54,472 nucleotides of DNA, from the NCBI GenBank assembly GCA_031290095.1, contig JAITOF010000092.1, positions 1 through 54,472 of the forward strand, given 5' to 3'. The notes under the pieces were generated by a model that worked only from the letters and a program-made list of their open reading frames with translations, had not been told where the DNA came from and ran no database searches. This DNA comes from Candidatus Methanoplasma porotermitis (GTDB taxonomy: Archaea; Thermoplasmatota; Thermoplasmata; Methanomassiliicoccales; Methanomethylophilaceae). Numbering within the stretch: position 1 is the first letter of the stretch; each line of letters begins with the position of its first letter. The position numbers were made by a program, and so were the translations under genes. Shown in pieces: positions 1 to 54,472 of the stretch.

Positions 1-119
1 CTGCTTATCGGCTCCAGCGCAGGCGCCACGGCGGCGGCCCCCATTAGTATGATGGTCGATGCCATCAGCAAGGCGGCCAGGGTTATTTTTCCCGGTACGA
101 ACTCCTTTTTTATCCCCAT
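1..119 (-). CDS. N-terminus of an exported or membrane-anchored protein (partial)
   Basis: An ATG at 119 opens a minus-strand frame that runs off the left edge after 39 codons. The residues begin with a short basic stretch (MGIKKEFVPGK) followed by a hydrophobic Ala/Leu/Met-rich segment, which fits a signal peptide or an N-terminal membrane anchor. No Shine-Dalgarno sequence precedes the ATG, but a TATA-like run (139-146) lies about 24 bases upstream, so the message is probably leaderless. The function cannot be read from so few residues. Confidence 0.55.
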   Translation of the reverse strand, partial: MGIKKEFVPGKITLAALLMASTIILMGAAAVAPALEPIS

Positions 120-138
120 GCGTTGGGGAAAACGGGGA

Positions 139-146
139 TATATTTG
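139..146 (-). promoter_or_regulatory. TATA box of the left-edge exported protein
   Basis: On the minus strand this AT-rich element (AAATATAT) is centred about 24 bases before the ATG at 119, the archaeal TATA-to-start distance for a leaderless transcript. The rest of 147-341 holds no recognisable gene, only AT-rich sequence. Confidence 0.4.
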
Positions 147-341
147 TAATTAACCCGACATTTAGAAGTCTTAACACAGACACTCCATTATATACTGCAT
201 AGACAACCATCCGCCCACCGCCCCATCCTCGAACAAGTTTACCGAAGGATATTGAAAATGAGAACAACGTAGGAATGACGAACATCGCCTCCGACAGATC
301 GAACTGCATAAGGCAGCGCGACCGTCGTCTATGAATGGATA

Positions 342-1859
342 TCACTCTCTGCGCAGGCGTATCTTCTGGTTTGGGCTGTTCACCCTGTCCGGGTACAGGT
401 ATTCCGCCTTCCCGCCGTCGATCATTCTGCCGACCGCGCCAATCAGGCCTTTTGTAGTTGCCGAATATCCCATCTTCTGCGATATCTCCCTCATAGAAAG
501 ACTGCCTTCTTTTTTCAGCAGGTCTGACAAAAGCCTGTCCACCTCTTCTGCCGTCCGGCGCACCCTCTTCTTGTTTTCGAGGGGGCCGTCCGCGTCGTGG
601 TTTTTAATGAACCCGGCATGGACGGGGAGTATTGCAGTGAAGTATGTCCTATCCTCGTCAGTATCGAAAACTGGAAGTTCGGACCCGTTCGCCTGCATGG
701 CCCTGACCATCAGAGGAACGCCGGTGTTCCTCCCTTCGACCAGTTTAAGCTCCTTCAAGAAATCGCCTATGCGCCTGTTCCGGTTGAACTTGGACACCAT
801 GCGCCTTTTCTTGATGTCGTCTGCCGATATCGATCTGTCCGGGCCGGGGATGCTTGTGATCTCCATCATTTCCGGAGTTATCGTGACCGTGATCGGTTCT
901 GGAATCTGATAGCTTTTGTGATATACTGCGTTCGAAAGGGCCTCTTCTACCGCGGAGTAGGGGTAATTGAAGAACCTTGCGGCTTCAGGTCGACCTTGGA
1001 TCTTGACGACTTTTTCCGTGATGATATAATTTTTAATATAATTGAGAGAATCCTTCAGCTGCCTGTCCAACGGCCCTGCGAACACCTTTTCCGTCATCCC
1101 CGTTCCCGTGGGGTCCGGCTTGTCGACTACTTCTATGCGAGCATATCTGAAGAAATTGTCTGGCCTGTCGTTGAAGAACATAAGTCCTGCGTTCACCGGC
1201 CTGACGCACTCCGGCGGCCCTCTGGCCAGGCGCAGGTTGTATGCGAGGTCCGTCAGCGAGACATCGACCGACGTCTCGAACAGCTCACTTTCAATCCCAT
1301 AGAGGTAATCTGAGATCAAGTTAGGCTTAAGGTCCTGAAGAACTGCGTTGTTGTTCGCCCTGTCGTCGAAAGGAAGCGTCTCCGACAGCTGGAAAAGCTC
1401 CTTCTCTTCGGATGGATTGGCACGCATCGTGGCCGACGCCTTTCTGATGTAGTGCGCCTTTTCCGATTTTGTCCTGTCCGCAACGAGTTTCGCAGGACAC
1501 TTGTAAGGGCGTGCGTCACCGCCCGGGACCCATATGACGAGGATGTCCGCGTCTCTGTAAACCGCATGTTCGACGACGGGGATGTATCTTGGTTCGATCA
1601 GATTGCATATCCGTACCAGCTCCTTGCAGGTCCGGTCGATCGAATCGACGTTCAGTCCCGACACTGGTATCTTGGGCCTGCCGTTCTCTTCATCAATTCC
1701 AAGCACCACGTATCCTCCGCCCCAGTTATCGATGTCGTTCGCAAAGGCGCAAATCGTGTGCAACACGCGTTCTGGATTCCAATCCTTCTTGTACTCTATG
1801 CGGGCGCCTTCTACAACGCGTCGCTCCAACAAATCCATGATATTGATTGGCAATGCCAT
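342..1859 (-). CDS. AlbA_2 (Schlafen-like) putative transcriptional regulator with GHKL-type ATPase domain
   Basis: A 505-residue protein. Residues about 10-140 look like the AlbA_2/Schlafen DNA-binding domain (RIEYKKDW near 20, a glycine-rich GGGYVVLGI near 47-55). Residues about 290-420 resemble the C-terminal HATPase_c_4 region of 'RecG-like' regulators, with EALSNAVYHKSY at 306-317. The last 75 residues look like a winged helix. These proteins are usually called transcriptional regulators; their targets are mostly unknown. The start at 1859 is preceded by a weak GGGA and, 15 bases further up, by a 12-bp tandem array that overlays the expected promoter position, which suggests autoregulation (inference). 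A second family member lies at 52510-53880. Confidence 0.8.
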   Translation of the reverse strand: MALPINIMDLLERRVVEGARIEYKKDWNPERVLHTICAFANDIDNWGGGYVVLGIDEENGRPKIPVSGLNVDSIDRTCKELVRICNLIEPRYIPVVEHAVYRDADILVIWVPGGDARPYKCPAKLVADRTKSEKAHYIRKASATMRANPSEEKELFQLSETLPFDDRANNNAVLQDLKPNLISDYLYGIESELFETSVDVSLTDLAYNLRLARGPPECVRPVNAGLMFFNDRPDNFFRYARIEVVDKPDPTGTGMTEKVFAGPLDRQLKDSLNYIKNYIITEKVVKIQGRPEAARFFNYPYSAVEEALSNAVYHKSYQIPEPITVTITPEMMEITSIPGPDRSISADDIKKRRMVSKFNRNRRIGDFLKELKLVEGRNTGVPLMVRAMQANGSELPVFDTDEDRTYFTAILPVHAGFIKNHDADGPLENKKRVRRTAEEVDRLLSDLLKKEGSLSMREISQKMGYSATTKGLIGAVGRMIDGGKAEYLYPDRVNSPNQKIRLRRE

Positions 1860-1874
1860 TTTAGTCCCTGTTGA

Positions 1875-1994
1875 CTTATGGTTAAACTTATGGTTAAACT
1901 TATGGTTAAACTTATGGTTAAACTTATGGTTAAACTTATGGTTAAACTTATGGTTAAACTTATGGTCAAACTTATGGTCAAACTTATGGTCAAA
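1875..1994. repeat. 12-bp tandem repeat array, 10 units, over the AlbA_2 gene promoter
   Basis: Ten head-to-tail copies of a 12-mer: seven of CTTATGGTTAAA (1875-1958) followed by three of CTTATGGTCAAA (1959-1994), then a broken copy. On the coding strand of the neighbouring gene the unit reads TTTAACCATAAG. The array begins 15 bases upstream of that gene's start, so the TATA position for a leaderless or short-leader transcript falls inside it. All reading frames through it are open, giving ISLT/MVKL-type peptide repeats, but these are a by-product of the 12-base period and are not annotated as genes. Confidence 0.9.
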
Positions 1995-2047
1995 CTTAGG
2001 TCTGTTCGGCCACGATCGTCAGACCTTTGCCTCGTCTCGACACGTGT

Positions 2048-2560
2048 TCAGACGTTCGGATCGCGACATAAACGTGCTTTTTCGATCATGTCGGGGCCGA
2101 TATGGCAGTACCCGGACGGGTTCTTGTCCAGATACTTCTGGTGATATTCTTCGGCCTCGTAATATCCTGACAGCGGAAGGCATTCGATGACGATTTTTTC
2201 ATGGAGTCCTTCCTGGAGCTTGGCAAGAGCCTCTTTTATCGCCGCCGAGTCCTTTTCGTCCGTGTAATAAATCCCGCTACGGTACTGCGTCCCCCTGTCG
2301 TTGCCCTGCCTGTTCAGAGTCGTCGGGTCCACGGCTTCGAAGAATGTCTTCAAAAGGAAATCGAGGCTGACCTCTGTATCGTCGTAATCCGCTTTAACGG
2401 TCTCGGCATGGCCCGTCCCCATGAAGCACACTTCCTTGTAAGTGGGGTTCTCTGTCTTTCCGTTAGCGTAGCCCACGGAGGTGGACTTCACCCCCGGTAT
2501 GGAGGAGACGTACTTCTCCAGCCCCCAGAAGCAACCGCCTGCAAGATATATCGTCTTCAT
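2048..2560 (-). CDS. msrA: Peptide methionine sulfoxide reductase MsrA
   Basis: A 170-residue protein that reduces methionine-S-sulfoxide in proteins. The N-terminus MKTIYLAGGCFWGLEKY carries the MsrA signature GCFWG with catalytic Cys10; SVGYANG, YKEVCFMGTGHAE and YHQKYLDKNP are further family blocks. The frame extends 35 codons upstream, but the ATG at 2560 is preferred because it has GAGG four bases upstream and places the catalytic motif at the usual distance from the N-terminus. A TATA-like TTAAATATCC (2586-2595) lies about 30 bases upstream. Stand-alone, on the same strand as the glyA pair and separated from it by a terminator-like hairpin. Confidence 0.95.
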   Translation of the reverse strand: MKTIYLAGGCFWGLEKYVSSIPGVKSTSVGYANGKTENPTYKEVCFMGTGHAETVKADYDDTEVSLDFLLKTFFEAVDPTTLNRQGNDRGTQYRSGIYYTDEKDSAAIKEALAKLQEGLHEKIVIECLPLSGYYEAEEYHQKYLDKNPSGYCHIGPDMIEKARLCRDPNV

Positions 2561-2617
2561 TTTCCTCGTCTTCGGACAGAGTTGCGGATATTTAACCCAG
2601 CGTAAAAATAAAGGTGC

Positions 2618-2638
2618 GACGGGCGTGCGACGCCCGTC
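2618..2638 (-). terminator. Hairpin terminator after the coiled-coil gene
   Basis: Perfect 8-bp inverted repeat GACGGGCG / CGCCCGTC around a 5-base loop, immediately downstream (minus strand) of the stop at 2643 and followed on that strand by a T-rich stretch (CTTTATTTTT). Confidence 0.6.
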
Positions 2639-2642
2639 TGTT

Positions 2643-2909
2643 TCACTTCTTCTTTTGTTTCTCAAGCTCGTCGATGCCGTCGTAGAGCCGGCTTATCTCT
2701 TCGCAGAGCTTCTTCACGTCCTCGCCGATATCGAAGGAGCCGTCAGAAGAGGCCAGCCTGTAAACGATCTCGCCTATCTCCCTCTGCTTCTTCTCGACGT
2801 CTCTTTTCTTGTCGTTGATCTTCGAGTTCACGCCTACGTTCGACACTGCATCGGACGTGGAGTCTGCCACGCCGTTGATGCCGTCCTTTATGCTGTTCAA
2901 TATTCCCAT
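2643..2909 (-). CDS. Small coiled-coil protein, unknown function
   Basis: An 88-residue protein beginning MGILNSIKDGINGVADS. The first third is Gly/Ser/Val-rich; the rest is highly charged and heptad-like (KINDKKRDVEKKQREIGEI and a Lys/Glu-rich tail), so a coiled coil is likely. It starts four bases after the glyA stop, with GGTGGAGTGAT as Shine-Dalgarno inside the end of glyA, so the two are probably co-transcribed. I do not recognise a family. A terminator hairpin follows. Confidence 0.7.
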   Translation of the reverse strand: MGILNSIKDGINGVADSTSDAVSNVGVNSKINDKKRDVEKKQREIGEIVYRLASSDGSFDIGEDVKKLCEEISRLYDGIDELEKQKKK

Positions 2910-2913
2910 TGTA

Positions 2914-4194
2914 TCACTCCACCAGTTTGTGGTAACCGTATGCCGGCTCCCCCTCGTTGAAACAGTATTTGATGCCCGTGAAGTTCTTTTTGAAGGCCTT
3001 CACGTCCTCTTTGACCTTCTTCGGGTCCTCCTTCCTCACCACTCTTGCGATGAAAGAGGCCACGTCTTTCATGTCGTCCTCCTTCATGCCGATGCGGGTC
3101 ATCTCCTGCGCGCCGAACCTCAGCCCGGACGGGCGGACGGCGCTCGTGTCGCTCGGAAGCATGTTCTTGTTACATATTATATTGGCATCCTCGAGCAACT
3201 GTGCGCATTCCTTCCCGCCGCCGAACTGCGAGACATCGACTGCGATCGCATGGGAGCGGGTGAAGCCGAGGTCAGGGCACAGCACGGGCACTCCGAGCTC
3301 GTGGAGGGACTGCCCCAAGGCGCGTGCGTTCTTGCACGCCTGCGAGGCGTAGTCCTTCGCAAAGACGTCCATTTCTGCGAGGGATATGGCAAGCGCGGCC
3401 ATCGCATGGAGGTGATGGCTCGAGGTGACTCCGGGGAACACAGCCTTCTGAATCTTCTTCTCCTGCTCCTCTGTTATGTTTGAGGCAAGGATGATTCCGT
3501 GGTTGGGCCCGGGGAACGTCTTATGCGTGGACGCGGACACTATCTGGATGCCGTCGTCGAAGGGTTTTTGGAACTGCCCCCCGGCGATAAGGCCGAGGAC
3601 ATGCGCGCAGTCTTCCCAGACGAGGCACCCTATCTCGTCGAACGTAGGTTTCAACTCCTTCACCGGCGGCGGGAACAGGAACACCGACAGGCCGAACTGT
3701 GCGATCTTCGGCTTTTCTTTTTTAAGAAGCTTAATCGTTCCGTCGACGTCCAAGTTCATGTCCTCGACGCTGAACGGATAGTTGACAGAGCGTACTGCCC
3801 TCTGGCCGAAGGCGCCGAATTCGCAGGTGGATATGTGCGCGCCCTGTGCTAGCGCACAGGTGGTTATCGTGTCGCCCGGTTCGGCGAACGCGAACAGGAC
3901 GGCCATGTTGGCGACGGTGCCGGATATCGGCCTTAGGTCGGCAAAGTCGGATTTGAACAGCTTCTTGGCCATCTCGGTCGCTTTCTCTTCAACCCTGTCG
4001 ACGAATATGTTCCCCTGGTAGTACCTCTTGCCCGGCAGACCCTCCGCATACCTGTCTGCGAAGTCAGATATGAGCATCTCCTTGGCCAGCGGGCTCATCA
4101 GGTTCTCGGATGCGATCATCGGGATGCACTCCTCGAACCATTTGTTGTGAGCCATGACCTCCTGTCTGATGTAACGTGCGTCATCCAACGTCAT
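2914..4194 (-). CDS. glyA: Serine hydroxymethyltransferase (GlyA-type, PLP enzyme)
   Basis: A 426-residue fold-type I PLP enzyme interconverting serine and glycine with a C1-carrying pterin. Visible SHMT blocks are ECIPMIASENLMSP near the N-terminus, AEGLPGKRYYQGN, and STHKTFPGPNHG with the PLP-binding lysine at about residue 225. The ATG at 4194 is chosen over one 16 codons upstream because it begins MTLDDARYIRQEV, the usual N-terminal region, and a TATA-like CTTTTTTAACC lies about 34 bases upstream. The sequence is divergent from bacterial SHMT around the lysine (EDCAHVLGLIAGG instead of the usual DMAHVAG), so whether it uses tetrahydromethanopterin or tetrahydrofolate is open. A small coiled-coil gene follows in the same transcript. 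Confidence 0.9.
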   Translation of the reverse strand: MTLDDARYIRQEVMAHNKWFEECIPMIASENLMSPLAKEMLISDFADRYAEGLPGKRYYQGNIFVDRVEEKATEMAKKLFKSDFADLRPISGTVANMAVLFAFAEPGDTITTCALAQGAHISTCEFGAFGQRAVRSVNYPFSVEDMNLDVDGTIKLLKKEKPKIAQFGLSVFLFPPPVKELKPTFDEIGCLVWEDCAHVLGLIAGGQFQKPFDDGIQIVSASTHKTFPGPNHGIILASNITEEQEKKIQKAVFPGVTSSHHLHAMAALAISLAEMDVFAKDYASQACKNARALGQSLHELGVPVLCPDLGFTRSHAIAVDVSQFGGGKECAQLLEDANIICNKNMLPSDTSAVRPSGLRFGAQEMTRIGMKEDDMKDVASFIARVVRKEDPKKVKEDVKAFKKNFTGIKYCFNEGEPAYGYHKLVE

Positions 4195-4327
4195 ATGATT
4201 CAATGCGTGTAATGCGGAACGGTTAAAAAAGCGTTCGTACAATCCTGCGGAAGTTATGACGTTCCTGTGGACGCAAAAGCGCTCATGGCCTTAAACCGGT
4301 CCGCCGACCGGAATATCTTGTCCGTTT

Positions 4328-5281
4328 TCATCCCGACGCTTTCGCAACGTACAGGTGCGTCAACCTGGCGGACACGAGATCCCCCATCATTATGCATTTG
4401 ACGTTCTTCTCCAGGCATCCTGACCCGTTCGCGTCATAGGTTGCTATCTCAAATCCCTTCTCTTTCAGAATGTCCATCGACGTGCAGGTCATGTTTTTAA
4501 TCCACAGCGACGCACCCTCGTCATAAAGCACCACGGGGACGAACAGTCCGTGATTGGAGTCTCCCGTCCATCCTACGATCTCGTTGTGGTTGAACTCCGG
4601 CAGAAATCCGCAGAAGGATGGAAATCCTGTGTTCTCGCCGATCTGCATCCTCCATCTGACGGCGGACGACCTCATGCTCCCGATGCTGTATATTACGGGT
4701 ATCTTGTCCACCAGCATCGATGCCATGCGCTCCACGCGACTCTCGCAGACTAGGCTGTCGCGATACCTTTTCAATTCGGGGATCAGCGCCTTAAGGTCGG
4801 TCGCGGCTTTGCAGACACCCATAGACTCGACGACGACGGCCAAACTCCCCAGGATGTATCCGAGCGCGTCTTTTGACACGAGCCCCTGCGGCAGCCTGAC
4901 GACGCAATCGCCGTTGGACAAGCCCCTCTCTAGAAGTTCTCCGCCGGATGTGACGCACACGGCAACACAACCCCGGGCGCGTAACCTGTCATAAGCGGCG
5001 AGGGCCTCGGCCGTGTCTCCGGAATAGCTCACCACTATGGCGGTCGTGTTCTTGTCGACCCATCCAGGAAGCTCGGCGCCGCGGACGACGCATATCTGCG
5101 ACCTAGACTGGCAGTCCATGTAGTCGGATAGGATCTCGCCCGCAAGCGCCGACGTCCCGACGCCGAAGACGCACACGTCCCCTTCAGGCCGCGAGCGCAC
5201 GGCAGATTGAGACTTAAGCGATTCTTCTATTTGCTCAGGCAACATTGCCGCCCACTGGAATTTGTCCGATTCAGCCGTCAT
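4328..5281 (-). CDS. Bifunctional phosphoglucose/phosphomannose isomerase-like SIS-domain protein
   Basis: A 317-residue protein of the archaeal/bacterial PGI-PMI family. The first SIS domain carries VFGVGTSALAGEI and the phosphosugar-binding VVSYSGDTAEAL (about 83-94). The second half has RWRMQIGEN and PEFNHNEIVGW (about 212-241), typical of the C-terminal PGI/PMI domain with its catalytic Glu/His region. It would interconvert glucose-6-P or mannose-6-P with fructose-6-P. Divergent to the rib operon. A TATA-like GATATAAAAG (5305-5314) is centred 28 bases before the ATG and there is no Shine-Dalgarno, so it is probably leaderless. Confidence 0.88.
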   Translation of the reverse strand: MTAESDKFQWAAMLPEQIEESLKSQSAVRSRPEGDVCVFGVGTSALAGEILSDYMDCQSRSQICVVRGAELPGWVDKNTTAIVVSYSGDTAEALAAYDRLRARGCVAVCVTSGGELLERGLSNGDCVVRLPQGLVSKDALGYILGSLAVVVESMGVCKAATDLKALIPELKRYRDSLVCESRVERMASMLVDKIPVIYSIGSMRSSAVRWRMQIGENTGFPSFCGFLPEFNHNEIVGWTGDSNHGLFVPVVLYDEGASLWIKNMTCTSMDILKEKGFEIATYDANGSGCLEKNVKCIMMGDLVSARLTHLYVAKASG

Positions 5282-5352
5282 TTCGGAATCGTTATATTAT
5301 GCGGGATATAAAAGCAGACTGCAATATGCATCAGATAGCTACCTATTGTTTT

Positions 5353-5392
5353 GTAGATAATAAATAATCATTTATATCATAGTCATATCTAC
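5353..5392. promoter_or_regulatory. Rib operon promoter with a flanking dyad
   Basis: The TATA box (CATTTATATCAT, 5369-5380) of the rib operon sits between GTAGATA (5353-5359) and its exact inverted copy TATCTAC (5386-5392). Predicted transcription start is about 5400, leaving a 27-base leader with a Shine-Dalgarno. Arms on both sides of a core promoter suggest a regulator site. The archaeal riboflavin regulator RbkR is a known candidate regulator for such operons, but I cannot confirm its motif here. Confidence 0.45.
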
Positions 5393-5426
5393 GAACAAGG
5401 AGAACGAGAGGGGGGTGGTGGTCTCT

Positions 5427-6137
5427 ATGTCCTTCAAAAAGGTCCTCAACGATATAAAAAACGGAAAAATAATTCTTGTGTATGATTTCGACGATCGCGA
5501 ACGCGAGGCAGACATGACGATCGCGTCGCAGTTCGTCACGGTAGACGCTCTTAGGAGAATGAGGCATGACGCAGGCGGGCTGGTCTGCACTACGACGCCT
5601 AACAGGCTTGCCGCGGACCTCGGCCTCCCGTTCCTTTCAGACGTGTTTTGGGACGCGAGGGAAAAGTATCCCCTGCTCGAGGCGATGGCCCCCAACGACA
5701 TACCCTATGACAATACGAAATCATCCTTTGGAGTGACTCTTAACCACAGGAAGACCTACACAGGCATCACCGACGCAGACCGCGCCCTTACAATAACCGA
5801 ATATGTGAAAACGATATTCGGAGACGCGCCCGTCGACCAGAAGATTCGCGACCTAGGCAATAACTTCAGGGCGCCCGGCCATGTTCATCTGCTGAACACG
5901 ACAAAGAAGATCCTCAAGACGCGCCGTGGACATACAGAGCTGTGCACTGCGCTGATGTACATGGCTGGCGTCCACCCCTCTGCCACCCTTTGCGAGATGA
6001 TGGGCGACAACGGCGGCGCCACGGGAAAGGACCGCGTCATGGAATATGCGGAGAAGAACGACATGAGCTTCATCACAGGCGACGAGATAATCTCGGCTTG
6101 GGACGATTATCTGGAGAGGACCGGGGCAGACCTGTGA
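5427..6137 (+). CDS. ribB: 3,4-dihydroxy-2-butanone 4-phosphate synthase
   Basis: A 236-residue enzyme converting ribulose 5-phosphate to formate and the four-carbon riboflavin precursor. Family features are the acidic Mg-binding loop YDFDDREREADM (about 19-30), YTGITDADRA, and the C-terminal RRGHTELCTALM with the metal-binding His. Start: ATG at 5427 follows GGTGGT at the right spacing; an in-frame GTG four codons earlier is possible. First gene of the ribB-ribL-ribC-ribH operon. The archaeal enzyme stands alone, without the GTP cyclohydrolase II fusion of many bacteria. Confidence 0.95.
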   Translation: MSFKKVLNDIKNGKIILVYDFDDREREADMTIASQFVTVDALRRMRHDAGGLVCTTTPNRLAADLGLPFLSDVFWDAREKYPLLEAMAPNDIPYDNTKSSFGVTLNHRKTYTGITDADRALTITEYVKTIFGDAPVDQKIRDLGNNFRAPGHVHLLNTTKKILKTRRGHTELCTALMYMAGVHPSATLCEMMGDNGGATGKDRVMEYAEKNDMSFITGDEIISAWDDYLERTGADL

Positions 6138-6141
6138 TACG

Positions 6142-7034
<893 letters not shown>

Positions 7035-7046
7035 GAGGTGTAATAA

Positions 7047-7463
7047 ATGAAAGCATACAAGCTAGGGCTGGTGGCGGCGGAGTTCAACTTCGACGTCACA
7101 TCGATGATGATTGAGAGGGCGAAGGCCGAGGCCGACTTCCTCGACGTGAAGATAACCAAGACCATAATGGTTCCCGGCGTGATGGAGATACCCCTTGCGG
7201 TCCAGACTCTCCTCGAGAAGGGCGACGTGGATGCCGTCATCACTCTTGGAGCGGTGATCAAAGGCGAGACGAAGCATGACGAGGTGGTCATAGCACAGGC
7301 GTCCAGGCTCATCTCTGACCTTCAGCTGAAACACGGCAAGCCCGTGGCGTTCGGCGTGACCGGCCCCGACATGACTCAGCTCCAGGCGATGGACCGCATC
7401 GAGAAGGGAAGGGATGTCGTCGACACTGCGGTGAAGATGCTGAAAAGGCTTGAGAAGATATGA
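7047..7463 (+). CDS. ribH: 6,7-dimethyl-8-ribityllumazine synthase
   Basis: A 138-residue enzyme condensing the RibB product with the ribitylamino-uracil. The family loop LGAVIKGETKHDEVV (68-82, His77 catalytic) and FGVTGPDMTQLQAMDR are present, as are the substrate-binding VAAEFNFDVTSMM and VPGVMEIPLAV. A strong GAGGTG precedes the ATG. Last gene of the operon, followed by a perfect hairpin. The earlier archaeal steps (ArfA/B/C) and the riboflavin kinase are not in this window. Confidence 0.95.
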   Translation: MKAYKLGLVAAEFNFDVTSMMIERAKAEADFLDVKITKTIMVPGVMEIPLAVQTLLEKGDVDAVITLGAVIKGETKHDEVVIAQASRLISDLQLKHGKPVAFGVTGPDMTQLQAMDRIEKGRDVVDTAVKMLKRLEKI

Positions 7464-7467
7464 GGCA

Positions 7468-7490
7468 TCAGGGGCGCGACGCGCCCCTGA
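7468..7490 (+). terminator. Hairpin terminator after the rib operon
   Basis: Perfect inverted repeat TCAGGGGCGCG / CGCGCCCCTGA around one base, five bases after the ribH stop, followed by a short T-rich run. A second small hairpin (GGGCG-CTC-CGCCC, 7520-7532) lies just before the convergent gene end at 7551. Confidence 0.65.
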
Positions 7491-7550
7491 AGTCATTTTA
7501 AATCAGGATTGAAAGACGGGGGCGCTCCGCCCGCCTTGTATGCGTAGCAG

Positions 7551-9647
7551 TCAGATCTCTATCGGCTCGCATCCCTCTTCCTTCATCATCGACGCGGTTT
7601 CGTGGTCGCATGTGAAGAGGATTATCTGCATGTCCTCCGAGAGCTTCCGCAACGCTTTGCATGCGCCCCTCTTCCTTTTGCTGTCGAACGTCAGCAGCAC
7701 GTCGTCCAATATGATCGGCAGCCTCTCGTCGGAAAGCTCTCTTGCGACGGCGAGTTTGATCGACAGCTTGACCTGGTCTCCAAGCCCGGAGCTCCATTGG
7801 TTTTCTTTCTTGCTGTCGGCGCCCGACACGACTGAGATGTCGGAATTGCGAGGATCCAAGTCCAAACGGTATCTTCCATCGGTCATCAGGGCCAGAAGCC
7901 CGTCTGCGGTGGATACGACTGCGGGCTGCACCCCGGAGTAGATGTCGGAGCAGGCCTCGTCTATCATGCCGAGGGCAAGGGACAGCACGCCCCACCTGCG
8001 TGCATGCAACGCAAGGCTCGACTCGTCTGCGGCCAGCTCGTCCCTCAACCTGTCGGTCTCGCCGTCATCGACAAGCGCGCCCATCTGTGCCGATATCTCG
8101 CCGAAGCGGATGTTCATGTCTGTTATGTCGGCAGACCTGTCGGGCGGTGATTCTTTGTCAGGTATAAGGTAATACCCCGATTCCACTATGCTATTCCCCA
8201 GGGCCTCGATCCGCAGTTCAAGGTTCGATCTGCGCACATGGTCGATGTGCAGCTTAAGAAACATCTCCTCTCCGCCAAAAACAGACAGGAACTCCCGGAG
8301 TTCGGACGATGCCGTTTTGGAAGCCAGCTCGGCATCTTTGGTCCGCTGAAGCTCCCTCTTGCAGTCGCCCGCTTTTTCAAGAAGGTTCGACATCGTGCGG
8401 ACGTCGGCGCTCAAAGACGTGCGCCTGAGGCCGACGGCCGCCGCGACGGCCGCAACCTCGCGTTCGTATTTTTCTACGTCGGAATCCAACGTAGCGGAGT
8501 CAGCACGCGGACGCGCCTCTACATCGACGGGCGTGCGACCCCTCTTCGCAAGCGTCATCGGCAGGCCGCAGACAGCCACGACGAGGCCGACGGCCACCAG
8601 GGGCAGGACGCCCAGGGCGGCGCCTGCGAAGAGGAGGCCCATGCCGATGACGAACAATGCTCTCGAAACGTTTACCGATAGGTTGCTGTTCTCCTTGCGG
8701 GGGACGGGCCCCTTATTCCCGTAAGTCGGCGATTCGCGTTCCGATTTAAGGCGCATGATTATCTGCAGCCTCTCGGAAAGGCTTCGTATGCTGTCGCCGT
8801 TCGCAAGTATCTTCTCATGGTCGTACCCTTCCGGAAGTATCTCAGAAGACGTCTTAGACGCCATCTTGAAAGATTCTTCCTTCGCATTCGCGTCGGCTCT
8901 CAGAGAATCGTACTTTTCCTTATGCTCGTCTTTTACGACGTCCGATGCGGAAAGTGCGGCAGACTGCTCCTTCATTCCGTTAAGAGCGTCTACATTGGCT
9001 TTTTGAGACGCACGGACGCTCGCGGCGGCTTCTGCCGCTGCACGGGCGGCGGCTTCTGCCGTAGCGGCCTTCAGATTCTCCTCGATGGAGCGGCGCTCGC
9101 GATACAACGCGTCGTAGTTGTCCCCATCCTTCGCCTCGCCAAGCCTTTTCTTCTTTTCATCGATGTCTGTGATAAGCCGGCCTATCGTCGTGCTGGCCGT
9201 CCTGCGGTCGGTGGTCATGAGCGCAGACATCTCCTTGTTCAGGCCGGCCATCACGTCGGGCAGGCCTTTGCCTCCAGGGACTGTGAGGAAGCGGTTTCTG
9301 ATATCGCCGGACGATATAGTTTTGTAATCCCTGAGGTCGTCCGACGTCATGGCGAATATGCTGCGATATGTGGACGCGTCCGTCTGGATGCCGCATCCTC
9401 CGTCGCTCCAGTCGATTTCTTTTAAAATGCCGCCCATGTCGACGGTGACGGAGCCTGCGTCCGTTTTTGAACGCAAGGGGTAGTTGTTCCTTTGCTTTCC
9501 AGGGAACAGCGTGCTCCTGACGAACTCCATGATCGTCGTCTTCCCCGACTCGTTAGGACCGTAGACAATGTTCATCTTGTCGGAAAACTCGATATCGCGC
9601 CCCTTAAGGCCGCCAAAACGGTCTATTTTCAAACTGCGGACGTGCAT
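7551..9647 (-). CDS. YhaN-like AAA ATPase (Rad50/SbcC relative) with central membrane hairpin
   Basis: A 698-residue ABC-type ATPase. The N-terminus has the RecF/Rad50 fold entry IDRFGGLKGRDIEF and P-loop GPNESGKT (30-37). The C-terminus has the signature-like SSGLGDQVKLSIKLAVAREL and Walker B LPIILDDVLLTFD. Alanine-rich coiled coil fills about 160-260. Two hydrophobic segments at about 329-366 make a membrane hairpin where Rad50 has its zinc hook, as in bacterial YhaN. The start ATG shares one base with the stop of the upstream nuclease gene (TGATG). Probable role: a membrane-associated DNA-processing ATPase working with that nuclease (inference from pairing). Confidence 0.85.
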   Translation of the reverse strand: MHVRSLKIDRFGGLKGRDIEFSDKMNIVYGPNESGKTTIMEFVRSTLFPGKQRNNYPLRSKTDAGSVTVDMGGILKEIDWSDGGCGIQTDASTYRSIFAMTSDDLRDYKTISSGDIRNRFLTVPGGKGLPDVMAGLNKEMSALMTTDRRTASTTIGRLITDIDEKKKRLGEAKDGDNYDALYRERRSIEENLKAATAEAAARAAAEAAASVRASQKANVDALNGMKEQSAALSASDVVKDEHKEKYDSLRADANAKEESFKMASKTSSEILPEGYDHEKILANGDSIRSLSERLQIIMRLKSERESPTYGNKGPVPRKENSNLSVNVSRALFVIGMGLLFAGAALGVLPLVAVGLVVAVCGLPMTLAKRGRTPVDVEARPRADSATLDSDVEKYEREVAAVAAAVGLRRTSLSADVRTMSNLLEKAGDCKRELQRTKDAELASKTASSELREFLSVFGGEEMFLKLHIDHVRRSNLELRIEALGNSIVESGYYLIPDKESPPDRSADITDMNIRFGEISAQMGALVDDGETDRLRDELAADESSLALHARRWGVLSLALGMIDEACSDIYSGVQPAVVSTADGLLALMTDGRYRLDLDPRNSDISVVSGADSKKENQWSSGLGDQVKLSIKLAVARELSDERLPIILDDVLLTFDSKRKRGACKALRKLSEDMQIILFTCDHETASMMKEEGCEPIEI

Positions 9648-10828
9648 CAGGACGCCCCCAGCGTCTCTGCGATCAGCATCTCGGCGTCGCGGACCATTGC
9701 TTTAACCTCCTCGTCGCTCATGTTGTCGAACACCCTGCGGATGTCTGCCGATAGGCGTGTGGAGCAGATCTTCGAAATGATTTTGTCCTTCTCCGCTGAG
9801 GACGTCCTTCTTGCCGATTCAGAAACCATGCGGACGATGCTGTTCTCCGGAAAGGACGACACGTCGACGGAAGGGGACGTGTTCAGCTCCAGCGACGACA
9901 ATATGCATCCTGCGTGATCAGATATGGTCTTTGACATGCCGGGGTCCAGCCGAAGCACGGCATCCAAGTCCCCTCTTCCAGTGACGCGCAGAGATGCGAC
10001 GGAGCCGGGCGGCATCTTGCTCCGCACCTCGCTTAGGAACGAGCGCATGTCCTTGCCCGATATGCTCGCCTCGGCTTCCACCCAAAGCAGCTCCTGAGTC
10101 GGAACGAACCTGAGCTCGGATACCTCGTTGTTCGAGACGCTGACGACATACGCGCCCTTCTCTCCCGTCTCCGTCCTGTCCCTGCCCTGGATGTTTCCGG
10201 GATAGACGGCGTGGGGCCTCTCGCGAACGACGGTCCGCTTATGTATATGCCCCAGCGCCCAGTAGTCGACGTCTCTGTTCAAAAGGTCCGAGGGGCTGCA
10301 CGGAGCGTAGCGGCGGTCGTCCGAGAACGTGTCAAGGTTGCAATGCAGAACGGCCACGGTGAACATGTGCTTGTTGCCTCTCAGCGAGGCGACGAAGTTC
10401 TCTTCGGTGTGACGGGACGGAAAACTCCTGCCTATTATCTCCACGGTGACTTTCCCAGCACGCACGGTCATCCTGTCCGGCTCGGGAGAGAACACGCGCA
10501 CGTTGTCGGGGAACGGGATGCTTGACTCCCAAGACCGCCTGAAGTCGTGGTTCCCTAGCGCTATGATGCAGGGGACGTCCAGCCGTTTCAGCTCCTCTGA
10601 GAGCCTGTAACGGACGCGAGGGCTTTCGTTCTCCTCGTCGAAAACATCGCCTGAGACGACCACGAAGTCAGCTTGTTCTGACAGTGCGAGGTCGACTATC
10701 TTTCGGAACGACGAGAACATTGCTTCGAACAGCTTCTTTCCCAGTTCTGGATCGGACTCTGAGACCCCTTTGAACCTACTCCCGAGATGCAGGTCTGCGC
10801 AGTGGATGAATTTAAAATCTACAGGCAT
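9647..10828 (-). CDS. YhaO/Mre11-like metallophosphoesterase (DNA exonuclease family)
   Basis: A 393-residue calcineurin-like phosphoesterase. All five motifs are visible: HCADLHLG (9-16), VVSGDVFD, ALGNHDF, a downstream VLHCNLD, and WALGHIHKR. This is the SbcD/Mre11/YhaO class, nucleases that act with Rad50-like ATPases, and the partner gene follows with a one-base overlap. Start at 10828: TATA-like TGATTTATTAAC is centred 27 bases upstream and there is no Shine-Dalgarno, so the operon mRNA is probably leaderless. Confidence 0.9.
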   Translation of the reverse strand: MPVDFKFIHCADLHLGSRFKGVSESDPELGKKLFEAMFSSFRKIVDLALSEQADFVVVSGDVFDEENESPRVRYRLSEELKRLDVPCIIALGNHDFRRSWESSIPFPDNVRVFSPEPDRMTVRAGKVTVEIIGRSFPSRHTEENFVASLRGNKHMFTVAVLHCNLDTFSDDRRYAPCSPSDLLNRDVDYWALGHIHKRTVVRERPHAVYPGNIQGRDRTETGEKGAYVVSVSNNEVSELRFVPTQELLWVEAEASISGKDMRSFLSEVRSKMPPGSVASLRVTGRGDLDAVLRLDPGMSKTISDHAGCILSSLELNTSPSVDVSSFPENSIVRMVSESARRTSSAEKDKIISKICSTRLSADIRRVFDNMSDEEVKAMVRDAEMLIAETLGAS

Positions 10829-10999
10829 GAACCCGTCATCCGTGACGCAGTTAATAAATCAGCATGGGGAGGTCTCCGAAAGTGAGGCGCGGGACGGGTG
10901 TGGGCTAATCCGTCTGCTGACGTCGCAAATCGGCGGATCTTCCTGCCGCACGCCCATCCAACTCATGTAAAGTTCATATCCGCCCGTGCCAATGACCCG

Positions 11000-12832
11000 A
11001 TGCCAGTGGCCTCCATGGACAACATAACGAAAAAAGTCAAGGAAGAGATCGACAGAGGTTGGATCGGGCCCGATATCGAATGCCCTTACCATCCGTGCCA
11101 CTTCATAGGACAGGACTGCACGTTCTGCTTCTGCCCGTTCTATCCCTGCAACGACCTCGGTCTAGGAGACAACATAGCCGGAAGACTCGGGAAGCCTATA
11201 TGGCAGTGCACATACTGCCTTCTGATACACCGTCCGGAGGTTGGCAGGCACGTCATGTCCGAGATCAAGAGGCTCGGCATCCAAGACCCCAAAGACCCTC
11301 GCATGAGGGACCTTTTCAACGACGTCAAAGAACGTTTCTATCGCAAGGGAAGGGCGCTGATGGTACTTGGGGCCACGTCCGACGCGGGCAAGTCCGTAAC
11401 AGTGGCGGCGATATGCCGCATACTCCACAAAAGAGGGTACCTCGTCGCCCCATTCAAGTCTCAGAACATGAGCCTCAACTCGAAAGTGACCCCGATCGGG
11501 TCCGAGATAGCGATGATACAGACCATCCAGGCCAAGGCGGCGGGCCTGAAGAACCCCGACCATCACATGAACCCAATACTTCTCAAGCCGAAAGGAGACA
11601 CGCGGTCACAGGTCATGGTCGAAGGCAAGCCGTTCGGCGACTATGACGTTCCGGAGTATTACGACAATTTCGTTCCCGGGCCGGGGATCGAAGCCGTCAA
11701 AAGGAACATCGAATTCCTGAAACAACGTTACGACTTCGTCGTCATGGAAGGCGCAGGCTCCCCTGCCGAGATCAACATCTACGACAGAGACATAGCGAAC
11801 ATGGGCGCAGCAGTCGTAGCGGACGCAGACTGCATACTGGTGGTCAACGTCGAATGGGGAGGCTCCTTCGCCTATGCGGTGGGCACTGTGAAGCTCATTC
11901 CGGAGAGAGACAGAGGCAGGATCAAGGGCATAATCCTGAACAACGTCCTCGGGAACCCCTCCAACATGGAGCCGGGGGCCGAGGAGCTCGAGAGGATTCT
12001 GGGGATACCGGTCATAGGCATAGTCCCCCATGCCGACGTGGACCTCCCTTCCGAGGATTCGGAGGCTTTCAGGGGAATGAGCTCCAGAGGAAGCGGCGGG
12101 GTCAGGATATCGGTCGTGAAGGTACCGCGTATAGCTAACTTCACGGACTTGGACCCCCTGTACATGGAGGACGCCACCGTCTCTTTCGTCACGCGCCCGG
12201 AGGAGCTGGAGGGGTCGGATGCGATAATCATCCCTGGCACGAAAAACACGATCGACGATCTTCTTTGGATGCGGGAAAACGGCCTTGACAAAGCGATATG
12301 CTCGTTCAAAGGAAAAATCCCGATACTCGGAATATGCGGCGGATATCAGATCATGGGGAGGTTGCTCAAGGACCCTCAGGGCATCGAGGGGAAGGCCCCT
12401 CAGACGATCGAGGGGCTAGGGATGTTCGATATGGTCACCGAATGGGACGAGTACAAGAAGAAGGTGATCCAAGACCAAGGATGCCTTCTGGAGACGGGCG
12501 AGCCGGTCACGGGGTATGAGATACACATGGGCCTCAGCGAGGTCAACGAGGCCCCCCTCTTCAGGATAGACCGCTTCAAGGACAGCGAGACCGAGGGCGC
12601 GTTCAGGAAGGACGACATGCTCTTCGGCACATATCTCCACGGGGTGTTCGACAAGCCCGCATTCAGAAAGTTCTTCCTTTCTTTCGTCAAAAAAGGCGGG
12701 AAGCCTGTGAAGATGGCAGAGCCGAAGGATTATGACGATCACATAGAGGAAAACATAGAAAAACTTGCATTGGTCTTCGAGAAAGCATTGGACATCGACA
12801 TGCTTATGAGCATAGCGGAGGGGAGGTCGTGA
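11000..12832 (+). CDS. cobQ: Cobyric acid synthase-type amidotransferase with N-terminal Cys-rich domain
   Basis: A 610-residue protein in three parts. Residues 28-76 contain eight cysteines (28, 33, 40, 43, 45, 50, 70, 73; e.g. CTFCFCPFYPC), resembling the archaeal 'cysteine-rich small domain'. Residues about 118-340 are a dethiobiotin-synthetase-like ATPase (P-loop GATSDAGKS at 124-132, MNPILLKPKGDT, DRDIANMG). The C-terminal glutamine amidotransferase has nucleophile LGICGGYQIMG and catalytic YLHGVFD. This is the CobQ/CbiP layout that amidates cobyrinic acid a,c-diamide, plus an added metal- or cluster-binding head. The start at 11000 is chosen by a TATA-like element about 25-30 bases upstream; no Shine-Dalgarno. 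A second CobQ-like gene follows with GTGA overlap. Methanogens growing on methyl compounds need much corrinoid. Confidence 0.87.
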   Translation: MPVASMDNITKKVKEEIDRGWIGPDIECPYHPCHFIGQDCTFCFCPFYPCNDLGLGDNIAGRLGKPIWQCTYCLLIHRPEVGRHVMSEIKRLGIQDPKDPRMRDLFNDVKERFYRKGRALMVLGATSDAGKSVTVAAICRILHKRGYLVAPFKSQNMSLNSKVTPIGSEIAMIQTIQAKAAGLKNPDHHMNPILLKPKGDTRSQVMVEGKPFGDYDVPEYYDNFVPGPGIEAVKRNIEFLKQRYDFVVMEGAGSPAEINIYDRDIANMGAAVVADADCILVVNVEWGGSFAYAVGTVKLIPERDRGRIKGIILNNVLGNPSNMEPGAEELERILGIPVIGIVPHADVDLPSEDSEAFRGMSSRGSGGVRISVVKVPRIANFTDLDPLYMEDATVSFVTRPEELEGSDAIIIPGTKNTIDDLLWMRENGLDKAICSFKGKIPILGICGGYQIMGRLLKDPQGIEGKAPQTIEGLGMFDMVTEWDEYKKKVIQDQGCLLETGEPVTGYEIHMGLSEVNEAPLFRIDRFKDSETEGAFRKDDMLFGTYLHGVFDKPAFRKFFLSFVKKGGKPVKMAEPKDYDDHIEENIEKLALVFEKALDIDMLMSIAEGRS

Positions 12833-13656
12833 GCATACTTTTCATCGGCACCGCCTCCGGAGCGGGGAAGACCACCGTCACGGCCATGTACTGCAGGCAC
12901 CTTCGCAGAAAGGGGGTCAGGGTCGCGCCCTACAAGGCCGTGAACCTGTCCCTCAACTCCTACGTGACGCAAGAAGGCAAGGAGATTGGCATGGGGCAGG
13001 CGTTCCAGGCATGGGCGTCGGGCCTGAAGCCGTCCGGAGACATGAACCCTGTCCTGTTGAAGCCTTCCGGGAACGGAAGGATTCAGACAGTGCTATGCGG
13101 CACGCCCGCAGGCGACGTCACCGAGAAGAAGAGCATGGATGCGCCCCTCGCGTCCGCAGTCGCGTACGAAGCGTACGACAGGCTTCGTTCCAAGTACGAT
13201 GTCGTCGTCTGCGAGGGCTCCGGGTCGCCTGTGGAGCTCAACCTCATGGACAGGGACATTGCCAACATAGGCCTTATGCGCAATCGTCGCGTACCGGCGA
13301 TTCTTGTGGGGGACATCGAGAGAGGAGGCGTCTTCGCCGCGCTTTACGGGACATGGCTCCTCCTTCCGGACGACGTCAGGCCGCTGGTCAAAGGATTCCT
13401 GATCAACAGGTTCAGGGGGGACGCCTCGTTGCTGGACGGCGGCGTCAGGACGATCGAGGACATCACAGGGATGAAGCATCTGGGAACGATACCGTACCGG
13501 AGCCTTAAATTCCCGGAGGAGGACTCGCTTTCAGACTCTGACGGGCGCCTCTCTGGGGACAACGCCGAAGAGGCGTTCATGAGCAACATAGACGCCCTGC
13601 TGGACGCCGCTTTGGAGGCAGGCGTCGACTTCCAGGCGATAGAAAGGCTGCATTAA
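12829..13656 (+). CDS. CobQ/CbiP-like ATPase domain protein lacking the amidotransferase domain
   Basis: A 275-residue protein homologous to the synthetase half of the preceding gene: P-loop GTASGAGKTT (7-16), NLSLNSYVT, MNPVLLKPSG, DRDIANIG and LVGDIERGGVFAALYGT. It ends where the glutaminase domain should begin; no GxCGG nucleophile or catalytic His motif is seen. The GTG start overlaps the previous stop (GTGA, 12829-12832) and has GGGGAGG upstream, so the two are translationally coupled. It may act as a partner of the full-length paralogue, use ammonia, or amidate a different tetrapyrrole; none of this is shown by the sequence. Confidence 0.8.
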   Translation: MSILFIGTASGAGKTTVTAMYCRHLRRKGVRVAPYKAVNLSLNSYVTQEGKEIGMGQAFQAWASGLKPSGDMNPVLLKPSGNGRIQTVLCGTPAGDVTEKKSMDAPLASAVAYEAYDRLRSKYDVVVCEGSGSPVELNLMDRDIANIGLMRNRRVPAILVGDIERGGVFAALYGTWLLLPDDVRPLVKGFLINRFRGDASLLDGGVRTIEDITGMKHLGTIPYRSLKFPEEDSLSDSDGRLSGDNAEEAFMSNIDALLDAALEAGVDFQAIERLH

Positions 13657-13847
13657 CCGCCGGACGCCACTTTGACGGCTTTGATCTCCATGCCGTCCTC
13701 TACGGGCATGTCCATGGGAACAGGCACCCCTTTGACAAGGAATATGTACGTATCGGGCAGACCGCCTATGGTTCCGAAAGCCAGTCCTATGGAGCCGTCG
13801 GCAGGAACGGAATGCCTGTCCTTTCCGATGAAAATCGTAGCGCTCAT
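13653..13847 (-). CDS. Small ubiquitin-like / sulfur-carrier (SAMP/ThiS-like) protein ending in Gly-Gly
   Basis: A 64-residue protein beginning MSATIFIGKDRHSVPADGS and ending in VASGG. Short beta-grasp-like segments, a KGVPVPMDMPVEDG turn and a C-terminal diglycine match ThiS, MoaD and archaeal SAMP proteins, whose Gly-Gly carboxylate is adenylated and then thiolated or conjugated. The ATG at 13847 is preferred over starts at 13862 and 13907 because a TATA-like AAATATCAAG lies about 23-26 bases upstream. Its TAA shares bases with the stop of the convergent CobQ-like gene. No E1-like activating enzyme is in the window, so partner and role are unknown. Confidence 0.6.
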   Translation of the reverse strand: MSATIFIGKDRHSVPADGSIGLAFGTIGGLPDTYIFLVKGVPVPMDMPVEDGMEIKAVKVASGG

Positions 13848-13943
13848 GCGTCTGTGACGCATTTCTTGATATTTGATGATTATGAGGGCCTTCGTCGCAT
13901 CCGTCACTTCTGAATATAAATATCGCTACATATATTTCGCTCT

Positions 13944-14495
13944 GTGAGGCTGAGTCGCATCTCATGTGCAGGGTTGTTGGCGTTAGTCATGGCGGCATCT
14001 GCTGCAGCCCCTTTTTCCTCTGCTGAATCATACAGGGCGTTCTTCGACGACACGGAGGAGATCTGGGTCACGCAGGGCACGTCGGACGAGAATATAGTCG
14101 AGTTCATCGTACATTCCGGCGTCTATGACCTAAGCGATCTGGACCCGTGGTTTTATCGTGCCGATGCAGAAGGGAACTCCGACACCGCTGAATATAACAG
14201 GCTTCAATTCCCCCGCGTCAGCACCCTGCCTTTCGGCGACGCGGTGAAATTCATAGTGTTGGATGTGAATTTCGACTTCAAAGTGGTGTTCGCCAATCTA
14301 AAAAATGTAGACGGCGAACATGATGCTAGCGACCCCGCTTTGCAACCTGAAGTCGAATCGGAAGGGGCCGCCCCCAACACCGCCGCGGTCGTCATGGCCA
14401 TCGCAGTCATCATTTCCGTGTCTGCTCTTCTGCTATGCCTCATGACGCGCCGCAATGTGTCTGGCACGACATGGCCCGAGGAGAGATTGCGTTGA
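13944..14495 (+). CDS. Exported protein with C-terminal membrane anchor, unknown function
   Basis: A 183-residue protein with a clear N-terminal signal peptide (basic start, then AGLLALVMAASAAAPFSSA) and a hydrophobic segment near 146-166 before a short basic tail. The middle, about 120 residues, is acidic and would lie outside the cell. No family recognised. The GTG start at 13944 is supported because it includes the whole signal peptide and a TATA box (ATATAAATA, 13914-13922) lies 26 bases upstream, so the message is leaderless. The stop overlaps the TTG start of the following exonuclease gene. Confidence 0.7.
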   Translation: MRLSRISCAGLLALVMAASAAAPFSSAESYRAFFDDTEEIWVTQGTSDENIVEFIVHSGVYDLSDLDPWFYRADAEGNSDTAEYNRLQFPRVSTLPFGDAVKFIVLDVNFDFKVVFANLKNVDGEHDASDPALQPEVESEGAAPNTAAVVMAIAVIISVSALLLCLMTRRNVSGTTWPEERLR

Positions 14496-15091
14496 ACCTG
14501 GATGATTTCTCCGACGAGATATTCGTTCTTGACACGGAAACCACGGGTCTCGACGGAGGCCCCTGCGATGTCGTTGTGGACGTGGGAGTATGTGCCGTGG
14601 ACCTTTTCGCGGAAACAGCGAGGGACGTGTACTCGTCCATCGTGGGCTACGACGTCTCCAAGTGGGACGACCGCAGGAAAAACGCATGGATCTTCAAGAA
14701 CACCGATCTGACGGTCGATATGGTCGCGGCCGCGACTCCCCAGCCGGACGTCCGTGCGGACTTGGCAAGGATACTGAGAGGAAAGAGGGTCACGGCGTAC
14801 AACGTGCCGTTCGACATGGACAAGTTCCTTTACAGGGAGCCATGGGGCCTGCGCGGCCTGTTCAGGGAATGCACGGACATAATGGCGGCGGCCACCGAAG
14901 TCTGCAAGCTCCCCAGCCAGCTGTACGGTTGCAAATACAGGTTCCCCAAGCTCGACCACGCATACTCGGCGATAACCGAAGGAGACCCTGCTGGCATAGA
15001 GGGCAAGCAAGACCATCGCGCCCTGTCGGACGCCAGGATGGCCTCTCAGCTAATGATCAGGATGTTTCGCGACCTGAATTACTCTCCCTGA
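14492..15091 (+). CDS. DnaQ-like DEDDh 3'-5' exonuclease
   Basis: A 199-residue protein with the exonuclease I motif VLDTETTGLDGG near the N-terminus, YNVPFDMDKFL (Exo II-like) and DHRALSDARMASQ (Exo III, His and Asp), so all four acidic residues and the His are in place. Start: a TTG at 14492 preceded by GAGGAGA at ideal spacing and overlapping the previous stop as TTGA; upstream in-frame ATGs (14435, 14471) would lie inside the previous gene and are less likely. It ends 13 bases inside the convergent P-type ATPase gene. A catalytically degraded paralogue lies at 23412. Confidence 0.85.
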   Translation: MNLDDFSDEIFVLDTETTGLDGGPCDVVVDVGVCAVDLFAETARDVYSSIVGYDVSKWDDRRKNAWIFKNTDLTVDMVAAATPQPDVRADLARILRGKRVTAYNVPFDMDKFLYREPWGLRGLFRECTDIMAAATEVCKLPSQLYGCKYRFPKLDHAYSAITEGDPAGIEGKQDHRALSDARMASQLMIRMFRDLNYSP

Positions 15092-17634
15092 TCTTTTTTC
15101 ATCTCCTTCTCGAGGTTCCGGGAGTACGCTTTCTCGGTCATCTCCGCGATGAACTTCATTCTCCCGTTGCGCAACAAAACCGTTGCGCACATGAACCATA
15201 TGACGGTGAACAGCACGATGAGCACGCAGAACTGCGGCGGGAACATCACAAGGGACACTACGTTCACGGCGACCTGCGGAACGTTGTAAAGCAACGCCAC
15301 TAGGCCGAACAGCAACAATGCGAGAATCGTCGGCTTGACGTCCTTGGACACGTTGCCGTCCACGGACAGGAACCTGAACAACGGGCATATCAGGAATATT
15401 TGAGATATGCCGGCGAGCACGAGGAACAACAGCATGGCGTTCCTCGACACTATCTCGCTGTAGTCGCCGGAGTACGGCCCCATGGCGTGCATGAACGCGT
15501 CGAACGACGCGCCGTCGCCATACGCTTCGTGCATAGATCTGAACAAAGTCTCGCCGAGCTCAGAGGACCAGAACCCGTCTGTTCCGAACTCGAAGAGGGC
15601 ATATATCCCCAGTGCGAACACCGATATCAGCACCGCTGACGGCACGGCGAATTTCAGCACCACGGGGAGGACGCGGTCCTTGTTTTCAGAAGGGCGGGCC
15701 CAAATGGCCATGAGGAACGCCGCTATAGACACCGAGACCAGGGCATAGTACGCGTTCTGCACAGGAAGCAACGGAAGCCTGTTGAATATCCCCAGGATCG
15801 CCAACACCAGCACGGCGAGTACGAAGTTCCTTACGAGGTACAGCTTCAATATGTCCCTCATTCCCGACACCGTCCTCTTGCCTTCGACTATCGTCTTCGG
15901 AAGCGCGGCGAAATTGTCGTTTACGAGCACCATGTCCGCGACCCCCCTTGCCGCTCCGCTGCCGCTCTGCAACGCCACGCCCACGTTGGCGGCTTTTATG
16001 GGCCGGACGTCGTTGACGCCGTCCCCCACCATGAGAACATACCTTCCAGATGCTTTCAGAGTCTCTACGACCTTCTCTTTCTGCTCCGGTTTCATGCGAC
16101 CGAATATGTTCGTCTTCAGAACGGCCTCGCGGTACTCTTCGTCAGAAAGCTCTTCAAGTCTGTCTCCGGAGATGACCTCCCTGTAGCCAGGGATCTCTGC
16201 AAGCGCGAACAATGCGTTCACAGTCTCGGGGTCGTCGCCCGATATGACCTTGAGGTCCATCCCGTTGTCGAGGAATTCGCTTATGATCTTCCGGCAGTCC
16301 TTCCTCACCTCGTCGCGTATAGAGATCAGCGCGACAGGCTCAAGGTCAGGGATGACGGGTTCGTCGTCATTGTACAGCGGCGAGTCTCCTCCGCGGCATA
16401 CGAGCACCGTCCTCAGGCCTTTGGCTGACATCGCAGATATGCGCTCCTTTATGTCGTTGTGACTTTTGACATGCGGGCCGAGGGAGGACCACGCGCCCAT
16501 GAACACTGTTCCTTTCCATGCGCCATAGACCCTTACCGCGCTATATTTGCGGTCGGACGAGAACTGTATCTCCTCTGCTAGCGTGACGTCCGAGCGCCCG
16601 TATACCTTCTCGATGGCGCTCACAGTGCGGTTCCTGCTGCCCGTGGCCGTCACCAAGGCCCTTATCGCGGCTTCGGCTTCCTCATCCCTGACAAGGTATT
16701 CTGCGCCCTCGAAAACGAGGTCGTTGGTGGTGATCGTGCCGGTCTTGTCCATGCAGACTGTGTCCACGTGACTCATGGACTCGACGGAATTCGAGTTCTG
16801 CAGCAGGACGCCTCCATTGGCCATGCGCACCGCGGCGATCATATATGTTATCGTAATCAGGAGGAACAACGCTATGGGCACGATGTCTAGGACCACGACG
16901 GACCTCATTGCGAACTCTCCGCCCCCCATAGAGCCTTTGGCGATCAACCCCCGTATCACCATGATCAGAAGGAACACGAACGCAATCCCCATGAGCATGC
17001 CCGTGACGGTGGCGGTCTCTGTCTGAAGCGGGGTCTTCTTCCTCTTGTACTTCTTGGCGCTCAGAAGCATCTTGGAGGCGAAGGTGTCTGCCCCCAACGC
17101 CGTCACCTTGTAGCATCCTTCCCCTGTGACGCACACCGTCCCGGAGTACACGGTGTCGCCGACGCGCTTCCTGCGAGTGCTGGACTCGCCTGTGATCGGC
17201 GACTCGTCCATCTCTATGGAAGCGGCATCGACCAGTTCGCCGTCCACCTGCGCCTGGTCCCCAGACGACAGGCGTACAAGGTCGTCCATCACTATGTCTG
17301 AAGGATCCACGTCCCTCTCGGCGCCGTTGCGTATGACCGTGGCCTTCGGACGAAGCAGGAGGGCGATCTTGTCAAGCCTCCTCTTGGCCCTCATCTCCTG
17401 GACGGTCGCGATGAGGATGTTCAGCGCGATCACCCCGGTGGCGGATATCGCGCTCAGCTCCTCTCCGAAATACACGAGCGCGACGCCCAATATGAACAAT
17501 ATCAGGTTGAACACGGTGCATACGTTCTTCTTGACGATGTCGAAGTAACTTCTGCTGACAGGGGACTTGAAAGAGTTGACCCTTCCGTCCGACCTCCTCT
17601 CCATGACCTCTGCGTCGGTTAGCCCCTGATGCAT
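15079..17634 (-). CDS. P-type cation-transporting ATPase
   Basis: An 851-residue membrane ATPase. It has the actuator TGES at 148-151, phosphorylation motif CMDKTGTITTND with Asp296, the nucleotide-domain ISGDDPETV, and the hinge MVGDGVNDV. Hydrophobic helices flank these (about 40-75, 212-232, 247-270, and several in the last 280 residues). Transmembrane helix 4 reads IVPIALFLLI instead of a heavy-metal CPC, so a metal P1B pump is unlikely; the layout resembles CtpE-type (calcium-related) pumps. It starts nine bases after addA, so it is probably the last gene of the addB-addA transcript, although no functional link is obvious. Confidence 0.9.
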   Translation of the reverse strand: MHQGLTDAEVMERRSDGRVNSFKSPVSRSYFDIVKKNVCTVFNLILFILGVALVYFGEELSAISATGVIALNILIATVQEMRAKRRLDKIALLLRPKATVIRNGAERDVDPSDIVMDDLVRLSSGDQAQVDGELVDAASIEMDESPITGESSTRRKRVGDTVYSGTVCVTGEGCYKVTALGADTFASKMLLSAKKYKRKKTPLQTETATVTGMLMGIAFVFLLIMVIRGLIAKGSMGGGEFAMRSVVVLDIVPIALFLLITITYMIAAVRMANGGVLLQNSNSVESMSHVDTVCMDKTGTITTNDLVFEGAEYLVRDEEAEAAIRALVTATGSRNRTVSAIEKVYGRSDVTLAEEIQFSSDRKYSAVRVYGAWKGTVFMGAWSSLGPHVKSHNDIKERISAMSAKGLRTVLVCRGGDSPLYNDDEPVIPDLEPVALISIRDEVRKDCRKIISEFLDNGMDLKVISGDDPETVNALFALAEIPGYREVISGDRLEELSDEEYREAVLKTNIFGRMKPEQKEKVVETLKASGRYVLMVGDGVNDVRPIKAANVGVALQSGSGAARGVADMVLVNDNFAALPKTIVEGKRTVSGMRDILKLYLVRNFVLAVLVLAILGIFNRLPLLPVQNAYYALVSVSIAAFLMAIWARPSENKDRVLPVVLKFAVPSAVLISVFALGIYALFEFGTDGFWSSELGETLFRSMHEAYGDGASFDAFMHAMGPYSGDYSEIVSRNAMLLFLVLAGISQIFLICPLFRFLSVDGNVSKDVKPTILALLLFGLVALLYNVPQVAVNVVSLVMFPPQFCVLIVLFTVIWFMCATVLLRNGRMKFIAEMTEKAYSRNLEKEMKKDQGE

Positions 17635-17643
17635 GACGCCCCA

Positions 17644-20499
17644 TCACGGATTGCCTATTTTACTTTTGACGCGATCTTCGATGACGCTCAGGTCGATAGG
17701 ATCGAAGTCCACGGCCTCGTTTCTGGAAACGAAATCGATGACGCACCTCGCCGGCTTTTTGAAGTGCCCTGACGCGGCGTGGGCGTATATGCTCAGCTGC
17801 ATCTTGTATTCGCCGAGGAACGAAGTCTCTGCATCCGTCTTGTAGTCATGGACCACTATGTGGTCTGGGTACACCGCCAAAAGGTCGATTGCGCCCTTGA
17901 GCGTGACCCCCAGGTCGTTGAACGGCAGGAAGCACTCGATTTCAGGGAATATGTCCGCCCCCTCCAGCGAATCGAGTATCTTCTTGACTTCCAACAGCTC
18001 CGGCAGCTCCTCTTTCACTGCGATGCCCATCGCCATGGCGTAAGCGTGTTCGTGGACCTTCGTGCCGTATTCCATGCCCTTGCCGCAGAACTCGTCCTTC
18101 TTCCCGACGGCGGAGCTTTCCGTATCAAGGTTCATCACTTCGTGCACGGGCTTGATTTTTCTGCGCGTTTCGTACGGCGGGACTTCGGGACGTTCTGTCA
18201 GCTCTCTGTAGGACCCCCCGGCAGAACGGAGCGGTTTGCCTGAGCCTGGGGCGACGTCGACGCATCGGGGCATGTCGGTGAAGAACGCGGACGGCCGATG
18301 CCCCGACACCAGCATGACGTATTGTTTCGCACGGGACACGGCGACGAACATGAGCCTCCTTTCCTCCCCGTAGTCGGCGGCGGAGGACCTCTTGGCAAGA
18401 TACGACTGCCAAGTTCTGGCCACGTTCGAGAAGTCTCCGAGCGGCATCACGGCGTTCCTGCATCTCATCCCAGCAGCCTCGGAGAACGTGTACACGGAGG
18501 CGTCGCCGCGCGTGTACGGCATCACGCCGCGGTCGAGGCCCGCTATTATCACTATCGGGTACTCCAGGCCCTTGGACTTATGCATGGTCTGGATGATGAC
18601 GGCCTTCTGCTCCAGCATGCTGTCTATGGGGTACTTCGTGCGGTCCTCCATGTCCTTTTCCATCATCCCGATGACGTCGGATATGGTCATGAGCGACCCG
18701 CGGTGGGACGACGATATCACGGATATTATCGTCTGCGTGACATCGTCGTTCAGCCCGTAGAACCGGAATATCGCCGTCAGGAGGTCTGTAACCCTGCGTT
18801 TTTTTCTTGTCAGGTCCCTTCTTTCTTTACGAACCTCTTCCGGCTCGCCGTCGATAAGCATGTTCTTGATGTCTGTCAGCGAGTACCCAAGGTCTGCGAG
18901 GATGACGCCTATGCCCCAGGCGTCCTTGCTGTTGTTGACGTATCTGAGCCACGCCAAGGCGAGCTTTCCCGCTCTGGTGCCCATGATCTCGACATCCCCT
19001 TGTAAAAACGCAGGCACGTTGCATTCGACGGCCGCTTCATATATTTTCTGGCACATTCCTCCAGACCTGCACAGGACGGCGATGTCTCCGAAGCTTGGCC
19101 TTCTCTTGGCGTCGCCCTCGCATATGACGTACTTCGGGTCTTCTACGTAAGAGACTATCCTGCGTACGACCTCATATGCCTCGTCGTCGTTCGTCTTCGA
19201 CGACACGCGCTCCAGAAGCGTGTGCTCGCTGATATCGTCCCTTCCGGCGAAGATCCTGTTTATGCTGTCCTCCTGAACGCCCCTGTCGATCTTCTCCGCG
19301 GCAGTCGCCGGTATGAACAGAGACTCGAACGAGGCGTCGATGACCTTTTGAGAGCTGCGATAGTTCGTGTCAAGCGGAAGCACGGACACGTCAGGTATCG
19401 AGAACGGTATCCTCACGGCGTCGTCGTTGAGCATCCTCCTGAGGGACCTGACCCGAGATTCGAAATCCAATATGTTGTCGATGTCTGCATATCTGAAACC
19501 GTATATGCCTTGTTTCCAGTCGCCGACTACGCACAGGTTAGGCTCCTTGAGAAGCATCAAAGCGATCATCAGCTGGCTCTCGTTGGTGTCCTGGAACTCG
19601 TCTATCATCAGGTAGCGGAACGACATCCTTTCCCTGAGGCCTTTGTCGCTGTAAAGCGCGGCGAACGCAAACATCGCAACCAGGCCGAACGTCAGACGGT
19701 CGTCGGCCACGGACGTGCGGACGTATTCGTAGTAGACGTCGTGCATCATGGCAAGCATCCGCGACCGGTCTTCGAAAGCGGCTCCCCTGAGCATTTCTTC
19801 CGGCAGCGGAGAACCGCGTTCTGCGTCAGGGAATGAGTATGCGACGTTAGCAAGGCCCTTGAACAGATCGTCAGAAAGCTTGCAGTCCGTGTTCTTGGCC
19901 ATGAGGGCGCCCAACACTGCGTCAGGGTCCCCGACGAGAGCCTTCCCGTCGCTCCCTCCGAACCATCCGTTCCTTAAGGGGAGAATTCCTCTGGACATCA
20001 GGCGGCATATGACGTTGTACACTTCTCTGGGATGCTGGTTCGCGATCACTGCGTCGTTGCCGTAGTCCTCCCCGCGCTCGTCCATGAACCGGTCGAGCAT
20101 GTCGGCGAAATGGACGCGGTTGAGCGTCTCGTTCTCTATCATAGACGCGCCGCGTGACAGTTTCTCGTCCATCCTGAAGAACTTGCTTATGCTGTCCGAG
20201 GACTCCATCACTATGGACAGGCAGAACGAGTCGAACGTGCCGGTCCGGATGAACTTCGACTGAGAGGCCAGCCCGGTCCCGGACATCTTGCCTCTGATCC
20301 TTTCCTCCATCTCGGCGGCGGCGTTCCTCGTGAACGTCAGCAACAATATGTCGCCGGGCCCCACGCCGTCCTTCCCAAGCATGTTGACGAAACGGTCGAC
20401 GATGGTGTGCGTCTTGCCTGTGCCGGGGCCGGCGTCTACGACCACCATGCCGTCGATGGTCTCCGCTATCGCCCTTTGAGAGGCGTTGAGCTCACTCAC
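17644..20499 (-). CDS. addA: AddA/RecB-like UvrD-family helicase-nuclease
   Basis: A 951-residue superfamily 1A helicase with C-terminal nuclease. Helicase motifs: Walker A VDAGPGTGKTHTIVDRF (21-37), Walker B YLMIDEFQDTNESQL, motif III VVGDWKQGIYGFR, motif V QTMHKSKGLEYPIVI and motif VI FVAVSRAKQY. The C-terminus is a RecB-type PD-(D/E)XK nuclease: GTKVHEHAYA, GAIDLLAVY, VHDYKTD and YKMQLSIYAHA. With AddB it would resect double-strand breaks for recombination. GTG start at 20499, overlapping the end of addB by eight bases with GAGGGC as Shine-Dalgarno. Confidence 0.9.
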   Translation of the reverse strand: MSELNASQRAIAETIDGMVVVDAGPGTGKTHTIVDRFVNMLGKDGVGPGDILLLTFTRNAAAEMEERIRGKMSGTGLASQSKFIRTGTFDSFCLSIVMESSDSISKFFRMDEKLSRGASMIENETLNRVHFADMLDRFMDERGEDYGNDAVIANQHPREVYNVICRLMSRGILPLRNGWFGGSDGKALVGDPDAVLGALMAKNTDCKLSDDLFKGLANVAYSFPDAERGSPLPEEMLRGAAFEDRSRMLAMMHDVYYEYVRTSVADDRLTFGLVAMFAFAALYSDKGLRERMSFRYLMIDEFQDTNESQLMIALMLLKEPNLCVVGDWKQGIYGFRYADIDNILDFESRVRSLRRMLNDDAVRIPFSIPDVSVLPLDTNYRSSQKVIDASFESLFIPATAAEKIDRGVQEDSINRIFAGRDDISEHTLLERVSSKTNDDEAYEVVRRIVSYVEDPKYVICEGDAKRRPSFGDIAVLCRSGGMCQKIYEAAVECNVPAFLQGDVEIMGTRAGKLALAWLRYVNNSKDAWGIGVILADLGYSLTDIKNMLIDGEPEEVRKERRDLTRKKRRVTDLLTAIFRFYGLNDDVTQTIISVISSSHRGSLMTISDVIGMMEKDMEDRTKYPIDSMLEQKAVIIQTMHKSKGLEYPIVIIAGLDRGVMPYTRGDASVYTFSEAAGMRCRNAVMPLGDFSNVARTWQSYLAKRSSAADYGEERRLMFVAVSRAKQYVMLVSGHRPSAFFTDMPRCVDVAPGSGKPLRSAGGSYRELTERPEVPPYETRRKIKPVHEVMNLDTESSAVGKKDEFCGKGMEYGTKVHEHAYAMAMGIAVKEELPELLEVKKILDSLEGADIFPEIECFLPFNDLGVTLKGAIDLLAVYPDHIVVHDYKTDAETSFLGEYKMQLSIYAHAASGHFKKPARCVIDFVSRNEAVDFDPIDLSVIEDRVKSKIGNP

Positions 20500-23206
20500 T
20501 GCCCTCGCCCTCCTCTGTCTCGGCCTCTTTGGTGCATGCTTTGTAGAAGTAGCATCTGCGGCACTCCCCCTTTGAATCGGCGGGGAACTTGGTCAGCATC
20601 TCCGACGACGCTTTCAGATGATCGGCGCCCACCTGTTTCACGAATGTGTCCATAGTGTCCGACGGGACGTATATCGTGTCTCCGGATACGAACATGCCCG
20701 GCTCCAGGGCCTTTGCAAGTTTTTTTAGGGCTGCGGCCGCAAGATTCCAGTTTGTTTGATGTTTCATCCCGTTGGGCTTCGTGCCGCTGACCCCGACCGC
20801 CCCTAGGACCGCCCCCTGCAGGGCCTCGTCCTCATGCCATGCAGACATTCTTTCAAGGCCGGCAGAAAGCGCCACGCCCACGAAGGCCGCCCATTTGCAT
20901 GTTATATTATCGTATGCCTTTCCAAATTCGCTTTTTACAACGTCGGACAGCATGACGAACTCTGCCAGCGTCTCTTCCAAGAGGAGCACGTCTTTGACGT
21001 TGCATGCTACTGAGAACGTCTCGTCCGTCACGGAACCCACGATGTTGTCCTCCGCATAAAAAAGGCTGAACCTCCACGGGGGCTTCACGCCGTTGCTCTT
21101 CAGAAGATATAAGTATATCATAGGCTGAAACTCCGGCATGTCGTTCCCCGGACGGAGGAGCATGCGTTTCAGTATCGTTTCGGTCGAGTGGGACACGTCC
21201 AGGCCCGACGGGGGCCCTGTCTTGTAATCTACGACCCGCCCGTCCGAGATCAGGTCGAATTTGCCGTGCAGGGGGCAATGCGAGGCCGCATAGGCGGTCT
21301 CGGTCATGCTGCTATAGCGTTCGCACCCGTGTATCTCCATGAAGACGTTCTTGTATTTGCGCCGGCCGCATTCGGCGTCCAAAGGCACGTTCGATATCTT
21401 CAGCGAATCTATGAACCTCACTATGTTGTCCATGCAGATGCGTATCCTGCAGCTGTCCAGATCTTTCCTGATCTCCGAGGACAGCCCGGAGAACCTGTCT
21501 TCAATCAGCCGGTTGTAGTGGCCGAGCCCGTTCTCCTTCACTATGTCGGGATAGCATAGATAGAACTCTGCAAAATCGTGCACGATGCTTCCAAGGACGG
21601 TCGGCATCGAGTCGGGAGACCTCAGGAACTCTCCGAACATGAAGGCGCGGGGGCACTTGAAATAACTGTTGTATGTGGACTTGGAGAACTTCCAGTCTAA
21701 CATGGGGTCGTCGGGAGCGTATTCTCCCATCTCCGGCCGTTTGACCTCCTTCTCGTCATACCACTGGCCCATGACCGGATCGGACGAGCACATGTCGGCG
21801 AAGGATGCGACCTTTCTTCCGTCCCCGAGGAACTCGTATATCTGCTCGAACACAGGCGACGGACGCGCTTCGCGGCCGCCCCTCATGGTGTTCACGGCAA
21901 ATATTGCGGAGGACCCCTGCTGGACGAGCGTTGCGAACCGGACGGCGTTGACCTCCGCCTCCCGCTCTCTGTCGATGTACCCTTTTCCTATGCTGACGAG
22001 GTCCCATTCGGGCCCCATGCCGAGGAATATGACGAACGGCCGGTCGACATAGACGGAACAGCGGCAGTCGGCTAGGAGCACCCCCTCTTTCTCGTCGTCG
22101 GGTATCTGCTCGTTGTGGCTGAGGTCTTCCACGTTGTTCACCGCGTAGACGATCTCGTTCACGCGTTTGGACGTCACACGCTCCTCCTCGGAGCCCGTCT
22201 CCTTCAACAGTATCTTGATCTGCGGCCGGTGCTTGGGGTCGACGACCGAGTCGCAGACTTCGGAGAACGTGTGCTCCCGTATGTCGCGCATCGTCTCGGC
22301 GACCTCGCGGGCCTTGCCCTCGTGGAATGCAGACATGCGCTTGGACAGCAGATAGCCGTCGTCCTCCGACCGTATGAAAGCGCCGTATGACGCGAAAAGC
22401 TCCCTGACATGCTTTATCCTGATGGTGGAGAACGACAGCGCCAGAGAAAGGAATTGAAGGAAGTCGCGCACTTGCGAAAGGTCCCTTACGGCCATGGTGT
22501 TCTTGAATTGGATTTTTCTGCGGTACATGGCGGATCTCACGGCGTCAGCGATGGGGCCGGAGCTGTCCATCACGATGGCGATGGCAGACGGGTCGAGACC
22601 AGCTATGAGGTCCATGGCGTTCTCGGCCAGCTGGCGGTCGTTCCCCACAAGGCGTATCTCTGGAATCTCGAAATCCCCTTCCGTGAACATGTCGATCTCC
22701 GTGAACTTTCCCGGGCCTGGGATGAAGTGCTTGTCAAGGTCGTCGAACATGCACAGGTCGTCGTCGGCGATGACGGCGATGCGCTTCCCGGCGAAGAACT
22801 CGCTCTTGTCGGCATCGAACCGGTCCATGGCCTTCTCCTGAGTCGGCATCGCAGAGAAAGAACGATATATCTCGTGGGCGGCGACAGAATGCAGGTGTTT
22901 TGCGACGTCTTTGGTGTAGCGACGGATATTGCGGATATTCTCCACCTCGCTGTGTACCGTTTTCAAGTCGTATCCAGCTTCCTTGGAGATTTCATAGATT
23001 ATTCGAAGGTCGCTCCACACCCCCTCTCCGAGGACGGTGACGGCCTCTCTTGCGGCGATGAGCCTTGGAGTGTATGCGAAACCCCCTATCCTGCACACGT
23101 CTATCCTGGCGTTGAGGGCGGTGGCGAGAGCGGCATCGCTAGTTATCACGATGTCGAAGCCCCTGACTTCGCCATACAGCTCGTCGATGCTCTTTGCTCG
23201 CCTCAT
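20492..23206 (-). CDS. addB: AddB-like nuclease subunit with Fe-S cluster cysteines
   Basis: A 904-residue protein. No Walker A is seen near the N-terminus, so the helicase fold is probably inactive. The C-terminal half has a RecB-family nuclease: HGKFDLISDGRVVDYKTG and QPMIYLYLL. Cysteines FKCPRAF ahead of it and CRRCYFYKAC near the end fit the four-Cys [4Fe-4S] staple of AddB and Cas4. The start is moved to ATG 23206 because TATA box TATAAATA (23229-23236) lies 26 bases upstream; the open frame extends to 23350 without family-like sequence. First gene of addB-addA. Confidence 0.82.
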   Translation of the reverse strand: MRRAKSIDELYGEVRGFDIVITSDAALATALNARIDVCRIGGFAYTPRLIAAREAVTVLGEGVWSDLRIIYEISKEAGYDLKTVHSEVENIRNIRRYTKDVAKHLHSVAAHEIYRSFSAMPTQEKAMDRFDADKSEFFAGKRIAVIADDDLCMFDDLDKHFIPGPGKFTEIDMFTEGDFEIPEIRLVGNDRQLAENAMDLIAGLDPSAIAIVMDSSGPIADAVRSAMYRRKIQFKNTMAVRDLSQVRDFLQFLSLALSFSTIRIKHVRELFASYGAFIRSEDDGYLLSKRMSAFHEGKAREVAETMRDIREHTFSEVCDSVVDPKHRPQIKILLKETGSEEERVTSKRVNEIVYAVNNVEDLSHNEQIPDDEKEGVLLADCRCSVYVDRPFVIFLGMGPEWDLVSIGKGYIDREREAEVNAVRFATLVQQGSSAIFAVNTMRGGREARPSPVFEQIYEFLGDGRKVASFADMCSSDPVMGQWYDEKEVKRPEMGEYAPDDPMLDWKFSKSTYNSYFKCPRAFMFGEFLRSPDSMPTVLGSIVHDFAEFYLCYPDIVKENGLGHYNRLIEDRFSGLSSEIRKDLDSCRIRICMDNIVRFIDSLKISNVPLDAECGRRKYKNVFMEIHGCERYSSMTETAYAASHCPLHGKFDLISDGRVVDYKTGPPSGLDVSHSTETILKRMLLRPGNDMPEFQPMIYLYLLKSNGVKPPWRFSLFYAEDNIVGSVTDETFSVACNVKDVLLLEETLAEFVMLSDVVKSEFGKAYDNITCKWAAFVGVALSAGLERMSAWHEDEALQGAVLGAVGVSGTKPNGMKHQTNWNLAAAALKKLAKALEPGMFVSGDTIYVPSDTMDTFVKQVGADHLKASSEMLTKFPADSKGECRRCYFYKACTKEAETEEGEGSE

Positions 23207-23228
23207 GCCGAATGCTAACCTCTTTTCG

Positions 23229-23236
23229 TATTTATA
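23229..23236 (-). promoter_or_regulatory. TATA box of the addB-addA operon
   Basis: TATAAATA on the minus strand, centred 26 bases before the ATG at 23206, giving a leaderless transcript. The divergent exonuclease paralogue starts at 23412; the roughly 200 bases between the two starts hold no other feature I can support. Confidence 0.6.
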
Positions 23237-23411
23237 GCTGGGAGGGGAGGCGCCCGAAAGTGGCCATGCCATGAAAATTACGTAACATGTCGGGCGGTCA
23301 AAACAAACACGTGCCATTCGAACGCATGCGTCACGCCGCCCGCGTCCCAACGACCGAGCCGCGGTCGGACCCGGAGTAAAATAGAACTACTTCCCCTGCC
23401 ATCGGAGCGCG

Positions 23412-23969
23412 ATGTCAGAGAAGGTGTTCGTCATTCAAGCCATCGCCAGCGGGCCGGAGGGATACCCCTACGACGAGATCGTAGACATCGCAGTGTGCTC
23501 TGTCGACCTCGACTGCGGAGATTTCGACACCGTCTATCACAACGTGGTGTTCTACGACCCGAAGGCTCTTGGAAAACAAAAGCTGGACTACCTGTCCAAG
23601 ACTGCAGGGCTGTTCGCGGAGGAGATATACGCCGGAGACCCTGAGGACAAGGTGGCTTCCGAGGTCATGAGCATAATAGCCGGCGGGAACGTCGCGTGCT
23701 TCGACGCGAAGCAGGAGTTCGGAAGGTACATGGTGTGCTTTCCGTGGGACATGACGCGCAAGGCCTCCGTAATGCCTTCGGTGTCCGCCAAGCTCCCCAT
23801 AAGCCTCAAAGCGAGGACGCCGTCGGAGGAGCCGGGAGCAATAGTCAAAGCATACCGCAGGCTTCTTCCCAACGACCCCGCCTGCGTCGGAAGGGGCAGA
23901 AGGGCCATGCATTTGGCTCAGATGACCTCGCAGCTCATGATAGAGCTCAGGTCCGCAGGCAAATACTGA
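23412..23969 (+). CDS. Catalytically degraded DEDDh exonuclease paralogue
   Basis: A 185-residue protein that aligns by eye along its length with the exonuclease at 14492. FVIQAIASGPEGYPYDEIVDIAVCSVDL corresponds to the sibling's FVLDTETTG region, the Exo II block reads CFDAKQEFGRYMV, and RRAMHLAQMTSQLMI corresponds to HRALSDARMASQLMI. The DTE of Exo I is replaced by QAI, and the Exo III His and Asp by Arg and Leu. The fold is probably retained without nuclease activity, suggesting a structural or regulatory role, perhaps with AddAB next door (inference). Confidence 0.7.
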   Translation: MSEKVFVIQAIASGPEGYPYDEIVDIAVCSVDLDCGDFDTVYHNVVFYDPKALGKQKLDYLSKTAGLFAEEIYAGDPEDKVASEVMSIIAGGNVACFDAKQEFGRYMVCFPWDMTRKASVMPSVSAKLPISLKARTPSEEPGAIVKAYRRLLPNDPACVGRGRRAMHLAQMTSQLMIELRSAGKY

Positions 23970-23970
23970 G

Positions 23971-24405
23971 TCAGAACTTCAACGCTTTGAACACCGAGCC
24001 GAACATGGCGTCCAACAGGGCGGCGAGAGCCGCCGACAGGTATATCACGAACAGCACCGCGTCGGCCAGGAACAGGAATATGGCCGACAGGAGGCCGGAA
24101 TTGAGCATTATGACGAACAGCGCCGCGAAAGGGACGAACACGGCCAACCCCGCGACGAGGAAACAATACCCTCTCTTGCCGCGTGGATTGCGAAAAATCT
24201 GTCCGAGCCCAAGGACCCCGAAGAAAGCAGGTATTATCGCAAGGAGCACTACGACACCCGCGAACTTCCTTTTTGGCCGCCCCTCGCCTCTTTTCGGCCT
24301 CTGTACAGACGGCTCTCTCGGCACTTCGGCATAGCATTTCGGACAGGTCAGGCTGTCGCTGCCGAGGCGCTCCCCGCACTCGGGGCATCTTCTCCCTGCC
24401 ATCAT
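23971..24405 (-). CDS. Zinc-ribbon membrane protein, unknown function
   Basis: A 144-residue protein: an N-terminal four-Cys zinc ribbon (CPECGERLGSDSLTCPKC, 6-23), a basic linker, then three to four hydrophobic segments from about 46 onward (including VVVLLAIIPAFFGVLGLG). Such zinc_ribbon_2-plus-TM proteins are common in methanogens and uncharacterised. The ATG at 24405 forms ATGA with the stop of the upstream thioesterase, with GAGG upstream, so the pair is co-translated. The C-terminus abuts the convergent exonuclease paralogue. Confidence 0.7.
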   Translation of the reverse strand: MMAGRRCPECGERLGSDSLTCPKCYAEVPREPSVQRPKRGEGRPKRKFAGVVVLLAIIPAFFGVLGLGQIFRNPRGKRGYCFLVAGLAVFVPFAALFVIMLNSGLLSAIFLFLADAVLFVIYLSAALAALLDAMFGSVFKALKF

Positions 24406-24833
24406 TTCATCCTCATTTTGAAACCAATGCATTGGGCGGAGGCAATTAGTTTTCCCCCAGAGCGCACCTTGACGTCCACCGTTATCACAGACTTGGACTC
24501 GTTGATTACCTGTGACTCAGACTCCATGACGCCTCCCCGGCATGGACGGTGGTACATGATGGCGCAGTTCATGCCGACCGTCGGCTCCGTGATGTTGCAT
24601 GCAATTGCGAACGTGTGGTCTAGAAGCCCATAGGTGGCCGCCCCGTGCACGACGCCGTTGCTGTTCATGTGCTCGGGCCTCACGGCCATCCTCATCCTGA
24701 CCGTGCTTATGTCCGCGCTCACAAGCTCCAGGCCGTTCGCCGTCGCATAAGGGGCGTTGCACATCTCCAATATGTTGTTGAGGTAATTGTGCAGGTCTGG
24801 GCTGACCACGCTTTTCAGGGCTTCTATGTCCAT
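24402..24833 (-). CDS. PaaI-like hotdog-fold thioesterase
   Basis: A 143-residue hotdog protein. MNSNGVVHGAATYGLLDHTFA carries the family signature (G-x-x-HG-x-x-x-x-LxD) that binds the acyl thioester and activates water; a conserved core (MNCAIMYHRPCRGG, SVITVDVKVRSGGKLIA) follows. The substrate is unknown. The start at 24833 is favoured by a TATA-like GTTATATTTCG (about 24851-24861) some 23-26 bases upstream; the open frame extends to 24971 without support. Followed in the same transcript by the zinc-ribbon membrane protein and divergent from hisD. Confidence 0.83.
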   Translation of the reverse strand: MDIEALKSVVSPDLHNYLNNILEMCNAPYATANGLELVSADISTVRMRMAVRPEHMNSNGVVHGAATYGLLDHTFAIACNITEPTVGMNCAIMYHRPCRGGVMESESQVINESKSVITVDVKVRSGGKLIASAQCIGFKMRMK

Positions 24834-24914
24834 ACCGCCGTATTGCATACGAAATATAACAAAGATGCTGATTTTGTCGTACCCTGTTCGAAGCCGAGAA
24901 GAAGCGCTTGTTGA

Positions 24915-24933
24915 AGTCAAAGCCTGTTTGACT
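24915..24933. promoter_or_regulatory. Dyad in the thioesterase-hisD divergent region
   Basis: Perfect inverted repeat AGTCAAA-GCCTG-TTTGACT, 71 bases before the hisD start and 82 before the thioesterase start. The position fits a regulator site for either gene; no regulator is identified. Confidence 0.35.
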
Positions 24934-25003
24934 AGTTGATTTTTGTCGTGAAAGCGCGTGGCCGCCCGCATATTATAAATCGGTCGAGCAAGATTGGGAT
25001 GGC

Positions 25004-26257
25004 ATGTTTAAACAGGTCGATGAAGGATTCTGGAAGAAGAACCGCGAGTCCAAGACCGACGAGGTCGCGGACGCAGTGCAAGACATAATCGACCTGGTCA
25101 GGTTCGAAGGAGACAAAGCCCTCAAAGACCTCACGCTGAAGTTCGACAAGATAGTCTTGGATTCCGTGGAGGTGTCGAGAGACGAGATCGAGGCGGCATA
25201 CGAACAAGTGGACCCTGGGCTCGTGGACGAGCTAGAGGCCGCAGCATACAACATTCAGAGGTTCCACGAGATGCAGGCTCCGCCCGACCTCTGGTTGAAG
25301 GAGACGGAGCCGGGGGTGACTCTCGGCGTGAAGAGCACGCCGCTTGAAAGGATAGGTTGCTACATCCCAGGAGGACGCGCGTCATATCCCTCCACGGCCC
25401 TCATGTGCGTCATACCGGCGCGCGTGGCAGGCGTGAGCGAGATAGTCGCGTGCACCCCCGCCCCTGTGAACCCGCTAACCCTCGTGGCTCTGGACATAGC
25501 GGGCGCAGACGAGATATACAAGGTAGGCGGCGCCCAGGCGGTGGCGGCGATGGCCCTCGGAACGGAGAGCATCGAGCCGGTGCAAAAGATAGTGGGCCCC
25601 GGCAACGTCTACGTCACAGCCGCAAAGACCCTGCTCGCCGGGAAGGTGGAGATAGACTTCCCGGCGGGGCCGAGCGAGATTGGGGTCATAGCGGACGGTT
25701 CCGCAGATCCGGAGTTCATAGCGGCGGACCTCATAGCCCAGGCAGAGCACGACCCGTCGTCGGCGTGCCTGCTCGTGACCGACGATCCGGACCTTCCAGG
25801 CGAGGTCGGAAGGATCATGGACGACATGATCAAGGACGCTCCGCGAAAAGACGTGATTCGCAAGGCGCTGGAGAACTCGGGGTACATTCTCGCCGACAGC
25901 ATAGACCTCGCGATCGAAATAATGAACTGCATAGCGCCGGAACACCTTTCGATACAGACGAGGGACGCTCTCGACGTGCTCTCCAAGGTGGCCAACGCAG
26001 GCTCGATATTCATCGGGCCGTACACCCCGATAGCCGCTGGAGACTACGCATCCGGAACCAACCATGTGCTTCCCACGGCCGGCCACGCGTCGTCAAGATC
26101 CGGGCTCAACGTCGCGCATTTCATGAAGACCTCGACGGTCCAGATAATAACAAGGGACGGGCTTCGCGCCTTGGCGCCTACTATAACCGCGATAGCCGAC
26201 GCCGAGGGGTTGCACGCCCACGCCGAATCAGTCAGGGTCAGAGAGAACAGAGGCTGA
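25004..26257 (+). CDS. hisD: Histidinol dehydrogenase
   Basis: A 417-residue zinc enzyme doing the last two oxidations of histidine synthesis. Family blocks are IGCYIPGGRASYPST, ADEIYKVGGAQAVAA, VGPGNVYVTAAK, DFPAGPSEIGVIAD, LIAQAEHDPSSA with the zinc/catalytic region, and the C-terminal GTNHVLPTAGHA. Length is normal. TATA box TATTATAAAT (about 24970-24979) lies roughly 28 bases before the ATG and there is no strong Shine-Dalgarno, so the transcript is leaderless or nearly so. No other his genes are in the window. ppk1 follows after 11 bases with its own Shine-Dalgarno. Confidence 0.96.
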   Translation: MFKQVDEGFWKKNRESKTDEVADAVQDIIDLVRFEGDKALKDLTLKFDKIVLDSVEVSRDEIEAAYEQVDPGLVDELEAAAYNIQRFHEMQAPPDLWLKETEPGVTLGVKSTPLERIGCYIPGGRASYPSTALMCVIPARVAGVSEIVACTPAPVNPLTLVALDIAGADEIYKVGGAQAVAAMALGTESIEPVQKIVGPGNVYVTAAKTLLAGKVEIDFPAGPSEIGVIADGSADPEFIAADLIAQAEHDPSSACLLVTDDPDLPGEVGRIMDDMIKDAPRKDVIRKALENSGYILADSIDLAIEIMNCIAPEHLSIQTRDALDVLSKVANAGSIFIGPYTPIAAGDYASGTNHVLPTAGHASSRSGLNVAHFMKTSTVQIITRDGLRALAPTITAIADAEGLHAHAESVRVRENRG

Positions 26258-26268
26258 GGGGACATAAC

Positions 26269-28338
26269 ATGGAAGAGATGGACCTCTACGATCACAGCCT
26301 GTATATCAACAGGGAGCTTTCATGGCTCGAATTCAACAGGCGGTGCCTTTCAGAGGCCGATAATTCGAAGACGCCGCTCCTCGAGAGGGTGAAATTCCTA
26401 GCGATCGCATACGGCAACATGGACGAGTTCTTCATGATTCGCGTGCCGGGCCTGATAACCAGCATATCCAACAACACTCTCGACGCGCTTGGTCCCGACG
26501 CCTACCTCGACCCCGGCCTCTTGTTGTCGGAGATCAACGCCTCCGTCGACGGCCTGATGAGCGGGTATGAGGAATGCTGGGCCCGCCTCAGAAAAGACTT
26601 GTCGTCAAACGGCATAAGGATCAACGACATCGCCTCCCTCTCGGAGAACCAGAAGGAATGGGTCTCCAACTACTACAAAGAGAGGGTGCATCCGCTTCTC
26701 ACGCCTCTTGCGCTTGACATCTCGCACCCGTTCCCGTTCATATCTAGCAACTCGCTCAACGTGGCCGTGAAGATGAGGCGCGACGGCAACAGAGGCCACC
26801 TGTATGCAAGGATGAAGGTGCCTGTGGGCATACTTCCAAGATTCGTCGGAGTCCCGGCCGAATCGCCTGGATCGGACTATGTCAAGCTGGAAGACGTAAT
26901 AAAAGCGAACGCGGGCGAGATGTTTCCCGACCTCATCGTGATCGGCGCATACACTTTCAGGGTCACCCGCAACGCGGACGTGAAGGTGACGATAGACGAG
27001 GCATGCGACCTGATGGCGGCAGTGGAGACGTCTCTCGATTCAAGGGGCTCAGGGTTCCCTGTGATGATGATGGTGGAGGACAACATGCCGTCAGAGATGG
27101 TCGCCCTGTTCGGAAAGAATCTGAAGCTTCACGACTACCAGATACACAGGACGTCCCATGAGGGGATGATGCTCAACGACCTGTGGCAGATAGCCGGCCT
27201 GAACATGCCGTCTCTGAAAGAGGACCCGTTCACGCCTTACACCCCTCCAGAACTGGGCGAGGAGGCGGACATATTCGCAGCCATAAGAAAGAAGGATTGG
27301 ATATTGTTCCACCCGTACGAGACGTTCGACGTCATAGTGCGACTCATCGACGGAGCCGCAGAGGACGACAACGTCCAGAGCATCAAGATATGCCTTTATA
27401 GGATAGGCAAGGACCTTTCAATCATCAAATCGCTGATTAAAGCCAGGGAAAAGGGGAAGACGGTCTCCGTCCTCATGGAGCTCCGTGCCAAGTTCGACGA
27501 GACCAACAACATCAGCCTTGCCAAAGAGTTGGAGAAGATAGGGGTCCATGTCGTCTACGGGCCTGTCGACCTCAAGGTGCATTCCAAACTGATGCAGATC
27601 GTCAGGCTGGAGAAGGACCGCCTTGTAAGATATACTCATATGGGCTCCGGCAACTACAACGTGAGCACCGCCAGGCAATACGGGGACATCTCGTTCCTGA
27701 CCGCGGACGCAGACCTCGGGGAGGACGTAGGCGAGCTGTTCAACGCGCTGACAGGGTTCTTCGGGCCGAGGGAATACAAGCACCTGCTCGTAGCGCCTCT
27801 CACGCTGAAGTGCTCCCTGGTAGAAAAGATACGGCGCGAGGCAGGGATTCAAGCAACGGGGGGGAAGGCGTACATAGCGATGAAGTGCAACGGCCTCGTA
27901 GATTCCGACGTCATCTCCGAGCTGTACAAGGCTTCCATCGCGGGCGTGAAGGTAGACCTCAACGTCAGGGGGCTTTGCTGCCTTCGGCCGGGCGTGCAGG
28001 GAATTTCCGAAAACATAACGGTGACCAGCATCGTGGACCGCTTCCTTGAACATTCGAGGATATACTATTTCGAGAACGACGGGCATCCGGAGATGTACAT
28101 GGGGTCGTCGGACATAATGCCCCGCAACCTGATTGCAAGGGTGGAGGTCTTGTTCCCGATATTGGACAAGAAGATGCTGGAATCGGTCAGAGAGAACATC
28201 CTGAACGTCCATCTTGCCGACAACGTCAAAGCGAAGCGCCTCATGCCCGACGGGTCGTACGTTCCTGTAAAGAGCGGAGGGAAGAGGCTGCGCTCTCAAA
28301 AATGGTTCATGGACAACAGGGGAAGCTGGCATGGATGA
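26269..28338 (+). CDS. ppk1: Polyphosphate kinase 1
   Basis: A 689-residue enzyme making polyphosphate from ATP. The PPK1 N-domain entry YINRELSWLEFNRR is close to the start, followed by ERVKFLAIAYGNMDEFFMIRV. The head and phospholipase-D-like domains show HPYETFDVIVRLI, RAKFDETNNISLAKELE, KVHSKLMQIVR with the phosphorylated-His candidate, and YTHMGSGNYN. ATG 26269 has GAGGGG eight bases upstream; the open frame reaches back to 25357, but that stretch overlaps hisD and is not protein-like. Ends eight bases inside ppx. Confidence 0.95.
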   Translation: MEEMDLYDHSLYINRELSWLEFNRRCLSEADNSKTPLLERVKFLAIAYGNMDEFFMIRVPGLITSISNNTLDALGPDAYLDPGLLLSEINASVDGLMSGYEECWARLRKDLSSNGIRINDIASLSENQKEWVSNYYKERVHPLLTPLALDISHPFPFISSNSLNVAVKMRRDGNRGHLYARMKVPVGILPRFVGVPAESPGSDYVKLEDVIKANAGEMFPDLIVIGAYTFRVTRNADVKVTIDEACDLMAAVETSLDSRGSGFPVMMMVEDNMPSEMVALFGKNLKLHDYQIHRTSHEGMMLNDLWQIAGLNMPSLKEDPFTPYTPPELGEEADIFAAIRKKDWILFHPYETFDVIVRLIDGAAEDDNVQSIKICLYRIGKDLSIIKSLIKAREKGKTVSVLMELRAKFDETNNISLAKELEKIGVHVVYGPVDLKVHSKLMQIVRLEKDRLVRYTHMGSGNYNVSTARQYGDISFLTADADLGEDVGELFNALTGFFGPREYKHLLVAPLTLKCSLVEKIRREAGIQATGGKAYIAMKCNGLVDSDVISELYKASIAGVKVDLNVRGLCCLRPGVQGISENITVTSIVDRFLEHSRIYYFENDGHPEMYMGSSDIMPRNLIARVEVLFPILDKKMLESVRENILNVHLADNVKAKRLMPDGSYVPVKSGGKRLRSQKWFMDNRGSWHG

Positions 28339-29857
28339 CTGCCCGAAAACAGCGTCGTTCATAGACATAGGCACTAACTCCATACACATACTCGTCGTGC
28401 GTTTCTTCGAGGACTGCATGGGCACCCCTGTGTTCCAGGACAAGGAGACCGTCAGGCTGGGGCAGAGCCTCTACCAGACCGGCGTCATAGATCAAGAGAC
28501 GATAGACAAGGCAAAACTCGTCGTGTCCAGGTTCGTCCGCATATCCCGCGACATGGGCGCCGACGACATACTCGTTTGCGCCACGTGCGCCGCGAGAGAA
28601 GCGGGCAACGCCCGCGAGCTCATAGACGCCCTCGAGTCGGAAGGAGTGGAGGTGAAGGTAATCTCCGGGCTCGAAGAGGCTCGCCTCATAAGGCTGGGGG
28701 TGTTCGGCCCCGGCGGCCTCGACAAGAGGTCCCTGAACATCGACATCGGGGGAGGAAGCACAGAGATAGCTTTGTGCGAGGGAGCGGAAGACATATATCT
28801 CGACAGCCTGAGCATCGGATCTGTGAGGCTGGCATACGGGGTCGGCATAGACCAGGGCCATGCGATGACGTTCCAAGAATACGACTATCTGAGAAGGCAG
28901 GTGGACCTGCTCTCCTACCGCACATGCCGAAAGATAAGGGAGGAAGGGTTCGAGCACGCTTACGGCTCGTCGGGGACCATGATCGCCCTGGCAGAGATGT
29001 GCGCCGTCAAAAGAGGGGACGGGGATGCCTCCTACATGATGTATTACGAGGTGGCACAGCTAATGAAAAGCCTGTACTCCAAAGACGTCGAAGAAAGGAC
29101 GTCGGTTCCTGGAATGAACCCGTCTCGGGCTGACATCATCGTTGCCGGGGGGGCTGTCGCAGAGGAGCTGATGCACCTCCTCGGCATCGACAGGATCGAG
29201 ATAAGCCCCAACGGGCTGAAGCAGGGGATGGAGATCGACTATCTGATGAGGATGGGGCATACGGCGTTCGACGTCAGGGACTCGTCGGTCATGTCTTTGG
29301 CCAACCGGTGCCGTTACGACAGGGCGCACGCCGAGAACGTGCAGAAGAACGCGATGTTTCTTTTCGACAGCATGAAAAGGGAGGGCCTCCACGCCATGGG
29401 GGACGGGATCAGGACGCTCCTGTCCTACGCCGCGACGTTGCACGACATAGGCGAGTTCATAAGCTACGCAAAGCACAACGTGCACTCTTACATGATAATC
29501 CTGAACTCGTTCCTGCCAGGGTTCGACAACAAGGAGCTGAAGGCCATGGCCCTGATGGCGCGATTCCACCACAAGAAGTTCCCTGACAGGGGCTCGAAGT
29601 ACCTGGAAGACCTGAACCCCAGAGATAAGGACGAGATACTCATGTGCGCCATGATCCTGAAGACGGCTGACATACTCGACCGCCATCGAAACTCGTCGGT
29701 GACAGACATGGACTTCGAGATAATAGACGGAGAGGCGGTTCTGACCATAGGCTCTGCCGAAGACGTAAGCATGGAGGTTTGGAAGCTGAACACCACGAAA
29801 GAAGAGTTCTTCGACGTGTTCAGGAGACCCCTCAAGATATCGAAGGTCATGCTTTGA
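28331..29857 (+). CDS. ppx: Exopolyphosphatase, Ppx/GppA family with C-terminal HD domain
   Basis: A 508-residue phosphatase. The actin-like ATPase fold shows the phosphate-1 motif FIDIGTNSIH near the N-terminus, LNIDIGGGSTEIALCEG and VAGGAVAEEL. The last 190 residues look like the HD-type domain of long Ppx proteins (LHDIGEFISYAKHN, ARFHHKKFPD). It degrades polyphosphate chains or pppGpp. The eight-base overlap with ppk1 makes a synthesis/breakdown operon. Its 3' end overlaps the convergent CDGSH gene by 11 bases. Confidence 0.94.
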   Translation: MDDCPKTASFIDIGTNSIHILVVRFFEDCMGTPVFQDKETVRLGQSLYQTGVIDQETIDKAKLVVSRFVRISRDMGADDILVCATCAAREAGNARELIDALESEGVEVKVISGLEEARLIRLGVFGPGGLDKRSLNIDIGGGSTEIALCEGAEDIYLDSLSIGSVRLAYGVGIDQGHAMTFQEYDYLRRQVDLLSYRTCRKIREEGFEHAYGSSGTMIALAEMCAVKRGDGDASYMMYYEVAQLMKSLYSKDVEERTSVPGMNPSRADIIVAGGAVAEELMHLLGIDRIEISPNGLKQGMEIDYLMRMGHTAFDVRDSSVMSLANRCRYDRAHAENVQKNAMFLFDSMKREGLHAMGDGIRTLLSYAATLHDIGEFISYAKHNVHSYMIILNSFLPGFDNKELKAMALMARFHHKKFPDRGSKYLEDLNPRDKDEILMCAMILKTADILDRHRNSSVTDMDFEIIDGEAVLTIGSAEDVSMEVWKLNTTKEEFFDVFRRPLKISKVML

Positions 29858-30494
29858 GGTGCCTTCCGTTGCAGAACGGCATGTTCCCCGAGCGTCCGCA
29901 ACGGCACAGGGCGACGCGGTTCCGCACTTCGTACGCCTTGCCGTCCTCCGACTCTATCGGGATGCCACCCGTCACCCTTATGGGCCCCTCTTTCCGAGGA
30001 GTCGCGGTGACGAGGATCTCTTTCGGCAGGTCCTCTTCCACTAGCTTTCCGTCGATGCGCAAGGTGAGGCTCCCTCCGGCGCAGTCGGCGCACTGTTGCT
30101 TCGCTATGTGAACGGTCTTTTCTTTTTGGACGGTCTTAGAAATGCTGTGCTGCGCATGGCAGAACCCGGAGCCGGTGCAGAGAGCGGGGTCTTGAAGGAG
30201 GTCCATGCCTCCTGTGCCTTTTTCGATGTTGGCTCGGCCTTCGTATCCGTCGCGAGGCGCCGTCTCCGCGCCGTCGAACCCGTTCACATGGCTGCCGTCG
30301 CAGAACGGCTTGTTTTTGGACTTGCCGCAACGGCACAGCGCGTATATCTCATCCGGATAGAGTCTTTCGCCCTTCTTCCACTCCAGCGACCTCCCCAGCC
30401 CGTCGATTCTTACGGCCCCGAGGAACAGCGGGGGAGACCCGTAAACCATGTACGGCCCGTCTTTTGTAACCACTATCCTCATATCGTCAGACAT
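29847..30494 (-). CDS. Tandem CDGSH iron-sulfur protein
   Basis: A 215-residue protein with two CDGSH-type [2Fe-2S] motifs: CRCGKSKNKPFCDGSH (about 54-69) and the variant CRCGRSGNMPFCNGRH near the C-terminus. Between them lie other cysteine pairs (CTGSGFCHAQ, CADCAGGS) that resemble the middle region of multidomain archaeal/bacterial mitoNEET relatives. Electron transfer or cluster transfer is the family's presumed role. TATA-like TCTATAAATAC is centred about 35 bases upstream, giving a short leader. Confidence 0.88.
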   Translation of the reverse strand: MSDDMRIVVTKDGPYMVYGSPPLFLGAVRIDGLGRSLEWKKGERLYPDEIYALCRCGKSKNKPFCDGSHVNGFDGAETAPRDGYEGRANIEKGTGGMDLLQDPALCTGSGFCHAQHSISKTVQKEKTVHIAKQQCADCAGGSLTLRIDGKLVEEDLPKEILVTATPRKEGPIRVTGGIPIESEDGKAYEVRNRVALCRCGRSGNMPFCNGRHLKA

Positions 30495-30561
30495 AAGACC
30501 ACGTCCCGAAATGAGATTTAGAGTATTTATAGAATGTAGAACAAGCGGAACACGGATGCCG

Positions 30562-31236
30562 TCAAGGCCACTTGTATACTGAATCGAACAACGCGCTCCA
30601 AAAGTCCTTCGGAGGCTCGTTCTTCACGGGAGGAGGCGCGACGTTGCTCTGATTGTTGGCGGCGGCCTGCATCTGAGCCTGCAACGGGCCTGCGGAAGGC
30701 GGCCTCTGAACCGATTTCGGCCTCGCGGCAACGGCGGCGGGCCGTCTCGCCCTGGCGTTGCGCACGTTCCTGGCGGCCTTGGACCTCAACGTCATGAACG
30801 CCATCATGGTCTCGTCTTCGCTGTCGAGGCTAAAGACGATCGTGCCGCGGCTATGCCTGACGACCACCTTCTGATCCAACTTGATTCCGATGGGCGCATA
30901 TTGCGCGGACACAGGGATGCCCACGCCTGCCGGGACGCCCGCCCTGTACGAGGCGGAAGCCGTCCCCCTCGGAAGGTCGTTCCTCATATCCACGGCGAGA
31001 ACGTCGCTGTATGGTATCGTATATCTTCCGCCGGGTACCTGAAGGGTGAACTTGTCCGCGTCGAACTCTATCTTGCGCTCGCCGTGCATGACGAGGACGC
31101 CGATGGAAATCAGCATTATAATCCCCAACAGGGCGCAGAGCGCCAGTATCGTCTCCTCATTGTCTTCGGTTAACACTGATAACAGGGCCGCGATTCCCAG
31201 GAACGAGAAAACAATGACATAAGCGGCGCCTTTCAC
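30562..31236 (-). CDS. Membrane protein with bacterial PH-like domain and Ala/Pro-rich tail
   Basis: A 224-residue protein: two N-terminal transmembrane helices (GAAYVIVFSFLGIAALL and ILALCALLGIIMLISIGVLV), then a beta-rich domain of about 100 residues resembling PH-like domains of small membrane proteins, then a low-complexity Arg/Ala/Pro/Gln tail. The GTG at 31236 is chosen because a TATA-like TATTAAT (about 31260-31266) lies 26 bases upstream; a GTG five codons earlier (31251) is the alternative. No specific function recognised. Confidence 0.65.
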   Translation of the reverse strand: MKGAAYVIVFSFLGIAALLSVLTEDNEETILALCALLGIIMLISIGVLVMHGERKIEFDADKFTLQVPGGRYTIPYSDVLAVDMRNDLPRGTASASYRAGVPAGVGIPVSAQYAPIGIKLDQKVVVRHSRGTIVFSLDSEDETMMAFMTLRSKAARNVRNARARRPAAVAARPKSVQRPPSAGPLQAQMQAAANNQSNVAPPPVKNEPPKDFWSALFDSVYKWP

Positions 31237-31271
31237 GGCAGAGGATGCCACTCCAAGGATTAATATCTTTG

Positions 31272-32054
31272 TCAGAAGACGTCCGAAACGGATATGCCTG
31301 CGGCGGACGCAAGACGTTTAACGTTTGCGACCGCCGTCTCGGAACCGCCGATGCCCATCCTCGCAAGGCGTTCAGACAGCAACGGGCGGCCGTTCAGCGA
31401 GTCGATTACCATCCTCTTTACTCCCGTGGACGCGATGGCGTCCACAAGGTCCTTCTCCGAGCCTTCCAGATGGCTGAGCACCGGCCCCACGAGTGCATAT
31501 ACGTCGATGTCGGAATCCACGAGGCCGCGGATCGTACCGAGCCTCTTGTCTGGAAGCGGGGCCCCCGGCTCCGTCATCTTGGAGACCTTGTCGTCGACGG
31601 ACGTCACAGTGACTCCGACTTCCCCTCGCATGCGGGATATGAGCTCGGCGTCACGCATGACCAGGTCGGACTTGGTATGTATGTGCACCCTCATGTCCCT
31701 CTTCATGAGGATGTCGAGGCAGTCGCGGGTGAGGCAGAAGCGCTTTTCAGCATACTGGTACGGGTCGGTGACCGTCCCGATTCCAATGGTCCCGTGCAGG
31801 CCGAAGAGCTCCTTGGACAGCCTCGAGGCGATGTTCGATTTGACTTTGACGACCCTCCATTCCTTCCAGTCGGAGTGCGTAACCTCCGGAGCGTAGCAGT
31901 AGACGCAACCGTGCGTGCATCCGCCGTAGGGGTTGAGGGCGTGGTCTATCCCCGGAAGCCCGGACGGCGACAGCGCGCGCTTGCATACAGCGACCGTGTA
32001 CTGTCCGTCCCATTCGCCCCTCTGGGGATATTCGATCAGGTCAGTAGTATTCAT
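31272..32054 (-). CDS. Radical SAM protein, SPL-like (spore photoproduct lyase-related)
   Basis: A 260-residue radical SAM enzyme with cluster motif CTHGCVYCYAPE (CxxxCxxC, about 46-53) in NPYGGCTHGC, as in the SplB/Rv2578c-type family. GIGTVTDPYQYAEKRFCLTR and HIHTKSDLVMRD also match it. Its start overlaps the end of the upstream Nre repair gene by 14 bases and has AAAGGAGG as Shine-Dalgarno, so the two proteins are made together. The link suggests a DNA-lesion role, but the substrate is not shown. Confidence 0.85.
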   Translation of the reverse strand: MNTTDLIEYPQRGEWDGQYTVAVCKRALSPSGLPGIDHALNPYGGCTHGCVYCYAPEVTHSDWKEWRVVKVKSNIASRLSKELFGLHGTIGIGTVTDPYQYAEKRFCLTRDCLDILMKRDMRVHIHTKSDLVMRDAELISRMRGEVGVTVTSVDDKVSKMTEPGAPLPDKRLGTIRGLVDSDIDVYALVGPVLSHLEGSEKDLVDAIASTGVKRMVIDSLNGRPLLSERLARMGIGGSETAVANVKRLASAAGISVSDVF

Positions 32055-33303
32055 CCAGCCTCCTTTGGGTCAGCCAGTCCTTCAGGATGCCGGAATGCTG
32101 GATCCATGTCCTCTGCTTTATGTCCATGACGCGGTCTATGTGCGCCAGCGCCCCGTCGAGAGAGTCGTACTTGTGCGGGGGGGTGGTCAGGGCGACCCTC
32201 ACGTTCTCCCTCACGTTCCAAACTCCGACCGGCATGACGTATCCGGGGTGGGCTTCGCGGCATATCACCACGCCGGCGGTCTTGCCTTCTTTGATCAGCA
32301 GCTCGTTGACGGCCATCCTTGCGGCGTAGTAGCATCCGCCAATGTGCGCATACTCCGACCGTCCGTCGAAGAACTCGCAGTCGGATATTATCTCCACGGA
32401 CCTTCCTGCAGGGTTCCAAGTGGTGTTCGGATACCAGGCCTCGATAAGCTCGTACCTCCAAGTGCACGGCATCATGATTATGCACCACCTGTTGTCGAGC
32501 TGCTCCCACTGGTATACGCGGTACTCGTCTATGGTCTCGTTGTGCTTGGTGGTCTTCAGGAGATCCTTCCCTATGATGTCGTCGACGGCTGTGATGCTCC
32601 ATCTGGTGGGTACGAACCTCCTGTTCTTGTCGATGCCCATGGTGCCTACGGCGAAAGCCTTCTGTATCTCAGAGACAAGGGTTCCGCTGTTGTACGCGTT
32701 CACGACCGCCCCCTTCGCGCTAAGGTCGATGTCGTAGAAGCTCCTCTCGAGGTTTCTTTCGAACCTTCCATTGCTCTTTCTCATGCCGTCCATCCTAGCG
32801 GACGGGCCAAAAGGCTGCACCTCGTCGTCCAGCACGATACGGCCGCTGGGCTTCTGACGGAACGTCGCCTCGACTTCGAGCGGACGCTCGGTGAGCGCCA
32901 GCTCTTGGACGTCGTCCACGATCTTCCCGCCGACCTTGAAGTTGGTGGCGTCGATCCTGAACTTGCCTCTTACGAGCCGGAACCTCATGTCCGCAATCTC
33001 GTCTATAGACTTCCCGACCCACCTCTCCGGCGTGTCGAGTATCGACGTGTCCCCGAACTCAGGCGGGATAAGGGGGCCGATATCGACCTTCGGATAGCCG
33101 TAACGGCCGACGAACACCGCTGGCGGGCTGCAACCGGCCAAGTCCTTCGCGTCGATGAGCGGCATCGTCCTCTGCCTGGAGTAGAACTTGATCATCAGGG
33201 GGCAACGGTCTTTGCCGCAGAGTCTTCTGGAGCCTTTGCACACGGCGCATAGGCCCGACCCCGTGACGTTTGCATCTTTGTCAAACAATATAGAGTCCGC
33301 CAT
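32041..33303 (-). CDS. Archaeal Nre-family DNA repair protein with C-terminal PIP box
   Basis: A 420-residue Nre protein. The N-terminus has a zinc-finger-like CAVCKGSRRLCGKDRCP, followed by GCSPPAVFVGRYGYPKV and the conserved Nre core (GRFERNLERSFYDIDLS, WSITAVDDIIGK). The last eight residues, QRRLDEYY, fit the PCNA-interacting consensus QxxhxxFF/YY, as reported for haloarchaeal NreA. Start: ATG 33303 with AAGGTG upstream; a GTG at 33330 lies too close to the TATA-like element (33332-33339). Divergent from the adenine methyltransferase. Confidence 0.88.
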   Translation of the reverse strand: MADSILFDKDANVTGSGLCAVCKGSRRLCGKDRCPLMIKFYSRQRTMPLIDAKDLAGCSPPAVFVGRYGYPKVDIGPLIPPEFGDTSILDTPERWVGKSIDEIADMRFRLVRGKFRIDATNFKVGGKIVDDVQELALTERPLEVEATFRQKPSGRIVLDDEVQPFGPSARMDGMRKSNGRFERNLERSFYDIDLSAKGAVVNAYNSGTLVSEIQKAFAVGTMGIDKNRRFVPTRWSITAVDDIIGKDLLKTTKHNETIDEYRVYQWEQLDNRWCIIMMPCTWRYELIEAWYPNTTWNPAGRSVEIISDCEFFDGRSEYAHIGGCYYAARMAVNELLIKEGKTAGVVICREAHPGYVMPVGVWNVRENVRVALTTPPHKYDSLDGALAHIDRVMDIKQRTWIQHSGILKDWLTQRRLDEYY

Positions 33304-33486
33304 TCGCACCTTGCCTCCCAATGTGTTCACATACTATAACGGCGCCGATTCTCGCCCGTCCGCTTGAAAGCGGCCTCCTCTTGTTTTATGTTATTAGAGC
33401 GGTTTACGGGATTCTAGGAGGGTCTGTCGAAGGCGCTCGCAGGAATGATAAATACTTCTTGCGGATATCGCCGCCTGGCAAGAAAC

Positions 33487-34395
33487 ATGACCGGAGGCAT
33501 ACCTCACATCGTTCAGTATCAGGGATCTAAACGCATCCTGGCCCCGCGGATTTTGGAGCGCATGCCGACGTGCTTCGATCGGCTGATCGAGCCGTTCGCG
33601 GGAACGGCGGCGATTACGATGGCCGCTGCCAGCGGCCGCCGAGCCGCCGAGTATCATGTGAACGACATAAACGGCCCATTGGCGGACATGTTGAGAAGCG
33701 CCGTCGAATCTCCCGATCGGCTGATCGAGGGCTACAGGAAGGTGTGGTCGGAACAGTTCGAATACTCAAGCCACATAGATCATTACTACAAGGTGAGAGA
33801 AGAATTCAACAGAGGCGTCAAGACGCCCGAGAACATGTTGTATCTCATTGCACGCTGCGTGAAAGGGTCTGTCAGATACGGGAAGGACGGCGGCTTCAAC
33901 CAATCTCCGGACAAGCGACGGCATGGAACAAGGCCGGACAACGTTGAAAGAGACGTGTCCGCGATATCGAAGCTGCTGAAAGGAAGAACAACCTTCAGCT
34001 CGGTCGATTACCGCGAGATATTGGACACGGCCTGTCGCGGCGATGTCGTGTACATGGACCCGCCCTACCAGGGCGTGACCGGCCAGAGGGACAGCAGGTA
34101 TTTTTCCAGAGTCCTCTTTGATGAGTTCGTTGAATCGCTGGAGACGCTTAACGAGAGAAGGATCGGCTACATTGTAAGCTACGACGGGGCATGCGGAGAC
34201 AAAAAATACGGCACGGACCTTCCGCCGCATCTGAACTGTGAAAAGATGTTGCTCGACGCCGGCACGTCCGGCCAGTCCGTGCTTTTAGGAAGGATGGAGA
34301 AGACCGTCGAGGCCCTTTATGTGAGCCCCGCGCTTCAACCGCCATCGGGGCGGCGATCGGCGCAACAGCCCGGCTCCTGCCCCGAATCCCCTTAG
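33487..34395 (+). CDS. D12-class (Dam-type) DNA adenine methyltransferase
   Basis: A 302-residue N6-adenine methyltransferase. QYQGSKRILAPRIL and LIEPFAGTAAITMAA are the SAM-binding motif region; VVYMDPPYQGV is the catalytic DPPY. The D12/Dam family fold is otherwise complete; the last 20 residues are non-conserved. No restriction enzyme gene is adjacent, so it looks like an orphan methylase. The ATG at 33487 is preferred over 33445 because a TATA-like GATAAATAC sits at 33447-33455. It is the only gene in the window that ends in TAG (34393-34395); reading through would add 16 residues to a TGA at 34444. Confidence 0.88.
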   Translation: MTGGIPHIVQYQGSKRILAPRILERMPTCFDRLIEPFAGTAAITMAAASGRRAAEYHVNDINGPLADMLRSAVESPDRLIEGYRKVWSEQFEYSSHIDHYYKVREEFNRGVKTPENMLYLIARCVKGSVRYGKDGGFNQSPDKRRHGTRPDNVERDVSAISKLLKGRTTFSSVDYREILDTACRGDVVYMDPPYQGVTGQRDSRYFSRVLFDEFVESLETLNERRIGYIVSYDGACGDKKYGTDLPPHLNCEKMLLDAGTSGQSVLLGRMEKTVEALYVSPALQPPSGRRSAQQPGSCPESP

Positions 34396-34409
34396 GGCGC
34401 GGCGTTCTC

Positions 34410-35627
34410 TCACCCGGAAAGAAGCCAGTCGATGACGTTTATGTGAGCTATGCCGTCAGGCGGCTGTCTCTTCACTTTGTCCAGCGTGAGGATCGTCTTG
34501 GGATGGCTGTCCCTTATCGAGCTGAGCGACCGGACCTCTCTGTCGTACGTGTCGTCCTGCATGACGGTCATAGACACTTGGAAATAGTCCCTACGGTCGT
34601 CCTTCTCTGCAGTAAAGTCTATTTCTGTGTCCATGTAACTTCCGACGGACACGGAATAGCCCCTCCTCCGGAGCTCTAGGTACACCACGTTCTCAAGCAG
34701 CCTGCCAAGGTCGTCGCCCTTCGACGTTCCGAGATAGGCGTTTCTGACGCCGGTGTCGACCGCGTAGTATTTCTCCCTCGTGTTCAGATGTTTTTTGCCT
34801 ACGATGTCGAACCTGTTGATGCGGTAAAACAGGTACGCCTCTTCGATAGATTTGAGATACTTGTCGACCGTGGCATGGTTTATGGACAGCTCTTTTGCTA
34901 TGGACCTTCCGCTGGTGATGTTGCCGATGTTGGAAAAAAGGAACTTCATAATCCGGTATGCCGTGGAAACGTCGATCATGCTGTTCCTCGCGGTGACGTC
35001 CTTCGTGAGGACGGTGTTGCATATCCCTGTTAGGTGGTCCCTTCTGAACCTTTCGTCTGAATCAGGGTCTATCATCGGCATGGATCCCTTTTTCAGGTAG
35101 TCTTCGAACCTCGCGTCCATGTCGTGGCGTTCGTCCACGCCGTGCGCTTCGATGTATTCTTTGAAGGACAGCGGGAGGATGTCTATCTCCACGTATCTTC
35201 CGGATATGAACGTGGACAGCTCGGACGACAGCAGGAACGCGTTGGACCCCGTGACGTACACGTCCGCATCATAGCCAACCATAAGCGCGTTCAGGGTTCG
35301 TTCCCATGCCTCCACCCTCTGGATCTCGTCAAGAAGCACGTATATGCGCTCGTCATGCGGAACGGACGCCCTGATCAGGCGGTTGAGGTCCTTGTAATCC
35401 TTTATATCTTCTGCCTTCTCGTCCTCCATGTTGAGATAGAATATGTGGCCGTCGTCTGCTCCCAGCTCTTTGAGGCGCCTTATGAACTGGAGCATGAGCG
35501 TGGATTTTCCGCACCTGCGCACGCCCGTGATTATCTTGGCCACGTCAGTCCTGTCCTTTCCGGACTCCAGTCTTTTTAGGTCGTCGATTCTAATAACCTC
35601 CTTCATGCGTCTGTAATCGTTTTCCAT
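34410..35627 (-). CDS. AAA_14/DUF4143-family ATPase
   Basis: A 405-residue ATPase with Walker A ITGVRRCGKSTLM, Walker B YVLLDEIQRVEAW and sensor-like VYVTGSNAFLLSSEL, followed by the DUF4143 nuclease-like C-terminal region (YYAVDTGVRNAY, LLENVVYLELRRRGYSV, EIDFTAEK). The family is abundant in archaea, often near mobile or defence genes, with no settled function. ATG 35627 gives the same 405-residue length as the paralogue at 47690; ATG 35606 is the alternative. Two copies of a 16-bp dyad lie immediately upstream. Confidence 0.85.
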   Translation of the reverse strand: MENDYRRMKEVIRIDDLKRLESGKDRTDVAKIITGVRRCGKSTLMLQFIRRLKELGADDGHIFYLNMEDEKAEDIKDYKDLNRLIRASVPHDERIYVLLDEIQRVEAWERTLNALMVGYDADVYVTGSNAFLLSSELSTFISGRYVEIDILPLSFKEYIEAHGVDERHDMDARFEDYLKKGSMPMIDPDSDERFRRDHLTGICNTVLTKDVTARNSMIDVSTAYRIMKFLFSNIGNITSGRSIAKELSINHATVDKYLKSIEEAYLFYRINRFDIVGKKHLNTREKYYAVDTGVRNAYLGTSKGDDLGRLLENVVYLELRRRGYSVSVGSYMDTEIDFTAEKDDRRDYFQVSMTVMQDDTYDREVRSLSSIRDSHPKTILTLDKVKRQPPDGIAHINVIDWLLSG

Positions 35628-35636
35628 GTATATAAC

Positions 35637-35692
35637 GGATAATATAATATCCAAAACAACAATTTAATCTTATTGTGGATAATATAATATCC
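35637..35692. promoter_or_regulatory. Two identical 16-bp dyads before the DUF4143 ATPase
   Basis: GGATAATATAATATCC occurs at 35637-35652 and 35677-35692, exactly 40 bp apart. Each has GGATA/TATCC arms around ATATAA, and both continue with the same AA. They overlay the AT-rich promoter of the minus-strand ATPase and are likely operator copies (inference). The remainder of 35693-35803 contains no recognised gene. Confidence 0.6.
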
Positions 35693-35803
35693 AATATTAT
35701 AACCCCTTCTATACATCAAATGTTGCGCTCGACGTCTGTTCGATATCAATTCCCAGTTGGTCAGGCCACCATAAGGCGGCGCAGGGGCCATTCAGACGTC
35801 TTT

Positions 35804-37159
35804 TCACCGATCATCAGAAGCGAGCGCATCTGACCGAAGGGTGTAGTCCCCGACTATGTCTTTTATCATCCACACGGCCCACAGCGGAACCCCTGCAACG
35901 CCGTTCCCGTTGCCGGCATTGTTCATGCTTATGACGACGGCGTTCTTCGGATCGTATTCTTTGACGTACTGCGCAAGGGACTTGGATTTTCTGTTCAACT
36001 CCAACTTGACCTCTATCGGCACGACGAGCGAGCCGAACACGTCCACGAAATCCACCTCCGCATCGCCTTTGGACCTCCAGTAATACGGATCCTTTCCTAG
36101 TATCTTCAGCTCGTTGAGCGCGTAGTTCTCTGTGACCGCTCCTTTGAAGTGCGAATATTCGCCGCCTGCGTCGAAGATGAACGCGGGAGGCACGCCGGCC
36201 AGCACTCTCAGGAGGCCTACGTCGACGAAGTAGACTTTGAATATCGTCTCGTCCGAATACGCAGATAGGGGAATCGTGGGCCGGGAGATTTTTCTGACCT
36301 TGTGAACCAACCCCGCCGAGACAAGCCATTCCAAGGCATGCTCGAGGTCCCTTGCCCTTTTTCCAGTCTTCACATGGCTGAAGATGAACCTTTTGTTCTC
36401 TCTCGAGAGCTGCACAGGGATGGACCTCCATATGAGGGTCAGCTCGTTCAAGTCTTCGGCCGCGTGCCTGCCGAAGTCCTCTGCATAGGACCTCAATATC
36501 TTTTTCTGAACGTCTTCGACGGCAACAACGTCTTTTGACGACACCCACTCGGACACGGCCTCCGGCATCCCCCCGACCACATAATAATGCCTCAGGCACG
36601 TCTCGAGCTTGGCCGTCAGCGGCGTTGACAGCCTCCCTTTGTATGACTCTCTCAGATGGTTGCACAGCATCTCCTCTCCGTTCGCCATGAGGAACTCTAG
36701 GAACCCCATGGGGAGCAAATCGATGAAATCCACTTTGCCCACGGGGAACGAGCCGGACCGAGACAGGCGCACGCCCAACAGGGAGCCGGCGCATGCCACA
36801 TGATATTCAGGAGCGTTTTCGCAAAAATATTTGAGCGAAGTTATGGCGCGGCCGCAGAACTGCACCTCGTCGAATATTATGAGCGTCTTTTCTGGATGCA
36901 CGGGCTTGTTTGTGAAGAGGCTTATCTCGCCCACTATGCGACGGGGGTCCAGGTCCATATCGAAGACAGACGCGAATCCCGGCGTGTCTTCGAAGTTTAT
37001 GTATGCCGTGTTCTCATAGTTCTTCTTGCCGAACTCTTTGAGGAGGTACGTCTTCCCGCATTGGCGGACGCCGCTCAATATCAGAGGTTTGCGGCGAGGG
37101 CCGTCCTTCCATCTGACCAAGTCGTCATAGGCTAGCCTGCGCATGGGTGCATCAGGCAT
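35804..37159 (-). CDS. AAA_14/DUF4143-family ATPase, second subfamily
   Basis: A 451-residue ATPase with Walker A LSGVRQCGKTYLLKEFG, Walker B TLIIFDEVQFC, ACAGSLLGVRL (sensor) and a C-terminal DUF4143 domain ending in the nuclease-like EVDFVDVFGSLVVPIEVKLE. The D...E.K pattern of that last segment is the usual PD-(D/E)XK-like core of this family. More distant from the other two ATPases of the window than they are from each other. ATG 37159 is chosen (begins MPDAPMRRLAYDD) with ATG 37144 and 37177 as alternatives. Repeats lie just upstream. Confidence 0.83.
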   Translation of the reverse strand: MPDAPMRRLAYDDLVRWKDGPRRKPLILSGVRQCGKTYLLKEFGKKNYENTAYINFEDTPGFASVFDMDLDPRRIVGEISLFTNKPVHPEKTLIIFDEVQFCGRAITSLKYFCENAPEYHVACAGSLLGVRLSRSGSFPVGKVDFIDLLPMGFLEFLMANGEEMLCNHLRESYKGRLSTPLTAKLETCLRHYYVVGGMPEAVSEWVSSKDVVAVEDVQKKILRSYAEDFGRHAAEDLNELTLIWRSIPVQLSRENKRFIFSHVKTGKRARDLEHALEWLVSAGLVHKVRKISRPTIPLSAYSDETIFKVYFVDVGLLRVLAGVPPAFIFDAGGEYSHFKGAVTENYALNELKILGKDPYYWRSKGDAEVDFVDVFGSLVVPIEVKLELNRKSKSLAQYVKEYDPKNAVVISMNNAGNGNGVAGVPLWAVWMIKDIVGDYTLRSDALASDDR

Positions 37160-37192
37160 TACGACTATATGAATCATCTGGCACACGAAAAT

Positions 37193-37271
37193 AGGACGAA
37201 TAATTCTCTATTTTTGGTTCAAAACTGGGGGAATGTTTGGAGATTATTGGTTCAAAACAGGACGAATAATC
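37193..37271. promoter_or_regulatory. Composite repeats upstream of the second DUF4143 ATPase
   Basis: AGGACGAATAAT occurs at 37193-37204 and 37259-37270, and TTGGTTCAAAAC at 37214-37225 and 37247-37258. GATTATT (37242-37248) and AATAATC (37265-37271) form an inverted repeat. They lie 34-112 bases before the ATPase start. The rest of 37272-37462 shows no gene, only a 23-codon open frame I do not support and an AATGT/ACATT hairpin near 37434. Confidence 0.55.
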
Positions 37272-37462
37272 TGTGTCGCCAAAACATCTGCAGGACCAAA
37301 CTCAAACAAAACCATGACATAGGCGCAAATGCAACACGCACGCCAACGATGCTGAATGACAAGGTGAGCAAGAGGCAACTGGTCGAAACCGTTGCAAGGG
37401 GTCGCCTCCTGCTATGACTGCGCATCATTATGAATGTATTTTAAACATTGTTCGGTTCGAGG

Positions 37463-37930
37463 TCAGGCCCGGAAGAGCGCGATCGCTTTTTCAAGCACTT
37501 TCTCGGCATGTCCGGCCACTTTCACGCTTTTCCATGCGGCCTCCACCGTTCCGTCCCTTCCCACGATGAACGTGGACCTGACCGTCCCTTCCGTCTCTTT
37601 CCCGTACAGGACCTTCTTCCCCCAGGCTCCTGCCTTCTCAGTCAGCTCGTGAGACGGGTCGCTTAGGAGCTTGATCCGCAGGGCGTTGTCGGCGCGAAAC
37701 TTCGCATGCGCCTTCTCGGAGTCTCGGCTCACGCCTATCACGGGCATGTTGCGGAGCATGAACTTCGGGAACAGCGCAGAGAACTCGCTCGCCTCCTTCG
37801 TGCATCCCGGCGTCCCGTCTTTCGAATAGAAGTAAATAACATACCTGAGGCCCCCTAGAGAACCGCTGTCGAACGACTCCCCGTTCTCGTCACACAGGTC
37901 GAACTCGGGAAACTTGTCGCCGACTTCCAT
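37463..37930 (-). CDS. bcp: Peroxiredoxin, BCP/PrxQ type
   Basis: A 155-residue thioredoxin-fold peroxidase. MEVGDKFPEFDLCDENGE opens the typical domain, and YFYSKDGTPGCTKEASEF carries the peroxidatic Cys; the second Cys that BCP proteins often have five residues on is Ser here, so this is a 1-Cys or atypical form. FIVGRDGTVEAAWKSVKV is the C-terminal block. The ATG shares one base with the pheT stop (TGATG), so the upstream part of the long open frame (to 38209) is discarded. Confidence 0.92.
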   Translation of the reverse strand: MEVGDKFPEFDLCDENGESFDSGSLGGLRYVIYFYSKDGTPGCTKEASEFSALFPKFMLRNMPVIGVSRDSEKAHAKFRADNALRIKLLSDPSHELTEKAGAWGKKVLYGKETEGTVRSTFIVGRDGTVEAAWKSVKVAGHAEKVLEKAIALFRA

Positions 37931-39597
37931 CAGAACAGCCTCCCTGCTTTGCCGACGGCCGTCGAAAGATCGAACTCTAACATCAGCACGGGGTGGGTCA
38001 TTTCGAAGTCTGTGACGACCTTCGGCGAAAGTTCTCCGAACATCCCTATCTCGCTCCCTCCGGAACGGACGGAAGCTCCTCTCCCTTCGACGAACGTAGG
38101 GATGAGGGACGCTTCCAAAGCGTACTCCGCCCCCATCTCCTTCAGTATGCCTTCGGAGACGGACTTGATCTCGGTGAACGTGGTCTTCGACGCGGTATGC
38201 AGAGCGCAAAGCCGGAGCGAGGTCTTATGGCCTCTGACCACGTAGCCGATTTCAAAAATCCTTTGCGGAAGGTCTCTGTGCTTGTTGTGCTTCAGAATCC
38301 TCATGAGGCTAGGCATGAGGTAAGGCCTTAGGCATGCATGGTCCTCGGTTATAGGGTTGAGGACCTTGGTCACAGGCGTCACGGGAAGCCCGGAAAGGCC
38401 GAACTCGTCCTTCGGGTTGCTGAGCGTGAGCGTGGTGACCTCTGTGAACCCGAGCCCGATCATGACGTCCCTCAGGCTTTCTGACAACGACGTGTCTGGC
38501 AGGAGGCCGCCGACGGTCTGCACCACCTCGTGGGTCCCTCCGAACCTCTCGAACCCGTACCCCACGGCGACATCCTCGAAGACATCGACCGTGTGCATTA
38601 TGTCCAGCCGAGTCGCAGGTATGCGGACGTTCACCGTGTCGCCGTCGGCCGAAGCTTCCATGCCCATCCTTCTGAGCGCCTCTGCCACGCCTTCTGGCCC
38701 TATGGATATCCCTAGGAACTTCTCGCATTCCGATGCGGAGACGGAACGTTCTACGGGGGCGAGGTCCGGGGAACAGCGTTCTTTCCCGTCGTCGAGGATG
38801 ACCGCCTCGATCCTGCCTCCTCTTTCCGCTAAAGACGTTACGACTATGTCCAAGGCGCCTTTGACGGCTTTGGCGTCCGTTCCGGTGACGTCTATGAACA
38901 AGTTGCGGGTGCCGACCGTGACAGTCGTCAGAGCGCCGTTTATGATGGGCGGGAACGACAGCACGTCGCCATTGCTGTCGGTGATTATAGGGAACTTCGA
39001 ATGTCCGTTCAACAGATGGGCGTATTCCTTTCCTTTGTCGTTCTCGGAGAGTATCCGTTCCAGCCCCATGGCCTCCGTCTTCGCTAACGGGACGAAGCTT
39101 ATCTCTCCAGACGGGACGGCATGGTATCTGAACGGCGGAACGACCTTGTCAAGGTCATGGACGCCTATTGCGAACTTGCTCCTTTTCCTGCCTATGGTCA
39201 TGTGGAGCTTCTCCTGGAGCTCCATCACCGACCTCAGAAGCGCGTCGTCGATGGATATGTCCCTGACTACTGCGCAGGAGAAGTACGGCCTGACGTCCTT
39301 CGCGCTCCTGTCGACGATCGCCCTGAGCGAGGGTTTGCAGACAGGGTACTCCTTCATCCCCGTCTCTATGGACAGGAACGCCCTGAGTGACCTGGCCAGC
39401 CCCTCCACGGAGAACAGGTCCGGACGGTCAGGGAAGAATTCCACGGACATGTCGTCGCTTCCCGCCTCGGTGTCATGCATGTCTGCGCCTATCAGGGGTA
39501 TCCTCTCGACGAGCGTCTCCTGCGGGACGTTCTCGCCGAGGAGCGAGCAAAGGTCTCTGTAGCTGAAATTTATAACGGGGATAGCATCACCTCCCAA
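37930..39597 (-). CDS. pheT: Phenylalanyl-tRNA synthetase beta subunit
   Basis: An archaeal-type PheT of about 550 residues with B3/B4 and B5 domains (SLRAIVDRSAKDVRPYFSCAVV, RIPATRLDIMHTVDVFEDVAVGYGF) and a catalytic-like C-terminal module (PYLMPSLMRILKHN, QRIFEIGYV). The protein proper seems to begin PVINFSYRDL. No in-frame ATG precedes it: the frame offers TTG at 39597, or a non-canonical ATC at 39582 that sits seven bases after a perfect GGAGG. The 39597 coordinate is the conservative choice. Middle gene of hmgA-pheT-bcp. Confidence 0.93.
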   Translation of the reverse strand: MGGDAIPVINFSYRDLCSLLGENVPQETLVERIPLIGADMHDTEAGSDDMSVEFFPDRPDLFSVEGLARSLRAFLSIETGMKEYPVCKPSLRAIVDRSAKDVRPYFSCAVVRDISIDDALLRSVMELQEKLHMTIGRKRSKFAIGVHDLDKVVPPFRYHAVPSGEISFVPLAKTEAMGLERILSENDKGKEYAHLLNGHSKFPIITDSNGDVLSFPPIINGALTTVTVGTRNLFIDVTGTDAKAVKGALDIVVTSLAERGGRIEAVILDDGKERCSPDLAPVERSVSASECEKFLGISIGPEGVAEALRRMGMEASADGDTVNVRIPATRLDIMHTVDVFEDVAVGYGFERFGGTHEVVQTVGGLLPDTSLSESLRDVMIGLGFTEVTTLTLSNPKDEFGLSGLPVTPVTKVLNPITEDHACLRPYLMPSLMRILKHNKHRDLPQRIFEIGYVVRGHKTSLRLCALHTASKTTFTEIKSVSEGILKEMGAEYALEASLIPTFVEGRGASVRSGGSEIGMFGELSPKVVTDFEMTHPVLMLEFDLSTAVGKAGRLF

Positions 39598-40741
39598 GTT
39601 CTTTGTGTGCTTTGCCGAGATGCCCGGCGGTCTGCGCCGCTATGGTCGACAGCTCTCCGGCAAGGACGGTGACGGCGATTATCTCGGAGAACTTCCTCGC
39701 TCCGCCGTCTCCAAGGCATCCGATCATCTTCAGGGCCTCGGACTGGCAGGGAAGCCTAGTGCCTCCTCCCACCGTGCCCACCTCGACGGAGGGCATGCGC
39801 ACGGCGATGTACAGGTCGCCGTCCACGTCCTCTATGGTTGTGACCGTCATGCTGCCGCCCACTACTTGGGCGGGGTCCTGCCCCGTCGCGATATAAACTG
39901 CCGCCACCATGTTAGCCGCATGGGCGTTGGCGCCGATGGTCACTGCCATGACGCTCCCGACCATGTTCTTACGGTACCCCGTCTCCACTATGGACGCTGT
40001 GTCCGCGCCCAGCCGTCTAAGGACGGTATCTGCGGATATCAGGGCCTCGGCGACCACGGTCTTCCCGCGTCCTTTGATCATGTTTATGGCGGCGGCCTTC
40101 TTGTCGCTGCACATGTTGCCGGAAACAGACACCAATACTGCGCCGGTCTTCTCCTCTATGACCTTGCATGCCGCTTCCGTGGCTATGGTAGCCATGTTCA
40201 TCCCCATCGCGTCGCCTGTGTCGTAAAGGAATCTGAGGAACAGGTTCCTGCCCGCAGGGTACGGCTCGACGGAAACGAGCTTTCCGTGGCTCGTGGTGGA
40301 GGCGACGCTATCAGAAAGCAAGTTGAAATTCCCGTCGATCCAGTCCATGACGTCTTTGGCATGGCCTATGTCCCTCACGCGGAACACGGGGGCGCGGGTC
40401 ATGTTGTCCCAAAACACTTTAGCTTTGGCTCCGCCGCACTCGTTGATGACGCTCATCCCCCTGGACACCGAAGCGACGAGCGCCCCCTCGGTGGTGGCCA
40501 TCGGCACGATGAAGCTTCCGTTGGCATAGTCTCCAGAGACTGACACGGGCCCTGCAAACCCAAGAGGTATCTGGACTGCCCCTATCATGTTCTCTATGTT
40601 CTTGGAGGCGGCCTCCGAACTGAAGCAGTACTTGGATATGCTTTCCAGGCTGGCTCCGGTGAACTCCTCTACCGCACGGCGTCTCTCGTCGACGTCGGCG
40701 TGGGCGTATCCGCGGTTCTTCAGGCCCTTCTGTTCCGACAT
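39587..40741 (-). CDS. hmgA: HMG-CoA reductase, class I
   Basis: A 384-residue NADPH enzyme making mevalonate for archaeal isoprenoid lipids. Visible blocks: ENMIGAVQIPLGFAGPV, TEGALVASVSRGM with the catalytic Glu, RFLYDTGDAMGMNM, NMCSDKKAAAIN with catalytic Lys, GQDPAQVV, VGTVGGGTRLP and the C-terminal HLGKAHKEL with catalytic His. Shine-Dalgarno GGAGGGG precedes the ATG. Its stop overlaps the start region of pheT. TATA lies inside a palindrome at 40760-40776. Confidence 0.96.
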   Translation of the reverse strand: MSEQKGLKNRGYAHADVDERRRAVEEFTGASLESISKYCFSSEAASKNIENMIGAVQIPLGFAGPVSVSGDYANGSFIVPMATTEGALVASVSRGMSVINECGGAKAKVFWDNMTRAPVFRVRDIGHAKDVMDWIDGNFNLLSDSVASTTSHGKLVSVEPYPAGRNLFLRFLYDTGDAMGMNMATIATEAACKVIEEKTGAVLVSVSGNMCSDKKAAAINMIKGRGKTVVAEALISADTVLRRLGADTASIVETGYRKNMVGSVMAVTIGANAHAANMVAAVYIATGQDPAQVVGGSMTVTTIEDVDGDLYIAVRMPSVEVGTVGGGTRLPCQSEALKMIGCLGDGGARKFSEIIAVTVLAGELSTIAAQTAGHLGKAHKELGR

Positions 40742-40759
40742 GCCCCTCCATCGCCGTGC

Positions 40760-40776
40760 CGATAATATAATTATCG
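40760..40776. promoter_or_regulatory. Palindrome over the hmgA TATA box
   Basis: CGATAAT-ATA-ATTATCG, a perfect 7-bp inverted repeat, coincides with the predicted TATA position (about 27 bases before the ATG at 40741). Could be a repressor site or chance symmetry of an AT-rich box. Confidence 0.4.
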
Positions 40777-40900
40777 AGCCCTTGGACCGGGAATCGTCGG
40801 GTCCTGCCTCGTCTCCGCATCCGTCCCAAAGGCGCGAATCCCGGGCCTCGGAACCGTCTGGACAGACAATGCTTATTAAAGCGCATGTAATTGAGGTTGC

Positions 40901-42007
40901 ATGGATGCTGGGGGCCTCGGCACGTTAAGATTCATCCCGACAGGGGAGACCAAGCAGGACAGGCTGGACTCGATGATTGTGAAGGCCTTCCCTGCGTTCT
41001 TGGCCGCCTGCGTGGCCTTGATCGTCGTTCTGACGCTGTATCTAGGCAACTTCACGTTCACAGGCTTCATTTACACAATATGCCTCGGGTTTGCTCTGGG
41101 CTTCTCCGTCTTGGGGCTGTTCTGCGCAGTCCTCTCCAACCGCGGCGTGGTCAAACCCGCCTATGTGATCACGGCGATAATAGTCCTGCCTGCCGCCGTC
41201 GCCCTGCTGTTCCACCAGTTCGGCTCGTCCATGGAGCCGAACAACTTCCTTGTGCGGTTCTTCGACATGTTCGGAGGGGACGTTTCCTTGATTTCGTTGA
41301 TGGTGAGCACGTACTCCATAACGCTGATGATGTTCTTGGTGGGATACGGCGTCGTGTCTGTGATCGTGGGATACTTCAGAATATACTTCTACCGGGTGCT
41401 GCTGTCCCTGAAGTCTCCTCCTGACAAGAGGAAGAACCACATTCCGGAATGGCTTTTCCAGATACCGGACATAATCGACATAGGAAGCGTGGAGCTGGAG
41501 CCGGAAGAGGACGATGGGAAGTTCAACAAGGCGCTGTTCGTCAACACGGCCGTCAGCCTCTTCCTCCTTGGGATGGTCATATGCTCGTACATGTTCATCA
41601 ACCCGGTGTTCCTACAGGTCATACCTTTTGAAGAGATGCTGTTCATAGGGATCCTCCTGTCTCTGTTCATGTCCCCGCTCATAATCCCTTGGAGCATCGT
41701 CAAATCCATAGGCGCCAAGATCGTGTCGTCCGCCCCGCGCCCGTTCTATCTCTGGAAAGGCATGAGGGGAAGGCTCTACCAGGGGTTCTTCGCGATCACG
41801 TTCTTCATGATGCTTCTGACCATGTCCGCATACCTTGGGATGGACTTCTTCAGGATATTGACCACGTATTTGGGGTACATGGTCTTCATGGGCCTGATAT
41901 CCGTCGTCACGTCGTTCGTCTACGTTAACGTGTACTACTCCGGATTCAAGGAAGGCATCATAAAGAGCTACCTGACCTCCGTCGAAGACGATGGAAACGA
42001 TAAATAA
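40901..42007 (+). CDS. Polytopic membrane protein, unknown function
   Basis: A 368-residue protein with about eight hydrophobic helices: two early pairs, a soluble loop near 180-205 (PPDKRKNHIPEWLFQIPDI), then four or more helices. The pattern is typical of uncharacterised archaeal integral membrane proteins; no transporter signature is seen. TATA-like CTTATTAAAG is centred 23-26 bases before the ATG, so the message is leaderless. Confidence 0.72.
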   Translation: MDAGGLGTLRFIPTGETKQDRLDSMIVKAFPAFLAACVALIVVLTLYLGNFTFTGFIYTICLGFALGFSVLGLFCAVLSNRGVVKPAYVITAIIVLPAAVALLFHQFGSSMEPNNFLVRFFDMFGGDVSLISLMVSTYSITLMMFLVGYGVVSVIVGYFRIYFYRVLLSLKSPPDKRKNHIPEWLFQIPDIIDIGSVELEPEEDDGKFNKALFVNTAVSLFLLGMVICSYMFINPVFLQVIPFEEMLFIGILLSLFMSPLIIPWSIVKSIGAKIVSSAPRPFYLWKGMRGRLYQGFFAITFFMMLLTMSAYLGMDFFRILTTYLGYMVFMGLISVVTSFVYVNVYYSGFKEGIIKSYLTSVEDDGNDK

Positions 42008-42028
42008 CGCGCCTGCTTATCGGCACCC

Positions 42029-43246
42029 ATGGGCACCCCTGCCGAAGTAGTAAAAAAGGCAAACCGCCTGGTAGACGCAGGGCGCGGTGCCGCCGCCTGC
42101 GAGGCTCTGGAAGCATACCTTTCCGCGAACCCGGATAACAAGGAAGCACGTCTCCTCCTTGCCAGGACGGCAGTGTACGTCTTGAAGGACGTCGACAGGG
42201 GGATAGCGCAGCTCGACGTGATGCTCGAGCAGTATCCAGACGACCCGGACGTGTTGAAGGCGCTTGCCACAGTCCTCATGAAAAAGAAGAAGAACAACAG
42301 AAGGACCGACGAATGCTACCGGAAGCTCGTAGATATCTGCCCTGATGCAGAGGTGTACAACGCATATGCGGTGTTCCTGAGGATGCAGATGCTTGATTTT
42401 AAAAGGTCTGCCGAGTTCTACGAGAAGGCCGTCGCCATGTCCCCCGAAGAGGTCAGGTATCATCGGAACTATGCCGTCCTCCTTCTCAACGACGTGCGCG
42501 ACTACGTCAAGGCCAAAGAGGAGCTGGAGACCGTCATGCGGATGGATTCGAAAGACCAGTCCGTCAAGAAGAACTACGACCTCCTATTGAAGAAGAAGTT
42601 CGATTCGGAAGGCAACCTGAAAAGAAAAAAAAATCGGAAGGCGCTGACGCGTACATGCGAAAGTACTTTACCAGACGCACGCATTGTGTTCCGAGGCATA
42701 CCTATGGTAGAGCTCAAAGGATCTAAAACGGAGGCAAACCTGCTCGCCGCTTTCGCGGGCGAGTCACAGGCGAGGAACAAATACTCCTACTACGCCGAGC
42801 AGGCGAGGAAGGAGGGCTACAACCAGATCGCGGACATATTCCTCGAGACGGCTGACAACGAGAAAGAGCATGCGAGGCTGTGGTTCAAGGCGCTCCACAA
42901 CGGGACCGTGCCTAAAACCATCGACAACCTGAAGGACGCCGCGAGCGGCGAGAACTACGAACACACCGACATGTACAAGCACTTCTCGGAGACCGCGAAG
43001 GCAGAAGGCTTCAACGAGATAGCAGAGGTCTTCAAGGCGGTCGGCGAGATCGAGAGCATCCACGAGAAGAGATACCTCGACCTGTACAAGAGCCTGCAGG
43101 AGGGGAAGGTCTTCAAGAGGGACTCCGTGACCGTATGGAAGTGCCTCAACTGCGGACACCTCCACGTCGGAGAGGAAGCGCCCAAGGTCTGCCCTGTGTG
43201 CAAGTACCCCCAGTCGTACTTCGAGATCCAGGCGCAGAACTGGTAA
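42029..43246 (+). CDS. TPR protein whose frame runs into rubrerythrin
   Basis: One uninterrupted 405-codon frame. Residues 1-200 are TPR-like helical repeats ([66 protein letters not shown]). Residues 203-225 are linker. The remainder is a whole rubrerythrin, which has its own ATG and Shine-Dalgarno. The ATG at 42029 has a TATA box (GATAAATAAC) 26 bases upstream. At 42625-42633 a run of nine A's follows the last TPR; one A fewer would give a stop at 42645-42647. The frame may therefore be two genes joined by an indel or slippage, or a true fusion. Confidence 0.65.
42704..43246 (+). CDS. Rubrerythrin
   Basis: A 180-residue non-haem iron peroxide reductase. The diiron four-helix bundle shows [34 protein letters not shown] and [14 protein letters not shown] (ligand Glu and His residues). 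The C-terminal rubredoxin site is [10 protein letters not shown] ... [11 protein letters not shown]. Own start at 42704 with CGAGG nine bases upstream. Lies inside the same reading frame as the TPR protein and probably is made separately. Removes peroxide in anaerobes; a hairpin terminator follows. Confidence 0.92.
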
Positions 43247-43254
43247 ACAAACTT

Positions 43255-43273
43255 GGCCCCCGTTGCGGGGGCC
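43255..43273 (+). terminator. Hairpin terminator after rubrerythrin
   Basis: Perfect GGCCCCCG / CGGGGGCC stem with TTG loop, nine bases past the stop, followed by a TCTTTT run. Confidence 0.7.
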
Positions 43274-43336
43274 ACATATCTTTTCGCCTGATTGTGTATT
43301 GTTGAACGGGCCCGAATCGGACCCATGTGTTTTCGT

Positions 43337-43864
43337 TCAGCTGAAGAACTCGTGCTTGTGCTTCTGTATAAGATATGCCACGATGAACCCGGCTACCCCT
43401 ATGATTGCAATCAGCCCGAAAATAGACGCGCATACGCACAGGAGGACGGCAAACTTGTGGTGCTTCCTCAGCAACGACAGCACGACCACCGGTATCGTGA
43501 GAATGCCGCTCACGATCATGGCATACCCTACGATCCTTGTGTATTCCACAATGATGTCCACCAGTTCAAGGTCCACGACGTCCCCTGAGTCTGTCAGTGC
43601 TTTGGTAATCACATCCCTCATCTCGTTGAAGTCGGAAAGGGCTATGCTCACTCCCTGCCAGAGGGCGATCGCCGCCCACGCCGCAGACAGTATGACGACG
43701 ATCAAGAGGGCTGTGCTGTGCTTCTGCGGAGCATATAGGTGCTGCGGCTGTGCGACGGGGGCGTCGACAGCAGAAATACCCGCTCCGCAACTGGGACAGA
43801 ACTCGTCCGTCGCATGAATAGCAGAACCGCAATGCGGGCAAAAGAACGGCACGTCTTCAGACAT
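43337..43864 (-). CDS. Zinc-ribbon three-helix membrane protein, tandem paralogue 1
   Basis: A 175-residue protein with zinc ribbon FCPHCGSAIHATDEFCPSCG at residues about 8-27 and three or four hydrophobic segments (LLIVVILSAAWAAIALW, AMIVSGILTIPVVVLSLL, a long hydrophobic stretch near 145-168). Its ATG at 43864 is 26 bases downstream of the centre of an (AT)10 run that serves as TATA box, with no Shine-Dalgarno. It is 175 residues long, exactly like the next gene upstream, with the same domain order, so the two are tandem duplicates. Function unknown. Confidence 0.7.
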   Translation of the reverse strand: MSEDVPFFCPHCGSAIHATDEFCPSCGAGISAVDAPVAQPQHLYAPQKHSTALLIVVILSAAWAAIALWQGVSIALSDFNEMRDVITKALTDSGDVVDLELVDIIVEYTRIVGYAMIVSGILTIPVVVLSLLRKHHKFAVLLCVCASIFGLIAIIGVAGFIVAYLIQKHKHEFFS

Positions 43865-43884
43865 GGCCGGAAATAATGTTTTTG

Positions 43885-43904
43885 ATATATATATATATAT
43901 ATAT
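43885..43904. repeat. (AT)10 microsatellite serving as TATA box
   Basis: Twenty bases of perfect AT dinucleotide repeat between the two zinc-ribbon genes. Its TATA position is correct for the minus-strand gene starting at 43864. Confidence 0.75.
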
Positions 43905-43910
43905 GTTGCC

Positions 43911-44438
43911 TCAATCTTCAAACACCGGAGGCTTGGACGTGAATATCAGAAACGCCACGAAGAAAGCGACCACGCCTCCGATGTACGCCGTAGGCAACAT
44001 CGCCAGAATGCCGCCCGCGACGCATGCCGCAACGGCAACGACGCGGTGCCTCCGGACGTAGCACAGCAAAGTCGCGACGATCGCCGCGCCGCCGCTTCCC
44101 AAGGTGAGGTATCCTTGAAACATCATCATGTCTTTGAACTCCTGGACGGTCATGGACGGATAAAAGTCGCTGATCATGCCCCAGTTGTAATCCGCCATGG
44201 TCTGGGCTCCAAAGACCATCCACAGTCCGAGAAGCACGCCTGCGACGCTCCAGATCGCCGAAAGAGCCAATGCGACAGTGAGCCTTGCGCCCCTTCCACG
44301 ATCCTGTTGCAGGGGCTTCGAAACATGGTCGCAAACGGTATCTTCAGTATATGCGCCACAAGCTGGGCAGAACTGGTCAAGCTCGCCGAGGTTGGCGCCG
44401 CATTGATGACAGAAATTGGTCGGTACGTCGTTCTGCAT
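43911..44438 (-). CDS. Zinc-ribbon three-helix membrane protein, tandem paralogue 2
   Basis: A 175-residue protein with zinc ribbon FCHQCGANLGELDQFCPACG and hydrophobic segments at about 54-74, 106-125 and 133-165, the same layout as the gene at 43337. Start ATG 44438: TATA-like CTTTTTATGC is centred 27 bases upstream and there is no Shine-Dalgarno; the open frame further upstream is not protein-like. No function recognised. Confidence 0.7.
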   Translation of the reverse strand: MQNDVPTNFCHQCGANLGELDQFCPACGAYTEDTVCDHVSKPLQQDRGRGARLTVALALSAIWSVAGVLLGLWMVFGAQTMADYNWGMISDFYPSMTVQEFKDMMMFQGYLTLGSGGAAIVATLLCYVRRHRVVAVAACVAGGILAMLPTAYIGGVVAFFVAFLIFTSKPPVFED

Positions 44439-44729
44439 GCGCCCGTAACCGGCATCGAGGCATAAAAAGCCTGCTTTAGCAACTGGGAGGCTGTTTCGAT
44501 GAGAATCCGGGGTAATCACGGCCGTCTGGCCGCAAGTCAGGCGATCGTGGCACCTGTCGGCCATGCCGTTAAGGTCGTGACTTGCTGTTTGCCCCCCTCC
44601 CCCTCCTTCCCCTACGATTTGTAGGTGGCTCGCCGTTTGTTCCATGGACTGCACAGCGCGTATCACTGCTTTTTAGACATCGACGCACGGAGTCCAGCTC
44701 TGTGCGAGATCTTTTCTTGTGGTCGGCCT
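44439..44729. other. Gene-free stretch between zinc-ribbon gene and hepT
   Basis: About 290 bases. It contains the TATA box of the zinc-ribbon gene (about 44462-44469) and a pyrimidine-rich stretch (44590-44612, CCCCCCTCCCC and neighbours). No frame, tRNA or other RNA fold I can support. Confidence 0.5.
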
Positions 44730-45083
44730 TCAACCCGACAGTTGATTTTCCCTGTTTTGGGGTTCTTCCAACTCGTCGAGGATGCGCTCAAACTTCGCTT
44801 TTAAGTCAGGCACGTCCTGAGTGGCCGTGAGCCAAATGGAATCCATGTCTAATTTCCAGTAATGGTGTGCGATGACGATCCTAGTTCCTACGACACCTGA
44901 CCAATTGACTTCAGGATGCCGCAGCGTAAGTCCCACAGACAATCGGTTGACAGCCTCTCCGAGGCGCTCCAGATTGAGGACGACGTTGTCCTGGAAACGC
45001 CAGTTTTCTCTAAACGTCTCTTCTCCCCCGCCATAATGCCTGATGTGGTCCTCGATGCGGTTGCATTGATCGATTATATCCAA
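44730..45083 (-). CDS. hepT: HepT-like (DUF86) HEPN toxin
   Basis: A 117-residue all-helical HEPN-family protein. The catalytic RX4HXY motif is RIVIAHHY in VVGTRIVIAHHYWKLD. In MntA/HepT systems HepT is a ribonuclease silenced by the partner nucleotidyltransferase through AMPylation. The start codon is weak: TTG 45083 (or CTG 45089), 13 bases after the mntA stop; no in-frame ATG exists before the upstream stop. Confidence 0.85.
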   Translation of the reverse strand: MDIIDQCNRIEDHIRHYGGGEETFRENWRFQDNVVLNLERLGEAVNRLSVGLTLRHPEVNWSGVVGTRIVIAHHYWKLDMDSIWLTATQDVPDLKAKFERILDELEEPQNRENQLSG

Positions 45084-45096
45084 GACCAGCGTACGG

Positions 45097-45420
45097 TCAT
45101 CTCTCGTAGAGCGTCACCCCGTCTCTTTCCACGTTCGTCAGGAACTCCGTGCCGGGCTCCAGCGCGCTCCTTGACACGAGGTCTATGTCGCCACCGACGG
45201 CGGCTCTGAGGTCCATGTACAGGCTCCCTAGCGCAAAGGCGCTTCTGGCCGCGCCTTTGTCCACGCAGAAGTCGTAGTCGCTCTTGGAGTCGGCTTCTCC
45301 CCTGGCCGCAGAGCCGAAGAGGACTATGCGGTCCACGCCGTGCCTCTCGGCGATCGGCGCGATGATGTCGCGCAGTTCGTCGACGGACATCCTTTTCGAT
45401 TCTTCGCTCATCGAGAGCAT
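45097..45420 (-). CDS. mntA: MntA-like nucleotidyltransferase antitoxin
   Basis: A 107-residue minimal nucleotidyltransferase with FGSAARGEADSKSDYDF (GSxxRGxxxxxSDxD active site). It precedes hepT with a 13-base gap, the usual MntA-HepT order. ATG 45420 immediately follows AAGGAGAT; ATG 45411 (MSEESKRMSVDEL) is the alternative and sits better relative to a TATA-like AAATAATA (45437-45445). Confidence 0.87.
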   Translation of the reverse strand: MLSMSEESKRMSVDELRDIIAPIAERHGVDRIVLFGSAARGEADSKSDYDFCVDKGAARSAFALGSLYMDLRAAVGGDIDLVSRSALEPGTEFLTNVERDGVTLYER

Positions 45421-45504
45421 ATCTCCTTCCGTGCGTATTATTTTTTTCCCTCCGTCCGACTGCGTTTCACGAATCGGACGGCGATGGTTTCTTATATCCC
45501 TCAT

Positions 45505-45715
45505 CGTCTGTCAGGGTCCACGGATGTAAGCGCCTGCGAGTTCTGCAGGCGTTGCCGTGGCGGGAGCTTCTCCTGCAGGCCGCACGGGAGCCATCGGCTG
45601 GACGTGCGGAGTTGTATAAGCGACTGTTAGGGCAGCTATGCTTTTATATCAAATACCTATACCAGTCCACGTTGCCGTTCGTTACATCGTATCGGGCGGC
45701 TCGCGAGGAATAAAA
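45505..45715. promoter_or_regulatory. Leader and promoter region of the ribosomal operon, with hairpins
   Basis: TATA box CTTTTATATC at about 45639-45648 drives rps19e, with a 40-base leader and GAGG eight bases before the ATG. Upstream, 45533-45550 (GCCTGC/GCAGGC) and 45580-45609 (CCGCAC/GTGCGG enclosing AGCC/GGCT) form hairpins. No gene is apparent between 45421 and 45715; a small structured RNA is possible but not supported by family resemblance. Confidence 0.4.
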
Positions 45716-46144
45716 ATGGTAACAGTCTATGATGTCCCCGCCGAGAGGCTCATACTCAAGACCGCAGAGAAACTGAAGGGAAACGACAAGATCGTCCCTC
45801 CGGCGTGGGCTGAGTTTGCGAAGACCGGCAGGCACACGGAGAGGGCTCCCGTTCAGGATGACTGGTGGTACACAAGGGCCGCCTCTGTTCTGAGAAAGCT
45901 CTATGTGAAAGGCCCGATGGGCTCCTCAAAGCTCGCCGGAGAGTACGGCGGCTTTGCCGACAAGGGCGCAATGCCGAACAGAGCTGTGAAAGGAAGCCGG
46001 AGCATCGCAAGAAAGTGCATGATGCAGCTCGAAGCCGCAGGGTACCTGGTGTCTAAGGACAAGCAGGGCCGTGCGATAAGCCCCGCCGGACAGTCGCTTT
46101 TGGACAACACCGCGAAAGAGGTCTTTGACGAGAACAACAAGTGA
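45716..46144 (+). CDS. rps19e: Ribosomal protein S19e
   Basis: A 142-residue small-subunit protein: MVTVYDVPAERLI, KIVPPAWAEFAKTGRHTERAP, DDWWYTRAASVLRKLYVKGP, and SRSIARKCMMQLEAAGYL are typical. ATG 45716 with GAGG upstream; the open frame back to 45638 is leader. First gene of rps19e-pdcD5-rpl39e-rpl31e-eif6. Confidence 0.95.
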   Translation: MVTVYDVPAERLILKTAEKLKGNDKIVPPAWAEFAKTGRHTERAPVQDDWWYTRAASVLRKLYVKGPMGSSKLAGEYGGFADKGAMPNRAVKGSRSIARKCMMQLEAAGYLVSKDKQGRAISPAGQSLLDNTAKEVFDENNK

Positions 46145-46154
46145 AGGTGACAGC

Positions 46155-46484
46155 ATGGAAGACCCCGAATTGGAAGCGCTCAGACAGAAGAGGATGGCAG
46201 ACATCCAGCAACAACAGGGAAACCAAGTTGCCAAAGAAGAGCAGGCGAGGCAGTTCGAGGCGCAGAAGCAGTCCGTATTGAGGCAGATACTCACCCCTGA
46301 GGCACGGGACAGGCTTGCAAACATAAAGCTTGCCAACCCCCAACAGGCCAACGCGGTGGAGATGCAGCTCATCCAGCTTGCACAAAGCGGCAGGCTCAGA
46401 GGGATGATAACGGACGCCATGCTGAAAGACATCCTTCATAAGGTCATACCTCAGCAGAGGGAGATCACGATACAGAGGAGATAA
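46155..46484 (+). CDS. PDCD5-like DNA-binding protein
   Basis: A 109-residue helical protein: [38 protein letters not shown] and [19 protein letters not shown] match the archaeal PDCD5 (TFAR19) family, which is routinely found beside rps19e and rpl39e. AGGTG precedes the ATG. The next gene starts two bases after its stop. Confidence 0.93.
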
Positions 46485-46485
46485 A

Positions 46486-46641
46486 ATGTCAGGCACGAAA
46501 CCGCCCGCAATGAAAGGCAGGCTTAATAAGAAAATCAAGCAGAACCGCCGTGTTCCGGCTTGGGTCATGATGAGGACGAACAGGCAGTTCATCCGCCACC
46601 CTAAGAGAAGGTCCTGGCGCATGAGCAAGCTCAAGGAGTGA
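46486..46641 (+). CDS. rpl39e: Ribosomal protein L39e
   Basis: A 51-residue, strongly basic large-subunit protein ([19 protein letters not shown] at the start, PAWVMMRT and [14 protein letters not shown] at the end), lying in the peptide tunnel. GAGGAG precedes the ATG. Too short for standard ORF cut-offs; recovered from the gap between pdcD5 and rpl31e. Confidence 0.92.
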
Positions 46642-46646
46642 GGAAC

Positions 46647-46910
46647 ATGGCAGACGAGTCAGAGAGAATAATAACCATACCCCTGAGGGCAACGAGGCAG
46701 GCGCCCCGCACGAAGAGGGCCGCCCGCGCCATCAAAGAAATCAGGGCCCAGGCCGCGAGGCACATGAAGGCAGACCAGGAGTCCATCTGGATCGACGGCG
46801 CCCTCAACGAGAAGATTTGGGAGAACGGGATAAGAAACCCGCCCTCCAAGGTGACGGTCAAGGCAGTCAAGTTCGACGACGGCCTTGTAGAAGTGTCTCT
46901 CGCAGAGTGA
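46647..46910 (+). CDS. rpl31e: Ribosomal protein L31e
   Basis: An 87-residue large-subunit protein: RIITIPLRATRQAPRTKRAA, IKEIRAQAARHMKAD, IWIDGALNEKIWENG. ATG 46647 is preferred over an upstream GTG at 46638 that overlaps the rpl39e stop. Its own stop overlaps the eif6 ATG (TGATG). Confidence 0.94.
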   Translation: MADESERIITIPLRATRQAPRTKRAARAIKEIRAQAARHMKADQESIWIDGALNEKIWENGIRNPPSKVTVKAVKFDDGLVEVSLAE

Positions 46911-47575
46911 TGCGGATGATGAGGCTCTCCAGATGCTGCGGCACACCCAACATCGGCGTGTACGCCGCGGCGAGCGAGAACCTCGCCATCGTCGCCGCCG
47001 TCGCGGCGCCGGACTTCATCAAAAGCGTAGAAGAGGCGCTACAGGTGAAAACCTTCACGGCGATCGCTTCCGGATCCTATCTCATAGGGTCCTTGGTCGC
47101 CGTGAACTCTTACGGCGCAGTCATATCGGGGACGGCCGAGTCTTCTGAGCTGGAAATCATAGAAAAGCACATTCGCGTCTCTATGATATCCGACAGGCTG
47201 AACGCCGCCGGAAACAACATACTGGTCAACGACAAGGCGGCGGTCGTCAATCCTGAGCTGGGCAAAAGAGCGGAGAAAGAGATCGTCGATGCCCTGAACG
47301 TAGAGGTCGTCAGAGGCACGGTCTGCGGATGCAACACCGTCGGGTCGGTCTGCTCGGTCACCAACAAAGGGTGCGTATGCGGCGCGTCCGCGTCCGAAGA
47401 GGACTTGGCGTTCCTCAAGGACGTGTTCGGCATGGAGGCCAAGAAGGCATCCGTGAACCACGGCTCCAAATACGTGGGGGCGGGCATGCTGTGCAACTCG
47501 AAGGGCGCGATCATGGGCGACGACACCACGCCCATCGAGATGGGGAAGATTGAGGACGGCCTGAACCTTTTTTGA
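46910..47575 (+). CDS. eif6: Translation initiation factor aIF6
   Basis: A 221-residue anti-association factor binding the large subunit. Pseudo-repeats RCCGTPNIGVYAAAS, ILVNDKAAVVNPEL, VRGTVCGCNTVGSVCSVTNK, GSKYVGAGMLCNSKGAI are family features. ATG 46910 overlaps the L31e stop; ATG 46916 is an alternative. The operon ends here: instead of the rpl18a/prefoldin/ftsY genes often found in archaea, the next gene is a convergent DUF4143 ATPase. Confidence 0.95.
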   Translation: MRMMRLSRCCGTPNIGVYAAASENLAIVAAVAAPDFIKSVEEALQVKTFTAIASGSYLIGSLVAVNSYGAVISGTAESSELEIIEKHIRVSMISDRLNAAGNNILVNDKAAVVNPELGKRAEKEIVDALNVEVVRGTVCGCNTVGSVCSVTNKGCVCGASASEEDLAFLKDVFGMEAKKASVNHGSKYVGAGMLCNSKGAIMGDDTTPIEMGKIEDGLNLF

Positions 47576-47620
47576 CAGGTTCGGCAGTCTGGAAGATACT
47601 ACCCCTGTTGCTTGTTTATT

Positions 47621-47675
47621 TTGTATCATAATACAAATACTTTGGATAATTGAATATATTTGTATTATAATACAT
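47621..47675. promoter_or_regulatory. Two 16-bp dyads at the 3' side of the third DUF4143 ATPase
   Basis: TTGTATCATAATACAA (47621-47636) and TTGTATTATAATACAT (47660-47675), 39 bp apart, lie between eif6 and the end of the convergent ATPase gene. The same dyad stands at that gene's promoter (48920-48935), so the gene is bracketed by it. Confidence 0.6.
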
Positions 47676-47689
47676 GAATCTACAAGAGA

Positions 47690-48907
47690 TTATCCTGTCC
47701 TATCCAACAAGAAGTCTATGACGTTCTTGTGTTCTATTCCGTCGTAGCCTCCGACGATGAGCCTGTCGGCGGACAGGACGGTCTTGGGATGGTTGTCCCG
47801 GATCGCTGCAAGAGACCGCAACTCGCGTTCGCGCACCCTCTCGTCGGCCATGGACAGGGTGACCTGAAAATAGGCCGTGTCGCCGCCTCTGACGGCAACG
47901 AAGTCCACTTCGACGCCGTTGTGCATCACGCCGACCGACACGGAGTACCCGCGCCTGCGCAACTCCAGGTAAACGACGTTCTCAAGCATCCTGCCTAGGT
48001 CTGCCCCATGCGTGCTGAGGACTGCGTTCCTCATCCCGGTATCGACGCAGTAGTATTTGCACACCGAATGCAGCATCTTCTTTCCCACAAGGTCGTACCT
48101 GTCCGCACGGTACACTATGAGGGCCTCTTCCAGCATCGACAGGTACGAATCGACGGTCTTGCTCTCGCTGTACCCCAGCTCCTTGGATATGGAGTTTGGG
48201 GACACCATGCTCCCGCAGGTCGAGAATATGAAACGGACAAGCCTTTCCAGCACGGGCCCGTTCCGCATGGAATCCTTCTTCCTGAATATTATGTCCTTCG
48301 CCACCACGGTGTTGTATATCCCTTCCAGCTTGTCGCGGACATCGACGTCCGTGTCGGAAGGAAGTATGGAAGGCATCGACCCGCGGGACACGTACAGCGC
48401 AAGATGGCCGTCGTCCGCTTTTTCCGGGTCTATGCCGTTGAGGTCTAGGAACTCCGCGAAGGAGAGGGGGAGCATCCCGATCTCCACGTATCTGCCGGAT
48501 ATCAGCGTGGAGAGCTCCGTGGACAGCATATAGGCGTTGGACCCGGTGAGGTAGATGTCGGCGTCGAACTCCGCAAGGGCGGAGTTGACTGCCGCCTCCC
48601 ACCCGTCCATCAGCTGCACCTCGTCTACCATGAGGTAGGTGCGCCTGCCTATGAGGTTCTTTCTCAGGAAGGAGTAGAAGGCATCGCTGTCTCGGAGCCG
48701 GGAGTTGCCGTGCAGTTCCAGGTTGACATAGAATATGTCGTCCGCAGAGACTCCGGAGGACGTCAGGTATTCCGAATACTGTTTCAAAAGCGTGGACTTG
48801 CCACATCTTCTGACGCCGGTCACTATCTTTATTATGTCTGTGGAATCCTTCTTGCTTATCAGTTTCTGAAGATACGACCTGCCGACCAGCCTCTTTCCTT
48901 CTATCAT
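47690..48907 (-). CDS. AAA_14/DUF4143-family ATPase, third copy
   Basis: A 405-residue ATPase closely similar to the one at 34410: Walker A VTGVRRCGKSTLLKQ, Walker B TYLMVDEVQLMDGW, YLTGSNAYMLSTELSTLISGRYVEI, and C-terminal YYCVDTGMRNAVLS, ENVVYLELRRRGYSVSVG and VEVDFVAVRGGD. The two share most of these blocks word for word. ATG 48907 is chosen; TTG 48916 is possible. Convergent with eif6, bracketed by identical 16-bp dyads. Confidence 0.86.
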   Translation of the reverse strand: MIEGKRLVGRSYLQKLISKKDSTDIIKIVTGVRRCGKSTLLKQYSEYLTSSGVSADDIFYVNLELHGNSRLRDSDAFYSFLRKNLIGRRTYLMVDEVQLMDGWEAAVNSALAEFDADIYLTGSNAYMLSTELSTLISGRYVEIGMLPLSFAEFLDLNGIDPEKADDGHLALYVSRGSMPSILPSDTDVDVRDKLEGIYNTVVAKDIIFRKKDSMRNGPVLERLVRFIFSTCGSMVSPNSISKELGYSESKTVDSYLSMLEEALIVYRADRYDLVGKKMLHSVCKYYCVDTGMRNAVLSTHGADLGRMLENVVYLELRRRGYSVSVGVMHNGVEVDFVAVRGGDTAYFQVTLSMADERVRERELRSLAAIRDNHPKTVLSADRLIVGGYDGIEHKNVIDFLLDRTG

Positions 48908-48919
48908 CAGTATCAATTT

Positions 48920-48935
48920 TTGTATTATGATACAA
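48920..48935. promoter_or_regulatory. Dyad at the third DUF4143 ATPase promoter
   Basis: TTGTATTATGATACAA, 13-28 bases before the ATG, next to TATA-like AAATATTT. Same 6-4-6 dyad as the two copies at 47621-47675. Confidence 0.6.
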
Positions 48936-49035
48936 ATATTTTAATCAATCTGAAAAAGATCTCGTTCCAGGCAGAAGCCGTGCGGCCGGCGATGTTCATG
49001 GCAAAGCCAGGGGCGACGGTCGAACCGTCCGCGCC

Positions 49036-49677
49036 TCAGCGGTCGAAGACCCATACGCCGGAGAACTCCGCCAAGTCCTCGGCCGAGAGCTCGACTTCGT
49101 TGCCGACGTACACCGCCGCCTCCTTCGGCACGTTCTCCATGAACGCGTCGATGTTGTTCAGCGGTATCGTGAGCCCGCCGACCCTATAATGCATCGGAAC
49201 CACGACCTTGGCGCCGATCCTCTCTAGGAACTGCAGGAGCTTCGGCAGAGGTATGGTGTAGACCTCTCCCACGGGGACGAAGACTATGTCCGTGCCCTTG
49301 AGCTCGTCCATCGTTTCGTCGGAAGGAATGTCGCCTAGGTCCCCGCAGTGGCATACCGAGATGCCGTCCATCTCGAACCGGTACATCACGTTGGACCCCC
49401 TGAGGGTCCCGCCTTCCTCATCGTGGAATGTGGAGAAGCCCTCTATGTCTATTCCCCGTATGTTCCTCTTGCCCGGCTCGGCCACGACGTCCTCGTGCTC
49501 CCCCCTCACCACTCTCACGGCGTTGTGGTCGTATTGGTTGTGAGACACCAGCACCACGCCGGCGCTGGACACGGGCGGCTTGATTCCGATGGACTTCCCG
49601 TCATGGGGGTCCGTCAGGACCGTAACACCGGAGTCTTCGAACTCAAAACACGCATGTCCGTGCCACCTTATCAGCAT
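49036..49677 (-). CDS. Metal-dependent hydrolase, UPF0173-like metallo-beta-lactamase fold
   Basis: A 213-residue protein. RWHGHACFEFE near the N-terminus and the SHNQYDHN metal-binding segment mark the metallo-beta-lactamase fold; HCGDLGDIPSDE and VVVPMHYRVGG complete the family pattern of UPF0173 (UlaG-like) proteins. Substrate unknown. The start is ATG 49677: TATA-like CTTTTTATCG is centred 26 bases upstream with no Shine-Dalgarno. The open frame upstream overlaps the divergent DUF373 gene and is rejected. Confidence 0.85.
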   Translation of the reverse strand: MLIRWHGHACFEFEDSGVTVLTDPHDGKSIGIKPPVSSAGVVLVSHNQYDHNAVRVVRGEHEDVVAEPGKRNIRGIDIEGFSTFHDEEGGTLRGSNVMYRFEMDGISVCHCGDLGDIPSDETMDELKGTDIVFVPVGEVYTIPLPKLLQFLERIGAKVVVPMHYRVGGLTIPLNNIDAFMENVPKEAAVYVGNEVELSAEDLAEFSGVWVFDR

Positions 49678-49807
49678 GACACTGCAAAGGCGGAGGACGA
49701 TAAAAAGCCTTTTGAGCAATGTCTGCGGAATGACGCGGCACGCGGGGAGGGGTCGGACGTCCTGGGGAGTACGCAGTCTAATATATCTTTGCGACGATAA
49801 TATCGCG

Positions 49808-50941
49808 ATGAAGAAGACTCTGGTCCTCGTCGTGGACAGGGATGACGATTTCGGCGTCAAAGGGCGTGTCGAGACGCCTGTGGTGGGGGTGGAGAGATGC
49901 TCCATCGCTGCGACCGCTCTGGGGATAGCCGACCCCGAGGACTCAGACGTTAACGCCCTCTACGCCGCGATCAACATCTATCTCGACATGAAGTCCGAGA
50001 ACCTCGGCGAGGTGGAAGTGGCCCTGATATGCGGGAACGAGAAAGTCGGCCACCGGTCCGACGCCGCCATCGTAGACGAGCTGGAGACGGTCTTGGGCGA
50101 TGTGTCCCCGGACAGGGTGGTCCTGGTGGGGGACGGCGCCGAGGACGAGTACATCTACCCCATCGTCTCGTCGCGCGTGCCGATAGACTCGGTGAAGAGG
50201 GTGTACGTCAAGCAGGCCCCGGGCCTGGAAGGGACGGTGTACATAATATCCAAGATGCTGGAGGACCCCGCTAAGAGGAAGAGGTTCCTGGTGCCTTTGG
50301 GATGGGTCCTGATACTCATATCTCTGGTGTACCTCATACCTCCGATCCTCGGCAACATAAGCAACGGCGACTCGTTGTACCTGGCCACCACGCCGCTGAT
50401 GGCGTTCCTGATAGGGGCCCTGTTCATCCTGTACGCGTACAACATGCAGGAGCGCTTCCTGAAGTGGAAGAACAAGTGGGTCGCACGCGTGAAGCGCGGC
50501 AGCGTGACCGCCACGTTCATGCTCGTGTCGTCCCTGTTCGCCATATCGGGAGTGATTATCGGATACTTCTCGCTGGACGGCGTGTACTCTCCGTCCATCA
50601 TCCAGAGCACGGTGCTGTTCGCCTCGAACGCTCTCTGGCCGTTGCTGTTCGCAGTCTTGGTTTATCTGGTCGGAGACCTGCTCGACGTCTATTTCTCCAC
50701 CAGGACGATAAAGCTGAGCTTCATAGTCGGAAGCATAAACATCATGTCGATAGGCCTGATCATCACGAGCATCCTAGACTTCATCCTTGCGAGCTTCGAC
50801 GCGGACGTCGGCAACAGCTTCCTGTACGTGGGGGAGTTCATCTTCGGAGTCGTGATGGCGTTCATAAGCGCCATGGTGCACCGCCACATCGTGGCTGCCA
50901 TAGGGCAGTTCGGAAGGGAGAAGGAAGAGAATGCGGTTTGA
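49808..50941 (+). CDS. DUF373 membrane protein
   Basis: A 377-residue archaeal protein. The soluble N-terminal half is typical DUF373 (MKKTLVLVVDRDDDFGVKG, ALICGNEKVGH, DRVVLVGDGAEDEYIYPIV); the C-terminal half has six or so membrane helices. Function unknown. Its start lies 24-26 bases after TATA box CTAATATATC and has no Shine-Dalgarno, so leaderless. Its last 11 bases overlap mptE, so the two are co-expressed. Confidence 0.87.
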   Translation: MKKTLVLVVDRDDDFGVKGRVETPVVGVERCSIAATALGIADPEDSDVNALYAAINIYLDMKSENLGEVEVALICGNEKVGHRSDAAIVDELETVLGDVSPDRVVLVGDGAEDEYIYPIVSSRVPIDSVKRVYVKQAPGLEGTVYIISKMLEDPAKRKRFLVPLGWVLILISLVYLIPPILGNISNGDSLYLATTPLMAFLIGALFILYAYNMQERFLKWKNKWVARVKRGSVTATFMLVSSLFAISGVIIGYFSLDGVYSPSIIQSTVLFASNALWPLLFAVLVYLVGDLLDVYFSTRTIKLSFIVGSINIMSIGLIITSILDFILASFDADVGNSFLYVGEFIFGVVMAFISAMVHRHIVAAIGQFGREKEENAV

Positions 50942-51653
50942 CGAATGGGAGCCTACCTACGAGCAGGTCCTTGCAGACATGGGATACGACCGTGCCGACG
51001 ACGAGACCTCGGCGCGAGTGCTTAGAATGGCGACTTTGGGCTCCGACCTCGTGGACGACGACGTGTTGCGCCGAATCGTCGGGAGGGAGGCAACCGTCCT
51101 CGGGGACGCGCCGTGCCTCGTCGACGATATAACGAGGATAGGGCGCATAGGCGCCGTGATATGCTGCGGGTCGGCCGTCGGCAGGGCCGCCGCCGCAGGA
51201 GTCGCGCCTGACGTCGTCGTCACAGACTTGGACGGCGACATAGGCCCGCAGATACTCGCCTGCAACGCGGGCGCAGTCGCAGTGATCCACGCCCACGGCG
51301 ACAACCCGCCGCTTATAGCGAGATACGCGTCAGAGTTCAAAGGGCCGGTGATGCTCACCTCGCAGTCGGCGCCGGTCGGCGGCGTGTCCAACTACGGCGG
51401 GTTCACCGACGGGGACAGGGCGGTGTGCCTTGCGAGGCATTTCGGGGCGCGGCGCATACGCCTGCTCGGGTTCGACCTCGCGAACCCAATGGCGAAGGAG
51501 GGGTCAGACCCTGGCACGAAACTGAAGAAGCTCGTGTGGGCGGAGAGGATAATATCCATCGGAGGCTTGGACGACATAGACCTGCTGTCGTCCGATTACG
51601 TGGTCGACAACATAATCCTTAGAAGAGACGTCAGTCCCAAAAAGAGTCAATGA
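50931..51653 (+). CDS. mptE: 6-hydroxymethyl-7,8-dihydropterin pyrophosphokinase (MptE)
   Basis: A 240-residue DUF115-family archaeal HPPK analogue making the pterin pyrophosphate for methanopterin or folate. It shows VICCGSAVGRAAAAGVAPDVVVTDLDGD and HAHGDNPPLIARY, the usual acidic active site; RLLGFDLANPM and KLKKLVWAERII follow. Overlaps the DUF373 stop by 11 bases, with GGAAGGAG upstream. Its 3' end overlaps the convergent HEPN gene. Confidence 0.93.
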   Translation: MRFDEWEPTYEQVLADMGYDRADDETSARVLRMATLGSDLVDDDVLRRIVGREATVLGDAPCLVDDITRIGRIGAVICCGSAVGRAAAAGVAPDVVVTDLDGDIGPQILACNAGAVAVIHAHGDNPPLIARYASEFKGPVMLTSQSAPVGGVSNYGGFTDGDRAVCLARHFGARRIRLLGFDLANPMAKEGSDPGTKLKKLVWAERIISIGGLDDIDLLSSDYVVDNIILRRDVSPKKSQ

Positions 51654-52008
51654 GGGAGACGAACTCTTTTGACTTGGTAGTCAACTCTTGCCCGTCCCAA
51701 GGGGGCATGACGTAACTGCCGTATCTTGATTCGACTGCGAACAGAGACATGAAGGAAACGAACGCTTGGTGTTCGTCGCACAGGTTGGATTCGGGAAAGA
51801 GCTTCAGGAGTGCGACAAGATCACGTGTTTTCGTGTAAGCGACATTGTGTTCTTGGAGGCGGGCTTTCATCATTTTTTCTAGAAACTGTTGCAGATGAAA
51901 ACATATCTGCGCCAATAGCTCGTCGTTGCTGTCAAGTATTATCTCGGCAACCGTCAAATCCTCGATCGCTCTTTGCCTTAAGGCCTGAACGTCATTGAAT
52001 TGAGCCAT
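51631..52008 (-). CDS. HEPN-domain protein, putative RNase toxin
   Basis: A 125-residue helical protein with AEIILDSNDELLAQICFHLQQFLEKMMKARL, the PF05168-type HEPN core, and ESRYGSYVMP near the C-terminus. The first helix differs from the HepT/DUF86 at 44730, so this is a separate HEPN family. Starts 17 bases inside the upstream nucleotidyltransferase gene, with strong GGGAGGG. Paired use suggests a toxin-antitoxin module. Confidence 0.8.
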   Translation of the reverse strand: MAQFNDVQALRQRAIEDLTVAEIILDSNDELLAQICFHLQQFLEKMMKARLQEHNVAYTKTRDLVALLKLFPESNLCDEHQAFVSFMSLFAVESRYGSYVMPPWDGQELTTKSKEFVSLIDSFWD

Positions 52009-52312
52009 AAACTACCCTCCCTGTGTCTATGGCCTCGCTTACAAGAGAGTACCGGTTGGAGCGTTCTTTATCAAACTCTTCAGGGGTATAGACGATGATG
52101 TCGATCGGGATGTTGGAATCCTCCAGAGCAATCATAGCTTTGGCACCGCGGATGAGCCTGTGCTCGTCCGATTCTTTGACAAGAATGAGGTCCACGTCGC
52201 TGTCGTCGTCTGCAGTGCCTTTTGCGACGGATCCGAAAAGAATGATGACGTCGGGGCGTATGAGGTCCTTCGCCATTTCTATGACTCTGTCTGCCTCGGC
52301 GTAGTCGAACAT
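51992..52312 (-). CDS. MNT-type nucleotidyltransferase
   Basis: A 106-residue minimal nucleotidyltransferase: VIILFGSVAKGTADDDSDVDLILV is the GSxxxGxxxxxSDxD active site. Start ATG 52312 (begins MFDYAEADRVIEM) with TATA-like TTTTATAC 26 bases upstream; the extension to 52390 is not supported. Overlaps the HEPN gene by 17 bases as in other NT-HEPN modules. Confidence 0.85.
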   Translation of the reverse strand: MFDYAEADRVIEMAKDLIRPDVIILFGSVAKGTADDDSDVDLILVKESDEHRLIRGAKAMIALEDSNIPIDIIVYTPEEFDKERSNRYSLVSEAIDTGRVVYGSIQ

Positions 52313-52450
52313 GTTATCGGCCTTCAGATAGCTGACGCCGTATAAAACGGTGATACAGGGCGTTCCCTCGAGAACCTGCACAAGCGGCAAGGGGCCGCCG
52401 ATGCATAGGACATTGCTGACGGCTCGTAGTCAGATAAGAAAAAGATGCTT

Positions 52451-52515
52451 GATTCACAGCCTGCGAACGGGATTCACAGCCTGCGAATCCATTCGCACGG
52501 TGTGAATAGTCACAC
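52451..52515. repeat. Direct and inverted repeats between the AlbA_2 gene and the NT/HEPN module
   Basis: GATTCACAGCCTGCGAA occurs at 52451-52467 and 52471-52487 (20-bp period), followed by an imperfect ATTCGCAC/GTGTGAAT hairpin and a perfect GTGTGA-ATAG-TCACAC (52500-52515), which covers the stop of the AlbA_2 gene. Candidate terminator or regulator sites. Confidence 0.6.
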
Positions 52516-53880
52516 TTTGCGGCCTGTCAGCTTCCAGGCTCCCTTTCTGCCGCCGTCCTTTGTGACGATGCCTCTGTCGACAAGAGACGCCAAGGCATAA
52601 TCTACCTTCCCCCTTGTCAATCCGGACTCTCTCAACAGAGCCGCCGCTGTCATTCCGCCTGCTCCAAGCAGGGACACGATCCTCTCCTCCGCGCTTCCAA
52701 AGGGCGCATCCCTCGCGCCGCCGGGCCTGTCTCTCACGTACGCCTCTCTGAAGAAAGTGACGACGAAGTCTATCCCGTCCTCCTTGATCTCCGGCGCAGG
52801 CAACCCGGAATCTGCGCACAGCCGGTTCATCTTCCTGATCCCCGTGCCGAAGCTTTCTATCAGTCCCGCGGATTTAAAGGCGGACAGGACGACCTTGTTC
52901 CTGGCCATGGAGCGCCCGGACAGGACCTTGTCCATGTCTATGCCCCACGGAAGCATCCCTGGGGATAGGAACTCCACTTTTCCATCGTACACAGACACGA
53001 AGGAGACGCTCTCCTGAATCGTGTAGTTCCGGTGTATCGCCATGTTGAGGGCGGCCTCCCTCAACGCGTCCTCCGGCAGCTCGTAGACGTCCTTCCTGTA
53101 CAGGCCGCGGAGCTCCATCCCGAGACGGATGTGCGACAGGACGAACTTGTACGCCTCGTCCGCCTGGCGGATTATGGACCCTCCGAACTCCTTCCTGTCG
53201 ATGACGACGCTCCTGTCCGTCTTGAACAGGCCGCAACGCATGCAGGCGTGAGAGAACGGGTTGTCGTCGCAAAGCAAGGCGAAGGCGTTGGTCGGACGGA
53301 TTCCGTCGCCTGTCTGTATCAACAGCTTCATGTTCAACAAATCTGTTTTTGTGAACGTCCTGCCAGACCTCTCGCCGAGGAGCGCGCACACTTCAGATAT
53401 GCGGGCGTCGGTCGCTTCAAACCCGATGCAGGACTGCTCGTCGAAGGAAACGCCCCTGCCGGACCTTCTGAGGTCATCGACGACCTCCGGAGACGCGAGG
53501 ACGGATGTCGCCCCCAAGCGGACGTAGGTGCCTTTCAGCACGCCTTCGTGCTTCAGGAAGTAGGGGCGGGCGCCGCTTTCGTTGACTTCTACGACGATGA
53601 GGTTCTTGTCGCCCACGGTGGCAAGGAATATCTCTGGCAACAGCTACGGATGGCAGTTGGCGTTGACGGAATCCGCTATGGAGTCCATCATCCCGAATAT
53701 CGTATCGTCAGGGACGCCGATTATCTCTCGTTCGTCGTTCACGCCGAAGACTATCTTTCCAGACGAGGTGTTGGCGAAGGCCACCACTGTCTTCAGGAAG
53801 CCGCGGCGGTCTTCAGGGAGCGTGGCCTTCAGCTCCAGCTTCTTGCTTTCTCCGGCGGATATCTCGTCCTCGAGCGACAT
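52510..53880 (-). CDS. AlbA_2 (Schlafen-like) regulator with an in-frame TAG codon
   Basis: One continuous frame of 456 sense positions if TAG at 53644-53646 is read. The first 78 residues (MSLEDEISAGESKKLELKA ... GKIVFGVNDE) are the start of an AlbA_2 domain. The stretch after the TAG (LLPEIFLATVGDKNLIVVEVNE, YVRLGATSVLASPEVV) completes it. Then come the HATPase_c_4-like region (LREAALNMAIHRNYT, SFGTGIRKM) and a winged helix. The AlbA_2 domain is split only by the TAG. As separate frames the parts would be 53644-53880 and 52510-53640, the latter with a TTG start inside the domain. ATG 53880 follows AGGAG. In a pyrrolysine-using archaeon this may be one protein with Pyl at 79; elsewhere it would be a pseudogene. 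Confidence 0.7.
53644..53646 (-). other. In-frame TAG (amber) codon
   Basis: On the minus strand the codons read CAT CCG TAG CTG TTG CCA. Both sides stay in the same frame, so this is not a frameshift. A C-to-T change from CAG would also produce it. Confidence 0.85.
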
Positions 53881-54370
53881 TGTACTCCTGTTCTGCATGG
53901 CAGGCGTTCTTATTAACGATATTGGAGAACCGGGCGCGAGGCAGGCAGGATCTTTGCGCCATGTCTGGAGTCGTGCCAAGGACGCTTCTGCGTTCGTAGT
54001 CGCGCCTCTGCATTCGACCTGATGCCAGGATGTCAGAACGGGCGCCAGCACGGAACCGCCGGCTTCTAATTCTGTTCCAAAGAAAGTATGCGCGCCGTAA
54101 AAATGCACAGCGTCGCACGCACATGACGCTGCATCTGCGTCGCCGTGCGTTGCGGGGCCGCGCGCCGTCGAGCAAAAGCAAACACGATCCCGCCTGCCGC
54201 GTGACTGCGACCATGCGCGCCTGCCGTCGGAGGGCCATCTCGCGACCGCAATGACGATTTCATTCCAGCGGGGAATTCGAGTCGCGGCCAAGAAAGCCGA
54301 CGACGCCTGCGAATCGACCTGTCGCATCCGGCGCGGAGGTTCCGTAGAGGTGAAAAGGGGTCCCTGAATC
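53881..54370. other. Gene-free stretch before the right edge
   Basis: About 490 bases. TATA-like CGTTAATAAG (53910-53919) serves the AlbA_2 gene. Minus and plus frames through the rest are open in places but rich in Arg/Cys/Ala without protein character. GC-rich partial inverted repeats occur near 54110-54155; I do not recognise an RNA. Confidence 0.4.
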
Positions 54371-54472
54371 ATGGCTGACGCCTCAAAAAGCACGCTTGTG
54401 CCGTCGCATTTCGAAGCGGACAAGACCGTGGTTTTTGCTGACGGAATTTTACTTTTACCCCCCCCCCCCCCC
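54371..54472 (+). CDS. Possible N-terminus of a gene running off the right edge
   Basis: ATG 54371 opens a frame that begins MADASKSTLVPSHFEADK and continues to the end of the window, where it becomes poly-Pro because of the C run. No clear Shine-Dalgarno at good spacing. Too short for identification. Confidence 0.25.
   Translation, partial: MADASKSTLVPSHFEADKTVVFADGILLLPPPPP
54458..54472. other. Terminal poly-C run
   Basis: Fifteen consecutive C's end the window. This looks like an assembly or sequencing edge rather than biology. Confidence 0.6.

What the first reader, a model, noticed from the sequence alone, without database searches (positions are those of the whole stretch)
52510..53880. 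AlbA_2 regulator gene read through an in-frame TAG, candidate pyrrolysine protein
Two frames separated by exactly one TAG codon together make a complete AlbA_2/HATPase protein; the TAG falls inside the AlbA_2 domain. Pyl is known mainly in methylamine methyltransferases, so a regulator or defence-like protein with Pyl would be new. The alternative is a nonsense mutation (CAG to TAG).
Basis: partly seen in the sequence, partly recalled or inferred. Interest (0 to 1): 0.8.

Follow-up and report, generated by a model that had tools for sequence, protein, structure and literature searches.

The report
Amber-interrupted AlbA_2 gene in pyrrolysine archaeon
A DNA/RNA-binding regulator gene in a gut-type methanogen has a TAG "stop" codon in its middle that the cell can very probably read as the rare amino acid pyrrolysine; the codon looks like an ordinary C-to-T mutation that this organism tolerates, a kind of event already described in its close relatives.

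Summary
Window 52510-53880 (-) is one 456-codon reading frame, interrupted only by TAG at codon 79 (53644-53646), inside the AlbA_2 domain; HATPase_c_4 and a winged helix follow. The genome, of the Methanomassiliicoccales kind, carries tRNA-Pyl(CUA), pylS, pylB, pylC, pylD and MtmB, MtbB and MttB genes with in-frame TAG. In 704 kb of it TAG ends about 1% of genes. Six TAG-interrupted frames had the TAG inside one Pfam domain, among them the genome's only 3-dehydroquinate synthase II; none of 24 frames interrupted by TAA or TGA did. So TAG here is very probably read as pyrrolysine and the full-length protein is made, at least in part.

Nothing suggests a special role for that residue. The closest homologue (68-69% identical) has CAG, and no relative has TAG there. 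The site lies in a variable loop, and no PYLIS-like element was found. It looks like CAG-to-TAG drift tolerated by the pyrrolysine code. This is known: 16 extra predicted Pyl proteins in "Ca. M. alvus" (Cas1, a transcription factor, an ATPase) and 46 amber genes in ISO4-H5 (Cas3). A new instance of a known kind; protein-level incorporation is unproven.

The parts
52510..53880 (-). Whole gene: AlbA_2 - HATPase_c_4 - winged helix protein, 456 codons plus TGA, with one in-frame TAG
53644..53646 (-). In-frame TAG, codon 79; CAG (Gln) in the closest homologue
53497..53850 (-). SLFN_AlbA_2 domain (residues 11-128), spans the TAG
52753..52998 (-). HATPase_c_4 domain (residues 295-376); R274, E275, N279 and H283 just before it are invariant in the 27-row alignment
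52546..52674 (-). C-terminal winged helix (residues 403-445), weak TrmB/MarR-type matches
53885..53889 (-). AGGAG, Shine-Dalgarno-like, 4 nt before the ATG; no comparable site seen after the TAG
   Evidence: sequence read directly
53909..53916 (-). TTAATAAG, TATA-box-like, about 30 nt upstream of the ATG (unverified promoter)
   Evidence: sequence read directly

Best explanation
The gene encodes a nucleic-acid-binding AlbA_2 / GHKL-type ATPase / winged-helix protein in a methylotrophic methanogen that decodes UAG as pyrrolysine. An ancestral glutamine codon (CAG) in a variable loop became TAG by one C-to-T change. tRNA-Pyl(CUA), charged by PylS, reads that codon, so the full-length protein with pyrrolysine at residue 79 is made, perhaps with some 78-residue truncated product. 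The residue has no special role: the change was tolerated because TAG has become close to a sense codon in this lineage. Shown: the reading frame, the domain-internal TAG, the cassette, the near-absence of TAG stops, the TAG-interrupted single-copy DHQ synthase II, and the CAG in the homologue. Inferred: translation through the TAG, the residue inserted, surface exposure, neutrality.
For: tRNA-Pyl with CUA anticodon, then pylS, pylB, pylC, pylD and mtmB with TAG on contig C24; PylS closest to PylRS of ISO4-G1, PDB 8IFJ. MtbB and MttB also with in-frame TAG. Stop use in 607 predicted genes of a 704 kb sample: 493 TGA, 87 TAA, 5 TAG, although TAG makes up about 23% of stop triplets over all six frames. 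DHQ synthase II: one copy in the genome, one TAG inside, sense codons in all relatives. Same-domain interruptions: TAG 6, TAA/TGA 0 of 24. Closest homologue CAG, others CAG, CAA, ACG, ATG, GTC, TAC and so on. Residue 79 is in a loop between helix 61-75 and strand 83-89, model pLDDT 90.5, where some homologues carry insertions. Low dN/dS on both sides against the homologue (0.217/1.27 upstream, 0.201/2.32 downstream, dS near saturation), and no excess of changes on this gene's branch (13 against 22 downstream, 6 against 6 upstream).
Against: No protein or RNA data. The family is large and fast-changing (18 matches in this genome) and contains fragments, so a recent dead copy is possible. The nearest homologue is itself frameshifted near residue 318-323. 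No relative shares the TAG. TAG still ends about five sampled genes, so read-through may be partial. The gene finder used for the counts is a home-made codon-score heuristic.
Confidence: 0.76

Rival explanations
1. Recent nonsense mutation in a dispensable member of an expanded gene family: the gene is a young pseudogene and only the first 78 residues, or nothing, is made.
For: Many paralogues in the genome; the closest homologue has a frameshift; a second paralogue with an in-frame TAG on contig C25 appears to lack the N-terminal domain; no TAG at this site in any relative.
Against: tRNA-Pyl and PylS are present, so a TAG is not expected to be null; same-domain interruptions in the sample are all TAG and none TAA or TGA, which random nonsense mutation would not give; 377 intact codons downstream and no excess of amino-acid changes on this branch.
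Confidence: 0.15
2. Assembly or sequencing error: the true base gives CAG and the gene is ordinary.
For: The window is one contig of a 97-contig assembly and the gene begins about 590 bases from its end, which is a run of C; no reads are available.
Against: A single substitution error inside a 1371-base gene with no other damage is unlikely in a consensus; TAG-interrupted conserved genes occur elsewhere in the same genome.
Confidence: 0.05
3. Selected pyrrolysine: the residue, or read-through that depends on Pyl supply, has a function, for example making the regulator conditional on methylamine use.
For: The TAG lies in the putative nucleic-acid-binding domain and pyrrolysine supply is tied to methylamine metabolism (established knowledge).
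Against: The site is variable: homologues have Gln, Thr, Met, Val, Tyr, Leu, Arg or Asp there and none has TAG; no Rfam PYLIS match, and predicted RNA structure after the TAG is weaker than shuffled sequence (z +1.6); the acidic positions of the Schlafen motif map to codons 11-48, not near residue 79.
Confidence: 0.04

Closest known systems
Extra predicted Pyl-containing proteins of 'Candidatus Methanomethylophilus alvus' (Borrel et al. 2014, PMC4153887)
   Same: Same order judging by PylS; pyl cassette; TAG stop use very low (1.6% there, about 1% here); in-frame TAG in non-methyltransferase genes whose homologues lack TAG; list includes Cas1, a Rv0623-like transcription factor, a Fic protein and a 444-residue ATPase-domain protein
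   Different: Different genome; whether any listed protein belongs to the AlbA_2/HATPase_c_4 family was not tested; neither DHQ synthase II nor AlbA_2 is named in the part of the table I read
46 amber-containing genes of methanogenic archaeon ISO4-H5 (PMC5011839)
   Same: Pyl-decoding relative with in-frame amber codons in varied genes, including the defence gene cas3, insertion elements and metabolic genes
   Different: No AlbA_2 regulator named in the text read
Pyrrolysine in tRNA-His guanylyltransferase by neutral evolution (Heinemann et al. 2009, cited in PMC4153887 and PMC9723677; paper itself not read)
   Same: Non-methyltransferase gene that gained a Pyl codon by drift, judging by its title
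   Different: Another protein; there the protein was studied experimentally (own knowledge)
DIP2311 of Corynebacterium diphtheriae (PDB 3LMM) and Schlafen AlbA_2 proteins (SLFN11, SLFN14)
   Same: 3LMM is the best solved match over the whole length (sequence E 2e-39, Foldseek E 3e-22); Schlafens match the first part of the AlbA_2 domain
   Different: None is known to me to carry pyrrolysine; the position that aligns with the third acidic residue of the SLFN11 site is Asn48 here (SLFN11 residue numbers from memory)

Membership tests
Pyl-decoding genome (TAG as pyrrolysine) | tRNA-Pyl with CUA anticodon and pyrrolysyl-tRNA synthetase | tested here: met
   L034 8587-8663 tRNA-Pyl; PylS over NCBIfam cut-off, 8IFJ best PDB match
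Pyl-decoding genome (TAG as pyrrolysine) | pylB, pylC and pylD biosynthesis genes | tested here: met
   Open frames directly downstream of pylS with PylB-, PylC- and PylD-like sequences in conserved order; pylB homologue next to pylS in 12 of 12 fetched relatives. Named by reading and gene order, not by a family model
Pyl-decoding genome (TAG as pyrrolysine) | In-frame TAG in methylamine methyltransferases | tested here: met
   MtmB two copies each with one TAG, MtbB and MttB
Pyl-decoding genome (TAG as pyrrolysine) | TAG rare as a stop | tested here: met
   5 of 585 terminated genes in the sample
Pyl-containing protein | Full-length frame with homology across the TAG | tested here: met
Pyl-containing protein | Pyrrolysine present in the protein (mass spectrometry) | not testable with these tools
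   no proteome available
Pyl-containing protein with a selected role | TAG conserved in orthologues | tested here: not met
   Sense codons in all aligned homologues; no close strain available
PYLIS-type element | Structured RNA just after the TAG | tested here: not met
   No Rfam match to RF01982; folding z-score +1.6. Not required for Pyl insertion (PMC3639795)
Schlafen-type AlbA_2 nuclease | Three acidic active-site residues | tested here: inconclusive
   E11 and E16 align with the ES...EFK motif; the third position aligns with N48 (catalytic role from memory)

The most novel reading that the evidence does not exclude
Read-through of this TAG depends on pyrrolysine supply, so that the full-length regulator is made mainly when methylamine metabolism is active, which would couple a gene-regulation or defence protein to the cell's pyrrolysine state.
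Probability: 0.04. Interest if true: 0.7.

Novelty: new member of a known kind. Interest (0 to 1): 0.27.

Why it matters
It adds a well-controlled example to the view that, in some Methanomassiliicoccales, TAG has drifted into a general pyrrolysine codon, with incidental pyrrolysine in ordinary proteins. Practically, standard gene calling splits such genes: here a regulator and, more tellingly, the only DHQ synthase II of the genome would be annotated as broken.

Tried and rejected
Independent downstream gene starting after the TAG: rejected as unlikely, since the AlbA_2 domain and the alignments run through the TAG, the nearest candidate starts are TTG and GTG, and no Shine-Dalgarno-like site was seen there. 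PYLIS element: no Rfam match and no unusual folding. Defence-system membership: PADLOC matches are weak and partial (best E 1e-7 to part of a pAgo-associated model), and no NCBIfam model matches. TAG hits on L034 + and L043 - were discarded: each frame holds many TAGs, and the L034 frame is antisense-like, without a domain match. dN/dS is of limited weight because dS is near saturation. Codon 79 was first noted as 53642-53644; corrected to 53644-53646.

Full report
WHAT IS THERE. On the minus strand, 53880 to 52510, lies a frame of 456 codons and a TGA, open except for one TAG at codon 79 (53644-53646). The protein has an SLFN_AlbA_2 domain at 11-128, HATPase_c_4 at 295-376 and a weak winged-helix match at 403-445. 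Twenty-six homologues align with it, and nearly all cover the TAG position. An AGGAG stands 4 nt before the ATG; none is seen before the candidate starts after the TAG. Next to it, same strand, are a nucleotidyltransferase gene (51992-52390) and a HEPN gene (51631-52008).

DOES THE GENOME DECODE TAG? Yes, by every genomic test available. Contig C24 carries tRNA-Pyl(CUA), pylS, pylB, pylC and pylD in order, and mtmB with TAG. PylS is closest to the solved PylRS of ISO4-G1, 8IFJ, which places the organism among the Methanomassiliicoccales (inference; no name is given for the genome). MtbB and MttB have the in-frame TAG too. PylS is found over the cut-off in 14 of 17 genomes of the genus.

IS THE TAG MORE THAN A NONSENSE MUTATION? 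In 704 kb of the genome a codon-score scan predicted 607 genes, ending in TGA 493, TAA 87 and TAG 5 times (the rest run off contigs). TAG makes up about 23% of stop triplets in all six frames (8328 of 36600), so it is strongly avoided as a terminator. The same scan listed frames with good coding signal on both sides of one stop. For TAA and TGA there were 24, and in none did a Pfam domain run across the stop; the domains lay on one side or the other, as at the border of neighbouring genes. For TAG, after discarding five hits in two frames that hold many TAGs, six remained, and in all six one family or domain runs across: this gene, MtmB, MtbB, MttB, 3-dehydroquinate synthase II and a PF03496-domain gene. 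DHQ synthase II is the most telling: one copy in the genome, one TAG, and sense codons in all eleven copies from ten relatives. Its site, like this one, is variable (Gly, Glu, Lys, Asp). Three of the six are methyltransferases, where the TAG was expected, so the comparison free of those is three against none.

WHERE DID IT COME FROM? The closest homologue, in another genus of the family, is 68-69% identical and has CAG; others have CAG, CAA, ACG, ATG, GTC, TAC, TTG, AGA or GAC. One C-to-T change explains the TAG. Amino-acid differences against that homologue are few compared with silent ones on both sides of the TAG, and with two outgroup proteins this gene's branch shows no excess of changes (downstream 13 against 22, upstream 6 against 6). 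That speaks against long-standing decay but cannot exclude a very recent loss. The homologue itself has a frameshift near residue 318-323.

WHAT DOES THE PROTEIN DO? The AlphaFold model is confident (mean pLDDT 90.5, pTM 0.76). Residue 79 lies in a loop between helix 61-75 and strand 83-89. The best solved relative over the whole length is DIP2311, 3LMM, an uncharacterized protein; 2KYY and the SAMD9 DNA-binding domain (7KSP) match more weakly. E11 and E16 align with the first two acidic residues of the Schlafen motif; the third position is Asn48, so nuclease activity is doubtful and nucleic-acid binding is the safer guess. R274, E275, N279 and H283 are invariant, and E275 and N279 fit the N-box of GHKL ATPases (established knowledge). 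I infer an ATP-dependent nucleic-acid-binding regulator. Without read-through the AlbA_2 fold is cut in the middle.

VERDICT ON NOVELTY. Borrel et al. (PMC4153887) predicted 16 additional Pyl proteins in 'Ca. M. alvus', where TAG ends 1.6% of genes, and argued that with tRNA-Pyl at work a new in-frame amber codon becomes a stable mutation. ISO4-H5 has 46 such genes, with cas3 among them (PMC5011839). The present gene fits that pattern exactly. A 2025 report of archaea in which all TAG codons are read as pyrrolysine is known to me from memory only; it was not found in the library searched.

LIMITS. No reads, no proteome, no close strain. The stop counts come from a heuristic gene finder on about 43% of the genome.

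Noticed in passing
L034 about 6672 (-), G000 contig C24; also L118 and L110: pylB itself ends in TAG, just before the pylC ATG, in this genome and in G002 and G015, while several other genus members end it in TGA; read as Pyl it would add about 25 residues here.
   Followed up: partly
L078 12216 (+), G000 contig C31: The only 3-dehydroquinate synthase II gene of the genome has an in-frame TAG at codon 142.
   Followed up: yes
L075 3447 (-), G000 contig C28: A gene with a PF03496 (ADP-ribosyltransferase) domain has an in-frame TAG within that domain; not pursued.
   Followed up: no
L039 about 1189 (-), G000 contig C25: A second HATPase_c_4/winged-helix paralogue has a TAG between its two domains and seems to lack the N-terminal AlbA_2 part.
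   Followed up: partly
window 342-1859 (-) and whole genomes: The AlbA_2/HATPase_c_4 family is expanded: 18 matches in this genome, 21 in G003, few or none in many others of the order; another copy sits at the other end of this window.
   Followed up: partly
window 51631-52390 (-): Overlapping HEPN and nucleotidyltransferase genes, the layout of HEPN/MNT toxin-antitoxin pairs, directly downstream of the gene.
   Followed up: partly
L047 about 7069 (+), G023: The closest homologue is frameshifted near residue 318-323, by real damage or by a sequencing error.
   Followed up: no
window 54459-54472: The contig ends in a run of C, probably an assembly artefact.
   Followed up: no
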